A DNA stretch of 64,000 nucleotides, taken from contig OMZI01000003.1 of NCBI GenBank assembly GCA_900315485.1, positions 1 to 64,000 of the forward strand, given 5' to 3'. Each line of letters begins with the position of its first letter. The first letter of the stretch is position 1. The translations under genes were made by a program, and so were the position numbers. This document shows, one piece after another, positions 1 to 64,000 of this stretch. This stretch comes from an uncultured Eubacteriales bacterium (GTDB taxonomy: Bacteria; Bacillota; Clostridia; Peptostreptococcales; Anaerovoracaceae). Under the pieces are notes generated by a model. That model saw nothing but the letters and a program-made list of their open reading frames with translations. It was not told the origin of the DNA and did not search any database.

Positions 1-44
1 GGCAAAGCGACCAGCCTTTTTGTAGTGCACTAACTGCAATAGAT

Positions 45-94
45 AAACCTGCTAGCAAATTCAATTTAGTACTTGAATTTTGTTAGCAGGTTTT
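45..94. terminator. long AT-rich hairpin, probable terminator
   Basis: Arms at 45-64 and 74-94 pair over about 20 bp with one mismatch and one bulge around an 8-nt loop, and the right arm ends in TTTT. It would end a gene lying left of the window on the + strand. Whether it is instead the end of a mobile element cannot be judged from this fragment. Confidence 0.55.
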
Positions 95-132
95 CGTGCA
101 GTTGAATCGTTGGAATTTAATAGAATTTCGTC

Positions 133-189
133 AATTAGACCAAATTACCCTTTGGTCAATTGAGTACGCTGCTATAGGGGTTATACAAT
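133..189 (+). promoter_or_regulatory. adhesin promoter with overlapping palindromic operator
   Basis: GACCAAA (138-144) and TTTGGTC (151-157) form a perfect 7-bp inverted repeat around TTACCC, extended outward by CAATT/AATTG. A possible -35 TTGAGT (160-165) and -10 TATACA (182-187, 16-bp spacer) follow directly. The palindrome touches the -35, so a bound repressor would block the promoter. Similar palindromes with an ACCC centre occur before the tetR gene (14497-14520) and before the second adhesin (15221-15238), which suggests one shared regulator; this is inference. Confidence 0.45.
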
Positions 190-231
190 ATAAAAGAATG
201 TTTTTTACAATAAAATAGGGAAAAAAGACCA

Positions 232-1050
232 ATGCGAGACAACAGAGAAAAACTATTCAAACTCGTAGAGGCAGTGAGGAAAAGAAAGGGGGCTCTCCTT
301 TCGCTTTCTGTCGCAATTGTTTTCGTAACGACATATCTGCTGATTCTCCCCGCCTTTACACTTGACAAAACTGAAGCAGAGCAGCTCGGTGGTATTGATG
401 TGCCAGGGATTGAGCAGACTGAAACCGAAGCAGAAGGAACTGAACCTGTGGAAGAGGAAAGCACTCCGGCTGACCAGACAGAAGAGAATGCTGATACTCA
501 GACAGAGAAATCCGAACCTGTGAAAGAGGAGACCGCTCCGGCTGAAGAGACTGAGGCTGAAAAAGAACCTGCTGAGGAAAAAGCTGCAGGCAATCTGGTC
601 TTCGAAGGTGAAGGATATACCATCACAGTAGATGATAAGGAAGGTGTTCTCCCTGAGAACACCGAGATTTCAGTTGAAGAAATAACGGTAGATACTGATA
701 AAAAGCAGTATAAGCAGTTATATAAGGATGCTCTTGATGCTGTTAAGGACGAGGCCGAGGAAAAGGCTGTCAAGGACAATACAGAGATCAAGTTTGCCAA
801 GTTCTATGATATCAAACTGATGTCCGACGGCAAGGAGATAACACCGGATAAGTCCGTTGTCGTCAGGATCGAATACGATAAAGATCTGCAGAAGGAGCTC
901 AAGGTTGAAGACGCTGACAATCTGCGAGTCATCCATTTTGCTGAGGACAAGAAGACCGGCGAGACAGAGCCGCAGATCCTCGATGACAAGAAGGACAATG
1001 TTGAACTCGAAGTCAATAATAAAAAGCTGACTGAGGCCCAATGTCATTAA
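232..1050 (+). CDS. 5' part of giant LPXTG surface protein, truncated by IS
   Basis: The 272-residue product has a charged N-terminus, one hydrophobic signal/membrane segment (about residues 20-42), a Glu/Thr/Pro-rich linker (about 45-120) and one beta-rich module (about 123-269) that recurs just after the insertion. Only residues 1-269 belong to the original protein; the last three (Gln-Cys-His) and the stop come from the insertion sequence that starts at 1039. The N-terminus resembles that of the second adhesin at 15476 (hydrophobic stretch ending LPA, then a GG-containing motif), so the two are paralogues. Truncated, it lacks the cell-wall anchor and would be secreted or membrane-held, not displayed. 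The start is ATG 232 behind a weak AGGGA. Confidence 0.8.
   Translation: MRDNREKLFKLVEAVRKRKGALLSLSVAIVFVTTYLLILPAFTLDKTEAEQLGGIDVPGIEQTETEAEGTEPVEEESTPADQTEENADTQTEKSEPVKEETAPAEETEAEKEPAEEKAAGNLVFEGEGYTITVDDKEGVLPENTEISVEEITVDTDKKQYKQLYKDALDAVKDEAEEKAVKDNTEIKFAKFYDIKLMSDGKEITPDKSVVVRIEYDKDLQKELKVEDADNLRVIHFAEDKKTGETEPQILDDKKDNVELEVNNKKLTEAQCH
1029..1038. repeat. target site duplication, left copy
   Basis: GACTGAGGCC directly flanks the left inverted repeat and is repeated exactly at 2789-2798. An equally valid parse is a 20-bp inverted repeat with an 8-bp duplication, because the outermost bases are symmetric. Confidence 0.9.
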
Positions 1051-1057
1051 GTTAATG
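1039..1057. repeat. IS left terminal inverted repeat
   Basis: CAATGTCATTAAGTTAATG; its exact reverse complement lies at 2770-2788. Confidence 0.95.
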
Positions 1058-1067
1058 TGACGAAGAG

Positions 1068-1105
1068 ATACTCTCTCATCAGAAATGATGAGGGGGTATT
1101 TTTTC
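1068..1105. terminator. terminator hairpin inside IS left end
   Basis: Arms 1068-1080 and 1087-1099 pair over 13 bp (two G-U) and are followed by a T-rich run. Lying between the left repeat and the transposase, it should stop transcripts from the host adhesin gene before they reach the transposase, a known protective arrangement in insertion sequences. It also means the downstream adhesin half is not transcribed from the native promoter. Confidence 0.7.
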
Positions 1106-1141
1106 TTTCTAAATATACTTGACACAATGGCCGGTTTGTGC

Positions 1142-1184
1142 GGCCGCTTTTATTGGTCATATATCAAACCCAATAAAAGCGGCC
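1142..1184. promoter_or_regulatory. perfect 15-bp hairpin upstream of transposase
   Basis: GGCCGCTTTTATTGG (1142-1156) and its exact reverse complement (1170-1184) are separated by 13 nt. It lies 30 nt before the transposase Shine-Dalgarno. It could attenuate read-through transcripts or hold down translation; the sequence alone does not decide. Confidence 0.55.
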
Positions 1185-1227
1185 CTTTGATCAGAGGTAA
1201 GACACACACTTGAAAGGAGGTTTTCAA

Positions 1228-2568
1228 ATGGATGCAGCATGTGTGAAACGATCTCTGGTCGAACAAGTACTTGAACTCGCAGCACACCCTGAACTTTATT
1301 GTCATAACCCAGGACGGGATTTTACCAGAAAAAGAAAGCTGACATTTTGTACGTTGATCCATTTCATTCTGAATATGCACGGAGGATCGCTTACGAACGA
1401 GGTTATAGATTACTTCTGTTGTGAAGGTTCTCATGTATCTTCATCTGCGGTTGTACAGATGCGGAGCAAGTTGAAGGCAGATGTTTTCAAAGATTTGCTT
1501 ATTGGCTTTAACACCCGGATGGAGGAAATCTCTCCGGCAAGAACTGAGAATGATCTACGTATTCTGGCAGTTGATGGAACGGAGATCCAGACACCAACCG
1601 ATCCTGATGATGCAGATTCATACTATCCCGGCACAAATGGTCAAAAGCCATATAATATGATCCATTTGACCGCTCTTTACGACTTGCTTCAGCGAACCTA
1701 TCTCGACATGGTGGTGCAGAAAAGCAAGAAGCAGCATGAACGAAAAGCTTTGATCCAAATGATCGAAACATCGCCTGTTCAAAAGGCGCTTCTCATAGCA
1801 GACCGAGGATATGAATCATATAACACATTAGCGCATATCCATGAGAGGGGCTGGTTCTATTTGATGCGAATCAAAGACGGGAAAAACGGGATAGTAAGCG
1901 CTCTGAATGTACCGGATACAGATGAATTCGATCTGGATATCTCTATGAATCTGACTCGCAGTTGTACAATTGCGACCAAAGAACTGTTCAAAGATAGGAA
2001 CCATTACAGATTTGTCCCTAAGAATGTGAACTTTGACTATCTTCCTAGACTTGATCGGAGCCGTGATTCTGTGCCGGCATTTTACAACCTGAAGTATAGG
2101 ATCGTAAGAGTGCGGATATCTGATGATCTGTTGGAAACACTTGTTACCAATCTTCCTGCTGATCAATATCCACCGAATAAGTTGAAAGAACTGTATGCTC
2201 TTCGCTGGGGAATAGAAACTTCATTCAGAAGTTTGAAATATACTGTTGGATTGCTGAGTTTTCACTCAAAAAAAGCAGAATGCATTCTCCAGGAAGTGTT
2301 TGCATCACTTGTCCTTTACAACTTCACTGAATGGATCACTGCCCAGGTGATCATTCAGAAGCCTGTTAGCAAGCATGCATACAAGATCAATTTCACTGTC
2401 GCTGTCCATATGTGCAGGAAATTGCTTGCTGGAAAAATGCATCCGCCGGATGTTGAAACTATGATCGCTAAATACACTGTTCCGGTTCGTCCAAACCGGA
2501 AATATGAAAGACGCCTGTCCAAGCGTAAAAATGGTGTAGCAATCAATTTCACTTATAGAATAGCATAA
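1228..2568 (+). CDS. IS4-family DDE transposase
   Basis: The 446-residue enzyme cuts and pastes the element that carries it. The DDE catalytic residues are visible: Asp in LAVDGTEIQ, Asp in LIADRGYES, and Glu in the family signature Y-x2-R-x3-E-x6-K (YALRWGIETSFRSLK). Length fits the family. Start chosen at ATG 1228 because a consensus AAAGGAGG lies 7 bp before it (1214-1221); the TTG at 1210 would place the ribosome site inside the gene. No frameshift or stop is seen, so the enzyme is probably functional. Confidence 0.93.
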   Translation: MDAACVKRSLVEQVLELAAHPELYCHNPGRDFTRKRKLTFCTLIHFILNMHGGSLTNEVIDYFCCEGSHVSSSAVVQMRSKLKADVFKDLLIGFNTRMEEISPARTENDLRILAVDGTEIQTPTDPDDADSYYPGTNGQKPYNMIHLTALYDLLQRTYLDMVVQKSKKQHERKALIQMIETSPVQKALLIADRGYESYNTLAHIHERGWFYLMRIKDGKNGIVSALNVPDTDEFDLDISMNLTRSCTIATKELFKDRNHYRFVPKNVNFDYLPRLDRSRDSVPAFYNLKYRIVRVRISDDLLETLVTNLPADQYPPNKLKELYALRWGIETSFRSLKYTVGLLSFHSKKAECILQEVFASLVLYNFTEWITAQVIIQKPVSKHAYKINFTVAVHMCRKLLAGKMHPPDVETMIAKYTVPVRPNRKYERRLSKRKNGVAINFTYRIA

Positions 2569-2724
2569 TTCGCACACCAATAGTACAAAACGGAAAGCAA
2601 TGAGCACATACCGGGACGAGTCCAGGATGGGCGTGCTTGAAGTGCGCCGAAATAACTTGCCATTCCCAATGCAGTAAACATCTTACCCTACCGCAGATTC
2701 AAAATCGATATTCACGCAATGAAA

Positions 2725-2768
2725 AACTGGGATCCACATATTCTGCAGTTCCCAGTTGATTCTTTTTG
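2725..2768 (+). terminator. transposase terminator
   Basis: AACTGGGA (2725-2732) pairs with TCCCAGTT (2750-2757), followed by a T-rich run just before the right terminal repeat. The 2569-2724 stretch between the transposase and this hairpin holds no recognisable feature. Confidence 0.55.
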
Positions 2769-2769
2769 T

Positions 2770-2788
2770 CATTAACTTAATGACATTG
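2770..2788. repeat. IS right terminal inverted repeat
   Basis: CATTAACTTAATGACATTG, an exact inverse of the left end at 1039-1057. Confidence 0.95.
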
Positions 2789-2798
2789 GACTGAGGCC
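2789..2798. repeat. target site duplication, right copy
   Basis: GACTGAGGCC, identical to 1029-1038. Confidence 0.9.
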
Positions 2799-2864
2799 GC
2801 ATTTGATGCGTCCGCATTTAGTGTATATGCAGTTGTCTACGCAGAAGGTTCCATTACAACGGAT

Positions 2865-5800
2865 GTGATCACGTCTTCCGGAGATACATATACGATCACA
2901 GTCAAGTATGATGAAAAAGCAGGTATTCCTGAAGGCGCAGAACTGAAAGTAAAGGAGATAGAAGAGAAGACAAAAGATTATAAAGAATACGTTAAAGAAT
3001 CTGCTGAAAAGCTCGGCGTTAAAGCAGATAATGTTGCGTTTGCAAGATTTTTTGACATAGAGATAGTTAAGGACGGAAAGAAGATAGAGCCTGAGACACC
3101 TGTTGAGGTCAGGATGGAGTATAAAGAGGCTCTGGATTTAAAAGAAAACAAGGCTCTTAATGTGGTTCATTTTGCTGATAAGGAAACTGAGGTAATCAGC
3201 GATATTGAAGTCAGTGATGATCTCAAGGAAGTAACATATGAGCAGGGAAGCTTCTCAGTGACAGGAACAGTAATAACGGATGGTTCCGCAGGTGCTCTGG
3301 GACAGAAATATGTTCTTATCGTCAAGCATGATGGCAATTATTATTCTGTAAATAGTGACGGTTCACTTGAAAGAGTTGGTGATAACTATGATCCGGCTAC
3401 AAATAAGCTTACCGTGGATCTTGAGTATCCACTGATGTGGACATATCAGGATTGCAATAAGAGGGAGAATCCTAATAATCCAAACATTGCCAGTGCACAT
3501 AATTTTCTGATTCCAACAGTGGCAAAATCGTTCAAGGGAAACAATTTACCAGATGTCTATTGCTATCGATATATTAATCCGAACAAAGATAATGGTCTGT
3601 CTGAGGAAGAAAGAAGAGAAGACTTAGACCTGAACAATCAAGGGCATCGAGCTCAATGGAATACATATATAAACAATTGTGCCAAGGATGCCGCGCTTCA
3701 TTATGAGAATAATCTAATCCACGGAGATGGTTCTAATGCGGGCAATTATATTGGAGTAAGTGCGGATGGTTCCAGAATAATCGGTAAAGTATCACAGGAT
3801 AATGCTGCGGAGCTTTATCTTGCTACTGTTGATGTGCCTGCACCTAGTACACAGACGCATAATGAGCATATGGTAAACCATATAGATATTTCGATTGATG
3901 GCGATTCTACAGTCAAGATACCACTGGCTTATGGTGAGTACTATGATGCGAATGGAAATATAATCTATACCGCAAATCAGGTTAATCATATCCTTGAAAT
4001 GAATCCAACGATTACTATTACAGAGGAGGATATGAAGCATGCGAGTATTATAGCAACTGCAAAAGATGAGAATGGAGTTAAGCAACCGGTCGACAATGCA
4101 TTTTACATTACCGGATACTCACAAAACCGTGAATCTAAGCCTAATGAAGCGCCGCAAGTGCGAGTAGAGGGGTCATTTAAGGTAGCCAATATACCATATG
4201 CAGATAATGCAGACAATAGGGAAGAAATAAGAATTGCTAGAAAAAACAATCAGATTTATTACACAGTTGAGGTAGAGAAGACAATAACTGTTGATGTCAA
4301 ATATAATGGTACTCAGCTTTATGATAGTACAGGGAAAAAACTGACCTTTACACTTCCTGTAACTTTGAGTGACAGCTTCAGTTATTGGGATGACAGAAAC
4401 GAGTGCCCTCCGCTTCATAAATATTATGATAAAGATTTGGAGTTTCATGAACCTTGGAAAAGGGGAGAAATAATGGGCGGCATAGATGAAGCTATGAGCG
4501 GCATGGACTTTGCTCTCGGTACTGCCGCATCTGACCAGCTGCACTCTGTACCTGCACTTGAAGTGACCAAGGTAATGCAGAAGGAGGATGGCTCATATCT
4601 TGAAACAACTGAAAAGCATGATGTAGGTGTAGATGTATTCTATAAGGAAAGGGCTGACAGAGAAGAAGATGCTCTCATCGGAAAAGGCGTGGATTTAGCT
4701 ATAAGCGAGGAAGAACTCTCGTCGCTGACTTCGGGTTATCAGAAACTCCATCAGAAAGATGTATCCGTCGGAACTGAAGGAATGGGCGCTTCCTATGATT
4801 ATGATGTCAGTGAGGGCATGATATACATTCAGGAAGACGAGTCAACCGTGCCTGAATATGTGAATGGAACAGACGGCAAACAGTACAAATACAAGGAAAC
4901 GAGAATAGAAACTGAGTATGTCTGGAGAACCAGGGGAGACGAGAACAAGACTCACCAGACGGTTGGAATGAAGAGTTCGCCGGAGGTGCTCGGACATTAC
5001 ACATACAATGGAAGTTCGACAGATGATGAGGGAAAGCCTCTGAATAACACATTCCTGGAATTCTACGTTTATAACGTATACGAAGAAATTCCTAAAATTG
5101 ATGTTCCTGTAGAAAAGACATGGGACGACTTCGATGCAACCGGATGTGAGTGGAAAGCTACTCTCCGCCTGCAGTGGGCACCTATATACGAAGGTCAGAC
5201 GCATACTGGCGAAGACTTCAGAGATGTAGTCGGTCCTGATGGAAAACCTATGGAAATTGAGATAACTAAAGCTATGATGGCTCAGGGAGAAGAGTCCCTG
5301 TCTCAGCGTACATTTAAGGATCTTCCAAAGTATGGTTATGATCCGATTAAAGGTGCATACAGGATTCAGTACTCAGTAGAAGAGATGCGCTACTGGGCAG
5401 TGGATAACACCGGTAAGACTTACACTTTCACGTGGCCTAATACGTACACACTATCAGAGGAAGAATTCACAGCTTTTTACCCGCATGATGCTGGCGAAAT
5501 CAGTGAGGATGACAGTGATTACTATATTGCTGTTGCTAACCATGAGAAAGCAGTAAAGGGCGAGAAATACATTGACTTCAATGTTACCAAGACTTGGAGC
5601 GATGAAGACATCCTTGATGATGACGATGCGTATGCAACCTTTAAAGTTTTCTATAATAAGCGTGTAGATCATCGTGACATCAGTCATATGGATGAAGCTG
5701 ATAAAAACGCGGTTCCTATAACGGTAACGCTTAAGGATACTAGTGGAAAGGTCTACGATACGGTAGAGGTGCAGCCACATACCGGCCTCAGAATAAGCAC

Positions 5801-8800
5801 GGTTTTAAAAGGCCGGACGGAGAGCATAAGCATTTCTGTAAGTGGAGGAGATTATACAGGAACCAATACTATTTACGCACACTATAATCTTGACGAAGAA
5901 ACTAAAGTATTTGATGGAAAAGCATATCCTCCAGCAGACTGTGACATTGTTTTAAGCGGAAATATCAGTTATCTTGACAGCGCATCTCTGCTGGATACAA
6001 CTCCTGGTACAACTCATGAAACCGATGTGGAAGTTATGGAGTTCACTCTTAATAAGGAGAACCACTGGACAAAGAATCTTGAGCTTCTGCATGAAAAGAC
6101 AATTGCCGGAGGAGATGCCAATAACGAAAATGTAGAAGTATACGAATACTACCTCAAGGAAGTAGCAAGCAATCCTGCTGGGTTTGCAGCAAAATTCTAT
6201 GAGGAAGGGACAGATAAAGAGGAAGGTGATAAATATAACCCTATATTCAAGGGAACCGACGACATTGAAGCCAGAAATGAACCGCAGAAGGATTTAGTTG
6301 TTGAAAAGGTATGGAGAGGCATTCCGGACAACACCGGATATCCTACGGTTTACTTCACGTTGTATCAGTGCAGGCCCGGCTGCGATAATGTTGGCAATGC
6401 ATCGGTATATGTTGGCGCGGAAAAACCATATGAAGGTGCTCCAAGCACGAGATATGAAAAAATACCTCTCAGTTCAGCGCCTGGGACGGATCATGACTTC
6501 AGATGGGTTTGTCCGGAGACACTTCCGGTTCGCGATCAGAATGGAAACAGACTTGCATATTTCGTAGTGGAATCGCCAAACCGGGATACTGTTGATGGTG
6601 TTACATGGAAATGTTACGGATATAGTCAGGCGCCTGATCCAGATACAAAAAAATATAAAGACGGTACCTTTGGAGACCAGAATCAGCCGTACCGGGCACA
6701 GATAGCCGGCAATGAAGGCACATTTGTTATCCACAATGCTGTGAGTGACTATATGCAGATGGATCTCCAGAAGCAATTCTTTAAGATAGGTGACGCAGGA
6801 TCATGGGGCAATGTGACGTCACAAATGTGCCATGATGCCGTTCTTGGAATAAAGGTTATTAGAAGAATTGTATACCCGGACAATACCATGTCATCATGGA
6901 GCGATTACGGGGATGAGATGCTTGTCGGCTATGGTAAAAACCAGGAGGATTATATCCTTGACAACGGAACAAATGGCTTTTACCTCGAAAATGCAGGCGG
7001 TGACTGGGCTTTCAGAATTCGTGATCAGGGTGGCGATCTGAATTCAGAGAGAATAGGTTTACCAAAAGAAGGTATAGCAAACTATAATGGTGAACTCAAA
7101 AGAGTTTATTATCAGTACTCCTTTAGGGAGACCGGTGTTTATAAGGATACTGATAGAACGCCATATCCTGATTGGGAGTGGTTTAGCAATATGACGCCTG
7201 ACAACTATTACGACAAGTATGGGTCCCACAAATTTGAACGGGAAAACACCAGTGATGATCCAATGAGGATTATGAATTATCAGGCATCTAACCTCATCAT
7301 TGACAAGAGGTGGCTGGGAGAGCCTAATGCTAAAGAAGTATATATTAAAATCTGGCGTGAAACTGAAGACGGAACAAAAGAAGACTTTACTGCCGTTATA
7401 GCTGATGATGTAAGTGGACAGTCACATCCTGCAGAAGGAAGTGAAAACTGGCAGGGATACGTTGATGATCCGTCATTGATAGACACAGATAATAAACTAC
7501 TGATAGTAAAGTCTGATAAAACTGGGAAGTGGACTTCAACGGTTAAAATTCATAATGTATTAATACGCGGACATGCTGCAAAAGGTACTGCGCCGCTTTA
7601 TACCTACTATATTGAAGAGGTTGGGTATAAAGATAAGAATGGTGCTGTTCATATGAAGCCGGAAAAAACACTCGGTGAATTTGAAACACACTATACTCGA
7701 TGGGTTAAGGATGGCTATTGGGAGGTTAATCCTCTTCCAAATGGCAAAGACAAATCTATTCAGCTAGGAGCCATCGGAGAGAACAGATTCCAGGTAATGA
7801 ACGCACCTGAGATGGATCTTACTGTAAAAAAGGAATGGCTCGACAGCGAAGGTAACCCAAGAGATGCCTGGCATGATTCGATTACCTTCCAGATTGAACA
7901 GGTAAGCAGGAAGTATGACGTTGACGGGAATCCTACTGGAGATACAAAACGCGCTCTTGTGAATATAGGAGGAAATACTACATTCAGAATATACAATACC
8001 GCCCAAAATGCTCACTGGATAATCAAACCAAACCATGACCAGCATGAGCAGTATACGATAGATACTTCGGACGGTCGCACCAATAACAATGGAGCGCCTT
8101 GGACGTTCTATGTCGATGGTCTTCAGGAAGGCTACTTCGATGCGGATAATGGAGAATGGCACTGCGAATATATCATCAAAGAGGTGAATGTTCTGAAGAG
8201 TGACGTAACAATTCAGGGCAATGGGGTTTCAACTGATGGACATACCGTAACTATCAAGAATACTTACTCCAATACCAGTGCAGTAAAGGTTAATAAGATT
8301 TTCAGCGGAATTGATTCGCTGCCTGAGACCTTCAAGATCACAGCCAGCTGGACAGATACTAATGGTAGTCATGCTTTAGAATTGAATACAAGCGGGGCAT
8401 CTGGTGACTTTGCAGGTAATGTAACATTCAGCGGAAATGGAAGTGACGGAACACCATATACGTGGACAATTAACAAAATACCAGTCCAGGATCCGCCTGT
8501 TGTGGTGACGTTCACTGAGTCGGGATTTGCTGATTCCGATGATCCGGCCAAGTACGGAGAATATACTGTAGAGGTTACAAGTGAAACAGATGCAGGTGTA
8601 TCAAATCAGAATCCTTCTACAACTGCCGCTGTTCAGGATGAAGCAATCGCTGAGGCGAACTTCACCAATACATATATTACTCCGGGAGTGGATATAAAGA
8701 TCCTGAAGGTGGACGACAAGAACGCTCCTCTGGATGGTGCGAAGTTCTCGCTCAGCAGGTGTGATACCGTGGATGGCACATATACGATCGTAACTGAGAT

Positions 8801-9161
8801 AGAAGGTGTTACCCTTGATGAGAACCACTGGTTCACAGTTCCTGGCAACGGCGGCCTGACACTGCCGAAGCTCAGTAGAGGATTCTATAAGATAACAGAG
8901 CATAAGGCACCGGATGGATATGTGATCACTGATGCTGTACCGGTCTCGTTCGAGATTACAGCAACCGGCGATGTAGTTAACAAGAGCATTACTGCTGTAA
9001 CATATAATGCAACAGATCACTCATTCAAAGTTCCTAATCCTCCTGGCGCTGAGCTCCCTAAGACGGGCGGCATCGGCACAACGATCTTCTATGTGCTCGG
9101 ATCATTGCTCGTTATCACGGGCGGCATCTTCCTCATAGCGCGCAGGCGCATGGCGAGATAG
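2865..9161 (+). CDS. 3' part of giant Cna-B/SpaA-type LPXTG adhesin
   Basis: The original frame resumes at 2799; the first usable start is GTG 2865, without a convincing Shine-Dalgarno, so this half (2,098 residues from 2865) may be untranslated. It opens with a second copy of the N-terminal module (YTITV, then FARFFDIEI, ending FSVTGTVI), continues with a large region of unknown fold, and then carries a row of Cna-B/SpaA-like domains whose starts are marked by motifs such as VEKTWDD, VTKTWSD, VEKVWRG, IDKRWLG, VKKEWLD, VNKIFSG and ILKVDD. Such domains usually form Lys-Asn/Asp isopeptide bonds with a Glu, as in ITEHKAPDGY near the C-terminus. It ends with LPKTG (residues 2064-2068), a hydrophobic span and an Arg-rich tail, the sortase signal for cell-wall anchoring. 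No sortase gene lies in the window. Confidence 0.88.
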   Translation: MITSSGDTYTITVKYDEKAGIPEGAELKVKEIEEKTKDYKEYVKESAEKLGVKADNVAFARFFDIEIVKDGKKIEPETPVEVRMEYKEALDLKENKALNVVHFADKETEVISDIEVSDDLKEVTYEQGSFSVTGTVITDGSAGALGQKYVLIVKHDGNYYSVNSDGSLERVGDNYDPATNKLTVDLEYPLMWTYQDCNKRENPNNPNIASAHNFLIPTVAKSFKGNNLPDVYCYRYINPNKDNGLSEEERREDLDLNNQGHRAQWNTYINNCAKDAALHYENNLIHGDGSNAGNYIGVSADGSRIIGKVSQDNAAELYLATVDVPAPSTQTHNEHMVNHIDISIDGDSTVKIPLAYGEYYDANGNIIYTANQVNHILEMNPTITITEEDMKHASIIATAKDENGVKQPVDNAFYITGYSQNRESKPNEAPQVRVEGSFKVANIPYADNADNREEIRIARKNNQIYYTVEVEKTITVDVKYNGTQLYDSTGKKLTFTLPVTLSDSFSYWDDRNECPPLHKYYDKDLEFHEPWKRGEIMGGIDEAMSGMDFALGTAASDQLHSVPALEVTKVMQKEDGSYLETTEKHDVGVDVFYKERADREEDALIGKGVDLAISEEELSSLTSGYQKLHQKDVSVGTEGMGASYDYDVSEGMIYIQEDESTVPEYVNGTDGKQYKYKETRIETEYVWRTRGDENKTHQTVGMKSSPEVLGHYTYNGSSTDDEGKPLNNTFLEFYVYNVYEEIPKIDVPVEKTWDDFDATGCEWKATLRLQWAPIYEGQTHTGEDFRDVVGPDGKPMEIEITKAMMAQGEESLSQRTFKDLPKYGYDPIKGAYRIQYSVEEMRYWAVDNTGKTYTFTWPNTYTLSEEEFTAFYPHDAGEISEDDSDYYIAVANHEKAVKGEKYIDFNVTKTWSDEDILDDDDAYATFKVFYNKRVDHRDISHMDEADKNAVPITVTLKDTSGKVYDTVEVQPHTGLRISTVLKGRTESISISVSGGDYTGTNTIYAHYNLDEETKVFDGKAYPPADCDIVLSGNISYLDSASLLDTTPGTTHETDVEVMEFTLNKENHWTKNLELLHEKTIAGGDANNENVEVYEYYLKEVASNPAGFAAKFYEEGTDKEEGDKYNPIFKGTDDIEARNEPQKDLVVEKVWRGIPDNTGYPTVYFTLYQCRPGCDNVGNASVYVGAEKPYEGAPSTRYEKIPLSSAPGTDHDFRWVCPETLPVRDQNGNRLAYFVVESPNRDTVDGVTWKCYGYSQAPDPDTKKYKDGTFGDQNQPYRAQIAGNEGTFVIHNAVSDYMQMDLQKQFFKIGDAGSWGNVTSQMCHDAVLGIKVIRRIVYPDNTMSSWSDYGDEMLVGYGKNQEDYILDNGTNGFYLENAGGDWAFRIRDQGGDLNSERIGLPKEGIANYNGELKRVYYQYSFRETGVYKDTDRTPYPDWEWFSNMTPDNYYDKYGSHKFERENTSDDPMRIMNYQASNLIIDKRWLGEPNAKEVYIKIWRETEDGTKEDFTAVIADDVSGQSHPAEGSENWQGYVDDPSLIDTDNKLLIVKSDKTGKWTSTVKIHNVLIRGHAAKGTAPLYTYYIEEVGYKDKNGAVHMKPEKTLGEFETHYTRWVKDGYWEVNPLPNGKDKSIQLGAIGENRFQVMNAPEMDLTVKKEWLDSEGNPRDAWHDSITFQIEQVSRKYDVDGNPTGDTKRALVNIGGNTTFRIYNTAQNAHWIIKPNHDQHEQYTIDTSDGRTNNNGAPWTFYVDGLQEGYFDADNGEWHCEYIIKEVNVLKSDVTIQGNGVSTDGHTVTIKNTYSNTSAVKVNKIFSGIDSLPETFKITASWTDTNGSHALELNTSGASGDFAGNVTFSGNGSDGTPYTWTINKIPVQDPPVVVTFTESGFADSDDPAKYGEYTVEVTSETDAGVSNQNPSTTAAVQDEAIAEANFTNTYITPGVDIKILKVDDKNAPLDGAKFSLSRCDTVDGTYTIVTEIEGVTLDENHWFTVPGNGGLTLPKLSRGFYKITEHKAPDGYVITDAVPVSFEITATGDVVNKSITAVTYNATDHSFKVPNPPGAELPKTGGIGTTIFYVLGSLLVITGGIFLIARRRMAR

Positions 9162-9234
9162 TGGAAGTAGCCTGAGGGGATAATATGAGCCGTTAGAGCT
9201 CACTTATGAGCGTAATATGACCAACTAAGGCAGA

Positions 9235-9275
9235 AGCCGGAAACACGCATACAGGCGGGTTTCCGGCTATTTTGT
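9235..9275 (+). terminator. adhesin terminator
   Basis: AGCCGGAAAC (9235-9244) pairs perfectly with GTTTCCGGCT (9259-9268), followed by ATTTTG. It separates the adhesin from the YhgE operon. Confidence 0.75.
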
Positions 9276-9434
9276 GCTATGGACTGCAGAAAAAGCATGC
9301 GCCTATGCATATGATGCTTGAGCGCAGAGGGCAATGATTGTATAATTAAACAGATTATGACCCGCGGTCAGAAAACGGCAAAGAGCCGTTTTTCTGCGCA
9401 GTATATCAGAGAAACCAGAGAGGAGGCCCGTTTC

Positions 9435-11513
9435 TTGGGCAGTGTATTCAGGATATTCGCGAATGATGTGAAGTCGGCATCGAAGCACTTCTTTGCAATG
9501 GCGATAATCGTCGCAATAAGTGTGCTGCCGGCTCTTTATGCGTGGGTGAATATATATGCCAATACCAACCCATATGTCAATACCGGCAACATTCAGATAG
9601 CAGTAGCCTCCAACGACCCGGGGATCGACTATAACGGCAGGCACATCAACATGACCGATGAGGTCTTCGATGAGCTGCACGAGAGCACCAGCATCGGCTG
9701 GCAGTTTCCGGACACGCCTGACGAGGCGATCGCAGGAGTACGCTCTGGAAAGTACTATGCTGCGATAATATTCGAAGATAATTTTACATACAACATGTAT
9801 CACTTCGAGCAGGCCCTTCTGGATGACAAGGCGCCTCTCACATACTACGAGAATGCCAAGAAGAACGCGGTCGCAAGCAAGATCACGGAGACTGCGGCCT
9901 CCACGCTGCAGGAGAACATCAACACGAAGTACCTTGAGACGGTATTCAGCGTCGTCTACGGCGAGGCCGAGAATGTATCGGATGAGCTGGAGGCGGACGG
10001 AGTAGACACTGCTGACTCGGTCGTCGATCAGCTCAAGCAGTACAGGAGCACACTTGACTCGTATGACAGGGCGATAGATTCCTTCGTTGGCAACAGTGCC
10101 GCGGTGCAGAAGTCGCTGAATAACGCCCAGAGGAATCTGAATGCAAACAGGGCGAGCGGCAAGAGGGATGCTGCCAATGCGCAGAAGGACCTCAGGAACG
10201 CTCAGAGTACAGTCAACACTCTTAAGAAGACGGTGGACGGCAGGCTCACTGAGCTGGACAAGAGCCTTGACAAACTGGAGAAGGTGCTGACGGCCCTTCA
10301 GGGTGTCAATCCGGTGACCCCGGAGGAGAGAGAGGCTGCGAAAACACAGATCGCGGATGTTCGTGCAAGGCTCGAGGAACTGCGGGGAATGCTTCCTGAG
10401 GACGGCAGCATGAGCGGAGCTGACACCGCCATTGTGACCATCGACCAGATGCTCAGGACTCTGCAGGAGATAGAGACCAAGCTGGAAGAGTTCCCTGACA
10501 AGGTGCAGGAGGTGCTGGGCGCGATAGATGCCATGCGTACCCTGTACAAGGACACTCTCAAGCCGGCTTTTGATATAATCATCGACAATATGAACAAGAC
10601 GATCGACATGCTGGGACCGTTCATCGGGAGCGTTTCGGGCATGCTCGATGATGTCGATCCGGTGCTGGATGCGACGGGAGAGACCGTGGACAGCATGGAT
10701 AAGTCGCTGCTGCAGCTTCAGAAGGTGTTCCGCTCGGCGAGCGACAGGCTGGGAAGCATCATCGCCCAGGTGGAGGCTGCAGAGGAGGACGACAGGGTCG
10801 ACATGCTGCTGGATCTACTCGGAGGTGACTCCGACCTGTACGGCAAATTCTTCTCCTCGCTTGTCGACGTGCATACAGAGGAGATATATCAGGTCGCCTC
10901 GTACGGTGCGGCCATGGCGCCGTTCTATTCGGTCCTGGCTGTGTGGGTAGGCGGTGTAATACTCGTATCCATCCTCAAGACCAACGTGGACAGGAGGAAG
11001 TTCCCGGGCCTCAGGGAGACTCAGTATTTCTTCGGCAGATTCATCCTGTTCTTCGTGATCGGGCAGCTGCAGGCGGCTGTAATAGTCGCAGGAGACATAT
11101 TCCTGCTTGACTGCCAGCCTGTGCACCCGTGGCTCATGTGGTTCTCAGCCGCAGTGACGAGCCTTGTATTCGTGATGCTGATCTATGCTTTGACTATCTC
11201 CTTCGGAGATGTGGGCAAAGCGATAGTCGTAGTCATCATGGTCGTGCAGATCGCGGGATCGAGCGGGTCGTATCCTATCGAGATACTTCCGGTCATATTC
11301 AGCAAGATATACAAATTCTTCCCGTTCCCTTACGCTATCAATGCGATGCGTGAGGCGCTTTGCGGTACTTACGGGAATGACTACTTCATATACCTCGGGC
11401 AGCTCCTGCTGTTCGGAATAGTGGGCATCGTCATCGGTCTTGTCGTGCGCAGGCCTTTCATCGGCATGAACAGATTCGTGACGGAAAAGCTCGAAGAAAC
11501 GGAGGTGCTCTGA
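9435..11513 (+). CDS. YhgE/Pip-domain membrane protein (first copy)
   Basis: This is a 692-residue polytopic protein of the YhgE/Pip family, relatives of phage-infection protein and of the type VII secretion component EsaA. It shows the family layout: one N-terminal membrane segment (in LPALYAWVNIYAN), a long extracellular region with predicted coiled coil (roughly residues 180-460), then several C-terminal membrane helices from VASYGAAMAPFYSVLAVWVG onward. I place the start at TTG 9435, 8 bp after AGAGAGGAGG (9417-9426), because it aligns with the ATG start of the paralogue at 12283; the open frame extends back to TTG 9318 and ATG 9357. It overlaps the next gene by ATGA, so the three genes 9435-14430 form one operon. 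The transported substrate is unknown. Confidence 0.85.
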   Translation: MGSVFRIFANDVKSASKHFFAMAIIVAISVLPALYAWVNIYANTNPYVNTGNIQIAVASNDPGIDYNGRHINMTDEVFDELHESTSIGWQFPDTPDEAIAGVRSGKYYAAIIFEDNFTYNMYHFEQALLDDKAPLTYYENAKKNAVASKITETAASTLQENINTKYLETVFSVVYGEAENVSDELEADGVDTADSVVDQLKQYRSTLDSYDRAIDSFVGNSAAVQKSLNNAQRNLNANRASGKRDAANAQKDLRNAQSTVNTLKKTVDGRLTELDKSLDKLEKVLTALQGVNPVTPEEREAAKTQIADVRARLEELRGMLPEDGSMSGADTAIVTIDQMLRTLQEIETKLEEFPDKVQEVLGAIDAMRTLYKDTLKPAFDIIIDNMNKTIDMLGPFIGSVSGMLDDVDPVLDATGETVDSMDKSLLQLQKVFRSASDRLGSIIAQVEAAEEDDRVDMLLDLLGGDSDLYGKFFSSLVDVHTEEIYQVASYGAAMAPFYSVLAVWVGGVILVSILKTNVDRRKFPGLRETQYFFGRFILFFVIGQLQAAVIVAGDIFLLDCQPVHPWLMWFSAAVTSLVFVMLIYALTISFGDVGKAIVVVIMVVQIAGSSGSYPIEILPVIFSKIYKFFPFPYAINAMREALCGTYGNDYFIYLGQLLLFGIVGIVIGLVVRRPFIGMNRFVTEKLEETEVL

Positions 11514-12286
11514 TGGCTGTGAACAGAAACGACCGCAACTACGAAGAGCTCTATACCGAACTTCTCGGGCGCGGCGAGATGCTGCATGAGAGCAATAAAA
11601 GGCGCATAAGAAGGGGGATCATAACGCTGGTGATCCTGCCTTTCATCCTTGAGTTCATCCGCTGGATAACTGACAGCGACAAGGTCGTATTTCTTATCAT
11701 ATGGATACTTATAATGTTCGTGCTGTCTGCGTATCTCATAAGCATCGAATACCTTGACTACACCGTCGAGGAGACGCTGAAGGATGTAACGGATATCGAG
11801 GCGGACTTTGACGGGCTGCTGCCGAAGCCTGAACTGAGGCGTGCCGACCTGCACGAGAGGATAAGCGAAAGGTTCGCAGCGCTGAGAGCACAGAGGCTCG
11901 GAGACGATGTCGATGCAGATGCAGATGCAGAGGCAGATGAAGATGAAGATGCAGATACTGATGCTGTGACGACAGAAGAGACTGAGCATAAGGTGAATGC
12001 GTCCGGTGCGTCTGGTGAAAGCGTATATATCGATACTGCAGCAGAGCATGAGAACGGAAGCATGGAACTCGAGGACGCGATAGAGCAGCTCGAGGAAGTA
12101 AGAGAAGCTGAAGAGGCCATGGAGGAACTCAGAGAGACCGCGCCTGCAGAGATCATTGCTGCAATGAAAGAAGTCTTCGACGCGGATATGCAGAAGTGTG
12201 CGCAGACTGCGGCAAACGCAGCAGATGGTAGCGCTGATGAGGCAGATTCGATGGCTTCTGATGCGGGAAAGGAGGATGAGAAATGA
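11513..12286 (+). CDS. small membrane protein with acidic repetitive tail
   Basis: I do not recognise a family. The 257-residue product has a basic N-terminal segment, two membrane helices (about residues 35-54 and 60-80, in LVILPFILEFIRWI and VVFLIIWILIMFVLSAYLIS), and a cytoplasmic-type tail dominated by Asp/Glu/Ala, including a run of Asp-Ala repeats encoded by short GATGCA-like units (11912-11966). It overlaps the YhgE genes on both sides by 4 bp (ATGA at the start, end at 12286 against the start at 12283), so it is translationally coupled and probably a partner of the two YhgE proteins, perhaps as an accessory subunit; that role is inference. Confidence 0.75.
   Translation: MAVNRNDRNYEELYTELLGRGEMLHESNKRRIRRGIITLVILPFILEFIRWITDSDKVVFLIIWILIMFVLSAYLISIEYLDYTVEETLKDVTDIEADFDGLLPKPELRRADLHERISERFAALRAQRLGDDVDADADAEADEDEDADTDAVTTEETEHKVNASGASGESVYIDTAAEHENGSMELEDAIEQLEEVREAEEAMEELRETAPAEIIAAMKEVFDADMQKCAQTAANAADGSADEADSMASDAGKEDEK
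11912..11966 (+). repeat. GATGCA-type short tandem repeat in coding sequence
   Basis: Imperfect hexanucleotide units GATGCA/GAGGCA/GATGAA run in frame and encode alternating Asp/Glu-Ala and Asp-Glu residues. Units of 6 bp change length without a frameshift, so copy-number variation would only lengthen or shorten the acidic tail. Confidence 0.7.
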
Positions 12287-14430
12287 AGAACATCCTCAAT
12301 ATAATCACGCATGATGCCCGCAAGCTCACCTCGAGCGTAGTAGCGATAATCACCATAATGGGACTCTGCATAGTGCCTTGTCTCTATGCATGGTTCAACA
12401 TTTTCTCCAACTGGGCACCGTATGAGTCGGATGCAACAGGTAGGATACTCGTTGCAGTAGCAAATGAGGACAACGGGGTGGAGCTTCTCGGACTGAAGGT
12501 GAATGTGGGAGACAAGATAACAGATGCTCTCAAGGCGAATGATGCCATCGGATGGAGATTCGTGGACAGCAAGGACGAGGCTGTCGAGGGCGTGTATGCC
12601 GGTGACTACTATGCGGCACTTATCGTCCCTGAGGACTTCAGCATGGACGCCATGAGTTTTGTCACGGGCACACTCATGAATCCGCAGCTCATATACTACG
12701 AGAACGAGAAGAAGAACGCGATAGCGCCTAAGATTACGGGCAAGGCCAAAACGGCCGTCCAGGAGCAGGTCAATGCGGCCTTCGTTGAGACGCTGGCCAA
12801 GTACGTCTCGGATGCCGCAACGGTCATGAACGCCAGCGGCTACAACCCGCAGCGGGTGTTCTCGGATCTCGGGGGCAAAATGGAAGACCTGGCTGACAGG
12901 CTGGAGAACTGCGAGGCCATGCTGAGCGCTGCACAGGGGCTTGCTGACTCGGCTTCGAGCCTGATGAAGGTATCAGACACTCTGCTCGGCAGCGCCGAAG
13001 TGACGGCGGAGGGTGCTGAGGGCCTTCTGGATGCTGCGGGCAAGGACGTTCCGGATGCGGACAAGACACATAATACCGTGTCAGAAACTCTGACTAAGGA
13101 AAAGAATCTCATTGACAGCAACCTGACCGGAATAAACAAGGACATGACAGCGGCAGCGCTGAATGTAGAGGCATATAACGAGTACATTCTGAAAAAGCTG
13201 CCGGCGCATAAGACGCAGGTCGAGAGCATGAGGCAGTCGGCTGAGCGCACGGAGAAGTATCTTAATGATCTCGGGTATACTGTCCTGGCAGGTCAGTTCG
13301 GCGAAATCGCTGATCAGCTTGCGGAGATAGAGACTCAGATGGATCAGCTGGAGCAGGCTGATGAGAGCACCTGGGAGGAAAGGCAGAAGCAGATAACCGA
13401 CCTCAGTGACAAGATAGACCAGACAAGAAAGAATGCTGAGAGCATCGATGAGAAGAAGATAAAACAGCTGGATGCGGACCTTCTCAGCGCCATAAAGAAT
13501 ACAAGACAGGCGATGGCCGATGCCCGCAGTGCGCTTGGCGGCATGGAAAGCGACCTCGGCGGCCTGAGTGATGTGCTGGCAGGCTACAGCAAGTCTCTGG
13601 CCAGCCTCGAAGGCAGCCTCAACAGCACAGACGTATCTCTCAGCTACATGAAGAACGGAATCAACGCAATAGCTGAGATATTCAACCGCATCGGCGGCAA
13701 TCAGACGCTGAGCGATGTCAATGACCTTCTGGCAGGTGACCAGTCAGCAGTAGCAGAGTATCTCTCATCACCGGTCAAAATGAAGACAGAGGTCATTTAC
13801 CCGATAGAGACATACGGATCTGCGATGGCCCCATTCTATACCGTACTCGCACAGTGGGTAGGAGCACTCCTGACAGCCGTACTCATCAAGACGGGCGTGA
13901 AGAAGAGAGATGACCTTGTGGACATCAAGCTGAGAGAGCAGTTCCTTGGCAGATATGCTCTGTATCTCTTTGTGGGACTGGCGCAGGCTCTCATAGTATC
14001 GCTCGGTGACCTTCTGTACGTGGGCATCCAGTGCGAGCATCCTGTACTCTTCGTGCTTCAGGCATGCATGAACGGCATAGTCTTCATGATGATCAACTAC
14101 GCTCTTGCTTTCTCGCTTGAGAATATAGGGCTCGGCGCAGGCGTCATCATACTGGTGCTGCAGGTAGCGGGCTCGGGCGGAACATACCCTGTGGAGGTGC
14201 TGCCTAAGGTGTTCCAGGTGCTGTATCCTGTGATGCCTTTCAGGTATTCGATGAATGCAATGCGCGAATGCATCGCGGGCATGTATGACCACACTTATGC
14301 AAAATGCATGGGTGCTCTGTGCCTGTTCTTCATAGGCGGCGCACTGTTCGGACAGATAATGCACAGGCCGGCAAAGTGGATCAACCGCCTCATAGCAGAG
14401 AGCAAGGAGAAGAGCGAGATCATGCTTTGA
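12283..14430 (+). CDS. YhgE/Pip-domain membrane protein (second copy)
   Basis: The 715-residue protein is a paralogue of the one at 9435. It has the same plan: N-terminal membrane segment ending in CLYAWFNIFSNWAPYES, a conserved YYENEKKNAIAPKITGKA block, an extracellular coiled-coil region (about residues 180-480), and about five C-terminal helices beginning near the motif TYGSAMAPFYTVLAQWVGAL. The family is linked to export and envelope functions (Pip, EsaA), but no substrate can be assigned. Two different copies in one operon suggest a heteromeric complex. It is followed by the tetR gene after 145 bp, a usual arrangement for a regulator of a transport operon. Confidence 0.87.
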   Translation: MKNILNIITHDARKLTSSVVAIITIMGLCIVPCLYAWFNIFSNWAPYESDATGRILVAVANEDNGVELLGLKVNVGDKITDALKANDAIGWRFVDSKDEAVEGVYAGDYYAALIVPEDFSMDAMSFVTGTLMNPQLIYYENEKKNAIAPKITGKAKTAVQEQVNAAFVETLAKYVSDAATVMNASGYNPQRVFSDLGGKMEDLADRLENCEAMLSAAQGLADSASSLMKVSDTLLGSAEVTAEGAEGLLDAAGKDVPDADKTHNTVSETLTKEKNLIDSNLTGINKDMTAAALNVEAYNEYILKKLPAHKTQVESMRQSAERTEKYLNDLGYTVLAGQFGEIADQLAEIETQMDQLEQADESTWEERQKQITDLSDKIDQTRKNAESIDEKKIKQLDADLLSAIKNTRQAMADARSALGGMESDLGGLSDVLAGYSKSLASLEGSLNSTDVSLSYMKNGINAIAEIFNRIGGNQTLSDVNDLLAGDQSAVAEYLSSPVKMKTEVIYPIETYGSAMAPFYTVLAQWVGALLTAVLIKTGVKKRDDLVDIKLREQFLGRYALYLFVGLAQALIVSLGDLLYVGIQCEHPVLFVLQACMNGIVFMMINYALAFSLENIGLGAGVIILVLQVAGSGGTYPVEVLPKVFQVLYPVMPFRYSMNAMRECIAGMYDHTYAKCMGALCLFFIGGALFGQIMHRPAKWINRLIAESKEKSEIML

Positions 14431-14496
14431 TGCCTCAAAACGGGTGATTTCAACGGGTTGGGATTATGGCCGGGGAAATGACAAGAGAGCAATTAT

Positions 14497-14520
14497 TTGA
14501 CTTTGGACCCTAAAAGTCAA
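14497..14520 (+). promoter_or_regulatory. palindromic operator before tetR
   Basis: TTGACTTT (14497-14504) and AAAGTCAA (14513-14520) form a perfect 8-bp inverted repeat around GGACCCTA. The position, 56 bp before the TetR start, is typical for autoregulation. The ACCC centre matches the palindromes at 138-157 and 15221-15238. Confidence 0.5.
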
Positions 14521-14575
14521 TTGAATTATTAAGGAATAGAGTTACCATTAAAATAGTTGAAGGGAAACCGGGAAG

Positions 14576-15151
14576 ATGAGTACAAAAGATAGGATCAGAG
14601 AGGCTGTTAATAGTCTGCTGCATACTTATTCTGCTGATGACCTGTCAGTCAAGATGGTGTGCGCAGAGGCGGATATCAGCAAGCAGACCCTTTATAACAA
14701 CTACTACGGAATATACGGTGTGATAGAGGAGATCGTCCTCGAGATGCTGGAGCAGATGGCTTCAGAATATCCGGGTGCGGAAAACGCCCGTGAGCAGCTG
14801 AGAGCGCAGATCCGCATGATGATCTCGGAGAGGGTTTTCTTCACTCACATTTTCTGCTCCAAGTATCGCGAGGAACTGATGAGGGCCATACAGGCAAGAG
14901 TGGAGCCTCAGCTGTATTCCCGTGTGGTCTGGTATGCCGGAAAGGCCGGAGTATCACTGACGGAGCGCGAGCTGAGTACAGTAGCGGCATTCTTCACGGA
15001 TATGTTCATCAATGGGCTGAGACGTTTTGCAGACATGAGATTCGAAGACGATCCGGATGAGGCGGTCACGCTTATATCCAGTCTTGTCCGCGGGCAGATG
15101 AAGACAGCGGTCATGAGGCTCGGCAGCGGTACCGATATAGAATCCGCCTGA
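14576..15151 (+). CDS. TetR/AcrR-family transcriptional regulator
   Basis: The 191-residue protein has an N-terminal TetR helix-turn-helix (about residues 5-50, including VKMVCAEADISKQTLYNNYYG) and a helical C-terminal ligand/dimer domain. The start ATG 14576 follows GGGAAACCGGGAAG. Its location between the YhgE operon and the second adhesin, with related palindromes upstream of itself and both adhesins, makes it the likely local repressor. The effector is unknown. Confidence 0.85.
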   Translation: MSTKDRIREAVNSLLHTYSADDLSVKMVCAEADISKQTLYNNYYGIYGVIEEIVLEMLEQMASEYPGAENAREQLRAQIRMMISERVFFTHIFCSKYREELMRAIQARVEPQLYSRVVWYAGKAGVSLTERELSTVAAFFTDMFINGLRRFADMRFEDDPDEAVTLISSLVRGQMKTAVMRLGSGTDIESA

Positions 15152-15220
15152 GCAGGACCGGCAGGGAGTTCGCCTGACCAGTATTTTTGCATAATGACCA
15201 ATTAAATGGCGCGTAACGGA

Positions 15221-15308
15221 CTATTAGTTACCCAATAGCCCGCGCGCTGTTTTTTATTCTTAAAAATCTTAAAAGATTTTATGATTATTGCCTGATTAGC
15301 TGTATAAT
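15221..15308 (+). promoter_or_regulatory. upstream region of second adhesin: palindrome and -10
   Basis: The 324-bp gap 15152-15475 has no gene. It contains CTATT(15221-15225)/AATAG(15234-15238) around AGTTACCC, resembling the sites at 138-157 and 14497-14520, and a candidate -10 TATAAT (15303-15308) with a poor -35 near 15279. This leaves an untranslated leader of about 165 nt for which I see no known riboswitch. Confidence 0.4.
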
Positions 15309-15475
15309 GATAATGGCTTTTTATGGCCATCAACACGTTGGAATCACTGGTTTATGAAGACAACTTATCGGGATTCTGACGGTATTAATGACGGTGTGGA
15401 TGACATAATACAGACACAGGCTGATACACACAGACTGCTGTGACAGCAGGCTCAAAGATTAGCGGGGTATGAATT

Positions 15476-18400
15476 ATGAAAAAGAATGACAAGATCCACA
15501 ACTTAATAAAAAGACTCATATCGGAGATGCACAGATATAACATGAGGACTGCGGCACTTGCGGTTCTGGTTGCTCTCGTTACGGTATACATGATCATTTT
15601 GCCTGCGTCTGCTCTCACGAAGGATCATGCAGCAGAAATGGGCGGTGTCGGCGTTGACGCGGTCGAGGCTGAAGCAGAAGAAGGATCCACGGACGAGGCC
15701 GGTGCGGCAGAAGACGGGGACGTAGGCCATGAGAACGCAGAGGCCGACTCTGAAAAGAGTGGGGCGGATACTGTTATGGACGCTGACGTCGATGAGACCG
15801 GTGATGCGGACGTACCGGATGCAGAGGATGCAGAGGAAGAGGAGACCGGCGAGGGCCTGTCGCTGGAAAAGCAGGTGCTGGCAAGTGACGGACGTGACTA
15901 CAGGATAACCGTTACATGCGGACCTGAAGCCTGCATCCCTGAGGGAGCGGAGCTGGCTGTCGTTGAGATCCTGCCTGAAGAGCAGAGCAAACTGCAGGAA
16001 GAGGTCCCTGAAGAGGACCTCAGCTATGAGGAGTATGTGGCAGGCACAGAGGACGCTCTCGGATGGAAGGAAGGAACCTCATCCTATGCCAGAGTGTTTG
16101 ACATCAGTATCGTAGCTGACGGCGACAAGGTGCAGCCGGCTGACGGACAGACCGTCGATGTCAGGATCGAGCTTGCGGACAGCAGCGATGAGGAGCTGAG
16201 CGTCGTGCACTTTGAAGACGGCAGCAGCGAAGGTACAGTAGTCGAGAATACTACTACGGAAGAGGCCGAAGAAGGCAAGACCGTCGTATTCGATGCTGAA
16301 GGCTTCTCGGTATACTCTGTCGTGTCCAGGAAAGAGCCGGCAACGAATCCGGCTGCTGCAGACAGCCTGGACGGGAATTCCTATGCACTTGTCACTCTGA
16401 ACAATGCACTTCTCCAGGGCAGACCTTTCAGTTCTGATGCCGGCAAACTCGACTCAGTATATGCTAATCCTACTGTCGGAGGAACTGTCCAGGTCACGGG
16501 CAATATCACTATGTGGCACTTCGAAGCAGTACCGGAACAGCCGGGATGGTACTATATCTCTGACGGCCATAAGAACTATATCAACATAACGAGCGGATCA
16601 GGCAATGGTGGAACTGTCACTCTTGGAGAGAAGCAGCCGATATATGTCGGCACAAGGACGGTAGACGGTCATACTGTCTATCAGCTGAGGACCGGTGCGT
16701 CACAGCAGGGCAGCAAGGCTGTAAATAACTACGAAAATAATACAAGCCACGGATTCGGTGCGTGGACATCATCTACAAATGCCAACAATGACTGGTTCCG
16801 CCTGTATGACATGAGATTTCTCGGTGACGTAAAAGTCTCCTTCGATGCCAACGGCGGCACCGGTGCAGCGCCGGAAGATATCTGGGGGATCCCGGGGAAT
16901 ACGATCACTCTTCCTGATTATACAGGAACACGCAGCGGATATACGTTCATTGGCTGGTCGACCCACAGAAATGTCGCCGACAGAGATTATCATCCGCTGT
17001 ATCCGGCGGGAAGCAAGTACACTTTGCCTGACAGCAACACAACGCTGTATGCAATATGGACCAATAATACACCGACCAAGGGCGAATTCTATATAAGGCT
17101 CGATGGGACGATCCCGTATGAGCCGCAGCAGTATGAAAACTCTGACTATACCGGAAAGATTGAGATCACAGGTACGGTAAAGTACCAGTCCTGGTTAACG
17201 GACAATGATCCGACCAAGCCGAATAATGGGCTGTATGTTAAGAACGATGTCACTGCTAAGCTGAACCAGGTCCCGGATGTGAATCAGCTGGTCGATATTA
17301 TCAACAGGAGTTCGAACAAACTTGGATTCAAGGTGCGTAATAAAGACGGCGAGCTCGTAGTCGATGAAATCACGAATCCGAGTGTTAATGCGGGTAAATA
17401 CAATGTATCTGCCGGGAACGCTCTGTATGTCCTGTGGTATGTTCAGAAATTTGCAGGCGGGAACTGGCATATTGACGGCTCTTTGCTCGTAAAGAACAAG
17501 GTGAACATTGCCTATGACGGAAACACTCCGGATGGGAGCGCGAAAAACGTGCCTCTGGGATATCAGGAGACGCCGGGAACAGAAGTCACGATCGGAGCGA
17601 GCGGCCGCAAGGATGGCCCTCAGCTAACACCGACCCGTCCCGGATATATCTTCCTCGGCTGGAACACGAAGCATGACGGCTCGGGCACACCTTATAACAA
17701 TAACGATAAATATACACTGAATGAGGACACCACTCTTTACGCACAGTGGTCCAAGGGCACCAACTATATGACGGTCTGCAAGACCAACAGTGAGGGGGAG
17801 ACTCTGCAGGGGGCACGGTTCAAGCTGGAGGAGAAGACAGCCGGCGGGTATACTGAGAAGTACTCTGCCAGCACCGGGGAAAGCGGTACTTTTACCTATG
17901 ACCGGATGGAGAACGATACACTATACCGTATGACTGAAACGTACGCTCCGAACGGGTATGAAGTGCAGAATGCATTCTTCTTCAAGGTGGATGCGAACAC
18001 GGAAGGTGAGCTGCAGCTGTATGTGTGTGATAAGGACGGAAATCACATAGAGGCTCCTGACTGGCTGCAGATCTCATATACCCCGGCAGACGATCCGGAC
18101 GCACATGGCGTCGCCAGAATACAGTTCATTATCAAGGATGAGCGCATCAAGAGAAACATCACATTCGTCAAAGTGGATGAGGATGGTAATCCACTTGAAG
18201 GCGCGGAATATAACCTGACTGGCTCGAAGGGAGAAGTCGCAGGCGTGCTGAAGGAAAAGTCAGACATTAACGGAGTATTCACGGCCAAAAATGCGGAGCT
18301 GGCATATGGATCATATACTCTTACGGAGACCAAGGCGCCTGTAATGTTCGCGGCAAACGAGCCTGTGAAGTTCACGCTGAACGACTACGTAGATGAACAT

Positions 18401-21400
18401 AATGAAGGACTGACGATCACTGAGGACATGTCGGGCAGCGTAGTTTATAAGCACTGTGACGTCTCTACTGTAACAGATCAGGGGCTGACCACTACAACAT
18501 ATTCATATACTGTAAAGTTTAAGGATGTGAAGCAGCCTCATATCATCGTTACGAAGAATGTTGCGGTAGACGGCGACCTTAAGAAGAGCGACCTCAATAC
18601 CACCATTTACTTTGCACTTACGAAAAAGGGGGAAGAGGGCTACGTCAGAAAGCCGGATGGTGACATCTGGATCGAGACAATGGAGATCCGTAACGGAGCG
18701 CCTGTTCCTGAAAGGGTCGTATTCGACGGCGTAGACTACGGTAAGTACGATGTCTGGGAGATGGCCAGGATCGACGGCGAGTACACCAGGATGTACAACG
18801 GTCTGGTCGTGGATGGCGGATTCCAGCTCGATACGGTCGCTGCGTCCTCTGCTGACGGAGGTAACAACGCGAACATTTCTGAGAATGACAAAGAAGCACA
18901 GGTCGGCTTTACCAATCACTACGGCAAGGTCACAGAGAGCACAAGATTTGAGGCAAATAAGAAGTGGGCTGACCGCGCAGGAACTGCGATCGATCCGCCG
19001 GAAGGAGCTAAGATCGAGTTCACTCTGTACTCTGAGAAGAAGGATGCGAGCGGTAAGGTGATTGAAGGAACTCAGGAGAAGGTCCGTTCGATCGAGCTTG
19101 ACGGTATTCACGACCCTGACGGCGAAGATAGCGCATGGAAGGCTGTATTCAAGTATCTCCCTATACATGATGAAGAAAACAATGAGTACGTATATAAGGT
19201 AAAGGAGACTGCAACAGTAGACGGATATTATCCTAATAATTATCCGGAAGAATATTTCGTTACCAGCAGCGGAGGTACGATCACCAACCGCAAGCTCACG
19301 ACAGACGTAAAGATCCACAAGCAATTTGAGCTTTTCCCTGATAATGCAGGGTTGCTTGAGGGCATCGGTGACAAGCTGACCTTTACACTGACCGGACCTG
19401 GCGGTAAGGTAGGTGAGTATAAGCTGAGCGATTTTGCCCGTATCGCCGATGCGCAGGATGGTATTTATGACTATGTCCTGACTCTGGAGAACCTGCCGTT
19501 CGGCGAGTATTCCGTCACGGAATCCGGGCAGAGTGACCTGCTTGAGGACGAGGGGTATGATCTTGCGTATACAGTATCCTCGGCGGAAGGCGAAGCAGAG
19601 GTCGATACCGGCACTGAGCAGCCGGTACTGGAACTGGATCTGCAGAACAGCTATGCGAAGAATGGGTCTCTGGTCGTCAAGAAGAACAGCATCATCCACG
19701 AGGCTGTTGATGTACCTAAGGTGCCTGAGGAAATCAGCAAAAAGAAATTCATTTTCGTCGTTAAGCGCGGGAACCTGTATCTGCAGGAGAACGGAACGCT
19801 TGATACTGTGCCTTATGAATTCGGATTGAATGAATATGAGTCCAGGACGTTCAGCAATGTCCCGGCCGGAATGTACACGGTGATTGAGCAGAATGCTTCG
19901 GTGGATGGCTATAGATGGGAAGTAGTCGGCGGCACGAGAAATGCTGACGGTACTTACAGCCTGCCGGTACTTATTTCCGGTGAAACCCTTTCCGGTGAAA
20001 GCGGCGCCGGTGAGGCACTCTTTAACAACCGCTACACCAAGATCGAGGACGCAGCCCTGAAGGTAAGCAAGAAGGTAACAGGAGGACCGGAGGGAGCGGC
20101 TTCGAAGGACTATAAGGTCGAGATCACGACAACGCTTCATGGCAGCCCTGCGTGGCTGGATGCTGATGGGAATCTGTCCGCTGAGTGGCAGGTGCTGACT
20201 GTAAATGATGGACAGACGCTGACCTTCGATAATATACCTGCCGGAACATATACTGTGACGGAAGACAAGGACGGTGCGGCTTTTTCTGACTACGAGCTCG
20301 ATGTAAAGTACAGCCTGGATAATAAGACTTCTCATGATGTAACTCAGGCTGAAAGCACAGCGACTGATGCAGCAGAAGGAACGGCATCAACGACCGGCGC
20401 TTCAGAGGGCTATACTTTCACGATCCACAAAGATGGGGAAGCGGATGTAACTATAGCCAATACCTATAACTACCTGTATACACCGGTGAAGTTGACCAAG
20501 ACTGTCACGGGAAACATGGGCAGCAAGACTCTGTTCTTCGGATTCGATGTGTATCTGACGGATGCTGAAGGCCACCCGATCGTTATTGAGGGCAGGACAA
20601 ACAATGATGGCAAGCTGATCGGTTCCATTAACCTGAAGCATGGACAAGACACAACCATCGACAAGCTTCCTAAAGGAGCCAGAATCAGGATCGTCGAACA
20701 CAATGTCCATTATGACACTCATGTAGACGGCCGGATAGGGATTGACGGAACTGAGCCAGAAATTCCGCTGGATGCAAAGACAAGCCATATCGATACAGGT
20801 GATGATACGACATACACGTATGAATTTACGATCCCTGAAGAGGGAGCTACCGTTGATTTCTACAATGACTACAATGTGGAGCAGTCAGTGGTACTCAACA
20901 AGGTCGGTTACAATAATATCGACGAAAGCCAGGTCCCTCTGGCAGGAGCGACTTTCAAGGTCTACAAGGACAAGGAAAAGACGAAACCTGTCAAGTTTGA
21001 CGACAAGGAGGAACTTATTTCAGACGCTAATGGTCTTCTCTACAGCGGAAAGATTGGTGTTGGTACTTATTACCTGGATGAGACGGTAGTTCCGGACGGA
21101 TATTTTACTCCTGAGGGAATGCTCGTCCTGACGGTAGATGAGAATGGTGTTACACTCGGCACTACTACGACTATCGGACAGCCTGGACTGAATGACTGGA
21201 TCACCAAGAATGTTGAGAAGGTCGGCGGAGAGGATTCCGATAAAAAAGAGACTGTGTACACTGTAACGATCAGAAACACGGCAGGCGCGGTCCTTCCTGC
21301 AACAGGCGGGATAGGCACTACAGTGATCTACACCGCAGGTGCTTTGCTCCTGACCATATCCGTAATTCTGCGCGCAGTACTGAAGGTGCTTGCGATGAAG

Positions 21401-21406
21401 GCATAA
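15476..21406 (+). CDS. giant LPXTG surface protein with B-repeats and Cna-B/SpaA domains
   Basis: This intact 1,976-residue adhesin has a signal/membrane segment (about residues 25-45), an acidic linker, and one N-terminal beta module ending EGFSVYSVVS that matches the module repeated in the first adhesin. A Trp/Tyr-rich region (about 305-445) follows, then two Listeria-Bacteroides-type B repeats (about 452-530 and 676-755; motifs VSFDANGGTG, FIGWST, FLGWNT, LYAQW). A string of SpaA/Cna-B domains comes next, with lines such as VKVDEDGNPLEGAEYNL and YTLTETKAP whose Glu normally catalyses an isopeptide bond. The end is LPATG (residues 1940-1944), a hydrophobic helix and a short basic tail, the sortase signal. 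Expected role: adhesion or pilus-like surface structure; the ligand is unknown. Start ATG 15476 follows AGCGGGGT. Confidence 0.92.
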   Translation: MKKNDKIHNLIKRLISEMHRYNMRTAALAVLVALVTVYMIILPASALTKDHAAEMGGVGVDAVEAEAEEGSTDEAGAAEDGDVGHENAEADSEKSGADTVMDADVDETGDADVPDAEDAEEEETGEGLSLEKQVLASDGRDYRITVTCGPEACIPEGAELAVVEILPEEQSKLQEEVPEEDLSYEEYVAGTEDALGWKEGTSSYARVFDISIVADGDKVQPADGQTVDVRIELADSSDEELSVVHFEDGSSEGTVVENTTTEEAEEGKTVVFDAEGFSVYSVVSRKEPATNPAAADSLDGNSYALVTLNNALLQGRPFSSDAGKLDSVYANPTVGGTVQVTGNITMWHFEAVPEQPGWYYISDGHKNYINITSGSGNGGTVTLGEKQPIYVGTRTVDGHTVYQLRTGASQQGSKAVNNYENNTSHGFGAWTSSTNANNDWFRLYDMRFLGDVKVSFDANGGTGAAPEDIWGIPGNTITLPDYTGTRSGYTFIGWSTHRNVADRDYHPLYPAGSKYTLPDSNTTLYAIWTNNTPTKGEFYIRLDGTIPYEPQQYENSDYTGKIEITGTVKYQSWLTDNDPTKPNNGLYVKNDVTAKLNQVPDVNQLVDIINRSSNKLGFKVRNKDGELVVDEITNPSVNAGKYNVSAGNALYVLWYVQKFAGGNWHIDGSLLVKNKVNIAYDGNTPDGSAKNVPLGYQETPGTEVTIGASGRKDGPQLTPTRPGYIFLGWNTKHDGSGTPYNNNDKYTLNEDTTLYAQWSKGTNYMTVCKTNSEGETLQGARFKLEEKTAGGYTEKYSASTGESGTFTYDRMENDTLYRMTETYAPNGYEVQNAFFFKVDANTEGELQLYVCDKDGNHIEAPDWLQISYTPADDPDAHGVARIQFIIKDERIKRNITFVKVDEDGNPLEGAEYNLTGSKGEVAGVLKEKSDINGVFTAKNAELAYGSYTLTETKAPVMFAANEPVKFTLNDYVDEHNEGLTITEDMSGSVVYKHCDVSTVTDQGLTTTTYSYTVKFKDVKQPHIIVTKNVAVDGDLKKSDLNTTIYFALTKKGEEGYVRKPDGDIWIETMEIRNGAPVPERVVFDGVDYGKYDVWEMARIDGEYTRMYNGLVVDGGFQLDTVAASSADGGNNANISENDKEAQVGFTNHYGKVTESTRFEANKKWADRAGTAIDPPEGAKIEFTLYSEKKDASGKVIEGTQEKVRSIELDGIHDPDGEDSAWKAVFKYLPIHDEENNEYVYKVKETATVDGYYPNNYPEEYFVTSSGGTITNRKLTTDVKIHKQFELFPDNAGLLEGIGDKLTFTLTGPGGKVGEYKLSDFARIADAQDGIYDYVLTLENLPFGEYSVTESGQSDLLEDEGYDLAYTVSSAEGEAEVDTGTEQPVLELDLQNSYAKNGSLVVKKNSIIHEAVDVPKVPEEISKKKFIFVVKRGNLYLQENGTLDTVPYEFGLNEYESRTFSNVPAGMYTVIEQNASVDGYRWEVVGGTRNADGTYSLPVLISGETLSGESGAGEALFNNRYTKIEDAALKVSKKVTGGPEGAASKDYKVEITTTLHGSPAWLDADGNLSAEWQVLTVNDGQTLTFDNIPAGTYTVTEDKDGAAFSDYELDVKYSLDNKTSHDVTQAESTATDAAEGTASTTGASEGYTFTIHKDGEADVTIANTYNYLYTPVKLTKTVTGNMGSKTLFFGFDVYLTDAEGHPIVIEGRTNNDGKLIGSINLKHGQDTTIDKLPKGARIRIVEHNVHYDTHVDGRIGIDGTEPEIPLDAKTSHIDTGDDTTYTYEFTIPEEGATVDFYNDYNVEQSVVLNKVGYNNIDESQVPLAGATFKVYKDKEKTKPVKFDDKEELISDANGLLYSGKIGVGTYYLDETVVPDGYFTPEGMLVLTVDENGVTLGTTTTIGQPGLNDWITKNVEKVGGEDSDKKETVYTVTIRNTAGAVLPATGGIGTTVIYTAGALLLTISVILRAVLKVLAMKA

Positions 21407-21498
21407 AAAAGCATAAAGACCAGAAAAATGTACGATTCTGGACAAAAAAGTCAATAAGTCTATTGCATTATTACTCTAAACAGTATATTGTATTACCA

Positions 21499-21533
21499 CA
21501 TTTCGCAGGGCGGTAATTCCGCCCTGCGAAATG
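21499..21533. terminator. bidirectional terminator between convergent genes
   Basis: A perfect 15-bp hairpin (21499-21513 with 21519-21533, 5-nt loop). A second small hairpin (ATTCCT/AGGAAT) follows at 21537-21552. It lies between the adhesin on the + strand and the reductase gene on the - strand. Confidence 0.75.
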
Positions 21534-21667
21534 CGGATTCCTTTTTAGGAATAAGGCATGCAAAAGGGCTTTTCGTATCCATTCGGCCCGGAGTGTGCCT
21601 TTTTCTTTATGTGATTTTTCTGTATTTTCTGCGATATGTACAAGGTCATCACGTCCCCGGTGACACG

Positions 21668-22885
21668 CTAGATGATCGGAATCTTGATCTTCAGGTCGGA
21701 CATCGGGTATGCGGAGCAGGCGTGGAACCAGCCGAGCTCCTTGTCCATGGCCCTGCGGCCGTCGCTTATAGGCGAGACGAATATGTCGCCTGCGAGGAGC
21801 TGGGATCTGCAGTATCCGCACTCGCCGCCTCTGCAGTGGGTGTCGATAGGGATGCCTGCTCTCTCGAGTGCTACGGCTACAGGCTCGTCGGCTGCTGCGT
21901 CGATGATATCCTCATGGATGCCGCGCATTACGCTGATCTTATAGGTCTTGCCGACTTCGTCCATAGGGAATCCCGGGATCAATTTGACGCCCGGCTGTGC
22001 GGCGGCATCGTGTCTGAATCTTTTCAGAGGAACATTCATCTCCTTCATGATCTTCTCTACCATGAAGTACATTACCGGTGGTCCGCAGAAGAAGAATGAC
22101 GGGCCCTGTGACGGGTCTGTATCCTTGGTCATGCCGCCGAATTTAGCTGCATACTTCTCTATGATCTCTTTAGTGACAAAACCCTTCTCGCCGTCCCATT
22201 CATCGTCGTCGGACATTATGTGTACGACGTGGATCTTATCAGGGCAGGCCTTCTCAGCTGCTGCGAGCTCGTCGCCGCAGACAATATCCTTGTGGTTGAC
22301 CGAGCCGAAGAGGATGGTCAGGTCAATATCCAGCTTGCCATGTGCGATCTCCTTGGCCATCGAGACAAAAGGCGTGATGCCTGATCCGCCTGCGATACCG
22401 ATGATGTGATCGGAGTCACGCAGAGGTTCATACAGGAACTGTCCGAACGGAAGGGCTGCCGTAATGATCGAGCCGACCTTGACGTTCTTGAGGAACCAGT
22501 CAGGTACAAGGTAAGGCACGTTGCTTCTGATTGTGATCTCGAAGAACGGGTCTTCCTGTCTTGCTTCATAAGGTGCTGAAGAGATCGAGTACGCTCTGGT
22601 CAGAACGCTTTCGCCGATCTTCAGATAGAAGTTGGCATACTGGCCGCTCTGGAATACGGGCACATGTCCGTTGACAGGGCTGAACCTGTAAGTCTTTGAA
22701 GTAGGGGATGCGTCCCTTATTTCTGTTACGGTGAACTCCTGCTTTCCAGGGTGGAGTGCATCTGCGAGCTCTCTTATAGGGTCCTTAGGATCCGGTGTGG
22801 TGGAGCCGCTTGCGATGAGCTCCTGACGCATTTTGGTGACGCGGGAAGCGCCGCCGATATCTTTAAGAAATCCTTTTACTTTCAT
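21668..22885 (-). CDS. FAD/NAD(P)-dependent reductase with C-terminal [2Fe-2S] domain
   Basis: The 405-residue flavoprotein passes electrons from NAD(P)H via FAD to a plant-type [2Fe-2S] centre. An FNR-type FAD motif (RAYSISS, about residue 94) and a nucleotide-binding motif (GIAGGSGITPF, about 168) come first. The ferredoxin domain follows, with cluster ligands Cys351, Cys356, Cys359 and Cys390 (C-x4-C-x2-C-x30-C). The start ATG 22885 has AAAGGAGG before it and overlaps the stop of the upstream flavoprotein gene by ATGA, so the two are cotranscribed and translationally coupled. It probably feeds electrons to that partner; the electron acceptor is inference. Confidence 0.87.
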   Translation of the reverse strand: MKVKGFLKDIGGASRVTKMRQELIASGSTTPDPKDPIRELADALHPGKQEFTVTEIRDASPTSKTYRFSPVNGHVPVFQSGQYANFYLKIGESVLTRAYSISSAPYEARQEDPFFEITIRSNVPYLVPDWFLKNVKVGSIITAALPFGQFLYEPLRDSDHIIGIAGGSGITPFVSMAKEIAHGKLDIDLTILFGSVNHKDIVCGDELAAAEKACPDKIHVVHIMSDDDEWDGEKGFVTKEIIEKYAAKFGGMTKDTDPSQGPSFFFCGPPVMYFMVEKIMKEMNVPLKRFRHDAAAQPGVKLIPGFPMDEVGKTYKISVMRGIHEDIIDAAADEPVAVALERAGIPIDTHCRGGECGYCRSQLLAGDIFVSPISDGRRAMDKELGWFHACSAYPMSDLKIKIPII

Positions 22886-24426
22886 CGCTGCGCCTCCTTT
22901 CGGGTGTAGTCATCGATGACTGCCTTGGCGGCGGCGCGGCCGTTGGTAACGGCCGGTCCCATGCCGTTTCCGCTGATGGCATGGGCTCCCGCGAACTCGA
23001 GCCCGTCGATGAAGTGATCGTCTTCCTTCATCTGCAGACGTGCGATCGCGTGGTCATCTATGCTGTGTGAATAACCGTAAATGCTGCCTTTCCATGCGCC
23101 TACATAGTGGGCGACGGTGACTGGTGTCGATACTTCGATTTCTACGATGTGGTCATGGATGTTGATACCGCTGACACGCTCGTACTCATCGATCATGTCC
23201 TTAGCCATTTTGCGCTTGAAATCGTAGTAGTCCTCTTCCTTGAGGTCGAGGAAGCCCTGTACGAGCGGCAGGTTGGTGATCGAGAACTGGCACATCCCCT
23301 CAGGCGTAGCGCCCGGGTTGGCAAGGTCGAGGCAGATGGAGGTCAGATACTTGTAAGGACCAAGCGTTTTGCCCTGTTCCCATATCTTATCCGTATCCAT
23401 GGTCTCGCCTGCGGAGAAGAGGTTGTAGTCCTTGATCCCCAGGTTCTCAGGTGTGTCATCGAGCACCATCATGACAGAGGCCGTGGTGACGGAGAGTCTG
23501 CGGCCGTTGATCATCTTTATGGCTCCTTCAGGCACCTCGGACAGCGGCTCGATCATCTGAGTGTATACCTTGTTAGGATATGCGCCGCAGATGACATAGT
23601 CGCAGTTGATGGTATCGCCTCTCCTGGTGCGTACGCCTGTAACCTTGCCGTCCTTCACCAGGATCTTCTCGACTTCCTGGCAGAACTCGATCTGAGCGCC
23701 GTTCTCCTCAGCTTTGGCCTGGAGCTTCATGCTCATCTCGTGCGAATACTTCTTAGGGACATAGCTGCCGCCTCTGAAGTAGTCTGCCATCAGGAATGCG
23801 TAGATGGTGAACGGCAGAGTGCTCATTGGGTTGCCTACATATATCCAGTACGGAGTGAGGATGTCAACGATCCTGTCAGGGAATCCGAAGGTGTCGATCA
23901 CTTCTATAGCAGTGTAGCCAGCTGTTTTGACAAAATCAGGATGCTTCATGAGCATCGCAGGCTTGCTCATCGGTGTCACCGAGAGGGTGTTCATCGAGTC
24001 ATAGACTCTGTTGCAGAGCTGCATGAACTCGAGCACCTTAGGACCCCAGCCCGGGAACTGAGCGTCGATCTCGTTCGCCATGGTCTCGAATCCGGAGTGC
24101 AGGGTGATATCTATATTCCTGGAAGGCTCTACGAACCTGTATGCTTCAGGAACCTTGAGCCAGTCGATATCCACACCGCACTCATCGAAGAAAGTGCCGA
24201 CCTTGAGGCGGTCACTCTTGTCTCCGATGCTCATCATCTCGTGGAGAGTAGCCTCGATCTCGATCCCGTTGCGGACATAGCTTGTGGCCAGGCCGCCCGG
24301 GAGATTGTGCTTCTCCAGAATGAGGATGTCGTTGATGCCTTTCTGCTGGAGCTGGAGCGCAGCCGAGAGGCCCGCAAGAGCACCGCCGATGATAACGACA
24401 TCATAGTGGTCTTTATAAAACTTCAT
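22882..24426 (-). CDS. phytoene desaturase / retinol saturase-like FAD oxidoreductase
   Basis: The 514-residue protein belongs to the CrtI/RetSat flavoprotein superfamily, whose members desaturate, isomerise or saturate C=C bonds in long hydrophobic chains. The N-terminal dinucleotide fold is clear (DVVIIGGALAGLSAA, then LEKHNLPGGLA), and the C-terminal FAD-closing motif reads GLEFAGAHAISGNGMGPAVTNG. I choose ATG 24426, which has AGAGGAAAC upstream; an in-frame ATG at 24501 lacks a ribosome site. It is followed by the [2Fe-2S] reductase with a 4-bp overlap and preceded on the same strand by a fatty-acid-isomerase-like gene, suggesting a saturating step on an unsaturated acyl chain. The substrate is not proven. 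Confidence 0.8.
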   Translation of the reverse strand: MKFYKDHYDVVIIGGALAGLSAALQLQQKGINDILILEKHNLPGGLATSYVRNGIEIEATLHEMMSIGDKSDRLKVGTFFDECGVDIDWLKVPEAYRFVEPSRNIDITLHSGFETMANEIDAQFPGWGPKVLEFMQLCNRVYDSMNTLSVTPMSKPAMLMKHPDFVKTAGYTAIEVIDTFGFPDRIVDILTPYWIYVGNPMSTLPFTIYAFLMADYFRGGSYVPKKYSHEMSMKLQAKAEENGAQIEFCQEVEKILVKDGKVTGVRTRRGDTINCDYVICGAYPNKVYTQMIEPLSEVPEGAIKMINGRRLSVTTASVMMVLDDTPENLGIKDYNLFSAGETMDTDKIWEQGKTLGPYKYLTSICLDLANPGATPEGMCQFSITNLPLVQGFLDLKEEDYYDFKRKMAKDMIDEYERVSGINIHDHIVEIEVSTPVTVAHYVGAWKGSIYGYSHSIDDHAIARLQMKEDDHFIDGLEFAGAHAISGNGMGPAVTNGRAAAKAVIDDYTRKEAQR

Positions 24427-24488
24427 AGTTGTTTCCTCTTCAGAATGATGCAGCCGTGCAGCTGCCTTGAGTGTTTTTACTATTACAT

Positions 24489-24589
24489 AAAAGGCGTTCA
24501 ATGGTCCGCAGGGAGCGGTCGACCCTCGGTGCGAAGTTCGACGGCGTTAGCCGGCGAATCTAGCGACCGAAGGACCATTGACGCCTTTT
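24489..24589 (-). ncRNA. large structured 3' element between isomerase and saturase genes
   Basis: Outer arms 24489-24507 and 24572-24589 pair over 18 bp (one bulge) and end in TTTT on the - strand. The 64-nt interior is GC-rich and can fold further, for example CGCCGGC with GCCGTCG around TAAC and TCGGT with ACCGA. It begins 8 nt after the isomerase stop, so it may act as a partial terminator that sets the ratio between isomerase and downstream genes. Its interior is not clearly related to the elements at 43519 and 49245. Confidence 0.6.
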
Positions 24590-24596
24590 CTTTTGC

Positions 24597-25985
24597 TTAG
24601 AAGAAACGCTCAACCAGCTCGCGGCTGTATTCAGCAGTCTCATCCATGTCACCGAATGCCATGATCTCGCCTGCATAGTAAGTGTCATACTTGCCCTGCA
24701 TTGCTTCTACCTTGTCGTACCAGCCATCTGCATAGTCTGCGCTGAATACGTGTGGGAAGTAGTATACGGACCACTCGTTGATGACTTCAGATGCAGGGTT
24801 GCCCATTGTCCTGAGGTCGTCCTGTACCTGCTGTCTTACCTTCTCGTAAGGGATCTCGTTGGAGTTTCTGTGCTTACGGAGTGCGTAAGTTGTGATGACC
24901 TGATCAACAGTCTCTTTCCATCTTCTGTAGTAGACCATGAGGTGTCCGAGTCTCTCAGGGATCATGTTGTCGAATACATAGTAGGAGATCTCAGGGTGAT
25001 CCTCAGGCTTGGTCAGTACAGCCTGTACATCATATCTCTCATAGTCGATCTTCTTGAAGAGAGCCATCTCGTCATCTCTTGTATCGAAGTACTCTACCAT
25101 GCCCTTCATTCCGTCTGTACGTGTTCCCGGGATGTAGAGAGGAGCGGTGACGATGATCTTGTCATACTCTTCGACCTTGCCGTTTACTGTTACGTAAACC
25201 TTGCCGTCCTTACGCTCTACCTTCTCGATGTTGCTGTTCAGTCTTGCAGGGTTCTTGAGCTTGTCGTTCAGGCATTCCCAGATGTACTGAGTACCCTGTT
25301 CCCATGTCCAGAGGTTGACCTTGACGAAGTTCATTGTTGTCTGGAAGTCGAGATACTTGAGTACGTAGCCTGCAGGGATCTCGTCAAAGTATCCGTAGCC
25401 GAATGCTGTGAAAGGTCCGATCCATACATCCTGGATGAGGTCTACCTTGTTCTTCTTGCAGAATTCCTTGAAAGGAAGTGCGAGGTCCTTGAGGTTAGGG
25501 TTTACACCGCTTACAGGCTCTCTCTCAGGAGTTACGGCAAAACCTTCGTAACGTCCCTCAGCAACGCCGCGGTGACCGTTTATGTCATATCCCTTGTACT
25601 TGGTCTCGAGGAGCTCTCCGAACTCCTTGAGCTGCTTCTTCATCTTGAGAAGTCTTGGGATCTTGAGGATGTTCTTCTTAGGTTCGAACGGCTCGATGAC
25701 TTTGCCGTTCTTGTCCTTGTAGTTACGATTGAGCTGCGGACCGTCGTGAGTGATGCCGCAGAACTCTTCTACATCATGTACAGCGTAGTATGAAGGAACA
25801 CCCATGATAGCGCCCATCTCATAACGCTTGCCGTTGTAATGCGGGGACCAGCACTTTCCGCCTACACGGTCGAGTCTCTCGAGGATAGTGTAGTTCTCAT
25901 AACCCTTCTGCTCGAGATACATACCTGCCGAAAGTCCTGCCGGGCCTCCGCCGATGATGCAGATTTTCATATTCTTATCAGCCAT
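24597..25985 (-). CDS. FAD-dependent polyunsaturated fatty acid isomerase-like protein
   Basis: The 462-residue flavoprotein of the amine-oxidase fold closely resembles, from memory, the Propionibacterium (Cutibacterium) acnes linoleate isomerase PAI, which turns linoleic acid into 10E,12Z conjugated linoleic acid. Shared stretches include IIGGGPAGLSAGMYLEQ, GGKCWSPHYNG, YEMGAIMGVPSY, YVLKYLDF, LWTWEQGTQ, MVYYRRW and the C-terminal YAGEIMAFGDMDE, and length matches (about 424-460). FAD binds the GGGPAG loop near residue 12. Start ATG 25985 has AAGGAGGC. It is the first gene of a leftward operon with a saturase-like flavoprotein and a [2Fe-2S] reductase, and it faces acyl-activating genes. Isomerase activity is likely; substrate and double-bond position are inferred. 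Confidence 0.82.
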   Translation of the reverse strand: MADKNMKICIIGGGPAGLSAGMYLEQKGYENYTILERLDRVGGKCWSPHYNGKRYEMGAIMGVPSYYAVHDVEEFCGITHDGPQLNRNYKDKNGKVIEPFEPKKNILKIPRLLKMKKQLKEFGELLETKYKGYDINGHRGVAEGRYEGFAVTPEREPVSGVNPNLKDLALPFKEFCKKNKVDLIQDVWIGPFTAFGYGYFDEIPAGYVLKYLDFQTTMNFVKVNLWTWEQGTQYIWECLNDKLKNPARLNSNIEKVERKDGKVYVTVNGKVEEYDKIIVTAPLYIPGTRTDGMKGMVEYFDTRDDEMALFKKIDYERYDVQAVLTKPEDHPEISYYVFDNMIPERLGHLMVYYRRWKETVDQVITTYALRKHRNSNEIPYEKVRQQVQDDLRTMGNPASEVINEWSVYYFPHVFSADYADGWYDKVEAMQGKYDTYYAGEIMAFGDMDETAEYSRELVERFF

Positions 25986-26220
25986 TTTTTTGCCTCCTTA
26001 AAATGATCAATATGACTGTAAAGGCGGGAACTGCGGTGTTGCAGATCTCACCCGGATGGAAACCGCCAAAAGTGTGATTTTTTCAACAAAAAATGACATT
26101 TTTTTGCAGATTTTGGTGGTGAACCTTTGTAAATTATTATATGATTGTGATACTTAATTATCAAGGAAGACAAGGCAAAACAAGAGCTTATATTTACCGG
26201 AAGGTAAGAGGGGAATAGGT

Positions 26221-27516
26221 ATGAAAAAATATAATTCATTTATAGAGCTTACTGAAGCTTTTGCCGGTAGAGAGGGGACCGCTCTTGAGTATCTTACAGA
26301 GGGCGGAAGTATCGGGAGCATGAGCTACAGAGAGCTCGCTGAGAAAATCAAAGAGAGAGCCGCATTCTATGCGACCAAGGGCCCGGGGACTGATTACGTA
26401 TATGCAAAGCCGGAGCCTGACGCGGTGATCGAGATATTCGCTGCGGTATATGCAAAGCGCTGTATCATCATGGCCGATCCGATGATGCCTGAGAAGGTTC
26501 TCGAGGAAGCTGTTGCTGGCGCTGATAAGTTCGTTATCAATGCGACTGAGAAGAGAGGCGATGGAGAGATGCTCTTCTTCACGTCAGGAACTACCAGCAG
26601 AAGCAAGGCAGTAAGACTTACTTCAAAGTCTCTGTGCTGCAGTGCGTGGAGCGGACAGAGCATGCTCGCGTGCGGAGAAGGGGATAAGATCCTCTGCGTA
26701 CTTCCGCTTTCGCATGTATTCGGATTCGTCTGCAGCCTGCTGTGGGGCCTAGCATACGGAGCGACTATAGCGCTTTGCTCTGATGTGCGTGACCTGTTCG
26801 CTGCACCGGCTAAATTCAGACCGACCATACTGCCTGCAGTACCTTCTATAGTAGAGGCGCTGGTCAGGTATAACGCGCTCAATCCTGAGCTGAAGACAGT
26901 GCTCATCGGGGCGGCACCTTGCACTCCGGAGATCGCTGACAAGCTGAGAGAAAAAGGCATAAATACTTATTTTGGCTACGGCCTGACAGAAACATCGAGC
27001 GGCATTGCCATTACACAGGACCTCGACGAGCCTGAGGCACTGTATCCGTGCCCGGGAGCAGACATACAGATAGAATTCGATGGAGAGATCACCGTTGCGA
27101 CACCTTGCATGATGAAGGGATACCTGGGATATCCTGATCTGGAAGAAGGATACAGGCTGTATACAGGAGACCTCGGCTATTTCGATAAGGATGGCAGACT
27201 CCATCTGCAGGGCCGCAAGAAGGACGTGCTGATCATGGCGGACGGCACCAAGATATACTGTCCTGAGTATGAGCACGACCTGGCGGAAATGAGCGGTCAG
27301 GAAGACATCGCTCTCATTGAGAGAGACGGAAGGGCCATCCTGGTGGCAGGAGCGGGCTCTGATGTCGAAAAGCTCAAGGAAGCAGTAGTTGAATACAACA
27401 AGACGATGCTGAGATCCCAGCAGGTGTACAGGATAGAGGAGTTCGGAAGACCTCTGCCGCGCACCATGACAGGCAAGCTGAGAAGATATGAGCTGGGAAG
27501 AAAGTATCAGCAGTAA
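26221..27516 (+). CDS. AMP-binding acyl-activating enzyme
   Basis: This 431-residue member of the ANL superfamily activates a carboxylate with ATP to an acyl-adenylate and transfers it to CoA or a carrier protein. Visible motifs: the phosphate loop FFTSGTTSRSK (about residue 118), YFGYGLTETSSG, TGDLGYFDKDGRL, the hinge GRKKDVLI, and the C-terminal catalytic Lys in PRTMTGKLRR. It is 70-100 residues shorter than typical members, mostly at the N-terminus. The next gene (98 bp on) is an acyl carrier protein, so it may be an acyl-ACP ligase. Start ATG 26221 follows AGAGGGGA. Upstream 25986-26220 is the divergent control region with the isomerase operon. Confidence 0.82.
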   Translation: MKKYNSFIELTEAFAGREGTALEYLTEGGSIGSMSYRELAEKIKERAAFYATKGPGTDYVYAKPEPDAVIEIFAAVYAKRCIIMADPMMPEKVLEEAVAGADKFVINATEKRGDGEMLFFTSGTTSRSKAVRLTSKSLCCSAWSGQSMLACGEGDKILCVLPLSHVFGFVCSLLWGLAYGATIALCSDVRDLFAAPAKFRPTILPAVPSIVEALVRYNALNPELKTVLIGAAPCTPEIADKLREKGINTYFGYGLTETSSGIAITQDLDEPEALYPCPGADIQIEFDGEITVATPCMMKGYLGYPDLEEGYRLYTGDLGYFDKDGRLHLQGRKKDVLIMADGTKIYCPEYEHDLAEMSGQEDIALIERDGRAILVAGAGSDVEKLKEAVVEYNKTMLRSQQVYRIEEFGRPLPRTMTGKLRRYELGRKYQQ

Positions 27517-27567
27517 GGTGAACTGACGGTCTTCCGCTGACATTTTGCATGAAACAGACAGCAGCGG

Positions 27568-27576
27568 TGCTATAAT
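27568..27576 (+). promoter_or_regulatory. extended -10 promoter for the ACP gene
   Basis: TGCTATAAT fits an extended -10 (TGnTATAAT), 38 nt before the acyl carrier protein start; no good -35 is seen at the usual distance. Confidence 0.45.
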
Positions 27577-27613
27577 AGCAGTGGTGCAATTCGCTGCTAA
27601 GGAGGAAAAAGAA

Positions 27614-27868
27614 ATGGCTACTTATACACGTGATGAGATGAGAGAAAAGACGATCAAGCTGATCCATGACTTTATCCCTGAACTGCAGAACGCAGAGCTC
27701 GATGAGTCTTCAACGATCAACACTGATACCAACATCGACTCGCTGAGTCTGATCATGCTCATCACCAAGGTGGAATCCACTTTCGATGTACGCATCCCGC
27801 GCAAGGAGTGGAACAAAATCAATACACTCGGAGAGCTTCTCGACAAGGTCGAGCAGTACAGGAAATAG
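27614..27868 (+). CDS. acyl carrier protein
   Basis: The 84-residue protein has the acidic four-helix character of the family and the phosphopantetheine site Ser43 in the motif NIDSLSL. Start ATG 27614 follows a consensus AAGGAGGAAA; an in-frame extension to 27545 has none. It sits between an acyl-activating enzyme and an acyl-ACP thioesterase, away from fatty acid synthesis genes, so it is probably a dedicated carrier for this small lipid cluster and not the housekeeping AcpP. Confidence 0.88.
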   Translation: MATYTRDEMREKTIKLIHDFIPELQNAELDESSTINTDTNIDSLSLIMLITKVESTFDVRIPRKEWNKINTLGELLDKVEQYRK

Positions 27869-27898
27869 TATCCGGTAACGGACGGATCCGGGAGAACA

Positions 27899-28717
27899 AT
27901 GGATAATAAACAAGACCGCCTTACATATGAAAAGAAAATACTGATCCGCAGTGAACAGGTGGATATGACAAGAAGGCTCCGCATGTCGGAGCTCTTCCGC
28001 ATTATGGAGGAAGCTTCGATTGCTCATACTGAGGAACTTGGCTGTACCAGAGACAGGACGCTTGACCGGGGACTGCTGTGGATCATCACGCGCCAGCAGG
28101 CTGAGATAGAAGAGCTGCCGGCCTACGATGAAGAGATCACTGTCCGCAGCTGGCAGGGGGACATGATGCACGTCTTCTTTCCGAGATTCTACGAGATCGA
28201 GCGCGCAGGCAAGGTTATCGTCCGCGGGCAGGCTCTGTGGATGCTCATAGATGAAGAAAGCCGTCAGATGATCATGCCTGAGGACTACGACATCTTTATC
28301 CCGGGCAGACCGGGCAGCGATGACATGCTGCTGGCGCCGGTCGTCATTCCTGAGGAACTGAAAGCGGAAGAATCAGGAAATGGAAGCGGCGGCGGTCAGG
28401 TGATCAGGCAGGATCTCGTGACCCGCTTCAGTCAGGTCGACATCAACGGGCACATGAACAACACCAGGTATTTTGACATTATCGATGATGCGTTGTATAC
28501 TATGGGCTCTGCGGCAGGCCCAGAAAAAAGAGTGCCGGCTCTTGTGAAGGCTAATTATCTCAGCGAGCTCCGTGCCGGAGACTGCTTTACTCTGACAGGG
28601 TATGCTGACCGGGGAGCAGACAGTGCAGCTGCAGAAGATGCGAAGACCGGCACTGCTATGTACTTTGAGGGGGCAGATGCAGATAAGGTGAAATTCCGCA
28701 TCGCATATGAATTCTGA
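27899..28717 (+). CDS. acyl-ACP thioesterase
   Basis: The 272-residue double-hotdog enzyme of the acyl-ACP thioesterase family (PF01643) releases free fatty acid from an acyl carrier protein. The N-terminal hotdog contains RRLRMSELFRIMEEASIAH, and the second carries the family's Asn/His active-site segment DINGHMNNTRYFD (residues 181-193, with Asn183 and His185). Start ATG 27899 follows GGGAGAA, 30 bp after the carrier protein stop, so they are cotranscribed. A short Gly/Ser-rich insert lies near residues 160-165. Confidence 0.88.
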   Translation: MDNKQDRLTYEKKILIRSEQVDMTRRLRMSELFRIMEEASIAHTEELGCTRDRTLDRGLLWIITRQQAEIEELPAYDEEITVRSWQGDMMHVFFPRFYEIERAGKVIVRGQALWMLIDEESRQMIMPEDYDIFIPGRPGSDDMLLAPVVIPEELKAEESGNGSGGGQVIRQDLVTRFSQVDINGHMNNTRYFDIIDDALYTMGSAAGPEKRVPALVKANYLSELRAGDCFTLTGYADRGADSAAAEDAKTGTAMYFEGADADKVKFRIAYEF

Positions 28718-28793
28718 CGGGGATGCGTTTTGCGCACTTTGACTTCAGGACGGAACCGTAATAATAAAATATAGAACGTAAACTTAGAGATAA

Positions 28794-30014
28794 ATGGGAA
28801 AGGGACGATCACTTACTGCAATCTATTCATGTGTGCAGGCTCCGTTCTGGATGAGCCTGTGCATTTTTAGTGGCTTCTGTGCGGTATATCTGCAGTCGCT
28901 CGGGTATTCGAATGCAGAGCTTGGCATAGTCCTGGCATGCGGTACTCTTCTGGGGTCTCTTCTGGGACCGTGGCTGTCATCTGCGATAGACCAGAGCACG
29001 GAGGACCGGGTCACTGCGTCGACCGTGATGCCTCCTGTCCTTGCAGCCGAAGCAGCGGCGCTCATCGTGCTGATGCTTCTGCCGGCGAAGGGGATCGTGA
29101 CATCGGCTGCCTATGCGATGTTCATAGGTCTGTCGACATCGGTCAATTCGCTCAACCTGAGACTTTACACTGACGGGCTCTACAGCGGATATCAGATCGA
29201 CTACGGCATAGCCAGAAGTATGGGCTCGGCCGGATATGTCGTGACCTCGTTTATTGCAGGTCTGCTGTGCGAGCATATATCGCCGCGGATCGTGCCGGCG
29301 GCCGGTCTTGTAATATGCATAGCCCAGTACATATCCTTCAGGCGATATTCCCGTTATCTGAAAGAGGAGTTCCCGGGAACAGGCAACAGCTCTGAAGATA
29401 GCGGAGATACGGCAAACGGTACTTCCGGCAGGGAAGCTCTCCCTATGTGGAAGTTCCTGCTCAGCAACAAGAGATTCTGCATGATCCTTGCAGGCACGGT
29501 GCTGATGTTCTTCGCGCACAATACGCTGTGCAACTTCTTCATAAATGTCGTCAGAAACGTGGGCGGCAGCACCAGCGACATGGGCATGCTGAACGGACTT
29601 ATGGCACTCTTCGAAACACCGGTCATATTCTTCTACAGCAGACTCACACGCAGATGGAAGACGTCATCCATACTGCGTTTTGCATTCCTGATGTTTACGG
29701 TCAAAGCTGCAGCTCTCGCTGCAGCGGCGTCAGTCGGTCAGATAGCGGCGGCGCTTCTTCTGCAGGCACCGTCCTTCGGACTGTACACCGGCGGGATCGT
29801 GGTGTATGTCAACCACACCATCGCACACGAGGACTCGGGCAAGGCACAGAGCCTCGCTTTCACCATGACGATGCTTTCCAATGTATTCGCGAGCACGATA
29901 TCCGGACATCTTTATGATGTGATGCCGGTCAGCTCCGTTATGTGGATCGCAGCCGCGGTCTGCATGGCAGGGAGCATACTCGCGGTGCTGGGAGTGAAGA
30001 CCACTAAGATATAG
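28794..30014 (+). CDS. MFS transporter (LacY/nucleoside-symporter-like subgroup)
   Basis: The 406-residue protein has about 12 membrane helices with a charged central loop (about residues 188-210) between the two halves. Helices one and two, FSGFCAVYLQSLGYSNAELGIVL, and the loop SSAIDQSTEDR match the MFS_1-like subgroup. It follows the thioesterase by 76 bp on the same strand and could export a product of the lipid cluster; the substrate cannot be read from the sequence. The ribosome site before ATG 28794 is weak. Confidence 0.8.
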   Translation: MGKGRSLTAIYSCVQAPFWMSLCIFSGFCAVYLQSLGYSNAELGIVLACGTLLGSLLGPWLSSAIDQSTEDRVTASTVMPPVLAAEAAALIVLMLLPAKGIVTSAAYAMFIGLSTSVNSLNLRLYTDGLYSGYQIDYGIARSMGSAGYVVTSFIAGLLCEHISPRIVPAAGLVICIAQYISFRRYSRYLKEEFPGTGNSSEDSGDTANGTSGREALPMWKFLLSNKRFCMILAGTVLMFFAHNTLCNFFINVVRNVGGSTSDMGMLNGLMALFETPVIFFYSRLTRRWKTSSILRFAFLMFTVKAAALAAAASVGQIAAALLLQAPSFGLYTGGIVVYVNHTIAHEDSGKAQSLAFTMTMLSNVFASTISGHLYDVMPVSSVMWIAAAVCMAGSILAVLGVKTTKI

Positions 30015-30033
30015 ACAGAACTTACATAAACTG

Positions 30034-30090
30034 AAAGCCAGAGCTGTACGGAGCCGCTGATGAGCGGACGCCGGAACTCTGGCTTTTTAT
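30034..30090. terminator. bidirectional terminator with structured interior
   Basis: AAAGCCAGAG (30034-30043) pairs with CTCTGGCTTT (30077-30086), followed by TTTATT. The interior can form a second hairpin, CCGCTGATGAGCGG. It separates the convergent MFS and acyl-CoA ligase genes. Confidence 0.75.
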
Positions 30091-30130
30091 TGCGTCTGTT
30101 AATTATGTGCCCTGATGCAGGGCGGGGAGC

Positions 30131-31981
30131 TTAAGCTCTCTTGTTGTCCTCTACGAATCTTCTGATCTTGAGGCCTGTTGTCTTGTCGAACTCACGCTTT
30201 CTGATGATCACGTGGGCGATCTTCTTGAATCTCGGGGACTTCTCGTTGATCCTGTCAACCTCTGACTCAATAAGAGCCTCTGCCTGCTCGTCAGTGTAGC
30301 CTTCGCCGAGCTTGCCTGCAACAGCGTCCTCATCAAGCCTTACTGTAGCGCAGATGCCGTTCCACGGGGATGACGGATCGGTGTCGCCGCCCCATACCAT
30401 GCACTCTGAGATGTAAGGGCATCCGAGGAGGTATCCTTCGAGTTCTTCAGGGAAAACGTTCTTGCCGTTTGCGGCGATGATGACGTTCTTCTTGCGGCCT
30501 GTGATGAAGACGTAGTTGTCTCTGTCGAGATATCCGAGGTCGCCGGTGTGGAACCAGCCGTCCGGATCGAGGACTTCGGCAGTGCGTTCAGGGTCCTTGT
30601 AGTAGCCCATCATGATGACAGGGCCTCTGAAGCAGATCTCGCCGATGCCGTTTTCGTCCTTGCCTTCGATCTTACATTCCACGAAAGGCATCAGGTGGCC
30701 TGCAGAAGAATTCTTAAGATACTTCTTCTTGTCCGGGTTGAGCGCTACGATAGGCGAGCACTCTGAAAGGCCGTAGCCCTGCATAGCGTTGATATCCAGG
30801 TCGGTGAAGAAGTCGAGGATCTTGCCGTCGATAGCAGCACCGCCGGAGATGATCGCACGGAGCTCACCGCCGAAGACAGCCTTGATGCTGTTTCTGACCT
30901 TCTTAGGGAAGCGGATCCTGATGTGGGCCTCTTCGGTCTTCTCGAGGAGGAGCTTCAGCAGGATCTTGTCGCTGACCTGATCGTGCAGGCTGCGCATGAT
31001 CTTGTTGTAGAAGTTCTCTATGATGATAGGAACTGCCAGCATGATAGTCGGCTTTGCTTCCACGATGTCCTTACGGATGTACTTGAGTCCTCTGGCAAAA
31101 GCGATGCTGGCACCGCTGTATACACATGAAAGGAATGTCGCAGTGCACTCATATGCGTGATGCATCGGGAGGACTGAGAAGCATGTGTCGCCCGGACGCG
31201 CCTCGAACATCGACTGAACGAGTATGGTATCAAGCAGCAGATTGCGGTGGCTGAGCATTACGCCCTTGCTGACGCCTGTTGTACCTGATGTGAACAGGAT
31301 GGCAGCGAGGTCGGTGTTGATGATGCGCGCATCGATATAGCTGCGGTTGCCGTTCCATACCATTTTGCGGCCCTTTTCGCGAAGCTGCTTCCATGAGAGG
31401 AGTCCGTTCTCCGCATCCTCGTCATCATCAAGTTCAGCGCATATGACATAGCGGAGCCCTGTGTCGCCGGCCGCTTTGATATTCTTGAACATCTCGTAGT
31501 ACTTCTTGTTCATGGTGAGAACTGCCGAGAGTTCACCCTTGATGGTCAGCTGGTGCAGCTCGTCCTCATTGAGCTCTCTGTCGAGAGGGACTACAACTCC
31601 GACTCCGCCGATTACCGCCAGGTAGGATTCGCCCCATTCCGCGGAGTTGCGGCCGATCACTCCGATGTGAGTGTTCTTGAGACCGAGGTCGATGAGAGCA
31701 GTACCGAGTGCGTTGACATCTTCAAGCACGCGTCTGAAGGTGATCTCCTGATAAGGCAGCTGGGAGCTGTACTTCTGCTTGAAAAGCGGCAGGTCTCCGT
31801 GATGCTCGGCAGAGTAGTTGAGCGCGTCCTTGATATCCGTAACAACGTGCTTATCCTTGAAGAGATAGCGCTTGTCCTTGGAGTTCTTCAGCTGCTCAAG
31901 CATGTCAGCGATGACTTCGCGCTCACGCTGCTTGATGTTCCTGTATTCGCGGTCAGTGTATGCTCTTTCTTTCTGTTCCAT
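30131..31981 (-). CDS. long-chain fatty acid--CoA ligase
   Basis: The 616-residue AMP-forming ligase couples long-chain fatty acids to CoA. Motifs in order: phosphate loop ILFTSGTTGVSKG (about residue 240), the helper block SVLPMHHAYECT, adenylate motif QGYGLSECSPIV, GWFHTGDLGYLD, and hinge GRKKNVII; length fits the long-chain group. Start ATG 31981 (GGGAGA 12 bp upstream) is preferred over the in-frame ATG at 32032. A consensus promoter on the same strand lies at 32083-32111. It is monocistronic and may supply activated fatty acids to the neighbouring lipid genes. Confidence 0.88.
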   Translation of the reverse strand: MEQKERAYTDREYRNIKQREREVIADMLEQLKNSKDKRYLFKDKHVVTDIKDALNYSAEHHGDLPLFKQKYSSQLPYQEITFRRVLEDVNALGTALIDLGLKNTHIGVIGRNSAEWGESYLAVIGGVGVVVPLDRELNEDELHQLTIKGELSAVLTMNKKYYEMFKNIKAAGDTGLRYVICAELDDDEDAENGLLSWKQLREKGRKMVWNGNRSYIDARIINTDLAAILFTSGTTGVSKGVMLSHRNLLLDTILVQSMFEARPGDTCFSVLPMHHAYECTATFLSCVYSGASIAFARGLKYIRKDIVEAKPTIMLAVPIIIENFYNKIMRSLHDQVSDKILLKLLLEKTEEAHIRIRFPKKVRNSIKAVFGGELRAIISGGAAIDGKILDFFTDLDINAMQGYGLSECSPIVALNPDKKKYLKNSSAGHLMPFVECKIEGKDENGIGEICFRGPVIMMGYYKDPERTAEVLDPDGWFHTGDLGYLDRDNYVFITGRKKNVIIAANGKNVFPEELEGYLLGCPYISECMVWGGDTDPSSPWNGICATVRLDEDAVAGKLGEGYTDEQAEALIESEVDRINEKSPRFKKIAHVIIRKREFDKTTGLKIRRFVEDNKRA

Positions 31982-32082
31982 TGTATGTTTGTCTCCCTGT
32001 GTTGTCTGCGGGCAGATGCATGTGTCTGCCACAGTCCTGTACCCCTTCTGTGTGAAGCGAATAAAGCTTATTTAACCTGGTT

Positions 32083-32111
32083 ATTATATTGCGAAAACCC
32101 ATGATAGACAA
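32083..32111 (-). promoter_or_regulatory. sigma-70-type promoter of the acyl-CoA ligase
   Basis: On the - strand, TTGTCT (32106-32111) and TATAAT (32083-32088) are 17 bp apart, about 100 nt before the start codon. The rest of the 335-bp gap 31982-32316 shows no gene; 32112-32300 is the upstream region of the small + strand gene at 32317. Confidence 0.7.
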
Positions 32112-32316
32112 GCAAATAATGCGTGAGCGGGCGATAAATACACATATTGGCTGAATTTGTACCCTGGCAGGGGGATCAGTGACTGATGAGTCCACCCCGG
32201 TATATATTATTGGTGCTTGATTTCTGCGGGCAAAATGCGGAAAATTGAAGGTAGGAACGGCGGTGCCGGCCGGCGGGGCGCGGCATCTGCGCATACCTGA
32301 AAGGATGGTTGTTTCA

Positions 32317-32544
32317 ATGGGACTTTTCGGCAGGAAAAAGAGTCAGGATATCCCGGTGCTGAAGCCGGAGGCGGGGGAGCCTGTGCTCCGGTGCAGCATA
32401 TGCACGGGGGAGCAGACGCTGTGCATAAGGGAGTCCGGTACGGGCAGGCTGAAGGAAATAATGCTGATCCGGAGCCCGGGCGAGCTTGAAGAGGTGTGCA
32501 GGGCCAACGGTATCGACCCGGAGAAGGTGCCTAAGGTGTATTAG
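32317..32544 (+). CDS. small conserved-type protein with Cys pair
   Basis: The 75-residue product has a basic start (MGLFGRKK), a C-x2-C motif in RCSICTGEQTLC that could bind a metal, and a helical C-terminus. Similar short proteins occur in Clostridia, but I know no function. Start ATG 32317 is preceded by GAAAGGATGG; a longer frame to 32245 lacks a site. It lies 53 bp before the ATC-hydrolase-like gene and may share its transcript. Confidence 0.6.
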   Translation: MGLFGRKKSQDIPVLKPEAGEPVLRCSICTGEQTLCIRESGTGRLKEIMLIRSPGELEEVCRANGIDPEKVPKVY

Positions 32545-32597
32545 AAATGCATCTGATGCAGTCTGACTGCACATAATGACAGTGGGGGACTTGTATT

Positions 32598-33302
32598 ATG
32601 AAGATCGAAAATCAGGCGATGATGTTCGCTTTTCTGTGTAAGTATACGGTGGAGGCCAAGGGCGAAGAAGGGCGCGCCGTGATACAGGAAGGCATGAAGA
32701 GATACGGCAGGGAGCGCGGAATGAGAATGGCCATGCGCGCCAGGGCGAACGGTGACCCGGTCGCTCTGTGGACCAATCAGGCATACGGCGAGTGGAAGCC
32801 TGACTATGCGGGACAGATGGAATTCGGCACTGTACGCACTGAGCCGGCTCTCGTTACATATATAAGCAAGTGTGCGTGGTGCGAGGCGTGGAAGAAGTAT
32901 GACATCCTCGAGTACGGACGCGAGTACTGTGTCAATGTGGACGCGGCAGTGTATGAGGGATTCGGCGAAGGTTTCGGGGAAGGCGTGGTCTGCACACCTG
33001 TCACCACTGCCATGAGCTGGGGCGGCGACTGCTGCCAGTTCGACTGGGGCCTGCCTCTGACCGCTGATGAACAGCAGATGATCGCGGACAGGAAGGCTGA
33101 ACTCGGCACAAGTGCGATGAAGGATTTTGCATATCATACGGCACACATATACTGCGCCATCACCGATACTATCTGCAAGAACTTCCCTGATGACTCGCAT
33201 GAGATCATCAGAAAGGCAGTCGCTGATTATATAGACCTGTATGGACAGGAGGATTATGATGCTTTGCTCGAATTCTCCCCGGAGGATTTTCAGAGAGCTT
33301 AG
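32598..33302 (+). CDS. L-2-amino-thiazoline-4-carboxylate hydrolase-like protein
   Basis: The 234-residue protein matches the ATC hydrolase family (PF14196), founded by the enzyme that opens the thiazoline ring on the route to L-cysteine; most members in anaerobes have no proven substrate. Typical blocks: RYGRERGMRMAMRARANGD, SKCAWCEAWKKYD, and EYCVNVDAAVYEGF with conserved Cys, Asp and Gly, then a Cys pair in GGDCCQFDW. Start ATG 32598 follows GGGGGAC. The proC gene follows 25 bp later. Confidence 0.75.
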   Translation: MKIENQAMMFAFLCKYTVEAKGEEGRAVIQEGMKRYGRERGMRMAMRARANGDPVALWTNQAYGEWKPDYAGQMEFGTVRTEPALVTYISKCAWCEAWKKYDILEYGREYCVNVDAAVYEGFGEGFGEGVVCTPVTTAMSWGGDCCQFDWGLPLTADEQQMIADRKAELGTSAMKDFAYHTAHIYCAITDTICKNFPDDSHEIIRKAVADYIDLYGQEDYDALLEFSPEDFQRA

Positions 33303-33327
33303 TAATAAAGAAAGGAGAAATGGGACA

Positions 33328-34119
33328 ATGAAATTCGGAGTGATCGGATTCGGAAACATGGGCGGCGCTATCGTAAGAGGCGCTCTTAAGAAGGGGACAC
33401 TGAAAAAAGAGGATGTAAACGTATACGACATCCTTGACATCAGGAATCAGGAGGCTGCTGAACTCGGACTGCACGTATGCGCTGATGACGAGGCTGTATG
33501 CGCTGAGTCGGATATCATCCTGCTGGCAGTCAAGCCGCAGCAGATGGAAGAGGCTCTTGGTATGTGTAAGAAGGCTCTCGCGGGCAAAGCGATGATGTCT
33601 ATCGTCGCAGGTGTCAGCATCGAGAGACTGAAGAATGCGATCAGCGGCAAGTCTCCGAGGATCCTGAGGCTGCTGCCGAACACACCGGCTCTCGTGTTCG
33701 AGGGGGCTTTCGGACTGTGCAAGGAGACAGACTTCACTGATGATGAAAAGAAGTTCGCTGCGGACCTCTATGAGTCGATCGGCATAGTGGAATGGGTCAA
33801 GGAATATGACATAGATGCTATCTGCGGCCTGTCAGGCGGCGGTCCTGCATATGCGGCAATGTTCATCGAAGCTCTTGCTGACGGCGGTGTCAAGCAGGGA
33901 CTGACAAGAGCTGTGGCTACCAAGATGGCAGCGCAGACTGTCCTCGGTACAGCTAAGATGATACTGGAGACGGGAATGCATCCGGGACAGATCAAGGACA
34001 TGGTATCCTCACCGGCAGGAACGACTATCGAAGGCGTTGAGACTCTCGAGGAAGGCGGCTTCCGTCACTCTGTAATGAAGGCGGTAGTCGATGCGACCGA
34101 CCGCTCACGCGAACTGTAA
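33328..34119 (+). CDS. proC: pyrroline-5-carboxylate reductase
   Basis: The 263-residue enzyme reduces 1-pyrroline-5-carboxylate to L-proline with NAD(P)H, the last step of proline synthesis. It has the N-terminal Rossmann motif GFGNMGGAIVRG, the AVKPQQ segment, LPNTPA (residues about 115-120), and the C-terminal dimer-domain signature LSGGGPAYAAMFIEALADGG with VSSPAGTTIEGV. Length is standard. Start ATG 33328 follows AAAGGAGA; the frame extends back to 33241 inside the previous gene without a good site. proA/proB are not in the window. Confidence 0.95.
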   Translation: MKFGVIGFGNMGGAIVRGALKKGTLKKEDVNVYDILDIRNQEAAELGLHVCADDEAVCAESDIILLAVKPQQMEEALGMCKKALAGKAMMSIVAGVSIERLKNAISGKSPRILRLLPNTPALVFEGAFGLCKETDFTDDEKKFAADLYESIGIVEWVKEYDIDAICGLSGGGPAYAAMFIEALADGGVKQGLTRAVATKMAAQTVLGTAKMILETGMHPGQIKDMVSSPAGTTIEGVETLEEGGFRHSVMKAVVDATDRSREL

Positions 34120-34130
34120 TCAATACATTC

Positions 34131-34718
34131 ATGATCAAAGGCACTACAAGAGCAAGGACATACAGAGCTATATACAGATTACTGGACCGGGTCTCCCCGG
34201 TCCCGTTTGACTGCGGAATGATATGCGGAGCGGCATGCTGCACTGCGATAGGCGAAGAGGACATGGGCATCTATCTGCTGCCGGGAGAGGAGAAGATCCA
34301 CGACAGGCATGCGGACTGGCTCACATGGAACACCCAGAGCACGGAGGAGTATTTCTTCCCTGAGTCGTGGCACGGGAATGTCCACTGGGTGCGCTGCAAT
34401 GAGCCGCCTCACTGCCCGCGCGAAATGCGGCCGATACAGTGCCGCACTTTTCCTCTGTCTCCGCATCTGACAGAAGATGATGAGCTGATAATGGTCTGGA
34501 ATGATGATGAGCTGCCTTATCTCTGCCCGATGATCGAAGATGAGGTCGAGCTGGACCCGGATTTCATCAGGGCGACGCACACCGTGTGGAAGCACCTGAT
34601 CAGGGATCCGCTTATCTATGATCTCGTCAAAGCTGACTCGCAGGTGAGGACAGAAGGAGCTGTCGCTGTAACGGGAGAACCGTCCGGTGATGATATGGCT
34701 GAATGGATCGAAATTTGA
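34131..34718 (+). CDS. Cys-cluster protein (YkgJ-like metal-binding type)
   Basis: The 195-residue soluble protein has Cys clusters DCGMICGAACC (about residues 27-37) and C-x5-C with QCRTFPLSP (about 88-108), then LCPMI. The pattern resembles the Zn/Fe-binding YkgJ family, but I cannot assign a reaction. It starts 11 bp after proC without a clear ribosome site and ends 1 bp before the ATG at 34720 of nnrD, so it is within one transcript. Confidence 0.6.
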   Translation: MIKGTTRARTYRAIYRLLDRVSPVPFDCGMICGAACCTAIGEEDMGIYLLPGEEKIHDRHADWLTWNTQSTEEYFFPESWHGNVHWVRCNEPPHCPREMRPIQCRTFPLSPHLTEDDELIMVWNDDELPYLCPMIEDEVELDPDFIRATHTVWKHLIRDPLIYDLVKADSQVRTEGAVAVTGEPSGDDMAEWIEI

Positions 34719-34719
34719 T

Positions 34720-35691
34720 ATGAGTCTCGAAGGAATAAAAGAAAACGACAAAAATACAAATATGTTTATAAAGGAAAAACAGGTCGCTTCACTCTTTCCT
34801 GAGCGTCCTTCCGACTGCCACAAGGGCAGCTTCGGTTATGTTACGCTGATAGGCGGCTCACTTGAATACAGCGGCGCGATAAGGCTCGCGGCACATGCTA
34901 ATGCTGCGATGCACAGCGGCGCATGCGAACTGCCTGCTCAGGCTGATGCTGCGATGAGGAGCGGAGCCGGAGTAGCCACTGTCGCTGCTCCGAGGAGCAT
35001 ATGCCCTCTGATATTGCCGCAGGTGATGGAGGCGACACTGTATCCTCTCAGCGATGAAGCAGGAGAGCTTGTTTTCAATGAAGAGGAATTCGCCCGCCTG
35101 TGCAGGAGGTATGACTGCATAGCTTTCGGTATGGGGATAGGCAACTCGGATGAAACGCTTAAAGCGGTAGAGTATCTGCTTACCCATTATGACCGCAACC
35201 TTATCCTCGATGCAGACGGACTCAATGCCATGGCAAGGCTTGATCACAAGATCATAAGGGAATCAAAGGCTCAGCTCATTCTGACTCCTCATGCGAAGGA
35301 GTTCTCCAAGCTTTCGGGCATGACTGTGGCTGAAACCAAAGCGGATCCTGTCAGCGCGGCAAAATACCTTGCAGCTGAACTGGATGCTGTCGTACTTCTG
35401 AAGGGAAGCACGACGGTCGTTGCAGGACCGGACAACAGAGTTCTTCTTACAGACAGGGGATGCCCCGGAATGGCGACCGGCGGAAGCGGTGATGTGCTGT
35501 CAGGCATTCTTTCCGCACTGTGCGTCAATGCGGATGACCTGGTATTGGCAGCAGCTGCCGGAGCGTACATAAACGGCGCTGCAGGCGAACTGGCCCAGAG
35601 CCGCAGGAGTGATGTCACCATGACATCGTGGGACACCGCAGAATGTGTTGCAGAGATAATTGAAGGGATAATAAAGAGACACAGAAAATAA
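34720..35691 (+). CDS. nnrD: ADP/ATP-dependent NAD(P)H-hydrate dehydratase
   Basis: This roughly 323-residue ribokinase-fold repair enzyme converts the S form of hydrated NAD(P)H back to NAD(P)H. Motifs: KGSFGYVTLIGGSLEYSGA, LDADGLNAM, LTPHAKEFSKL, VVLLKGSTTVVAG, and catalytic TGGSGDVLSGILSAL near the C-terminus. It lacks the N-terminal epimerase (NnrE) domain. A 15-residue tandem duplication interrupts the first conserved helix: the usual block RLAADAAMRSGAG here reads as two copies (34897-34966). The start is uncertain among ATG 34687, 34720 and 34762; none has a strong site. Confidence 0.87.
   Translation: MSLEGIKENDKNTNMFIKEKQVASLFPERPSDCHKGSFGYVTLIGGSLEYSGAIRLAAHANAAMHSGACELPAQADAAMRSGAGVATVAAPRSICPLILPQVMEATLYPLSDEAGELVFNEEEFARLCRRYDCIAFGMGIGNSDETLKAVEYLLTHYDRNLILDADGLNAMARLDHKIIRESKAQLILTPHAKEFSKLSGMTVAETKADPVSAAKYLAAELDAVVLLKGSTTVVAGPDNRVLLTDRGCPGMATGGSGDVLSGILSALCVNADDLVLAAAAGAYINGAAGELAQSRRSDVTMTSWDTAECVAEIIEGIIKRHRK
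34897..34966 (+). repeat. in-frame 45-bp tandem duplication within nnrD
   Basis: GCTAATGCTGCGATG at 34897 recurs as GCTGATGCTGCGATG at 34942, each followed by an Arg/His-Ser-Gly-Ala codon run. The 45-bp offset inserts 15 residues (including ACELPAQ) next to the expected substrate site. Confidence 0.75.
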
Positions 35692-35788
35692 TCTGTTTCC
35701 ATGATTCTGTCAGTCTTTCACGGCAAAAGGAGATTGTAGTATACTGATTATCGTAATGATGGCATTGTAATCAGCAAAGGGGGCGCCC

Positions 35789-36232
35789 ATGGATAGTATC
35801 AAAGATAAGCTGCCAATCATCGCGGTCGTATTGTCCGTACTCAGCATTATAATGGTGATCACTATGTTTGTTGAGGTCAACAGGCTCAGATCGCCTGAAG
35901 AGGGGACTGAGACACAGTATGTCATGTACATCGGGACGAATGACAAGGACACCAATCTGCCTAAATACTCTCAGGAAAGCTGCAGAGAGATAGTGGATAA
36001 GATATGCCTTGAGTATTTTGAGGGATATACACTGCAGGAGGCGACCGGAGCCTGGACGGACGAGAACAACCGCGTGACGCATGAGTACACGATCGTCTGC
36101 TATTTTGACGATACAGACCGGAATACCGTAAATCTTGCAGCGGATGAGATCATGAAGGCGCTGAATCAGCAGACGGTGCTGATCGAGCAGGATAATATAC
36201 GTATGGAATACTACAGCGGAAGCGAGGATTAA
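35789..36232 (+). CDS. small membrane-anchored DUF3574-like protein
   Basis: The 147-residue product has one N-terminal membrane helix (about residues 8-28) and an extracellular or cytoplasmic alpha/beta domain with YIGTNDKDTN, GYTLQEATGAW and HEYTIVCYFDD, a pattern I associate with DUF3574. Function unknown. Start ATG 35789 has AAAGGGGGC upstream. It ends 7 bp before the D-lyxose isomerase gene, so they are probably cotranscribed. Confidence 0.65.
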   Translation: MDSIKDKLPIIAVVLSVLSIIMVITMFVEVNRLRSPEEGTETQYVMYIGTNDKDTNLPKYSQESCREIVDKICLEYFEGYTLQEATGAWTDENNRVTHEYTIVCYFDDTDRNTVNLAADEIMKALNQQTVLIEQDNIRMEYYSGSED

Positions 36233-36239
36233 TAAAGTA

Positions 36240-36920
36240 ATGAAGAGATCTGAAATAAACAGCGTCATACGCGAGATGGAAGAGCTTATCAATAAGGTGG
36301 GATTCGCTCTGCCGCCATTCTGCAAATGGACACCAGAGGAGTGGGAGAGCAAAGGTCATGAGTACGATGAGATAAGAGACAACATGCTCGGATGGGATAT
36401 AACCGACTACGGACTCGGGGACTTCAGCAAGGTCGGCATGGGACTTATCACACTGAGAAACGGCAACCAGCATGATCCGAAATACAGGAAGACATATGCT
36501 GAGAAGCTCCTCTTCCTGCGCGATGATATGATATCCCCGATGCACTTCCACTGGGTGAAGTCGGAAGACATCATCAACCGCGGCGGCGGGACTCTTCTGC
36601 TGCAGGTCTATAACGATGACGGAAACGGCGGGCTCGCAGATACCGATGTGCTGGTCAACTCGGACGGTCGCTCCTACTATGTGCCTGCAGGGACTGAGGT
36701 GAGACTTGAACCGGGTGAGAGCATCACTCTGTGGCCTCATCAGTATCACGAGTTCCATGTTGTGCCGGGATCGGGAAGTGTACTTATAGGAGAAGTATCC
36801 CAGTGCAACGATGACAACACCGACAACAGATTCTATGAGCCGGTATACAGATTCCCTGAGATAGAAGAGGACGAGCCTCCGTACAGACTGCTCTGCAGCG
36901 AGTATCCTGCGGCGAAGTAG
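36240..36920 (+). CDS. D-lyxose isomerase
   Basis: The 226-residue cupin enzyme interconverts D-lyxose and D-xylulose and often D-mannose and D-fructose. The metal-binding core is visible: MHFHWVKSEDIINRGGG (two His and Glu as ligands) and a fourth ligand in LWPHQYHEFH. Length matches the family. No sugar transporter or kinase is nearby, so the physiological sugar is open. Start ATG 36240 lies 7 bp after the upstream gene. Confidence 0.88.
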   Translation: MKRSEINSVIREMEELINKVGFALPPFCKWTPEEWESKGHEYDEIRDNMLGWDITDYGLGDFSKVGMGLITLRNGNQHDPKYRKTYAEKLLFLRDDMISPMHFHWVKSEDIINRGGGTLLLQVYNDDGNGGLADTDVLVNSDGRSYYVPAGTEVRLEPGESITLWPHQYHEFHVVPGSGSVLIGEVSQCNDDNTDNRFYEPVYRFPEIEEDEPPYRLLCSEYPAAK

Positions 36921-37769
36921 TCAGCTGCGTGATGCAGCCGGTGCGGACACAAGACGCCTGAACAGCAGGCACAGAAGACCGCTTACAGCAATAATAGAAA
37001 TCACATAAAGCGCCAGCCCGAGAGGGATCCCGGCGCTTTTCTGTATTATATCGACCAGTGGCTGCGGTGACAGGTGATAAGGATTCAGGTAAAACATCGC
37101 TGCGTAGCTGTGGGGGATGAGCCCCTCTGCATAAGAGGCAGCCATAAGTGGCTCGACTGCGATGTTGATGCATACCGCAGCAGCGCACATCACAAGAAAG
37201 AGCACGGTCGCACGCGCAAAACCGCGCCGCGAGAGATCTGCCATGCGTGAGAGCAGTATGGTAAGGCTGATCATAAGAAGGATCCCGTGCCAGATAAATC
37301 CGTGCAGCGTGAGAGTAACATAGGAGCGGAGATAATCCTCTGGAATGATGAGAGCGGCAGCGGCCCCGGTGAAAGTATAGACTGCCAGGAAAGTGAAGAC
37401 AGGCCCGGCGGCAGAGGATCTCACACCATCTGCACCCCTGCAGAGGAATGGCAGCAGTATGCACAGATACACAGGCACTGAGCACAGCTGGAACGGGAAG
37501 TACCACCAGTCATAGGTGCCGCCGTTCACAACGCAGTACAGGAACAGCTGCTTGTATACTTCCATGATGACGAGCACCCACCCGCACACCGCGAGAAAAC
37601 GGATCCTGCCGGAGACGCTCAGCCGTTTTGCATAGAACGCACCCGCAGCTGCGATGATCACGGCAATCAAAACCGCGGCGATATGAAAAGTCCCGAACAT
37701 TGAAGGGACCTCCATGCGCCATGCAGTATATTCAGGAAAATGCTGCAGTGATCCGCTGAGAATAATCAT
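36921..37769 (-). CDS. YwaF/TIGR02206-family integral membrane protein
   Basis: The 282-residue protein has about seven membrane helices. Features of the YwaF (TMEM164-like) family are FGTFHIAAVLIAV in the first helix, NGGTYDWWYFPFQLCSVPVYLCILLPFL in the third and fourth, and YLNPYHLSPQPLVDI before the last helix. Biochemical function is unproven. An internal start at 37700 (preceded by GGAGG) is a real alternative to ATG 37769, which has no ribosome site. The stop abuts the convergent lyxose isomerase stop. Confidence 0.8.
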   Translation of the reverse strand: MIILSGSLQHFPEYTAWRMEVPSMFGTFHIAAVLIAVIIAAAGAFYAKRLSVSGRIRFLAVCGWVLVIMEVYKQLFLYCVVNGGTYDWWYFPFQLCSVPVYLCILLPFLCRGADGVRSSAAGPVFTFLAVYTFTGAAAALIIPEDYLRSYVTLTLHGFIWHGILLMISLTILLSRMADLSRRGFARATVLFLVMCAAAVCINIAVEPLMAASYAEGLIPHSYAAMFYLNPYHLSPQPLVDIIQKSAGIPLGLALYVISIIAVSGLLCLLFRRLVSAPAASRS

Positions 37770-37819
37770 AGAAGTCTAGGTGATGAAAAGGTTTTACTTA
37801 CGGAAATTGTACTTCAAAA

Positions 37820-37864
37820 ACCTGCCGGTGAAAACAGCCGTATACAAAACTGTTTTTTACAGGT
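37820..37864 (+). promoter_or_regulatory. nested hairpin in divergent intergenic region
   Basis: ACCTG (37820-37824) pairs with CAGGT (37860-37864) and AAAACAG (37831-37837) with CTGTTTT (37850-37856). It lies upstream of the transglutaminase-like gene and might be an attenuator or operator; no function is evident. Confidence 0.35.
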
Positions 37865-37942
37865 ACAACAGCCGCTAAATGGTGAGACTGGTTGACCCCG
37901 CAAGGATTCACCTATAAAATAACTATAACTGTGCATAAGGGT

Positions 37943-40054
37943 ATGAAAACGGACAATAAACATATGGGAAGAAACAGAAACCATAAAAAAGAAATAAGAA
38001 AACGCATCGGCGTCATGCTTTTGTCACTTGTTGTGGCAGTGACCATGATGCCTGTTTTCGCGTTTGCTGATGAGACTCCGGTGCCGGATGATCAGGCTCC
38101 TGCAGAAGCTGCAGAGATGCAGGAAGAACCTGCTGTTCAGGAGGATGAGCAAACAGAGAAAGTGATCACTGATATAGAGATCGTTGCAGATGCAGACAAC
38201 GTGAACGGCTCTTCTGAAAGCGGATTTGGGCAGACAGAGATGATCGTTCCTGAACCGGAGGCGGTAAGGATCACTGGCGGGGCAGATGATGAAAAACAGC
38301 TGCTCGGTGAGTTCGTTGAGAAGGAAACATCTGATCAGGTTGCACTCAATTCTGGTGAGCAGGTAAGAATAAAGTCAGTCCGCGGCGATAGGCTCAGAGG
38401 AAATACAAAGAAATATTATGAAGCACTGGTCGCCGGAATCAGCCGGATTGCTGAGGGAAGTCAGACAGAGGCTGTAGTGACTGTAGATCTCAGGGACCTT
38501 ATGGGAGGCAGACTATCTTTTTCTGCTGCAGATCTCGGAGTTAATTCTCTTTGGGTCGAAGGTAAATTTAGTCCTCTGGCACAGCAGGCGTTTGAAGAGA
38601 AATTCAGATGTGACATCAAGCCTCTTTACAATGCTCTTCTGTATGATCTGCCTTACAAGTTCTACTGGCATGACAAGACCGTAAACAGCGGGGCAATGTT
38701 GTTCAACGTCGTTTCCGCTAAGACCGGTGAACCGGTCGGCTACTATGCGAACAGCTCATCAGTCTACTTTAAGGAGGCTGATGATCCTGTAGTTAGGTTC
38801 TCTTTCTGTGTATCAGCGGATTACAGTCCGGATGGGCAGAAAGGTACTCAGAAGCTTAAAGCAGAGAGAATAGCCGATGCAAATGCTGCTGCGAAGAATG
38901 CGGCTGCCCTGATTACTGAAAACAAGGACATCACTTCCGACTACCAGAAACTGATCAATTATAAAGATTACATTTGCGATAATAATGTGTATAACTCTGC
39001 AGCTGCAAGTACTGTCGGCACTGCCGACTACGGTGATCCATGGCAGATGATATCTGTCTTCGATGGAAAGCCCGAGACAAATGTTGTATGTGAGGGATAT
39101 TCAAAAGCTCTCCAGTTCCTATGCGATCATACTGATTTCACGAGCAGCATAGTAGAGTGTTACTCAGTTTCAGGCAGGCTGGACACTAATGTATCTTATT
39201 CCGGTACAGTATCCGGGAAGATGGCTAATCATATGTGGAACATCATCAGAATGAATGACGGCAGATACTATATGGCCGATATTACAAACTGTGATGGATC
39301 GACAAGTTTTGCACCTGATAAGCTATTCCTTAGGGGTAGCGCCACAGCAAGCACTCCGTCAGAGGGATACAGATTTAACGGCAATAACGGAAAATATCTG
39401 TACTACCGCTACGATACCGACACTGTGTCGATGTTTTCATATGAACTTGAACTGTCAGATTCGGATTATAGCACTGAAACGACTGCTGATGAGGGGCAAA
39501 TTTCCGCAGGCATAAAGAAAGCGATTGACCAGAGGTCAGTTGCTGATGATGCGCATGAGACAGAATTATATAATGCGCGAAGGGCTGCAGCAGCAGCGGC
39601 TGAAAGTGCAATCGTTGAGGCGGCAAGAAAAGCTGCTGAAGAAGCGGCAAGAAGACATGTGCATGCATATCATGCAACAAATTACCTCGATTATGTGACA
39701 TACAGATGTACAGGCTGCGGCTCATCGTACTCCGTATCGAAGGTCATAGTCGATCTGCCTAAAGTCTCGATCAAAAAACCGGGAAGGGCTAAGGCATCCT
39801 TCACAGCCAAGTGGAAGAAGCTCAGCAAGAAGAACCGCAATAAGGTCGGCGGTATCGAGATACAGTACAGTACGAGAAGAGATTTTGCTTCATCGTATAC
39901 CGTAACAACTGCCAAGAAGACGGCGGCAAGTAAAAAGTTCAAAAAGCTCGCACGCAAGACCACATACTATGTGCGTGTTCGCTCCTACAGTTGGATCAGC
40001 GGTAAGAAGCACGTATCGGCATGGTCCGCGGTAAAGAGTGTAAAGACAAAATAG
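37943..40054 (+). CDS. secreted transglutaminase-like protein with Fn3-type C-terminus
   Basis: The product is about 703 residues. It has a signal peptide (basic stretch, then VMLLSLVVAVTMMPVFAFA), an acidic linker, a region of unknown fold, and a transglutaminase/protease-like core with a plausible Cys383-His430-Asp446 triad in VVCEGYS, MANHMWN and YYMADIT. An Ala-rich helix (about 545-580), a short Cys/His segment (HAYHATNYLDYVTYRCTGCG) and a basic fibronectin-III-like domain ending VKTK follow. Such proteins act outside the cell on protein or peptidoglycan amides or as peptidases; the substrate is unknown. The start is uncertain (TTG 37892, ATG 37943 or ATG 37964). Confidence 0.75.
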   Translation: MKTDNKHMGRNRNHKKEIRKRIGVMLLSLVVAVTMMPVFAFADETPVPDDQAPAEAAEMQEEPAVQEDEQTEKVITDIEIVADADNVNGSSESGFGQTEMIVPEPEAVRITGGADDEKQLLGEFVEKETSDQVALNSGEQVRIKSVRGDRLRGNTKKYYEALVAGISRIAEGSQTEAVVTVDLRDLMGGRLSFSAADLGVNSLWVEGKFSPLAQQAFEEKFRCDIKPLYNALLYDLPYKFYWHDKTVNSGAMLFNVVSAKTGEPVGYYANSSSVYFKEADDPVVRFSFCVSADYSPDGQKGTQKLKAERIADANAAAKNAAALITENKDITSDYQKLINYKDYICDNNVYNSAAASTVGTADYGDPWQMISVFDGKPETNVVCEGYSKALQFLCDHTDFTSSIVECYSVSGRLDTNVSYSGTVSGKMANHMWNIIRMNDGRYYMADITNCDGSTSFAPDKLFLRGSATASTPSEGYRFNGNNGKYLYYRYDTDTVSMFSYELELSDSDYSTETTADEGQISAGIKKAIDQRSVADDAHETELYNARRAAAAAAESAIVEAARKAAEEAARRHVHAYHATNYLDYVTYRCTGCGSSYSVSKVIVDLPKVSIKKPGRAKASFTAKWKKLSKKNRNKVGGIEIQYSTRRDFASSYTVTTAKKTAASKKFKKLARKTTYYVRVRSYSWISGKKHVSAWSAVKSVKTK

Positions 40055-40100
40055 TCATAACAATATAAGGGGAACAAGGGACAGGAAAGAAGGAAGTAAA

Positions 40101-41204
40101 ATGCAACTGAAACTGAGAGACGAACTCCTGAATATGGAGAAAGTAAGCTACGCGATGGATCACATCGAGCTGCCTGAGGGCGGTGTCGACTGCAGCGAGG
40201 GCTGTACACCGTACGGATTTCCGCCGGAAATGCTCAAGGCAGTAGAGGATTTTGACATGAACAGGCTGGGACCTTATCCGCACAGCACAGCGATTTTTGA
40301 CGGCCTGCTCGAATACTGGAAGGGTCAGTTCTTCCTTGAACCGGAAAATCTCTTCCTGACCGACGGAAGTATTGCAGCCATCTACGTTGTCTGCAACATT
40401 TTCAACCGTCCGGGAGCCAAGGTCATAGGCGTTGCACCTCAGTTTACGGATTTTGAGATGACAGTCCGTCTGCTCGGCATGGACTATCAGCCGGTGATGC
40501 TGAAAAAGGAGAACAATTACACCATCGATCCTGATGAGATCATCGAGGCGATAGATGAAGAGACAAGTCTCGTATACATTGATAATCCGAACAACCCGAC
40601 AGGTCAGGTCATAGACAGCTACGCTATTGAGCAGATCCTCAAGAAGGCTGAGAAGTGCGGTGCGGCAGTAGTAGTCGATGAGGCATATGGTGACTTCATG
40701 CCTAACCAGAACTCGGCTGCAAAATTCCTTGAGAAGTATGAGTGCATGATCATGATGCGTACGCTCTCCAAGGCGTTCGGTCTTGCCGGCCTCAGGATAG
40801 GCTACATCATCGCTCACAAGCCGGTCATCGCAGCTATGCGCAAGATCACGAACCCGTATCAGGTGAGTGAATTTGCCCGTGAGCTCGGCGGCGAGGCTCT
40901 GCGCCATTCATACCACATCTGGGAGAATGTCACTGACTTTGCAAAGATGAAGAGGGAGATCAAAGCGACGGTAGGTCATAAGCTCCACATCGCGCAGACC
41001 TATGACACCGTATCTATATTCCTGCTCTGGCACGATGACGAGAACGTAGATCTCAAACAGGAATTCTTCGACAGAGGAGTGCTCTGCGTATCCGGATCCG
41101 ACTTCACCGGACTCGGAAAGAATTTTGCGAGAATAAGACTTCCGAAGATAGATGAGTTCCCTGTTCTGTTCAGGGCGATCAAAGCGATCGATCTCGGGGA
41201 GTAG
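40101..41204 (+). CDS. PLP-dependent class I/II aminotransferase (HisC-like)
   Basis: The 367-residue fold-type I aminotransferase has the hallmarks: IDNPNNPTGQVID (Asn for PLP), VVVDEAYGDF (Asp for the pyridine N), and the Schiff-base Lys in MRTLSKAFGLAGLRIGY. Overall it is closest to histidinol-phosphate aminotransferases, but no his genes are nearby, so the amino acid substrate is uncertain. Start ATG 40101 follows AAGGAAG. A terminator at 41265 follows. Confidence 0.85.
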   Translation: MQLKLRDELLNMEKVSYAMDHIELPEGGVDCSEGCTPYGFPPEMLKAVEDFDMNRLGPYPHSTAIFDGLLEYWKGQFFLEPENLFLTDGSIAAIYVVCNIFNRPGAKVIGVAPQFTDFEMTVRLLGMDYQPVMLKKENNYTIDPDEIIEAIDEETSLVYIDNPNNPTGQVIDSYAIEQILKKAEKCGAAVVVDEAYGDFMPNQNSAAKFLEKYECMIMMRTLSKAFGLAGLRIGYIIAHKPVIAAMRKITNPYQVSEFARELGGEALRHSYHIWENVTDFAKMKREIKATVGHKLHIAQTYDTVSIFLLWHDDENVDLKQEFFDRGVLCVSGSDFTGLGKNFARIRLPKIDEFPVLFRAIKAIDLGE

Positions 41205-41264
41205 TGATGCGGCGGCGCGCCGGAAAGTTGCGGCTGCAGAACTGAGAATAAAAAACAATAAAAG

Positions 41265-41295
41265 CGCCTGACGGCTCGATGCTGTCAGGCGTTTT
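41265..41295. terminator. bidirectional terminator
   Basis: CGCCTGAC (41265-41272) pairs with GTCAGGCG (41284-41291) and is flanked by AAAA and TTTT, between the convergent aminotransferase and TetR genes. Confidence 0.8.
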
Positions 41296-41340
41296 GAATT
41301 CTGTGATATGTCTGTGCGTCTGTATATGCAGCCCCGGATA

Positions 41341-41922
41341 TCAGGAATCGAGGAGATTCTCAAAGCTGCTGACTATGCTGCCGCTGATGCGGCCTGTGTG
41401 GACATCACAGTAGTTTGCTATAAGTGTTCCGACGATCAGGAGAACCATGGCTTCGGCTTCCTTCTTGCCGACTTTGTTCCCGTATACCTTGATGAGAGCA
41501 TCTTCCATGACTTTGCGCCAGTCTGCGAATTCCTCTTTGACAACAGCGGCGATCTCAGGGTTGTAACGGGTCAGAACATAGATCTGCGTAAGTGCACTAG
41601 GGCGCTTGTCACCGAAATTGTTTTCTGCTACATATGACATGAATGCGTTGAGATAGTTGATGTTCGACTTGTAGCGCTTGCGGCTGTGTGTCTCAAACCA
41701 GTCGATACAGATCTGCGAAACGAAGTCGCGGACGTACTTGATGTAGCTCAGTACGAGATCATCCTTGCTGTTGAAATAATTGAGAAGGTTGGCGTGTGAC
41801 ATGCCGGCTTCTCTTGCTATATCCCTGAGAGAGACGTTCATAATAGGAGTCTCTTTCATGCATTTCTCAAATGCCATCAGGATATCCATCCTTACCTTTT
41901 CTTTATCTACTATCAGTGGCAT
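41341..41922 (-). CDS. TetR-family transcriptional regulator
   Basis: The 193-residue protein has the N-terminal TetR helix-turn-helix (VSLRDIAREAGMSHANLLNYFNSKDDLV, about residues 27-54) and a helical effector domain. Start ATG 41922 follows AAGGAGAGG. It is divergent from the cysteine-desulfidase-like gene at 42188, sharing the 265-bp gap 41923-42187, which makes that gene a plausible target; this is inference. Confidence 0.85.
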   Translation of the reverse strand: MPLIVDKEKVRMDILMAFEKCMKETPIMNVSLRDIAREAGMSHANLLNYFNSKDDLVLSYIKYVRDFVSQICIDWFETHSRKRYKSNINYLNAFMSYVAENNFGDKRPSALTQIYVLTRYNPEIAAVVKEEFADWRKVMEDALIKVYGNKVGKKEAEAMVLLIVGTLIANYCDVHTGRISGSIVSSFENLLDS

Positions 41923-42120
41923 AAGCCTCTCCTTTTCCCGGCCCTTTTCTGACCAGCACGGAACAAACCTGACCGCATGGTCATTCGCTTACTATGCAGT
42001 ATTGTATCAGAAAAAGCTTGAAAAATGAATGGATCGAGACATTAATTCCACTCTGTATGAAAAAAATGCAATTCGCAGTTTCTGACCTCTAATCATTCTG
42101 TATCCATGGCATATGGAAAG

Positions 42121-42129
42121 TGATATAAT
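42121..42129 (+). promoter_or_regulatory. extended -10 promoter
   Basis: TGATATAAT (TGnTATAAT form) lies 59 nt before the start of the gene at 42188; no matching -35 is apparent. Confidence 0.45.
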
Positions 42130-42187
42130 CTAAAAGATTTGATAAGGTGAGGGGCGGAGGAAGAAAATATATAAGAGGTGATCAGTC

Positions 42188-43498
42188 ATGAACGACAAGG
42201 ACAGAGCTGCTGACATGCAGAGTGAAGACAAATACAGAAAGAGACATAAAATGTTCGCGCAGATCCTTAAGGAGGAACTGCTGCCGGCGATGGGATGTAC
42301 TGAGCCTATCGCGATAGCGTATGCCGCAGCAGTAGCGGCAAAAACCCTCGGGAAGCGCCCTGATGAGATGATCATTGAGGTAAGCGGGAACATTATCAAG
42401 AATGTAAAGAGCGTAGTGGTGCCGCATACCGGAGGCCTGAGAGGCATCCCGGCTGCAGCTGCTGCCGGCGCGGTGGCGGGCAATGCAGACGCAGAGCTCG
42501 AGGTCATATCCAATGTTACACCTGAGCAGATCGAAGAGATATCTAAGTACATGAAAAATGCTCATCTCGAGGTGCGCCACGTGGACAACGGACACATCTT
42601 CGACATCATCATAACGGCAAAGAAGGACGGCGACGAGTCATGCGTCAGGATAGTGGACTATCATACCAATATAGTTCTGATCAGAAAAAATGATGAGGTG
42701 CTGCTCGAGAAGGAAATCGTTGAGCAGACAGGCGGACTTACAGACAGGAGCGTTCTCTCCGTAAGACGTATCGTCAAGTATGCAAATATGGCAGATCTGG
42801 ATGAAGTAAGGGAAACCCTTGAAAGGCAGATCAGCTACAACATGGCAATAGCTGAAGAGGGAATAAGAGGCAACTACGGGGCCAACATCGGTTCGGTTCT
42901 GCTCTCAGGTCACCCGGATGATATAACATATAGGATGAGAGCCTATGCTGCAGCTGCCAGTGACGCGCGTATGAACGGGTGCGAGCTGCCGGTAGTCATA
43001 AACTCCGGAAGCGGCAACCAGGGAATAACAGCGAGCGTTCCGGTCATCGTATTCGCAAGGTGCAACAACAAGACACATGAGGAGCTGCTGCGCGCACTTC
43101 TTGTTTCCAACCTTGTGACGATCCATCTCAAGACCGGCATCGGAAGGCTCTCTGCTTACTGCGGAGCGGTCAGTGCCGGCTGCGGAGCAGGTGCGGGAAT
43201 CGCATATCTTCAGGACGGAAGTGTTGACGCCGTTGCCCATACCGTAGTAAATGCCATCGCTATTGACTCGGGTATCGTGTGCGACGGAGCCAAGGCAAGC
43301 TGCGCTGCCAAGATCGCATCAGCTGTAGATGCAGGACTCATGGGCTTCAATATGTACAGACAGGGAGACCAGTTCTTCGGCGGTGACGGGATCATCAAAG
43401 AAGGTGTTGAGAAGACCATCGAGACCGTCGGCAAGCTCGCAAGACGCGGCATGAAGGAGACCGACGAGGAGATTATCCGTCTCATGCTGGAAGACTAG
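42188..43498 (+). CDS. L-cysteine desulfidase family protein (CyuA/YhaM, UPF0597)
   Basis: The 436-residue enzyme belongs to the Fe-S-dependent serine/cysteine lyase family; CyuA and methanogen CdsB break L-cysteine into pyruvate, ammonia and sulfide. Family blocks: LLPAMGCTEPIAIAYAAA near the N-terminus with the first conserved Cys, EVSGNIIKNVKSVVVPHTGG, and the C-terminal Cys-rich segments CGAVSAGCGAGAG and CDGAKASCAAKI that probably hold the cluster. Start ATG 42188 follows AGAGGTGATC. The convergent polar amino-acid importer at 43696-45957 could supply its substrate. Confidence 0.85.
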   Translation: MNDKDRAADMQSEDKYRKRHKMFAQILKEELLPAMGCTEPIAIAYAAAVAAKTLGKRPDEMIIEVSGNIIKNVKSVVVPHTGGLRGIPAAAAAGAVAGNADAELEVISNVTPEQIEEISKYMKNAHLEVRHVDNGHIFDIIITAKKDGDESCVRIVDYHTNIVLIRKNDEVLLEKEIVEQTGGLTDRSVLSVRRIVKYANMADLDEVRETLERQISYNMAIAEEGIRGNYGANIGSVLLSGHPDDITYRMRAYAAAASDARMNGCELPVVINSGSGNQGITASVPVIVFARCNNKTHEELLRALLVSNLVTIHLKTGIGRLSAYCGAVSAGCGAGAGIAYLQDGSVDAVAHTVVNAIAIDSGIVCDGAKASCAAKIASAVDAGLMGFNMYRQGDQFFGGDGIIKEGVEKTIETVGKLARRGMKETDEEIIRLMLED

Positions 43499-43518
43499 AG
43501 AACAGCGATCATTAATAA

Positions 43519-43625
43519 AAAAGCAGCTCCATTACACAGCACTGCGAGTATTCCGCAGAGATTGCATAAGAGCAAACCGGCAATCTCGAGGACGCGAGCA
43601 GGGTTGTATAATGGAGCTGTTTTGC
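43519..43625 (+). ncRNA. terminator-embedded structured RNA element, copy 1
   Basis: The outer stem is CAGCTCCATTA (43524-43534) with TAATGGAGCTG (43609-43619), flanked by A and T runs. Inside are the hairpin TGCGAGTATTCCGCA (43543-43557), a perfect inner stem GAGATTGC (43558-43565) with GCAATCTC (43580-43587), and the segment GAGGACGCGAGCAG (43588-43601). Core segments recur at 49245-49352 with different outer stems and a compensated change in the inner stem. It follows the desulfidase stop by 20 nt and probably also terminates that transcript. Confidence 0.7.
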
Positions 43626-43634
43626 ATAATAAAC

Positions 43635-43674
43635 GCGCCCTGCAAGTCCTGCGGTGCAGAACCTGCAAGGGCGC
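43635..43674 (-). terminator. terminator of the amino-acid ABC operon
   Basis: GCGCCCTGCA (43635-43644) pairs with TGCAAGGGCGC (43664-43674) with one bulge, followed on the - strand by a T-containing tail. It ends the leftward operon 43696-45957. Confidence 0.6.
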
Positions 43675-43695
43675 ATAAGCAAAGGTTGAAAGGTC

Positions 43696-44421
43696 TTATA
43701 TCAGTACCTTGGAGAGGAAGTCCTGTGTTCTCTCCATCTGAGGATGGTTGAGAACCGCGTCAGGAGTTCCCTGCTCCACGATATATCCGCCATCCATGAA
43801 GATGACTTTGTTGGCCACTTCCTTGGCAAATCCCATCTCATGTGTTACAACGACCATTGTCATTCCTTCTTTGGCCAGAGCCTTCATTACATCAAGAACT
43901 TCTCCGACCATCTCAGGGTCGAGAGCTGATGTAGGCTCATCAAAAAGCATTACCTCAGGGTCCATTGCAAGAGCCCTTGCAATAGCTACACGCTGCTGCT
44001 GGCCGCCCGAGAGGTTTCTCGGATACTGGTCAGCCTTGTCTGCAAGGCCGACGCGCTCAAGCAGCTTCATGGCTTTTGCCTCTGATGCCTTCCTGTCTTC
44101 CTTCTTTACGTTTACCGGTCCGCATGTGAGATTGTCGAGTACGGACATGTGAGGGAAGAGGTTGAAGGACTGGAAAACCATGCCCATCTTGGTCCTTATA
44201 CGGTCGAGATTCTGATCGGTGATCAGCTCGCCGTCTATGTATATCTCTCCGTCTGTCGGTTCCTCGAGCCTGTTGATGCAGCGAAGCATCGTTGACTTGC
44301 CGGATCCGGAAGGACCGACGATGCACAGAACCTCGCCCTTGTCGATGTTCTGGTCGATTCCCTTGAGAACCTCAAGATCGCCGAAGCTCTTCTTAAGGCC
44401 TTTTACTTCTATCATGCTCAT
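43696..44421 (-). CDS. polar amino acid ABC transporter, ATP-binding protein
   Basis: The 241-residue ATPase of the GlnQ/HisP type powers uptake. Walker [10 protein letters not shown] (about residue 34), Q-loop [17 protein letters not shown], signature [15 protein letters not shown], Walker [15 protein letters not shown] and the switch His in VTHEM are all intact. It overlaps the permease by ATGA and is last in the three-gene operon substrate-binding protein, permease, ATPase. Confidence 0.95.
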
Positions 44422-45092
44422 GCTGCAGCCTCCTTTCTTGCCATCCTGCGCTCATATCCGTTGATGAGCTTGGAGAGAGGAATGGTCAGCACCATGTATG
44501 CGAGAGCAACGCCGATGTATGCCGGGAATGTCTCGAATGATGAGGAGTTCCACAGCTGACCGCGGCGCAGGATCTCGACGACTCCTACGTAACCGAGTAC
44601 CGATGTTTCCTTGATGAGAGTTACGAACTCATTGCAGAATGCCGGCAGGATGATTCTGATGGCCTGCGGGATGATGACGAGTCTCATCGCCATTCCGTGG
44701 CTCATTCCGAGAGATCTTGCTGCCTCCATCTGTCCCTTGTCAATGGCCTGAATTCCGGATCTGATGACCTCGGACATGTATGCTGCGGAGTTGCATCCGC
44801 ATACGATGATGGCCGGAAGGACCATCTGCGGCCATGTGAAGTCTATTCCCCATGACTGGAGCAGCCATGGCACACCGTATGCCATGATAAGTGCCTGAGC
44901 CAGCATCGGTGTTCCTCTGATTATGTCTACATATACCTTTGCGATCACTTGCAGGATCTTGCTCTTGGTCTGCGAGCATAATGCAAGGAGCAGCCCTAGA
45001 GCTGCTCCTATTACAATTGCAATAAGACTTACGCATACCGTAGCAGGAATACCCTTGCAGGCGATCAGGAATCCTTTAAGATAAATACCCAT
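44418..45092 (-). CDS. polar amino acid ABC transporter, permease
   Basis: The 224-residue inner-membrane subunit has about five helices and the ABC-coupling EAA-type loop in [26 protein letters not shown], typical of GlnP/HisM permeases. Start ATG 45092 has GAAAGGAA upstream. A single permease gene implies a homodimer. Confidence 0.94.
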
Positions 45093-45156
45093 CTATATTC
45101 CTTTCACTTGCCTGAATGTTCTGTATTTGGTTGGATGTGATCCTTCTTACTTATGA

Positions 45157-45957
45157 TTAGGAGAACCACTTAGCTACGAGCTCTTCGTAAGTACCGTTTT
45201 CCTTGAGCTCTGCAAGACCTGCATTGAGCTTGTCGAGAAGCTCAGTGTTGCCCTTCTGAACTGCGAATGCGAACTCTTCGTGCTCACCGAAGCTGTCGCC
45301 GACGAACTTAGCGATGTCGCTGTGTGCGTTGAGGTAAGCTTCGCCTACCGGCTTGTCAACGATGACACCCTGAACGTCTCCGTTCTGGAGCTGGAGGTAG
45401 CAGTCTGTCCACTGGTTGAGAACTACTCCGTCAGCGATCTTGCCTTCTTCCTTCATCTGCTGAACCATGTCTCCGCCTGTTGTTCCGATCTGGCTTGCGA
45501 GCTTCATGTCGGAAGTAACTGCGTCGATTCCTGTGAGGTCGCTGTCAGACTTGACGAGGAGCATGAGATCGCTTTCAAAATATGTATCGCCGAAGTCTAC
45601 CTTCTCGGCACGGTCGCCTGCGAGCTTGTTCATGCCTGCGCAGATGATGTCGCCCTGGTTGGACTGAAGAGCAGGGATGAGGGAGTCAAACTCCATGTTT
45701 ACCCACTCGATAGTGAGGCCCTGGCTCTCTGCGATAGCGTTCATCATGTCAACGTCGAATCCGATGATGTTTCCTTCTTCGTCTGTTGACTCGAACGGAG
45801 CGAATGTTGCTTCTGTAACGACCTTGAGTGTTCCGCCTTCGCCACCCTCAGCAGCTTCGCTGTCTCCGCTGTCTGAGCTGCCGCCGCATGCTGTCATTGC
45901 GAATACCATCATGATGCCGAGCATAAGTGCGAGCATTGTCTTTAATGTGTTCTTCAT
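45157..45957 (-). CDS. polar amino acid ABC transporter, substrate-binding lipoprotein
   Basis: The 266-residue family 3 solute-binding protein is anchored by lipid at the Cys of its lipobox (FAMTACGG, Cys23), followed by an Asp/Ser/Gly-rich linker. The mature part starts LKVVTEATFAPFE and includes GFDVDMMNAIAE and the usual DGVVLNQW and GVIVDKPVG lines. Specificity is not readable; a cysteine/cystine or glutamine-type ligand is possible given the neighbouring desulfidase gene. Start ATG 45957 follows AAAGG. Confidence 0.93.
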   Translation of the reverse strand: MKNTLKTMLALMLGIMMVFAMTACGGSSDSGDSEAAEGGEGGTLKVVTEATFAPFESTDEEGNIIGFDVDMMNAIAESQGLTIEWVNMEFDSLIPALQSNQGDIICAGMNKLAGDRAEKVDFGDTYFESDLMLLVKSDSDLTGIDAVTSDMKLASQIGTTGGDMVQQMKEEGKIADGVVLNQWTDCYLQLQNGDVQGVIVDKPVGEAYLNAHSDIAKFVGDSFGEHEEFAFAVQKGNTELLDKLNAGLAELKENGTYEELVAKWFS

Positions 45958-46040
45958 AGTGTATTACCTTTCTTCCTTTGCCTTTTGATTTATTACCTTT
46001 GCTGTAGCCCTGACCGAAAATGTATTTTTATAAATAAAAA

Positions 46041-46093
46041 TGCATAATCAGTAGTTACAATCGCAATTATACTAATAATTATGCATTAGTCAA
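46041..46093 (-). promoter_or_regulatory. promoter and palindrome of the amino-acid ABC operon
   Basis: On the - strand TTGACT (46088-46093) and TATAAT (46066-46071) are 16 bp apart, about 110 nt before the start codon. TGCATAAT (46041-46048) and ATTATGCA (46078-46085) form an 8-bp inverted repeat bracketing the -10, a likely operator. Confidence 0.65.
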
Positions 46094-46190
46094 CATTTAT
46101 ATTCATTTTAGGCAAAACAATTCTGTATTTTCGTGAATACATTGCAAATAAAGGGCTGCAGGCGTCATCAGTCCCGGGCAAAAGGGCAAA

Positions 46191-46223
46191 AAAACTCCCG
46201 TTCCGCAGAGGAATGGGAGTTTT
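46191..46223 (-). terminator. terminator of the LtrA-like gene
   Basis: AAAACTCCC-N-TTCC (46191-46204) pairs with GGAA-N-GGGAGTTTT (46210-46223); on the - strand it ends in a long T run. The rest of the gap 45958-46255 is the ABC operon leader. Confidence 0.8.
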
Positions 46224-46255
46224 GTATTCAGTGATATTCATCAGGATATGTGATA

Positions 46256-47410
46256 TTACGCCTGCTCATCTTCTTCCTCAGGAAGAATTACCTCTTTCCA
46301 GTACTTGTACTCGAAGTACCATATGGCGAATGTCAGGACGACCGAAACGGCGATGTTGATAACAGGCTGCCTGTAGAAAACGGCCATCAGTACCACGAAT
46401 GCTGCGAGAGTTATGCCGAACCACCTGAATGACAGAAGCTCGCCGCAGTAACCCTTCGAAAAAGGCGCAAGCAGGAAGATGAACACATAGTACACTACGA
46501 ACGACGCAGTTATGTATATCGTTTTGGGTATGAGAGCGACCTCAGGCTCGGGCATGAACTCGAGCGCCATCGTGAGGTTGCTCAGTGCAAATATTATGAA
46601 TATGTGTATGATCATGAATGCGTTGCCGCTGATGGACATCTCGCGGTCGAGGATATGGTCATACAGGAACCCGTAGCTCATGAACAGTCCGACTACTATG
46701 AGGAACGCACAGAGCGAGAGATACAGCCTCATTGGGCCGAAATCTCCCCTGAAATATGTCGATATCGATATGATCATCTCGCCGAAGGTGAATACCACAT
46801 ACAGCATCACGCGCTCGGTGAGGTGAGGGAAGTCGACTGCGACGAGGTCGAGCTTCTTGCGCTGTATGATGGTCGCTGCTATTCCGATGACCATGGCCGC
46901 AGGCGTGACCGGCAGACCGGTAAAACGGTAGACGATCATTCCGGCGATTATTGTCACGACCATGGAGACCATGACCCGGATGAAGAGCATCATGTTGGAC
47001 TTCTCCCACGGGGTGCTGTATTCGGGACGCTTCATCTTGAGAAGATACTGGACTATCAGGTTTACAAGTATAAGCATCCACGCTGTGTTGTACCGATAGA
47101 ATGAGCTCTGCCACTGAAGGCTCGTACCATCAGCCATGTAGTACAGAAGGTACATGTTGATGAAAAGCCCGATGTACTCTGAGAACTCGTTGCTCCCGTA
47201 CCTGTTGATGAACAGGGTGGTCATGTACCATATCTGGATCGTGATCAGAGTGCACAGCACATAGGTAAGGTACAGGGAAGGGTCGATAAAACCTCCGCTC
47301 AGGTGACCAACAAGTGAATTGTTCCTTCCTATCATATATACGAAGACAAGATCGTATATGAGCTCTATGTATTCTACTTTCTTCTCTTTCTGTTTAAGAA
47401 AATCCAGCAT
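46256..47410 (-). CDS. low temperature requirement A (LtrA)-family membrane protein
   Basis: The 384-residue protein has about ten membrane helices and the family opening EYIELIYDLVFVYMIGRNNSLV and central LTERVMLYVVFTFGEMIISIS. LtrA was named from cold-sensitive Listeria, but the molecular activity is unknown. Start placed at ATG 47410 because GAGGGGA lies 7 bp before it; the ATG at 47440 places that site inside the gene. The C-terminus is acidic (LPEEEDEQA). Confidence 0.82.
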   Translation of the reverse strand: MLDFLKQKEKKVEYIELIYDLVFVYMIGRNNSLVGHLSGGFIDPSLYLTYVLCTLITIQIWYMTTLFINRYGSNEFSEYIGLFINMYLLYYMADGTSLQWQSSFYRYNTAWMLILVNLIVQYLLKMKRPEYSTPWEKSNMMLFIRVMVSMVVTIIAGMIVYRFTGLPVTPAAMVIGIAATIIQRKKLDLVAVDFPHLTERVMLYVVFTFGEMIISISTYFRGDFGPMRLYLSLCAFLIVVGLFMSYGFLYDHILDREMSISGNAFMIIHIFIIFALSNLTMALEFMPEPEVALIPKTIYITASFVVYYVFIFLLAPFSKGYCGELLSFRWFGITLAAFVVLMAVFYRQPVINIAVSVVLTFAIWYFEYKYWKEVILPEEEDEQA

Positions 47411-47541
47411 TTCGGTTCCCCTCATTTTCTGACTTACCACAGCTTCAGGTCTTTGCCCGGAAGCTGCCGACTATCAACGCTTGAATTATACCGAAGGGAG
47501 ACATACAAAACAACGATTAATGCGCACCTCCGTCCGTGATG

Positions 47542-47550
47542 TGGTACAAT
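47542..47550 (+). promoter_or_regulatory. extended -10 of the flavodoxin gene
   Basis: TGGTACAAT, 43 nt before ATG 47594, fits an extended -10. Confidence 0.4.
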
Positions 47551-47593
47551 CATATAGAACGCGGAACACCGCAGCCACAGGAAGGAGGAGAGG

Positions 47594-48112
47594 ATGAGCA
47601 GAAATCTCGTCATCTACTATTCTAGACGCGGCCAGAACTATTTTGGCGGCAATATCGTGGAAATAGAAAAGGGCAATGCCGAGCAGCTCGCTGAATATAT
47701 AAGTGAGGCGACCGGAGCAGATGTATTCGAAGTCCGCACCGTGAAGGACTATCCTGAAGACTACACAGAGTGTACGGAAGTCGCGCAGAAGGAACTAAAG
47801 ATGAATGCGCGCCCTCAGCTGGAGGAGTATCTCGACACTGTCGATAAGTACGACAATATATTCGTCGTCGGTCCCTGCTGGTGGGGGACATATCCGATGG
47901 CGGTGTTCAGTCTTCTTGAGGAGATCGACTTTACAGGAAAGAAGGTCCTGCCGGTCATGACACACGAAGGCTCCGGCATGGGCTCGGCAGAGCGCGATCT
48001 TAAGAAGATGTGCAGAGGCGCCAAAGTCAGAAGAGGGCTTGCCGTTCAGGGCAGCCAGGTCCCTTCATCCCGCGACAAAGTAGCCGCATGGGCAGTCAAA
48101 AATGCTAAATGA
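47594..48112 (+). CDS. flavodoxin family protein
   Basis: The 172-residue FMN-binding protein has YYSRRGQNY in the phosphate loop (the usual Thr/Ser-rich loop is partly replaced), then a flavin-stacking segment VVGPCWWGTYPMAVFSLL and MTHEGSGMGSAERDL. This is the short NAD(P)H-dependent flavodoxin type found in Clostridia, likely an electron carrier or quinone/nitro reductase. Start ATG 47594 follows AGGAAGGAGG. Confidence 0.87.
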   Translation: MSRNLVIYYSRRGQNYFGGNIVEIEKGNAEQLAEYISEATGADVFEVRTVKDYPEDYTECTEVAQKELKMNARPQLEEYLDTVDKYDNIFVVGPCWWGTYPMAVFSLLEEIDFTGKKVLPVMTHEGSGMGSAERDLKKMCRGAKVRRGLAVQGSQVPSSRDKVAAWAVKNAK

Positions 48113-48150
48113 TGACAATGGGGACGGTTCTGACGGTCATATTCTGACAC
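48113..48150. repeat. REP-like intergenic repeat (GGGGACGGT type), copy 1
   Basis: TGACAATGGGGACGGTTCT leads a 38-bp segment ending TCTGACAC. A related unit is at 53079-53109. This core is known to me from dispersed palindromes in Clostridia and other bacteria linked to Y1-type REP transposases; none is in the window. Confidence 0.55.
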
Positions 48151-48191
48151 TTATACCGTATCCGGTACATATACTTAAGGAGGTATAAACA

Positions 48192-49235
48192 ATGGGTCAT
48201 ATTTTCACATTAGTCATAATCGCAGTTGTGCTGTATCTGCTTCTGTCCAATATCAGGATAGTTCCGCAGGAGCACGCGTATATAATTGAAAGACTTGGTA
48301 AGTTCAAGACTGTATGGTATGCAGGCCTTCACCTCAAGATCCCTTTCATCGACAGGATCGTGAACAAGATCTCCCTCAAGGAGCAGGTATTCGACTTCCC
48401 GCCGCAGCCTGTTATCACCAAGGATAATGTTTCGGTCAAAGTCGATTCCGTCGTATTCTCCAAGGTCTTCGACCCGCAGAAGTACACATACGGCGTAGAG
48501 AATCCTATCGCAGGTCTTCAGAATCTGTCAGCTACTACACTGAGAAGCATCATCGGCGGCATGGAGCTCGATACCACGCTCTCAAGCCGTGAGACGATCA
48601 ATGCACAGATGGAAGCCATCCTCGACGAGGCTACTGATCCGTGGGGCATCAAGGTCAACAGGGTAGAGCTCAAGAACATCGATCCGCCGCGCGAGATCGA
48701 GGAAGTAATGACCAAGCAGATGAGAGCTGAGCGTGAAAGACGTCAGACAGTCCTCGAGGCTCAGGCTCATCAGGAATCCGTAGTATCCAGGGCAGAGGGT
48801 GACAAGAAGGCCAAAGTCCTCGCAGCTGAAGCGGAGAGAGAAGCCAAGATCGCTCTTGCACAGGGTGAAGCTGAGTCCATCAGACTCGTCTACGAGGCTC
48901 AGGCAGACGGTCTCGAAAAGCTGAGAGAGGCTCACATCGATGAGAGCGTTCTGAGACTCAAGGGACTCGAAGCTCTGAGAGATGTTGCAGACGGAAGAGC
49001 TACCAAGATCTACATGCCTACAGATATAAGCAAAGTCGTTTCGACACTCGGCGTCGTATCCGAGTCGCTCGGCATCGGTGATTCCACACCTGTAGACAGG
49101 ACCGAAAAGCCTAAGGCAGCACCTGCAGAAGACCCTTGCCTTCATGATGAGACAAGCAAAGAGGGTAAAGCGGCAGTTGCAACAGGCGACGACATCCGCA
49201 AAGATATCGAGAGCCGTCGCAAAGACACGATATAA
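48192..49235 (+). CDS. SPFH/band 7 membrane protein (stomatin/QmcA type)
   Basis: The 347-residue protein has an N-terminal membrane helix (residues 4-20), an SPFH domain (IVPQEHAYIIERLGKF to about residue 180), and a long Ala/Glu-rich coiled coil (about 180-250) containing MRAERERRQTVLEAQAHQES and AEGDKKAKVLAAEAEREA. Such proteins form ring scaffolds in the membrane and control proteases or lipid domains. A polar C-terminal tail is variable. No NfeD partner gene lies next to it. Start ATG 48192 follows AAGGAGGT. Confidence 0.9.
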   Translation: MGHIFTLVIIAVVLYLLLSNIRIVPQEHAYIIERLGKFKTVWYAGLHLKIPFIDRIVNKISLKEQVFDFPPQPVITKDNVSVKVDSVVFSKVFDPQKYTYGVENPIAGLQNLSATTLRSIIGGMELDTTLSSRETINAQMEAILDEATDPWGIKVNRVELKNIDPPREIEEVMTKQMRAERERRQTVLEAQAHQESVVSRAEGDKKAKVLAAEAEREAKIALAQGEAESIRLVYEAQADGLEKLREAHIDESVLRLKGLEALRDVADGRATKIYMPTDISKVVSTLGVVSESLGIGDSTPVDRTEKPKAAPAEDPCLHDETSKEGKAAVATGDDIRKDIESRRKDTI

Positions 49236-49244
49236 TAAACATAC

Positions 49245-49352
49245 AAAAAGCAGCCCTTATATATCGTAATGCGAGTATTCCGCAGAAATTGCCTTCAAAG
49301 TATTCTGCAATTTCGAGGACGCGAGCAGTGCGATATATAAGGGCTGCTTCTT
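49245..49352 (+). ncRNA. terminator-embedded structured RNA element, copy 2
   Basis: A perfect 19-bp outer stem (49248-49266 with 49331-49349) encloses the hairpin TGCGAGTATTCCGCA (49270-49284), an inner stem GAAATTGC with GCAATTTC, and the segment GAGGACGCGAGCAGT. The hairpin and the last segment are identical to copy 1 at 43519-43625, the inner stem differs by one compensated base pair, and the outer stem is unrelated in sequence. It lies between the convergent SPFH and phosphofructokinase genes. Confidence 0.72.
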
Positions 49353-49387
49353 GATTTAAATAAGTTAGAAACTGCGATTCAAATTAG

Positions 49388-50353
49388 TTACATGCTGAGC
49401 ACCTTGATGCTCTCGAGCAGGTCTTCTCTCGGTGTGCGCTTTGCCTCGAGTGCCTTGGCAAGATCGAAGTGTGCGACCTTTCCTGCATACTCGCCGATCG
49501 CTCTGAATGAGAATCCGTCTCTCAGAAGTTCTACAGCCTTTTCTCCTGCTTCTGTAGCTAACAGTCTGTCGCGTACGGAAGGGGAGCCGCCTCTCTGCAG
49601 ATAGGAGAGGACTACCAGCTTGATATCCTGTCCGGTCGATTCCTTTACGGCCTTGATTATTTCCTGTGAACTGATAGGGAAGCCTTCAGCTCTGATGATG
49701 ATGCTGTGCAGCTTGCCGTTGACCATGCCTTCCCTGATCTTATCAACTACCTCTTCAAGAGTCGTCTCAATCTCAGGGAGGAGAACTACCTCAGCACCGC
49801 CCGTGATGCCGGAGTAGAGTGCGATGTCACCGCAGTTGCGGCCCATTACCTCGATAACGCAGCTTCTCTCATGGGAAGAGCTGGTGTCACGGACCTTGGA
49901 TATAGCTTCGAGGACTGTGTTTACAGCTGTGTCGAATCCGATGGTGTAGTCTGTGTATGCGAGGTCGTTATCGATGGTTCCCGGAATACCGATGACTTTC
50001 ATGCCGGTCTCTTCTTCGAGGAGCTTTGCTCCTGTGAGAGAACCGTTACCTCCGATGACAACAAGGCCTTCGATTCCGAGCTTCTTAAGATTCTCGTAAG
50101 CCTTCTGTCTGTTTTCCGGCTCCATGAATCTGACACTTCTGGATGTCTGGATGATGGTACCGCCGCGGTGCAGGATGTCTGCTACCGAGCGTCTGCTCAT
50201 CTTTTCGAATTCATTGTCAATAAGACCTTCGTAGCCGCGGTGTACGGCAAAGACTTCCATGTCGTTGTAGATTCCGTATCTTACGACGGCTCTGATAGCC
50301 GCATTCATTCCCGGGGAGTCCCCGCCGCTTGTGAGTACTGCGATTCTTTTCAT
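49388..50353 (-). CDS. pfkA: 6-phosphofructokinase
   Basis: The 321-residue glycolytic enzyme phosphorylates fructose 6-phosphate. Family motifs are TSGGDSPGMNAAIR (N-terminus), PGTIDND with catalytic Asp128, DTSSSHERS, EVMGRNCGD and RGGSPSVRDR. Residue 104 is Gly, the hallmark of ATP users over pyrophosphate users. However, residue 103, Asp in the usual GGDGS that positions Mg-ATP, is Asn here (GGNGS, residues 101-105). Either this paralogue tolerates the change or activity is altered. Start ATG 50353 follows AGGAGGG. Confidence 0.93.
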   Translation of the reverse strand: MKRIAVLTSGGDSPGMNAAIRAVVRYGIYNDMEVFAVHRGYEGLIDNEFEKMSRRSVADILHRGGTIIQTSRSVRFMEPENRQKAYENLKKLGIEGLVVIGGNGSLTGAKLLEEETGMKVIGIPGTIDNDLAYTDYTIGFDTAVNTVLEAISKVRDTSSSHERSCVIEVMGRNCGDIALYSGITGGAEVVLLPEIETTLEEVVDKIREGMVNGKLHSIIIRAEGFPISSQEIIKAVKESTGQDIKLVVLSYLQRGGSPSVRDRLLATEAGEKAVELLRDGFSFRAIGEYAGKVAHFDLAKALEAKRTPREDLLESIKVLSM

Positions 50354-50445
50354 TTCAGTCCCTCCTGGTATGCGGCATGCATTTAAGCATGCACTTTGTT
50401 GTGGTTTATAAGTGTGGCTGTTTTAGGCAAAACAGCCGGTGTGTA

Positions 50446-51036
50446 TCAGTATCTTGTTGCAAGTATTTCCTGGATGACAGGCTCAAGAGCTCTTGCATCT
50501 ACGCCGTTATAGTTATCCGCCGCTCTCTCATTGACCAGCAGATGAGTCTCTTCTCCGTATATCCTCTTTGAGTCTATGAGGAACTTGTCGAACTGCGGTC
50601 TGTCTATGAGCCTGAGCCTGCTCTGGTCGATCCTTCCGGGAAGGATATAGCGCGAGCAGAATTCAGGACCGCACCCGCTCCTTGCCATGACCTTGTTGAA
50701 ATAGTCAGGGTTCTCAGGATCGCCGATGCCGACTCCGCATATTATGATCTTCTTGCCGTCGAGGCCAAAATTGTGGTGGTTCTGCCACAGCATGTGAACA
50801 TTGCTGATGACTGCATCCCTTATGGCGCCAACCCATATTATGTTGCGGTAAAGCGAGGTGTAGCCCAGCTGCTGCTTGTTGTAGGACATCGCATCAGCAC
50901 CGAGCCTGTCGATGAGCCACTGAGTATACTGATTTGAGCTGCCGTATCTGCTGTTTGCAACGATCAGTGTGTCCGGCCTTACATTCTCTTCGTTTTCCGC
51001 GCGCCTCTTATTCGCTGTCCTGTTCGGATTTCTCAT
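50446..51036 (-). CDS. flavodoxin-domain protein (HemG-like)
   Basis: The 196-residue protein begins with a basic segment, then a flavodoxin-like fold: TLIVANSRYGSSNQYTQWLID (phosphate loop), NIIWVGAIRDAVISNVHML and KKIIICGVGIGDPENPDYF. This matches the flavodoxin-domain family that includes HemG protoporphyrinogen oxidase, though in Clostridia the role is generally unproven. Start ATG 51036 has GGAGGGAG; the neighbour at 51051 ends 14 bp upstream, so the two are cotranscribed. Confidence 0.75.
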   Translation of the reverse strand: MRNPNRTANKRRAENEENVRPDTLIVANSRYGSSNQYTQWLIDRLGADAMSYNKQQLGYTSLYRNIIWVGAIRDAVISNVHMLWQNHHNFGLDGKKIIICGVGIGDPENPDYFNKVMARSGCGPEFCSRYILPGRIDQSRLRLIDRPQFDKFLIDSKRIYGEETHLLVNERAADNYNGVDARALEPVIQEILATRY

Positions 51037-51050
51037 TTACTCCCTCCGGA

Positions 51051-51668
51051 CTATTTCCTTAAATGCTCGGCTGTGAACTTCTCGCGAAGCTTGCCGTCAC
51101 ATTTTCTTACGTGCTTCTTATATGGCTGGAGCAGGTCGTCAAGATCATACTTATCGAAAGGTACGAGAGCATAGAACTCGGAAACCTTCTCCTCGGTCTC
51201 GTCCTTACGGGTCTGGATATTGATCGTCGCATCGCCCTCTATGAGGATGACGCCCGCTTCATCGTCTCTGTAGATCTTCTTTATGTCCTTATCGTGTATG
51301 TAATAAGTCCTGAGGGACATTCCCTTCTGATATATATAGTACACGGTATCGTCATCGGCCTCGAATCTGGCCATGTGAAAACCGTAGAAAGGCTGCTGTG
51401 AAGTCTTCTTGCCCTGCCTTGCGGTCAGATATCCGGCAAGTGCAGTGATCCAGATGCTCAGATGGAGGGGAAGCTGGCTCAGCTTAGTTGTGCCCTCCCT
51501 TACCTGAAGCATCACGAATACTATTACGCAGAAGCCGACGGCAAGAACTATCCATGCGGCATTCCTGTACTTGATTGATGTCTTGTCTGCGTTGGACCAT
51601 GCCTGCTTTCTTATGTTAAGGGTACTGAGGTCACCCTGGTAAACGTCATTGTCAGGATTGAGTTTCAT
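51051..51668 (-). CDS. membrane protein of unknown function
   Basis: I do not recognise a family. The 205-residue product has two adjacent membrane helices (about residues 35-52 and 63-80; AWIVLAVGFCVIVFVML and LHLSIWITALAGYLTA) and a C-terminal soluble domain rich in beta strands (YYIYQKGMSLRTYYIHDKDIKKIYRDDEAGVILIEG) that resembles a pleckstrin-like or YcxB-like fold. Start ATG 51668 follows AAGGAG. First gene of a pair with the flavodoxin-domain gene. Confidence 0.7.
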   Translation of the reverse strand: MKLNPDNDVYQGDLSTLNIRKQAWSNADKTSIKYRNAAWIVLAVGFCVIVFVMLQVREGTTKLSQLPLHLSIWITALAGYLTARQGKKTSQQPFYGFHMARFEADDDTVYYIYQKGMSLRTYYIHDKDIKKIYRDDEAGVILIEGDATINIQTRKDETEEKVSEFYALVPFDKYDLDDLLQPYKKHVRKCDGKLREKFTAEHLRK

Positions 51669-51939
51669 TTAAGTGAGCTCCTTATATAGATAAAACTGAT
51701 TGAATGGACACATCCGGAAGATGCTCCCGCATGCATGCCATACAAAATGGATTTTACCATAAAAGAGATAATAAATCTCTCCTTTTGTGCAGATATATGT
51801 ACAAAATACCGGCTGACGGAACGGTGTTGGTTTATGTCGAAAAGATGAGTACAGGTTGTTGCTGCTGCACAAATCCAGCTTTAAAGAATTGTGCTGATAA
51901 ATAATTCACGCAATTTCGTCACAAAGCCTTCACATTATA

Positions 51940-51967
51940 TTGACTTTGTATTCAGAAATGCTATAAT
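51940..51967 (+). promoter_or_regulatory. sigma-70-type promoter of the TSUP permease gene
   Basis: TTGACT (51940-51945) and TATAAT (51962-51967), 16-bp spacer, about 90 nt before ATG 52057. The divergent gap 51669-52056 otherwise holds no gene I can support; a Cys-rich mini-frame at 51844-51903 is doubtful. Confidence 0.75.
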
Positions 51968-52056
51968 CAGGTATAACGTATTGTAAAGTCTAGTGTTATA
52001 TAAGACTGTGCAGCACTTATCTCATTATTAAGATTTGTTTTATGGGAGGTTTATTT

Positions 52057-52992
52057 ATGGGAATGTGGATTCTTAAAGGCATTTCACTTTTCGGTGTTAT
52101 ATTCATCGTAGTGCTCATGCTCAGAAAGCAGAAACAGATGGCAGGCAGCACAGAGAAAGACTCTGTTACAGGTCTGACTTTCAAGGAAACCTGGGATAAG
52201 GGTATGCAGCCGAAGAACCTTATTGCGACAATCATCATCGGTATTGTAGCTAACTTCTTCGACACACTCGGTATCGGATCATTCGCTCCGTCAACAACAA
52301 TGTTCAAGCTGACCAAGTCCGTAGACGACGTACTGATCCCTGGTACACTGAACGTAGGAGACACCGTACCTGTATGTATCGAGGCTTTCCTGTTCTTCGA
52401 CTTCGTTCCGGACATGGATCTTCTCACACTTGTATCCATGATCGTAGCTTCCATCGTTGGTGCCTACGTAATGGCTGGCATTGTATCCAAGTTCAACAGA
52501 AGAAAAGTTAGATACGCAATGTTCGTAGCTATGTTCATCCTCGCAACAGTAATGCTGATGAAATGGCTCGGAGTTGGCCCGTTCGGTGAGATCGGAACAG
52601 CTACAGGTCTGAGAGGCATCAAGCTGATCATCGCTATCGTTGTTAACTTCATCCTCGGCGGACTCATGTCCATCGGCGTTGGACTCTATGCACCGTGCAT
52701 GGCTCTGTGCGTAATCCTCGGACTCGACACAGGCTGCGCATTCCCTGCTATGATGGGTTCCTGCGCATACCTGATGGCATTTGGTAACTCTCCAAAGTTC
52801 ATCCAGGAAGGACGTTATGACCCTGTTGCTTGCTGGACACAGGCAATCGGCGGAGCTATAGGCGTATTCTGCGCATTCTTCATCGTAAAGAGTTTGGATC
52901 TGAGAACACTGACTCTCGTAGTAGTAATCGTCTGCTACCTCACATCACTTCTCTTCCTCCACGATGCTATCAAGAAGGGCGAGGCTGTTTAA
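52057..52992 (+). CDS. TSUP (TauE/SafE)-family permease
   Basis: The 311-residue protein has about eight to nine membrane helices and the duplicated half motifs of the family: NLIATIIIGIVANFFDTLGIGSFAP in the first half and NFILGGLMSIGVGLYAPCMAL in the second. Members move sulfite, sulfonates or other organic acids. Start ATG 52057 is chosen because GGGAGG lies 8 bp before it. The downstream LysR gene may respond to its substrate. Confidence 0.87.
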   Translation: MGMWILKGISLFGVIFIVVLMLRKQKQMAGSTEKDSVTGLTFKETWDKGMQPKNLIATIIIGIVANFFDTLGIGSFAPSTTMFKLTKSVDDVLIPGTLNVGDTVPVCIEAFLFFDFVPDMDLLTLVSMIVASIVGAYVMAGIVSKFNRRKVRYAMFVAMFILATVMLMKWLGVGPFGEIGTATGLRGIKLIIAIVVNFILGGLMSIGVGLYAPCMALCVILGLDTGCAFPAMMGSCAYLMAFGNSPKFIQEGRYDPVACWTQAIGGAIGVFCAFFIVKSLDLRTLTLVVVIVCYLTSLLFLHDAIKKGEAV

Positions 52993-53035
52993 TCGGATGC
53001 ACGTATGCATTGGATAACAGAATCTAATTAAAAGA

Positions 53036-53070
53036 ATACTGGCGGGGCTATTACCCGCCGGTATTTTTTT
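53036..53070 (+). terminator. TSUP permease terminator
   Basis: ATACTGGCGGG pairs with CCCGCCGGTAT around a short loop, followed by seven T. Confidence 0.88.
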
Positions 53071-53078
53071 CAAAAAGA

Positions 53079-53109
53079 TGTGTCAACAGGGACGGTCCTT
53101 TTTGACACA
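53079..53109. repeat. REP-like intergenic repeat (GGGACGGT type), copy 2
   Basis: TGTGTCAA (53079-53086) and TTGACACA (53102-53109) are inverted around a core CAGGGACGGTCCTTT; the same core type is at 48113-48150. It lies between the terminator and the LysR gene. Confidence 0.6.
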
Positions 53110-53145
53110 CTCGCTGACACATTACACAGAAAAAGAAGGTGCAAA

Positions 53146-54021
53146 ATGGATGTTCTCAAATGCAAAGCGTTCGTTTCTTCGGTAGATGAGGGAAGCTTCA
53201 CCGCCGCAGGGAAGCTGATGGGCTACACTCCGTCGGGCATCAGCCAGCTGGTATCCGCAATGGAGGCTGAGTTCGGTTTTTCACTGCTCACAAGAAAGAG
53301 CAACGGCGTTGTTCTCACGCGTGAGGGTGAGTCCATCTATCCTATCGCTGTGGAGTATATAGAGAAGGAAGCCGAGATATACAAGGCTGCCACTGAGCTC
53401 TCGGGCATGTACAAGGGCAATGTTATGATCGCTACATTCGCCAGCATCGCCGCTCATACACTCCCGGGCATTATCAAGGCGTTCACCGACCTTCATCCGT
53501 CGATCAACATCCAGATCGAGGAGACGACCAAGAACAGAATAGAGAAGATGGTCGCTTCAGGCAAAGCGGACCTCGCATTCTGCTCGAGACTTTCCAATCA
53601 GTCGTATGAGTGGATCCCGTTTGCAGAGGACCGTATGGTAGCTGTGCTGCCTAAGGATCATCCGCTGGCATCTGCAGATGCCTACCCTATAAAGAACTGC
53701 AAAAAGGAAGACATCATCATGCCGAGTGAAGGTGATGATGCAGATGTCAGGGAACTCTTCAAGAGGCACGGAATCGTTCCTAACATAAGGCTGACAACAC
53801 TTGAGAATTATACAGCCATCAACATGGTTGAGAAGGGTCTCGGCATTGCTGTCATGAACGACGGCATCACGAGATACTGGCAGACAGACACGGTCATGCT
53901 GCCGATAGATCCGCCTTCGAAGCTGGAACTCGGGATCACTCTTCCTGATCTTGAGAGCGCGGCACCTGCAGTCAAGGAGTTCGTGACATTCGCTGCAGAG
54001 CGCCTGCGTACACACATTTAG
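53146..54021 (+). CDS. LysR-family transcriptional regulator
   Basis: The 291-residue protein has an N-terminal winged helix (KCKAFVSSVDEGSFTAAGKLMGYTPSGISQLVSAME, residues 5-40) and a C-terminal periplasmic-binding-like effector domain starting at GNVMIATFASIAAHTLPGII. Start ATG 53146 has GAAGGTG upstream; the open frame extends back to 53080 through the repeat. Targets are unknown; the TSUP permease upstream is one candidate. Confidence 0.9.
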   Translation: MDVLKCKAFVSSVDEGSFTAAGKLMGYTPSGISQLVSAMEAEFGFSLLTRKSNGVVLTREGESIYPIAVEYIEKEAEIYKAATELSGMYKGNVMIATFASIAAHTLPGIIKAFTDLHPSINIQIEETTKNRIEKMVASGKADLAFCSRLSNQSYEWIPFAEDRMVAVLPKDHPLASADAYPIKNCKKEDIIMPSEGDDADVRELFKRHGIVPNIRLTTLENYTAINMVEKGLGIAVMNDGITRYWQTDTVMLPIDPPSKLELGITLPDLESAAPAVKEFVTFAAERLRTHI

Positions 54022-54153
54022 AAAACAAAGTGTCGCATGCGAAGCGACCTTCATAACCTCCGGTTTTGCTATTCTGTGACTGTAAAGAAAAGCAGTCACG
54101 CAGGAGACTCGCTGAAGTCTCTTGCAGGGATAACAGAACAGGAGGTATTTATT

Positions 54154-54828
54154 ATGAAAAAGGGACTTACAGAACTCGTCATGATACTCGACAGAAGCGG
54201 ATCGATGGCAGGGCTCGAGAGCGATACCATCGGCGGATTCAACAGCATGATCGAAAAGCAGAAGAAGGAAGACGGTGAGGCATACGTCTCGGTAGTTCTC
54301 TTCGATGACCGCAGTGATGTCATCTATGACAGGGTGCCGGTCGAAAAGGTGGAACCGATGACCGACAGACAGTACTACGTCAGAGGATGCACGGCCCTCC
54401 TCGATGCAGTGGGCGGCGCTATCCATCACATCGGAAATGTCCACAAATATGCAAGGGAAGAGGACGTGCCTGAGAAGACCATCTTCGTCATAACGACCGA
54501 CGGAATGGAGAACGCGAGCCGCATGTATGACTACGACAGGGTGCGCCGTATGATCGAGAGGCAGAAGGAAGTATACAACTGGGAGTTCATCTTCCTCGGA
54601 GCCAACATCGACGCAGCGGCAGAGGCGGCAAAGATCGGCATCCATTCATCCCGCGCAGCAAGGTACAATAGCGACGGTGTGGGCACGGCGCTGAACTACT
54701 CGGTAGTATCCGAGACTGTGTCTGCTCTCAGGATGTGCGATACCATGGAAATGGATGCGGTGTTTGAGGAGAAGGACGCACTCGGAGCGATCAGGAAGGA
54801 CTATAAAAAAAGAGGCAGACGCAGATAA
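54154..54828 (+). CDS. von Willebrand factor A domain protein
   Basis: The 224-residue cytoplasmic-type VWA protein is nearly the bare domain. The metal-ion-dependent adhesion site is complete: D13-x-S15-x-S17 (DRSGSM), Thr in GCTALLDAV, and Asp in ITTDGMENAS. Start ATG 54154 follows a consensus AGGAGG. The stop is 144 bp from a macro-domain gene on the same strand, separated by a terminator and a promoter. Stand-alone VWA proteins usually organise protein complexes; a link to ADP-ribose signalling is inference. Confidence 0.87.
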   Translation: MKKGLTELVMILDRSGSMAGLESDTIGGFNSMIEKQKKEDGEAYVSVVLFDDRSDVIYDRVPVEKVEPMTDRQYYVRGCTALLDAVGGAIHHIGNVHKYAREEDVPEKTIFVITTDGMENASRMYDYDRVRRMIERQKEVYNWEFIFLGANIDAAAEAAKIGIHSSRAARYNSDGVGTALNYSVVSETVSALRMCDTMEMDAVFEEKDALGAIRKDYKKRGRRR

Positions 54829-54889
54829 CCCGGCGGCAGGATCTGCAGGATGTGCAGATAACGGGTGCCGGATCCGGACTGTCATAAAT

Positions 54890-54916
54890 GCACCGGATCG
54901 AAAAGCGGTCCGGTGC
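54890..54916 (+). terminator. VWA gene terminator
   Basis: GCACCGGA (54890-54897) pairs with TCCGGTGC (54909-54916); the T tail is poor. Confidence 0.5.
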
Positions 54917-54934
54917 TTATATACTGCGGACCCG

Positions 54935-54943
54935 TGGTATACT
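54935..54943 (+). promoter_or_regulatory. extended -10 of the macro-domain gene
   Basis: TGGTATACT, 30 nt before ATG 54973, fits an extended -10. Confidence 0.45.
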
Positions 54944-54972
54944 AATAAAGAAGACAGAAAGGAGGGCAGAGC

Positions 54973-56163
54973 ATGCCGCTTTCAATAATAAGAAATGACA
55001 TTACGAGAGTTAAAGCTGATGCGATCGTCAACACGGCGAATCCTGATGTGGCTGTCGGTGACGGAACGGATTACGCCGTATACAAGGCGGCAGGTCTCGA
55101 TAAGCTGCTCGATGAGAGGGCTAAGATCGGAACGATGAAGCCCGGACAGGCGGCAGTGACACCTGCTTTTGCCCTCGATGCAAAATACATAATCCATACA
55201 GTCGGTCCTGCATGGCAGGGCGGAACATACGGAGAGCGCGAAACAGTCGCTGAATGCTACAGAAACTGCCTTGAAAAAGCAGCATATCTTGAATGCGGAT
55301 CGGTTGCTTTTCCTCTCATATCCACAGGCACATACGGATTTCCGAAGGACGAGGCGCTGGACATAGCCATAAGGGAGATATCCGGGTTCCTCGATGATCA
55401 TGAGATGGATGTTACTCTTGTTGTATATGACAGAGAGTCCTTCGCCCTGTCGTCGGAACTGTTTGAGGACATAAGGTCGTATATAAGCGATGCAGAGGCA
55501 GTAAGAAGCATGCCGTTTGAGACTTCATACAGCATGCGGGCACCGGGAGCACCGGCCGGCGATGATGAAGAGGATATTCTGCTTAACTCGGCTCCTGTTG
55601 GAAGAGGTGCAGCCGGACGACGCCGGAGAAGGGTCTTCGGCAGCTCACGCAGGATGCTGAAAAATGAAGCTGAAGAGTCTGCTGTGCTGTATGACGGCAT
55701 GGCCGAAGAATCAGAAAAAAGCATCAGCCGCAGCACAGGAGCCCTGTATTCGGAGGATGAGCTGTCAGATGCATTTGATGGAGCGGCCGGAAACAAGACG
55801 CTGGAAGAACTCATAAGGAGCAAAGACGAATCATTCCAGCAGAAGCTTCTGCATCTCATAGATGCGAGCGGGATGACCGATCCTGAAGTGTATAAGAAAG
55901 CCAATATAGACAGGAAACTGTTCTCCAAGATCCGGAGCAATGAACAGTACAAGCCGACCAAGAAGACTGCGGTAGCTTTCGCCTTTGCGCTCGGCCTCAA
56001 CCTTGATCAGACGGCGGATCTTCTCAGGAGCGCAGGGATGTCTCTTTCGCAGAGCAGCACTTTTGACATTATCATCCAGTACTGCCTTGAGCGCGGCATA
56101 ACCAATATCCACGAAGTCAACTGCATACTGTTCGAATTCGATCAGATGCTGCTGGGAGCATAA
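54973..56163 (+). CDS. macro-domain protein with C-terminal XRE-like helical domain
   Basis: The 396-residue protein starts with a macro domain (residues 1-160): VKADAIVNTANPDVAVGDGTD with the ADP-ribose-binding Asn, then YIIHTVGPAW and FPLISTGTYGFPKDEA. Macro domains bind or remove ADP-ribose. A low-complexity linker with basic and Ser-rich stretches (about 180-265) leads to a C-terminal helical domain (about 275-396) containing NIDRKLFSKIRSNEQYKPTK, which reads like an XRE-type helix-turn-helix. The combination suggests an ADP-ribose-responsive regulator or toxin-antidote function; this is inference. Start ATG 54973 follows GAAAGGAGG. Confidence 0.83.
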   Translation: MPLSIIRNDITRVKADAIVNTANPDVAVGDGTDYAVYKAAGLDKLLDERAKIGTMKPGQAAVTPAFALDAKYIIHTVGPAWQGGTYGERETVAECYRNCLEKAAYLECGSVAFPLISTGTYGFPKDEALDIAIREISGFLDDHEMDVTLVVYDRESFALSSELFEDIRSYISDAEAVRSMPFETSYSMRAPGAPAGDDEEDILLNSAPVGRGAAGRRRRRVFGSSRRMLKNEAEESAVLYDGMAEESEKSISRSTGALYSEDELSDAFDGAAGNKTLEELIRSKDESFQQKLLHLIDASGMTDPEVYKKANIDRKLFSKIRSNEQYKPTKKTAVAFAFALGLNLDQTADLLRSAGMSLSQSSTFDIIIQYCLERGITNIHEVNCILFEFDQMLLGA

Positions 56164-56164
56164 G

Positions 56165-56215
56165 AAAACCCCTTTTGCCTGACTTATCAAAGCCCGGTGA
56201 AAGGGGTCATTTTCA
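56165..56215. terminator. bidirectional terminator
   Basis: ACCCCTTT (56168-56175) pairs with AAAGGGGT (56200-56207), flanked by AAAA and TTTT, between the convergent macro-domain and YcxB-like genes. Confidence 0.7.
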
Positions 56216-56232
56216 TATAGGATAGCTGAAGA

Positions 56233-56976
56233 TCACTTTGAGGAAAGCTTCTTAGCCTTAGTCTTCTTCTCTTCTTCTTCGTACTGAAGTGTCTTGTATG
56301 CTCTTCTGAGCTTCATGCGGTCGCTGAACTTGTCAGGTATCCACTTGCAGGTGCGGCGGCTTTTCTTATAGATGAAATCTTCGAATTCAGAAGCATCGCC
56401 GATGGTGAAGCGTGACTTCGGCAGGACCAGGAGGTCCTTGTTCCTTATTCCCATATAGTAGAAGTTGTCGTCATAGAAGAACGAGGTGATGTCCTTGTAC
56501 TTGGTGATAGCGTTGAATACCTTGCCATCCATGTAGAAGGTTGCGTCTGACTGGGTGAAGTCATAGGTGAACTCGGTTCCTCTCTTGTATGCCTCGTCCT
56601 TGCTCTTGGTCATTGCCAGTGAGATGTACTGACGGAAGAGACCGAGCAGTATGAGCAGAGCACCCACAACAAGGCATGCTATTTTGAGCCACATAGCTTT
56701 GGCGATGATTGCCGGCGCAGCGACAAGTACACCGAAGAATATGAGCCTTCCTGTGACTCCCGGGTGCAGCACGCGGTAAGTGAAAGTGATGTATGCCTTG
56801 ATGACATCGGAATCACGTTTTGTCTTCACCTGATAGAGAACTTCCTTCTGCTTGCCCTCCTGAACAGGCTGCTGCTCCATGGCAGCGCGCTTACTTATTT
56901 CCTTGTTGGTCCTGGCCTCCTGCTGGGCTTTTTTCTTTGCCTCGGCATTGGCTCGTCTTCCGGCGTTTTTTGCCAT
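56233..56976 (-). CDS. YcxB-like-domain membrane protein
   Basis: The 247-residue product has a highly basic, Ala/Gln-rich N-terminus (residues 1-45), two membrane helices (about 78-95 and 98-115) and a C-terminal domain with YDFTQSDATFYMDGKVFNAITKYKDITSFFYDDNFYYM, which fits the YcxB-like family. The tail is Lys-rich. Function unknown. Start ATG 56976 follows AGAGGTAC. Confidence 0.72.
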   Translation of the reverse strand: MAKNAGRRANAEAKKKAQQEARTNKEISKRAAMEQQPVQEGKQKEVLYQVKTKRDSDVIKAYITFTYRVLHPGVTGRLIFFGVLVAAPAIIAKAMWLKIACLVVGALLILLGLFRQYISLAMTKSKDEAYKRGTEFTYDFTQSDATFYMDGKVFNAITKYKDITSFFYDDNFYYMGIRNKDLLVLPKSRFTIGDASEFEDFIYKKSRRTCKWIPDKFSDRMKLRRAYKTLQYEEEEKKTKAKKLSSK

Positions 56977-57085
56977 TATCAGTACCTCTGTTTCCTTTGC
57001 TTATCTACACCTGAAAGTATAATAGCTGGCCGTGAATTTGTAAATATTTCCCTTTATGCCGCTCTTATGAAATCCCCTGAAACCG

Positions 57086-57159
57086 TTGACTAAAACGATT
57101 TAGGAGAATATAATGGCGTAAAGTTAAATAAATCTAACTTAATTAACATAAGTTAACTT
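57086..57159 (+). promoter_or_regulatory. strong promoter with downstream operators, ABC exporter
   Basis: TTGACT (57086-57091) and TATAAT (57109-57114) are exactly 17 bp apart. Just downstream, AAGTTAA (57121-57127), TAACTT (57135-57140) and the palindrome AAGTTAACTT (57150-57159) repeat one half-site, where a repressor would block the start of transcription. No regulator gene is adjacent. Confidence 0.75.
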
Positions 57160-57222
57160 GCTGGGTAGAATTGTCAAATCCCGGATCTGCCGGCGGACAG
57201 GATAATTATAACGGAGAGAAAC

Positions 57223-57936
57223 ATGAGTAATGACAAAGAATTTCTGATCATAAGCGATCTGAAGAAGGGATTTGGAGAGGGTGAAACAAGGCAGGAAGTC
57301 CTGCAGGGAATCAACTTTAAGGCGGCAAAGGGAGAGATGTGCGTCCTGCTCGGACCTTCTGGGTCGGGCAAATCGACGCTTCTGAACATCATCGGCGGCA
57401 TCGACAGCTGCGACAGCGGCACCATATCGATAGGCGGAGACACTCTTACCGCAATGAATGAAGAAGCTCTGACACAGTACAGGAGGAAGCACCTCGGATA
57501 TGTCTTCCAGCTGTACAATCTGATACCTAACCTCAACGTCAAGGAGAATATCGAAGTAGGGGCATTCCTTTCAGACAAGCCGCTGGACATAGACGAGCTT
57601 CTGAACGTGCTGGGACTGTATGAGCACAGGCACAAGCTGCCTAATCAGCTGTCCGGAGGACAGCAGCAGAGGGTGTCCATCGGGCGTGCGATCATCAAGA
57701 ATCCGGATATACTGCTCTGCGATGAGCCGACCGGAGCGCTGGATTACAGGACATCCAAGGAGATACTTGCTCTGATAGAGGACGTGAACAGGAAGTACGG
57801 AAGCACGGTCATCATGGTCACACACAACGAGGCTATCAGGGGTATGTCCGATCATGTCATAAGGCTGAGAGACGGAGTCGTAAGGCACGATGACTACAAC
57901 ACTCATAAGATATCTGCCGCAGAGCTCGACTGGTAG
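57223..57936 (+). CDS. ABC transporter ATP-binding protein (MacB/LolD type)
   Basis: The 237-residue ATPase has Walker [11 protein letters not shown]-loop YVFQLYNLIPNLNVKENI, signature [15 protein letters not shown], Walker B ILLCDEPTGALD and switch His in VTHNEA. This is the class that partners with FtsX-type permeases in antimicrobial-peptide resistance or lipoprotein handling. Start ATG 57223 follows GGAGAG. The permease gene begins 17 bp after the stop. Confidence 0.94.
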   Translation: MSNDKEFLIISDLKKGFGEGETRQEVLQGINFKAAKGEMCVLLGPSGSGKSTLLNIIGGIDSCDSGTISIGGDTLTAMNEEALTQYRRKHLGYVFQLYNLIPNLNVKENIEVGAFLSDKPLDIDELLNVLGLYEHRHKLPNQLSGGQQQRVSIGRAIIKNPDILLCDEPTGALDYRTSKEILALIEDVNRKYGSTVIMVTHNEAIRGMSDHVIRLRDGVVRHDDYNTHKISAAELDW

Positions 57937-57953
57937 GACCGGAGGCAGTACTT

Positions 57954-60467
57954 ATGGAAAAGAAAACACGCAATCCGCTTGGGATAAGAGTCCTGAGGGA
58001 ACTGAGGGGTGAGTGGAAAAAATACGCGGTCATATTCATCTTCCTGACGCTGATGATAGGATTCGTTTCGGGAATGTATGTAGCCAACAACTCCATGCTC
58101 ATCGCGACTGAAAGGGTCAAGACCGAAGAGCTGCGCGAAGACGGGCATTTTGTGCTTAAGGAGAAAGCGGATAAGGACCTTATAGAAGACATAGAGACCG
58201 GCGATAAGGTCGATGTCAGAGCGTACTATGTATGGGACGCATACGGAGACATAACCGAAGAGGAATACCGTGAAGCGTTCAGATCCGGGAACTACAGGGA
58301 GAGGCTGCAGGAACTGTATGACGAGGCCGACCGCAGGGCGGCAGAGGACTATGAAAATGCAGTAGGGGACTATGATCTTGATGATCCGTATTTCAGGCCT
58401 GTTCCCGTCAAAGTGTTCGAGAACTTCAACAAGGAGGCAGATGAGGACATAGATGGCGACGGGACCCGTGACTCGGGCATAAGGGTGTACATAAACCGCG
58501 ACGATATCGACCTGTACTGCATCATGGACGGAAGACCGGCAGAGACGGCTGACGAGATCATGATCGACCGCATGCACGCAGACAACAGGGGCATAAAGAC
58601 AGGTGACAGGATCAGCGTGAACGGTGAGGAATTCACCGTATCCGGACTTGCGGCATTCTCCAACTACGCTACTCTGCATGAGAAGAATACGGACATGATG
58701 TTCGATGCTTTGACCTTTGACGTGGCCATGACCACTGAAGAGGGATGGGACCGTATCAATGCTGAGACAAGGTATGAATATGCGTGGCTGTATGAGAACA
58801 GGCCGGCTGATGTGAAGGAAGAGAAGAAGCAGTCGGACAACTTCCTCAAGGCTCTCATAACCCAGGCTGCTTTTGCAGACAATGAGATAGAAGATTACGT
58901 GCCGGAATATGCCAACCAGGCGATACAGTTTGCGCCGGAGGACTTCGGCAGCGACAAGGCGATGGGCGGAGTGCTCCTGAACGTACTGATCATCGTGCTG
59001 GCGTTCATATTCGCGATCACGGAGAGCAACACTATTGCAAGAGAGGCTCCTGTGATCGGTACTCTGAGAGCTTCCGGCTACACGAGAAGGGAGCTCACTG
59101 TCAATTATATGATGGCACCTCTTATTGTCACGATCGCAGGTTCGGTCATGGGCAACATCCTCGGATATTCGTACTTCAAGAAGGTAGTTGTCGCGATGTA
59201 CTACAACAGCTACAGCCTGCCGGAGTATGAGACCGTGTGGACTCCGGATGCTTTCGTGAAGACTACGGTGATCCCGGTCATCCTGATGCTCGTGATCAAC
59301 TTCATTATAATAAGAAGAAAAATGAGATTCTCACCGCTGAAGTTCCTCAGGGGCGATCTGAAGAACTCGCGGAGACGGAAGGCGGTCAGACTGCCGGATA
59401 TAAGTTTTATCAGGAGGTTCAGGCTGCGGATATTCCTGCAGAACCTGCCGGGTTATCTGATGCTCTTCATCGGCATCGGGTTCGTTATGATCATGCTGGC
59501 GATGGCTGTAGGGATGCCGAACACACTCAGCTATTATCAGGCGCACGCCAGTGAGATGATGCTGGCGGACCACCAGGTCATACTCACTTCAGATCATGAT
59601 GAGGACGGAAATGCGGTCACTACATCGAATCCGGATGCTGTGAAGTTCAGCATGGAGGAGCTGCTTCTGGTCATAGATGACAGCGAGGAGTCGGCAAATA
59701 CCTACGGCATGGAGCCGGGCAACAGGTATGCGGGTATCCCTGCAGATCTTAAGGACGGCGAGGTGGTCATTTCATCCGCTCTCAGCGGGAAGTTCCACAT
59801 AGACCCGGGCGATGAGATCCACATGAAGGACAAGTACGGATACGACTCATACGATTTCACGGTTGCGGACATCATAGACTTTGACGGCGGCATCGCAGTC
59901 TTCATGGACAATGACAGTTTCAACAGGATTTTCGACCGGGATGAGGGGAACTATGACGGATTCTTCTCTGACAGTGAGATCACAGACATCGATGAGGACT
60001 TCATCGCGGCCGAGGTGACAAGCGAAGACATACTCAAGATGGCGGCACAGCTCGATCACTCGATGGGGGCATACATGCTGTACTTCCAGTATCTGTGCAT
60101 ACTGCTGTCGGCAGTCCTCATATTCCTCCTGACCAAGGTCATCGTGGAGAGAAATGAGAAGTCCATATCAATGGTCAAGATCCTCGGATATACCAACAGC
60201 GAAGTTGCATCCCTGTATCTTGTGACAACAACGATAGTGGTCATTATATCTGAGATAATAACAGCATTCCTGTCGAGGATCGCAATGGCAGAGATATGGA
60301 ACAACATGCTCAAGAGGATGGACGGATACTTCCCGTTCGTGCTCTCCGCTCAGGGACTGCTGAGGATGATAATACTCGTTTTCCTTGGATATATGATCGT
60401 CATGCTGATAGACTTCAGACGCATTCGCCGGATACCTATGGACGAAGCCCTCAAGAACATGGAATAG
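57954..60467 (+). CDS. ABC transporter permease, FtsX/MacB type
   Basis: The 837-residue permease has a first membrane helix at about residues 23-42, a large acidic extracellular domain (about 45-330), three helices (about 340-460), a basic loop, another helix (about 495-515), a second extracellular domain and three C-terminal helices. This double FtsX layout is common in Gram-positive peptide-sensing or exporting systems. Start ATG 57954 follows CCGGAGG. With the ATPase it forms an exporter driven by the operator-bearing promoter at 57086; the substrate is unknown. Confidence 0.9.
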   Translation: MEKKTRNPLGIRVLRELRGEWKKYAVIFIFLTLMIGFVSGMYVANNSMLIATERVKTEELREDGHFVLKEKADKDLIEDIETGDKVDVRAYYVWDAYGDITEEEYREAFRSGNYRERLQELYDEADRRAAEDYENAVGDYDLDDPYFRPVPVKVFENFNKEADEDIDGDGTRDSGIRVYINRDDIDLYCIMDGRPAETADEIMIDRMHADNRGIKTGDRISVNGEEFTVSGLAAFSNYATLHEKNTDMMFDALTFDVAMTTEEGWDRINAETRYEYAWLYENRPADVKEEKKQSDNFLKALITQAAFADNEIEDYVPEYANQAIQFAPEDFGSDKAMGGVLLNVLIIVLAFIFAITESNTIAREAPVIGTLRASGYTRRELTVNYMMAPLIVTIAGSVMGNILGYSYFKKVVVAMYYNSYSLPEYETVWTPDAFVKTTVIPVILMLVINFIIIRRKMRFSPLKFLRGDLKNSRRRKAVRLPDISFIRRFRLRIFLQNLPGYLMLFIGIGFVMIMLAMAVGMPNTLSYYQAHASEMMLADHQVILTSDHDEDGNAVTTSNPDAVKFSMEELLLVIDDSEESANTYGMEPGNRYAGIPADLKDGEVVISSALSGKFHIDPGDEIHMKDKYGYDSYDFTVADIIDFDGGIAVFMDNDSFNRIFDRDEGNYDGFFSDSEITDIDEDFIAAEVTSEDILKMAAQLDHSMGAYMLYFQYLCILLSAVLIFLLTKVIVERNEKSISMVKILGYTNSEVASLYLVTTTIVVIISEIITAFLSRIAMAEIWNNMLKRMDGYFPFVLSAQGLLRMIILVFLGYMIVMLIDFRRIRRIPMDEALKNME

Positions 60468-60505
60468 GGCACGTTCATACGGAAGGAAAACCAATAAAAT
60501 CAGGC

Positions 60506-60548
60506 AAAAAATGGCTTTTGTTCAGAAAATGAACAGAAGTCATTTTTT
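60506..60548. terminator. bidirectional terminator after ABC exporter
   Basis: Arms 60506-60523 and 60531-60548 pair over 18 bp with two non-Watson-Crick positions; A6 and T6 lie at the base. Confidence 0.8.
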
Positions 60549-60552
60549 ACGC

Positions 60553-60580
60553 TTGAAAACGATTTCTGTAGTGCTATAAT
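60553..60580 (+). promoter_or_regulatory. ATP synthase operon promoter
   Basis: TTGAAA (60553-60558) and TATAAT (60575-60580), 16-bp spacer, 85 nt before atpB. Confidence 0.75.
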
Positions 60581-60665
60581 AAGAAAGGTTTAGAAGAAAA
60601 CAACAATAAATTGGACAACTGTGTCCGTTTGATCAATAGTAATCTGTTTGAAGGGAGTACTGCTT

Positions 60666-61547
60666 ATGACAAAGCAGGAGAGGCGCAAAACAGCCCTCAT
60701 ATTCGCTGTGATAGCAGCGGTCTTCATGATCGGGGCGATCCTGACCGGCGGCGGTGCCGGTGAGGAAGAGTCTATCCAGCAGGTGATGCGCGATGCTGTG
60801 CTGCATGATCTCAACAAGGTGAGCCTGTTCGGACTCATCGATGTGAATCCGGGACTCATGGCAGGGTTCATAGTATCAGGCATACTGATAGTCTTCGCAC
60901 TTATCTGCAGGATATTCGTTATACCAAAATTCAAAATGGTGCCGGGAAAGTTCCAGCTGGTGCTTGAGACAGCCGTCGGGCTGTTCGACAACATGTCAAA
61001 AGGAAACTCAAAGATCCACGGATTCCTCGGAGCATATATATTTGCAGCCGGTGCCTACATATTTACGGGAACGCTGTTCGAGCTCTTCGGTGTTCAGGCG
61101 GTAACGACCGGAGGTGTGTCGATATCGCTGCCTGCTCCGCTTTCGGACATCAACGGTGCCATCATGATGGGCTGCCTGTCATATCTGGTCATCATGTCCG
61201 GAGGAATCGCAGGCAACGGCATAAAGGGAATAGGAAAGACTCTGAAGGAGTACTCGCTGCCTATATCCCTCAGCTTCCGTCTTTTCGGAGCGCTGCTCTC
61301 CGGAGCCCTCGTAACAGAGCTCGTTTACTACTATCCAAAACTGAGCTACGTGCTGCCGGTGCTTGTCGGAGTTCTCTTCACACTTCTGCACGCACTGATC
61401 CAGGCATACGTACTCACGATGCTGACATCGCTCTTCTACGGACAGGTATCGGACAATACGCCGAAGCCGCCTAAGGAAAAGAAGCGCAGGAAGGGCAGAA
61501 AGGCTGAAGCAGAGAGTGCCGCAGCAGGCGAAGCTGCAGCAGCATAA
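60666..61547 (+). CDS. atpB: F-type ATP synthase subunit a
   Basis: The 293-residue membrane subunit forms the ion half-channels beside the c-ring. The essential Arg205 is in ISLSFRLFGALLSG, and a Gln in HALIQAYVLTMLTSLFYG matches the conserved last helix. The residue aligned with E. coli Glu219 is not Glu; a Glu lies three positions later (LVTELV). The protein is longer than usual, with a Lys/Arg-rich then Ala/Glu-rich C-terminal tail of about 25 residues. Start ATG 60666 has GAAGGGAG upstream. First gene of the operon; no atpI precedes it. Confidence 0.93.
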   Translation: MTKQERRKTALIFAVIAAVFMIGAILTGGGAGEEESIQQVMRDAVLHDLNKVSLFGLIDVNPGLMAGFIVSGILIVFALICRIFVIPKFKMVPGKFQLVLETAVGLFDNMSKGNSKIHGFLGAYIFAAGAYIFTGTLFELFGVQAVTTGGVSISLPAPLSDINGAIMMGCLSYLVIMSGGIAGNGIKGIGKTLKEYSLPISLSFRLFGALLSGALVTELVYYYPKLSYVLPVLVGVLFTLLHALIQAYVLTMLTSLFYGQVSDNTPKPPKEKKRRKGRKAEAESAAAGEAAAA

Positions 61548-61613
61548 ATATATAAACAACAGATACTGACGGCCGGATATACGGCCTGCTCATAACAAAT
61601 GGAGGAAACTAAA

Positions 61614-61991
61614 ATGGCTAATTCAAGGAAACTGGCAAAGATAGCACTCGTTCTCGGACTGGTGATCGCTATCATGGCAACAATCGCTACCATTGGCGTT
61701 TTTGCTGCTTCACCGGATACTTCGGCAGCTGCAGAGACTACTCAGGTAACTGCATCAGCTGACAACACAACAGGACTCAAGGCTATCGCATCCGGTATCG
61801 CTATCGGTCTTGCTGCATGCGGCGGCGGAATCGGCATGGGTATTTCCGGCGGCAAGGCAGCTGAAGGTATTTCGCGTCAGCCTGAAGCAGACGGCAAGAT
61901 CAGAACGAACTTCATGCTGGGGCTTGTATTTATCGAGACGGCGATCATTTACGCCCTGCTCGTAGTAATACTCATAATATTCGTCTTGTAG
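61614..61991 (+). CDS. atpE: F-type ATP synthase subunit c
   Basis: The 125-residue c-ring subunit has its usual hairpin at residues about 52-125: GLAACGGGIGMGISGGKAAE, the loop Arg-Gln-Pro, and the ion-carrying Glu108 in GLVFIETAIIYALL. A Na+-type site would need Gln in helix 1 and Ser/Thr after the Glu; here helix 1 has Met at the Gln position, so proton coupling is more likely. Unusually, about 50 extra N-terminal residues form a signal-peptide-like helix (IALVLGLVIAIMATIATIGVFAA) plus a Thr/Ser/Ala linker. Start ATG 61614 follows GGAGGAAAC. Confidence 0.93.
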   Translation: MANSRKLAKIALVLGLVIAIMATIATIGVFAASPDTSAAAETTQVTASADNTTGLKAIASGIAIGLAACGGGIGMGISGGKAAEGISRQPEADGKIRTNFMLGLVFIETAIIYALLVVILIIFVL

Positions 61992-62051
61992 CCGGGTGCT
62001 CAGCACTTGTAATACAGACGGAGAATGATTATTGATTTTGGAGTGTAAAAG

Positions 62052-62540
62052 ATGACAGGAGTACCACTTAATATAGACTGGCAGCAGATACTGCTTCACC
62101 TGTTCAACTTTACTATCCTCTTCGGAGCTCTCTACATCCTGCTCTACAAGCCGGTAAGAGACTTCATGGCGAAGAGGACGGCTTACTATGCAGACATGGA
62201 CACCAGGGCAGAGGATGCTCTGAAGGCCGCTGAAGAAAGCCGCGAGTCCTATGACGAGAAGGTCAGAAACTTCGATGAAGAGGTAAGGACTGAGAGAAGC
62301 AGGCTGAACAAGGAGATCGCTGAGTCGAGAGACCGCCAGATGGCAGCGGCCAAGGCTGACGCGGAGAAGATAGTAAGCGATGCCAGAACAGAAGCAGAAA
62401 GAGAAAAGGAAGAGATCATCTCTTCTGCTCAGAAGGAGATCACAGACATGGTCACAGGCGCAATGGAGAAGCTCACACTCGAGCAGTCCGCTTCGGATGC
62501 CTTCGACCAGTTCCTTGATGCTGCTGAAAAAGAGAAGTAA
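62052..62540 (+). CDS. atpF: F-type ATP synthase subunit b
   Basis: The 162-residue peripheral stalk subunit has one N-terminal membrane helix (about residues 10-30, LLHLFNFTILFGALYILLY) and a long charged helix with heptad character to the C-terminus. Length is normal. Start ATG 62052 follows TTGGAGTG. It ends only 42 bp before the fused delta/alpha gene, leaving no room for a separate atpH. The C-terminal end of b normally binds the delta C-terminal domain, which here is attached to alpha. Confidence 0.93.
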   Translation: MTGVPLNIDWQQILLHLFNFTILFGALYILLYKPVRDFMAKRTAYYADMDTRAEDALKAAEESRESYDEKVRNFDEEVRTERSRLNKEIAESRDRQMAAAKADAEKIVSDARTEAEREKEEIISSAQKEITDMVTGAMEKLTLEQSASDAFDQFLDAAEKEK

Positions 62541-62582
62541 TACCTTCTTAAGGTTAATCAAATAAGTATTAAGAGGCTTATT

Positions 62583-64000
62583 ATGGATTCAAATGTAACA
62601 AAACTCACTGCTATGCTGTACTCGAAGGTGAGACCGGATGAGAAGCAGCAGGCGAGATTCGATAAATTCCTTAAAAATAAATACGGTGAAGATATCGTCA
62701 TGGAGTGGACCGAGTCGGATGCTTTCCCGGGCGGATTCAGGCTCGAGGTAGGAAGCGACATCTATGACTGGTCCGTAGGCGGAAGGTTCCGCCAGCTGCG
62801 CGACACCCTTGTCAAGGTTCCGACGACCAACGGAAACATCATCCCGCTCCTTAAGGAGACGATCAACACATGGACACCTGAAGCTCTGGCTGAGCAGGTC
62901 GGAGAGGTCAAGACCGTAGGGGATGGTATCGCGACTGTAAGCGGCCTTGATTTTGCCACATACGGCGAGATCCTGCTCTTTGCTGACGGAGTAAGGGGCA
63001 TGGTCCAGGATATCCGTGCCGATGAGATCGGATGCGTACTCTTCAATGATGATGAGAGCGTAACTGAAGGCTCGAGTGTAAAGCGTACGGGCAAAACCGC
63101 AGGCGTTCCTGTAGGCGAAGGATTCCTCGGAAGAGTCGTTGATGCGCTCGGAGTACCTGTTGACGGGCTCGGAGAAGTTCAGGCATCAGGCTACATGCCT
63201 ATCGAGACACCGGCTCCTTCGATCATCGACCGTCAGCCGGTAGATACACCGCTTGAGACAGGCATCTTCTCGATCGACTCGATGTTCCCTATAGGCAGGG
63301 GACAGAGAGAGCTGATCATCGGAGACAGACAGACCGGTAAGACGGCTATCGCAGTCGATGCGATGATCAACCAGAACGGCAAGAACTGCATCTGCATATA
63401 TGTTGCAATAGGACAGAAGACATCTACTGTGGTTCAGGTCCAGCAGACACTGAAGAAGCACGGCGCGATGGATCATTCGATCATCGTTACCGCTTCGGCA
63501 AGTGATCCGGCTCCGCTGCAGTACATCGCTCCTTATGCAGGCTGCGCTATGGCCGAGTATTTCATGAACAAGGGCAAGGATGTCCTCATCGTATACGATG
63601 ATCTGTCCAAGCACGCTGTCGCATACCGTGCGCTGTCGCTGCTGCTCGACAGGTCGCCTGGACGTGAGGCTTATCCTGGAGACGTTTTCTATCTGCATTC
63701 AAGACTCCTCGAGAGAGCTGCAAGACTGTCAGACAGGATCGGCGGAGGCTCGATCACAGCTCTCCCTATAGTCGAGACACAGGCAGGAGACGTATCCGCA
63801 TACATACCGACTAATATCATTTCCATCACAGACGGACAGATCTTCCTTGAGTCCGACCTCTTCTTCGAGGGACAGAGACCGGCTGTTAACGTCGGACTGT
63901 CAGTATCCCGTGTAGGAGGAGCGGCCCAGACCAAGGCTATGAAGAAGGCCACTGGTACACTGAGGATCGACCTCGCACAGTACCGTGAGATGGAAGTGTT
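62583..64000 (+). CDS. atpA: fused ATP synthase delta C-terminal domain / alpha subunit (3' end cut)
   Basis: The open frame starts at ATG 62583 (AGAGG 6 bp upstream) and runs past the window end (472 codons seen). Residues 1-79 match the C-terminal domain of subunit delta/OSCP: the closing motif [19 protein letters not shown] with RQLRDTL is diagnostic. From about residue 85 the chain is a normal alpha subunit: helix [20 protein letters not shown], Walker A GDRQTGKT at 247-254 (169-176 in E. coli, so exactly 78 extra residues), then [11 protein letters not shown] and [10 protein letters not shown]. The delta N-terminal six-helix domain is missing and no atpH lies in the usual place. I translated the junction codon by codon and found no stop or frameshift. 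Confidence 0.93.

Follow-up and report, generated by a model that had tools for sequence, protein, structure and literature searches.

The frame that closes the window, a 64,000-nucleotide stretch from an uncultured Eubacteriales bacterium (contig OMZI01000003.1), encodes an F-type ATP synthase α subunit that carries the C-terminal domain of subunit δ (δCTD) in frame on its N-terminus, with the δ N-terminal domain (NTD) missing. The fusion is widespread in Bacillota, where many of the records are gut MAGs, and, judged from sequence trees, this architecture arose several separate times. We propose, with somewhat better than even confidence, that in such enzymes each α carries a b-docking δCTD and that the enzyme mounts up to three b2-a stalks.

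A δCTD-α fusion in an ATP synthase operon

The operon of the window is that of an F-type ATP synthase, with the gene order a-c-b-[δCTD-α]-γ-β-ε, and every subunit passes its Pfam cut-off. The features that concern us here are as follows:

60648..61547, + strand: atpB, subunit a, divergent (PF00119, 59 bits, cut-off 33.9; alignment)
61599..61991, + strand: atpE, subunit c, with an N-terminal extension that reads as signal-like (PF00137 at residues 63-126)
62052..62540, + strand: atpF, subunit b, 162 aa, without a δ domain (PF00430)
62571..62576, + strand: AAGAGG ahead of the fusion ATG, a putative Shine-Dalgarno-like motif
62583..62816, + strand: δ/OSCP C-terminal domain, fusion residues 1-78 (Pfam OSCP at 7-76; β-α-β-β-β-α fold in the AF2 model of a homologue)
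62817..62837, + strand: linker of about 7-8 residues (start of the TIGR00962 match; AF2 model of a homologue)
62838..64000, + strand: α from about residue 86, running beyond the window to contig position 64322

The longest atpB frame starts with TTG at 60648, and an ATG follows six codons further at 60666. Upstream of the operon (57954-60467) lies a large membrane protein that reads as FtsX/MacB-permease-like. Rfam gave no match at gathering scores.

The fusion frame (62583-64000, + strand) is open to the window edge over 472 codons. Its window part is letter-identical to locus L002, in which the complete gene, encoding 579 residues in 579 codons, ends at 6323. Pfam OSCP aligns fusion residues 7-76 with model positions 102-172 of 172, scoring 31.1 bits on the whole protein and 33.9 bits on its first 99 residues (cut-off 22.3), and the three α Pfam domains span residues 105-571. 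The α part, matched by TIGR00962 (atpA) from residue 85 with 730 bits, is complete and starts at about residue 85-86. The first ~100 OSCP model positions, corresponding to the NTD, have no counterpart in the fusion protein, and the atpF stop at 62540 lies 42 bases upstream of the fusion ATG, leaving no room for an NTD in between. These results bear out a previous sequence-only reading of the window, which had described a δCTD fused to a full α in one frame and a missing NTD. The offset that it gave between the two parts also exists, but is not "exactly 78 residues", as α homology sets in at about residue 85, behind a linker of some 8 residues.

The same reading had found no separate atpH. Indeed, an OSCP profile search of the assembly (2.52 Mb, 59 contigs, 85.6% complete) returned the fused copy as its sole match, covering the CTD only; a separate full-length δ with an NTD was not found there. 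A fused copy is likewise the only δ in G135, of the same genus (97% complete), in G040 (98%), in G417 (100%) and in G168 (100%, one contig). The window genome has one F-type α/β pair. A second ATPase α/β-family pair on contig C17 (G000:C17:66780-68807) and a single match on C21 are read as a putative V/A-type ATPase and a putative Rho, respectively. Two RnfC_N matches were also seen in this genome (G000:C47:22559-22840 and C54:22334-22522); the profile is not specific here because a B. subtilis control matches too.

An AF2 model was available for homologue P0001, which is identical to the window protein at 562 of 579 positions. With a mean pLDDT of 66.6 the model is poor beyond the N-terminal third, and only the fold of its first domain and the order of Foldseek matches were used. 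The N-terminal domain has the order β-α-β-β-β-α (block pLDDT 79-88 for residues 11-70), and a helix at residues 86-96 lies where the α N-terminal helix is expected. Between them, block pLDDT is 56-68 (residues 71-100), and the linker contains no long disordered stretch. Foldseek against the PDB placed chains I, K and J of 9jc1, an engineered PS3 enzyme, as the top three matches (573 columns), above plain α subunits; the low global TM of 0.51-0.55 (0.53-0.55 to 9jc1, rmsd 19) stems from the poorly modelled nucleotide-binding part. In a sequence search, 9jc1_I (580 aa) ranked fourth by E-value and was collinear with the window protein (residues 13-562 versus 9-562). Moreover, the N-terminal 99 residues alone match both PS3 δ (6n2y_I, E 0.002) and 9jc1_I (E 0.007).

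Distribution and origins of the fusion

Searching with fusion residues 1-100, and admitting candidates of 0.55-1.75 times the fusion length, we found 442 proteins at E<=0.01 (120 listed). Named genome records scanned with the N-terminal alignment yielded 209 relatives, the best 80 of which were fetched. A δ-type segment is in frame with α at 80 of these 80 loci, a few of them clipped by contig ends, which provides the full-length homologues that the sequence-only reading had proposed to look for. Together, the 442 proteins and the 80 in-frame loci rule out a chance or assembly-artefact fusion. Among the best 80 of 209 are many Mogibacterium MAGs, Candidatus Gallimonas, Christensenellaceae and Lachnospiraceae, and also Oscillibacter sp. 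ER4, with no δ in its genome other than the fused one, and Lachnospiraceae bacterium FE2018, which carries an ordinary operon as well; the titles of these two look like those of isolates. Two fusion MAGs are filed under Mycoplasmatota (L129, L147).

An OSCP match is present in 113 of the 148 genomes examined from the window's family. Seven encode a δCTD-α fusion (G000, G135, G091, G019, G040, G026, G102), two a full-length δ-α fusion (G107, G143), one a b-δCTD-α protein (G105), two an N-ATPase-type b-δ (G037, G112) and two a separate δ of ~153 residues that matches poorly towards its N-terminus (G011, G095); the remainder are mostly ordinary full-length δ subunits. At two loci, L014 (7166-7627, - strand) and L015 (6903-7364, + strand), a separate ~153-residue δ matches only OSCP positions 88-172. 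In a sample of the phylum, at least 14 of 398 genomes carry an in-frame fusion, that of G543 being full-length and that of G340 clipped by its contig. An OSCP search of 32 fusion genomes returned the fused copy and nothing else in 22; the other ten also have an ordinary δ, which adjoins an ordinary α (loci L162-L171).

The fused δ domain is under purifying selection, with a median dN/dS of 0.103 (maximum 0.309) and 0.057 for α, based on 186 usable pairs among 24 Mogibacterium-type sequences after saturated or low-dS pairs had been dropped.

For phylogenetic analyses, 192 α subunits were thinned by similarity to 119 and then to 96 for a quick tree, 78 were chosen by hand and type for a careful tree from which the fused domain was excluded, and 75 of 122 β subunits were used for a β tree. 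In the careful tree, δCTD-α proteins occur in four places: the window's clade A, which neighbours ordinary operons from its own family; f32-type genomes (L069, P0177); a group of several families (L066-L068, L073, L074); and G591 (L194), itself placed without support. At least four changes are forced by the starred branches of this tree, and a single fusion clade appears in 0 of 200 bootstrap trees; the quick tree and the β tree each force at least three changes. AU tests on the quick tree rejected a single origin, with p 1.1e-4 for one clade of the 43 δCTD-α rows and p 3.4e-6 when the triple fusions described below were included (55 rows). The architecture classes, in which the shortened triple fusion P0159 had been assigned on its length to the full δ-α fusions, were fixed before the tree was built, and the choice to test was made after seeing it. 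Mapping the homologues in this way had been suggested by the sequence-only reading. We read the changes as gains, because a loss would require regaining both the NTD and a separate gene.

A pair of loci beside clade A suggests, as far as tree positions can tell, that fusion preceded NTD loss: L065 is fused with most of the NTD kept (OSCP 26-171), L064 lacks the NTD, and the two group together in the α tree (98/94). The pair is not recovered in the β tree, where the neighbours of L065 and L064 are weaker and partly different from those in the α tree. The window's genus is itself mixed, with an ordinary separate δ and α in G082 (L020) and the fusion in G135 (L021), a difference that may reflect replacement of the operon by transfer.

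According to precomputed Pfam assignments, 50 proteins of mostly ~740 residues (P0121-P0170) combine an OSCP C-terminal domain and α, most of them together with ATP-synt_B, in one chain. These b-δCTD-α triple fusions are laid out as an N-terminal membrane helix, a b-like coil, δCTD and α; the AF2 model of one shows a helix at residues 2-21, long helices to residue 126, a δCTD fold at ~153-238 and then α. Nine triple fusions form one clade in the 78-row α tree (99/93). Genomic context is available from one contig of G105 among 61 relatives (8.9 kb, from a genome 79% complete, and possibly stray), so a host can be named for the triple fusion only tentatively. In the one operon seen (L019, fusion at 2961-5198, - strand), a separate 138-residue b is encoded as well. 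An unbroken triple fusion was found in none of 391 genomes of the class, where the one match, in G591, has a stop between a b gene and δCTD-α, and in none of 398 genomes of the phylum at E<=1e-12, where all six matches are b-sized frames. If triple fusions assembled like α, they would give each F1 three membrane-anchored b helices. A full-length δ with its NTD kept is fused to α at L012 (3990-6056), L013 (4854-6929) and L065 (5774-7846). As three NTDs are not expected to fit on one F1, these full-length fusions may be processed or may be intermediates.

In clade A, L064 and L065 excepted, Fo is remodelled. Subunit a measures 264-368 residues and has an additional hydrophobic segment at its N-terminus, an insertion, a deletion of ~17 residues before the RLFG helix and a change of RLFGN to RLFGA. 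PF00119 scores are 56.9-69.1 bits in nine clade A genomes, compared with 170-190 in three other fusion genomes. Subunit c is 111-150 residues long, with a signal-like extension, at 70 of 72 clade A loci with a recognised c (88 loci surveyed, 16 without a recognised c; lengths counted from the first possible start); among c subunits of ordinary operons, two of 38 exceed 110 residues. The a and c changes are absent from the other aligned fusion groups, so the fusion does not require them. Our guess is that they may adapt Fo to several a subunits.

Number of peripheral stalks

The F-type synthase structures solved to date each show a single peripheral stalk and a single a (PMC12229609), so that the c-ring determines the H+/ATP ratio. 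In an engineered PS3 FoF1, δ residues 2-104 were deleted and the rest was joined to α, on the rationale that the NTD, sitting on the threefold axis, limits the stalks to one (PMC12229609). The authors report 0, 1, 2 and 3 stalks in 15, 51, 26 and 8% of particles by cryo-EM, about two stalks on average by SDS-PAGE, a doubled H+/ATP ratio of 5.8 and an equilibrium pmf of 68 versus 133 mV; stalk loss is attributed by the authors to sample preparation (PMC12229609).

A motor normally contains three copies of α, and F1 of the window enzyme would therefore hold three b-docking domains. The sequence-only reading had drawn this consequence, and it holds, as do the δCTD-α fusion, the missing NTD and the absence of another δ from the assembly. 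Use of several docks is shown for the engineered enzyme of the same architecture (PMC12229609), and we infer it for the natural one. In the mechanism that we favour by a small degree, a δCTD would sit on every α, the threefold axis would be free of an NTD, and as many as three b2-a stalks would dock on one F1. The natural enzyme would then behave like the engineered one, with more ions per ATP and a lower equilibrium pmf, sacrificing speed so that ATP can be made at a small ion gradient; alternatively, working in reverse, it would pump to a steeper gradient. The b-δCTD-α proteins argue for this mechanism, as they would place a membrane-anchored b on every α. Against it stand the share of engineered particles with one stalk or none (66%), the ordinary operon kept by 10 of 32 fusion genomes and the divergent a of clade A, three copies of which may not fit round a c-ring. 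As PF00119 (a) matches are single in each of 12 fusion genomes searched, extra a and b would need to come from expression.

The docks might also be used singly: the fusion could merely replace the lost NTD as the anchor on F1, leaving one stalk and two idle docks, either because a and b are produced at normal levels or because Fo has space for one a. The single a gene in 12 of 12 genomes and the one b gene in most fusion operons examined are consistent with this explanation, as is the prevalence of one-stalk particles, the largest class of the engineered enzyme (51%). However, without an NTD nothing known prevents b2 from binding at the two remaining docks, the engineered enzyme averages about two stalks, with losses that its authors blame on preparation, and the b-δCTD-α proteins would anchor all three. 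We regard idle docks as possible, but on balance unlikely.

Cleavage in the linker or an internal start would instead give a free δCTD, an ordinary α and one stalk. The window gene has in-frame starts at residues 1, 11, 16 and 40 and then another at residue 140, inside the α barrel; as no in-frame ATG, GTG or TTG occurs between residues 40 and 140, an intact α without the δCTD could not be started separately from this gene. A downstream start of α, which the sequence-only reading had named as something that would speak against the fusion, was thus not found in that interval. Among 100 other fusion loci, however, 87 carry ATG, GTG or TTG in frame in the 40-codon region around the junction, 40 of the 87 with an SD-like motif, which leaves room for separate α initiation across the fusion family, and a free δCTD would explain the full-length fusions L012, L013 and L065. 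The absence of a long disordered stretch from the AF2 linker (block pLDDT 56-68, residues 71-100) and the lack of a suitable start in the window gene argue against processing, which we consider improbable. That a complete atpH in the unassembled part of the genome serves α, with the fused domain as an extra, is very improbable: the assembly is 85.6% complete and 10 of 32 fusion genomes have a second, ordinary δ, but in those ten it adjoins an ordinary α, the window genome has one F-type pair, and G135 (97%), G040 (98%), G417 and G168 (100%) have the fused copy only.

Extending the multi-stalk proposal, we suggest tentatively, and with slightly less than even confidence, that three-legged synthases may be a widespread, repeatedly evolved class in Bacillota (at least four sampled lineages with the NTD lost and the CTD moved onto α), in which the rebuilt a and signal-like-extended c of clade A would suit several a per ring and b-δCTD-α would anchor every α. 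Should natural fusion enzymes prove to have several stalks and a subunits, the ion/ATP ratio would gain a second setting, one that anaerobes near the thermodynamic limit would have found more than once, and the motor is predicted to run ATP synthesis on a weaker ion gradient. With ER4 and FE2018 as apparent isolates, the question of natural multi-stalk enzymes posed by the 2025 paper would be directly testable.

Comparison with known systems

Like the engineered δΔN-α PS3 FoF1 (9jc1), the window enzyme has lost the NTD and bears the δCTD via a short linker on α, in frame on the N-terminus of a complete subunit; domain order is the same, and the chains comprise 579 (window) and 580 residues (9jc1). 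No other δ accompanies the fusion in the 85.6%-complete assembly, nor in 22 of 32 fusion genomes. The PS3 enzyme is designed and has PS3 a and c, whereas the window enzyme is natural, with remodelled a and c; the ε C-terminal domain, removed from the engineered enzyme, is present in the window operon.

The sequence-only reading knew of no described δ-α fusion. The authors of PMC12229609, however, name natural ones, in Acidaminococcus fermentans and under UniProt G4Q3K6 and A0A1I2C5T3, which share the missing NTD with the window protein by the authors' description. No other description of a δ-α fusion was recognised among the papers that searches of an open-access library listed. The name Acidaminococcus is absent among the best 80 of 209 loci and eight protein matches, and 59 genomes of the class guessed for it, useful as a negative control only, show no in-frame fusion among the rows listed.

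In N-ATPases, δ is absent or fused with b (PMC11738941), and b-δ fusions have been described (PMC5709465). The N-ATPase b-δ (L017) resembles the window protein in that only the CTD of δ is left and is joined to a different subunit, but the partner is b, the gene order differs, with β-ε first, and its α is distant, serving as the outgroup of the quick and the careful α tree; b of the window has no OSCP match. Similarly, δ is fused to a partner in the mycobacterial b-δ protein (PDB 7jg5), but that partner is again b. To the 2025 work, in which the architecture was designed and its natural occurrence mentioned in brief, the present analysis adds the breadth of the natural fusion, its repeated origin, the remodelled Fo of clade A and the triple fusion.
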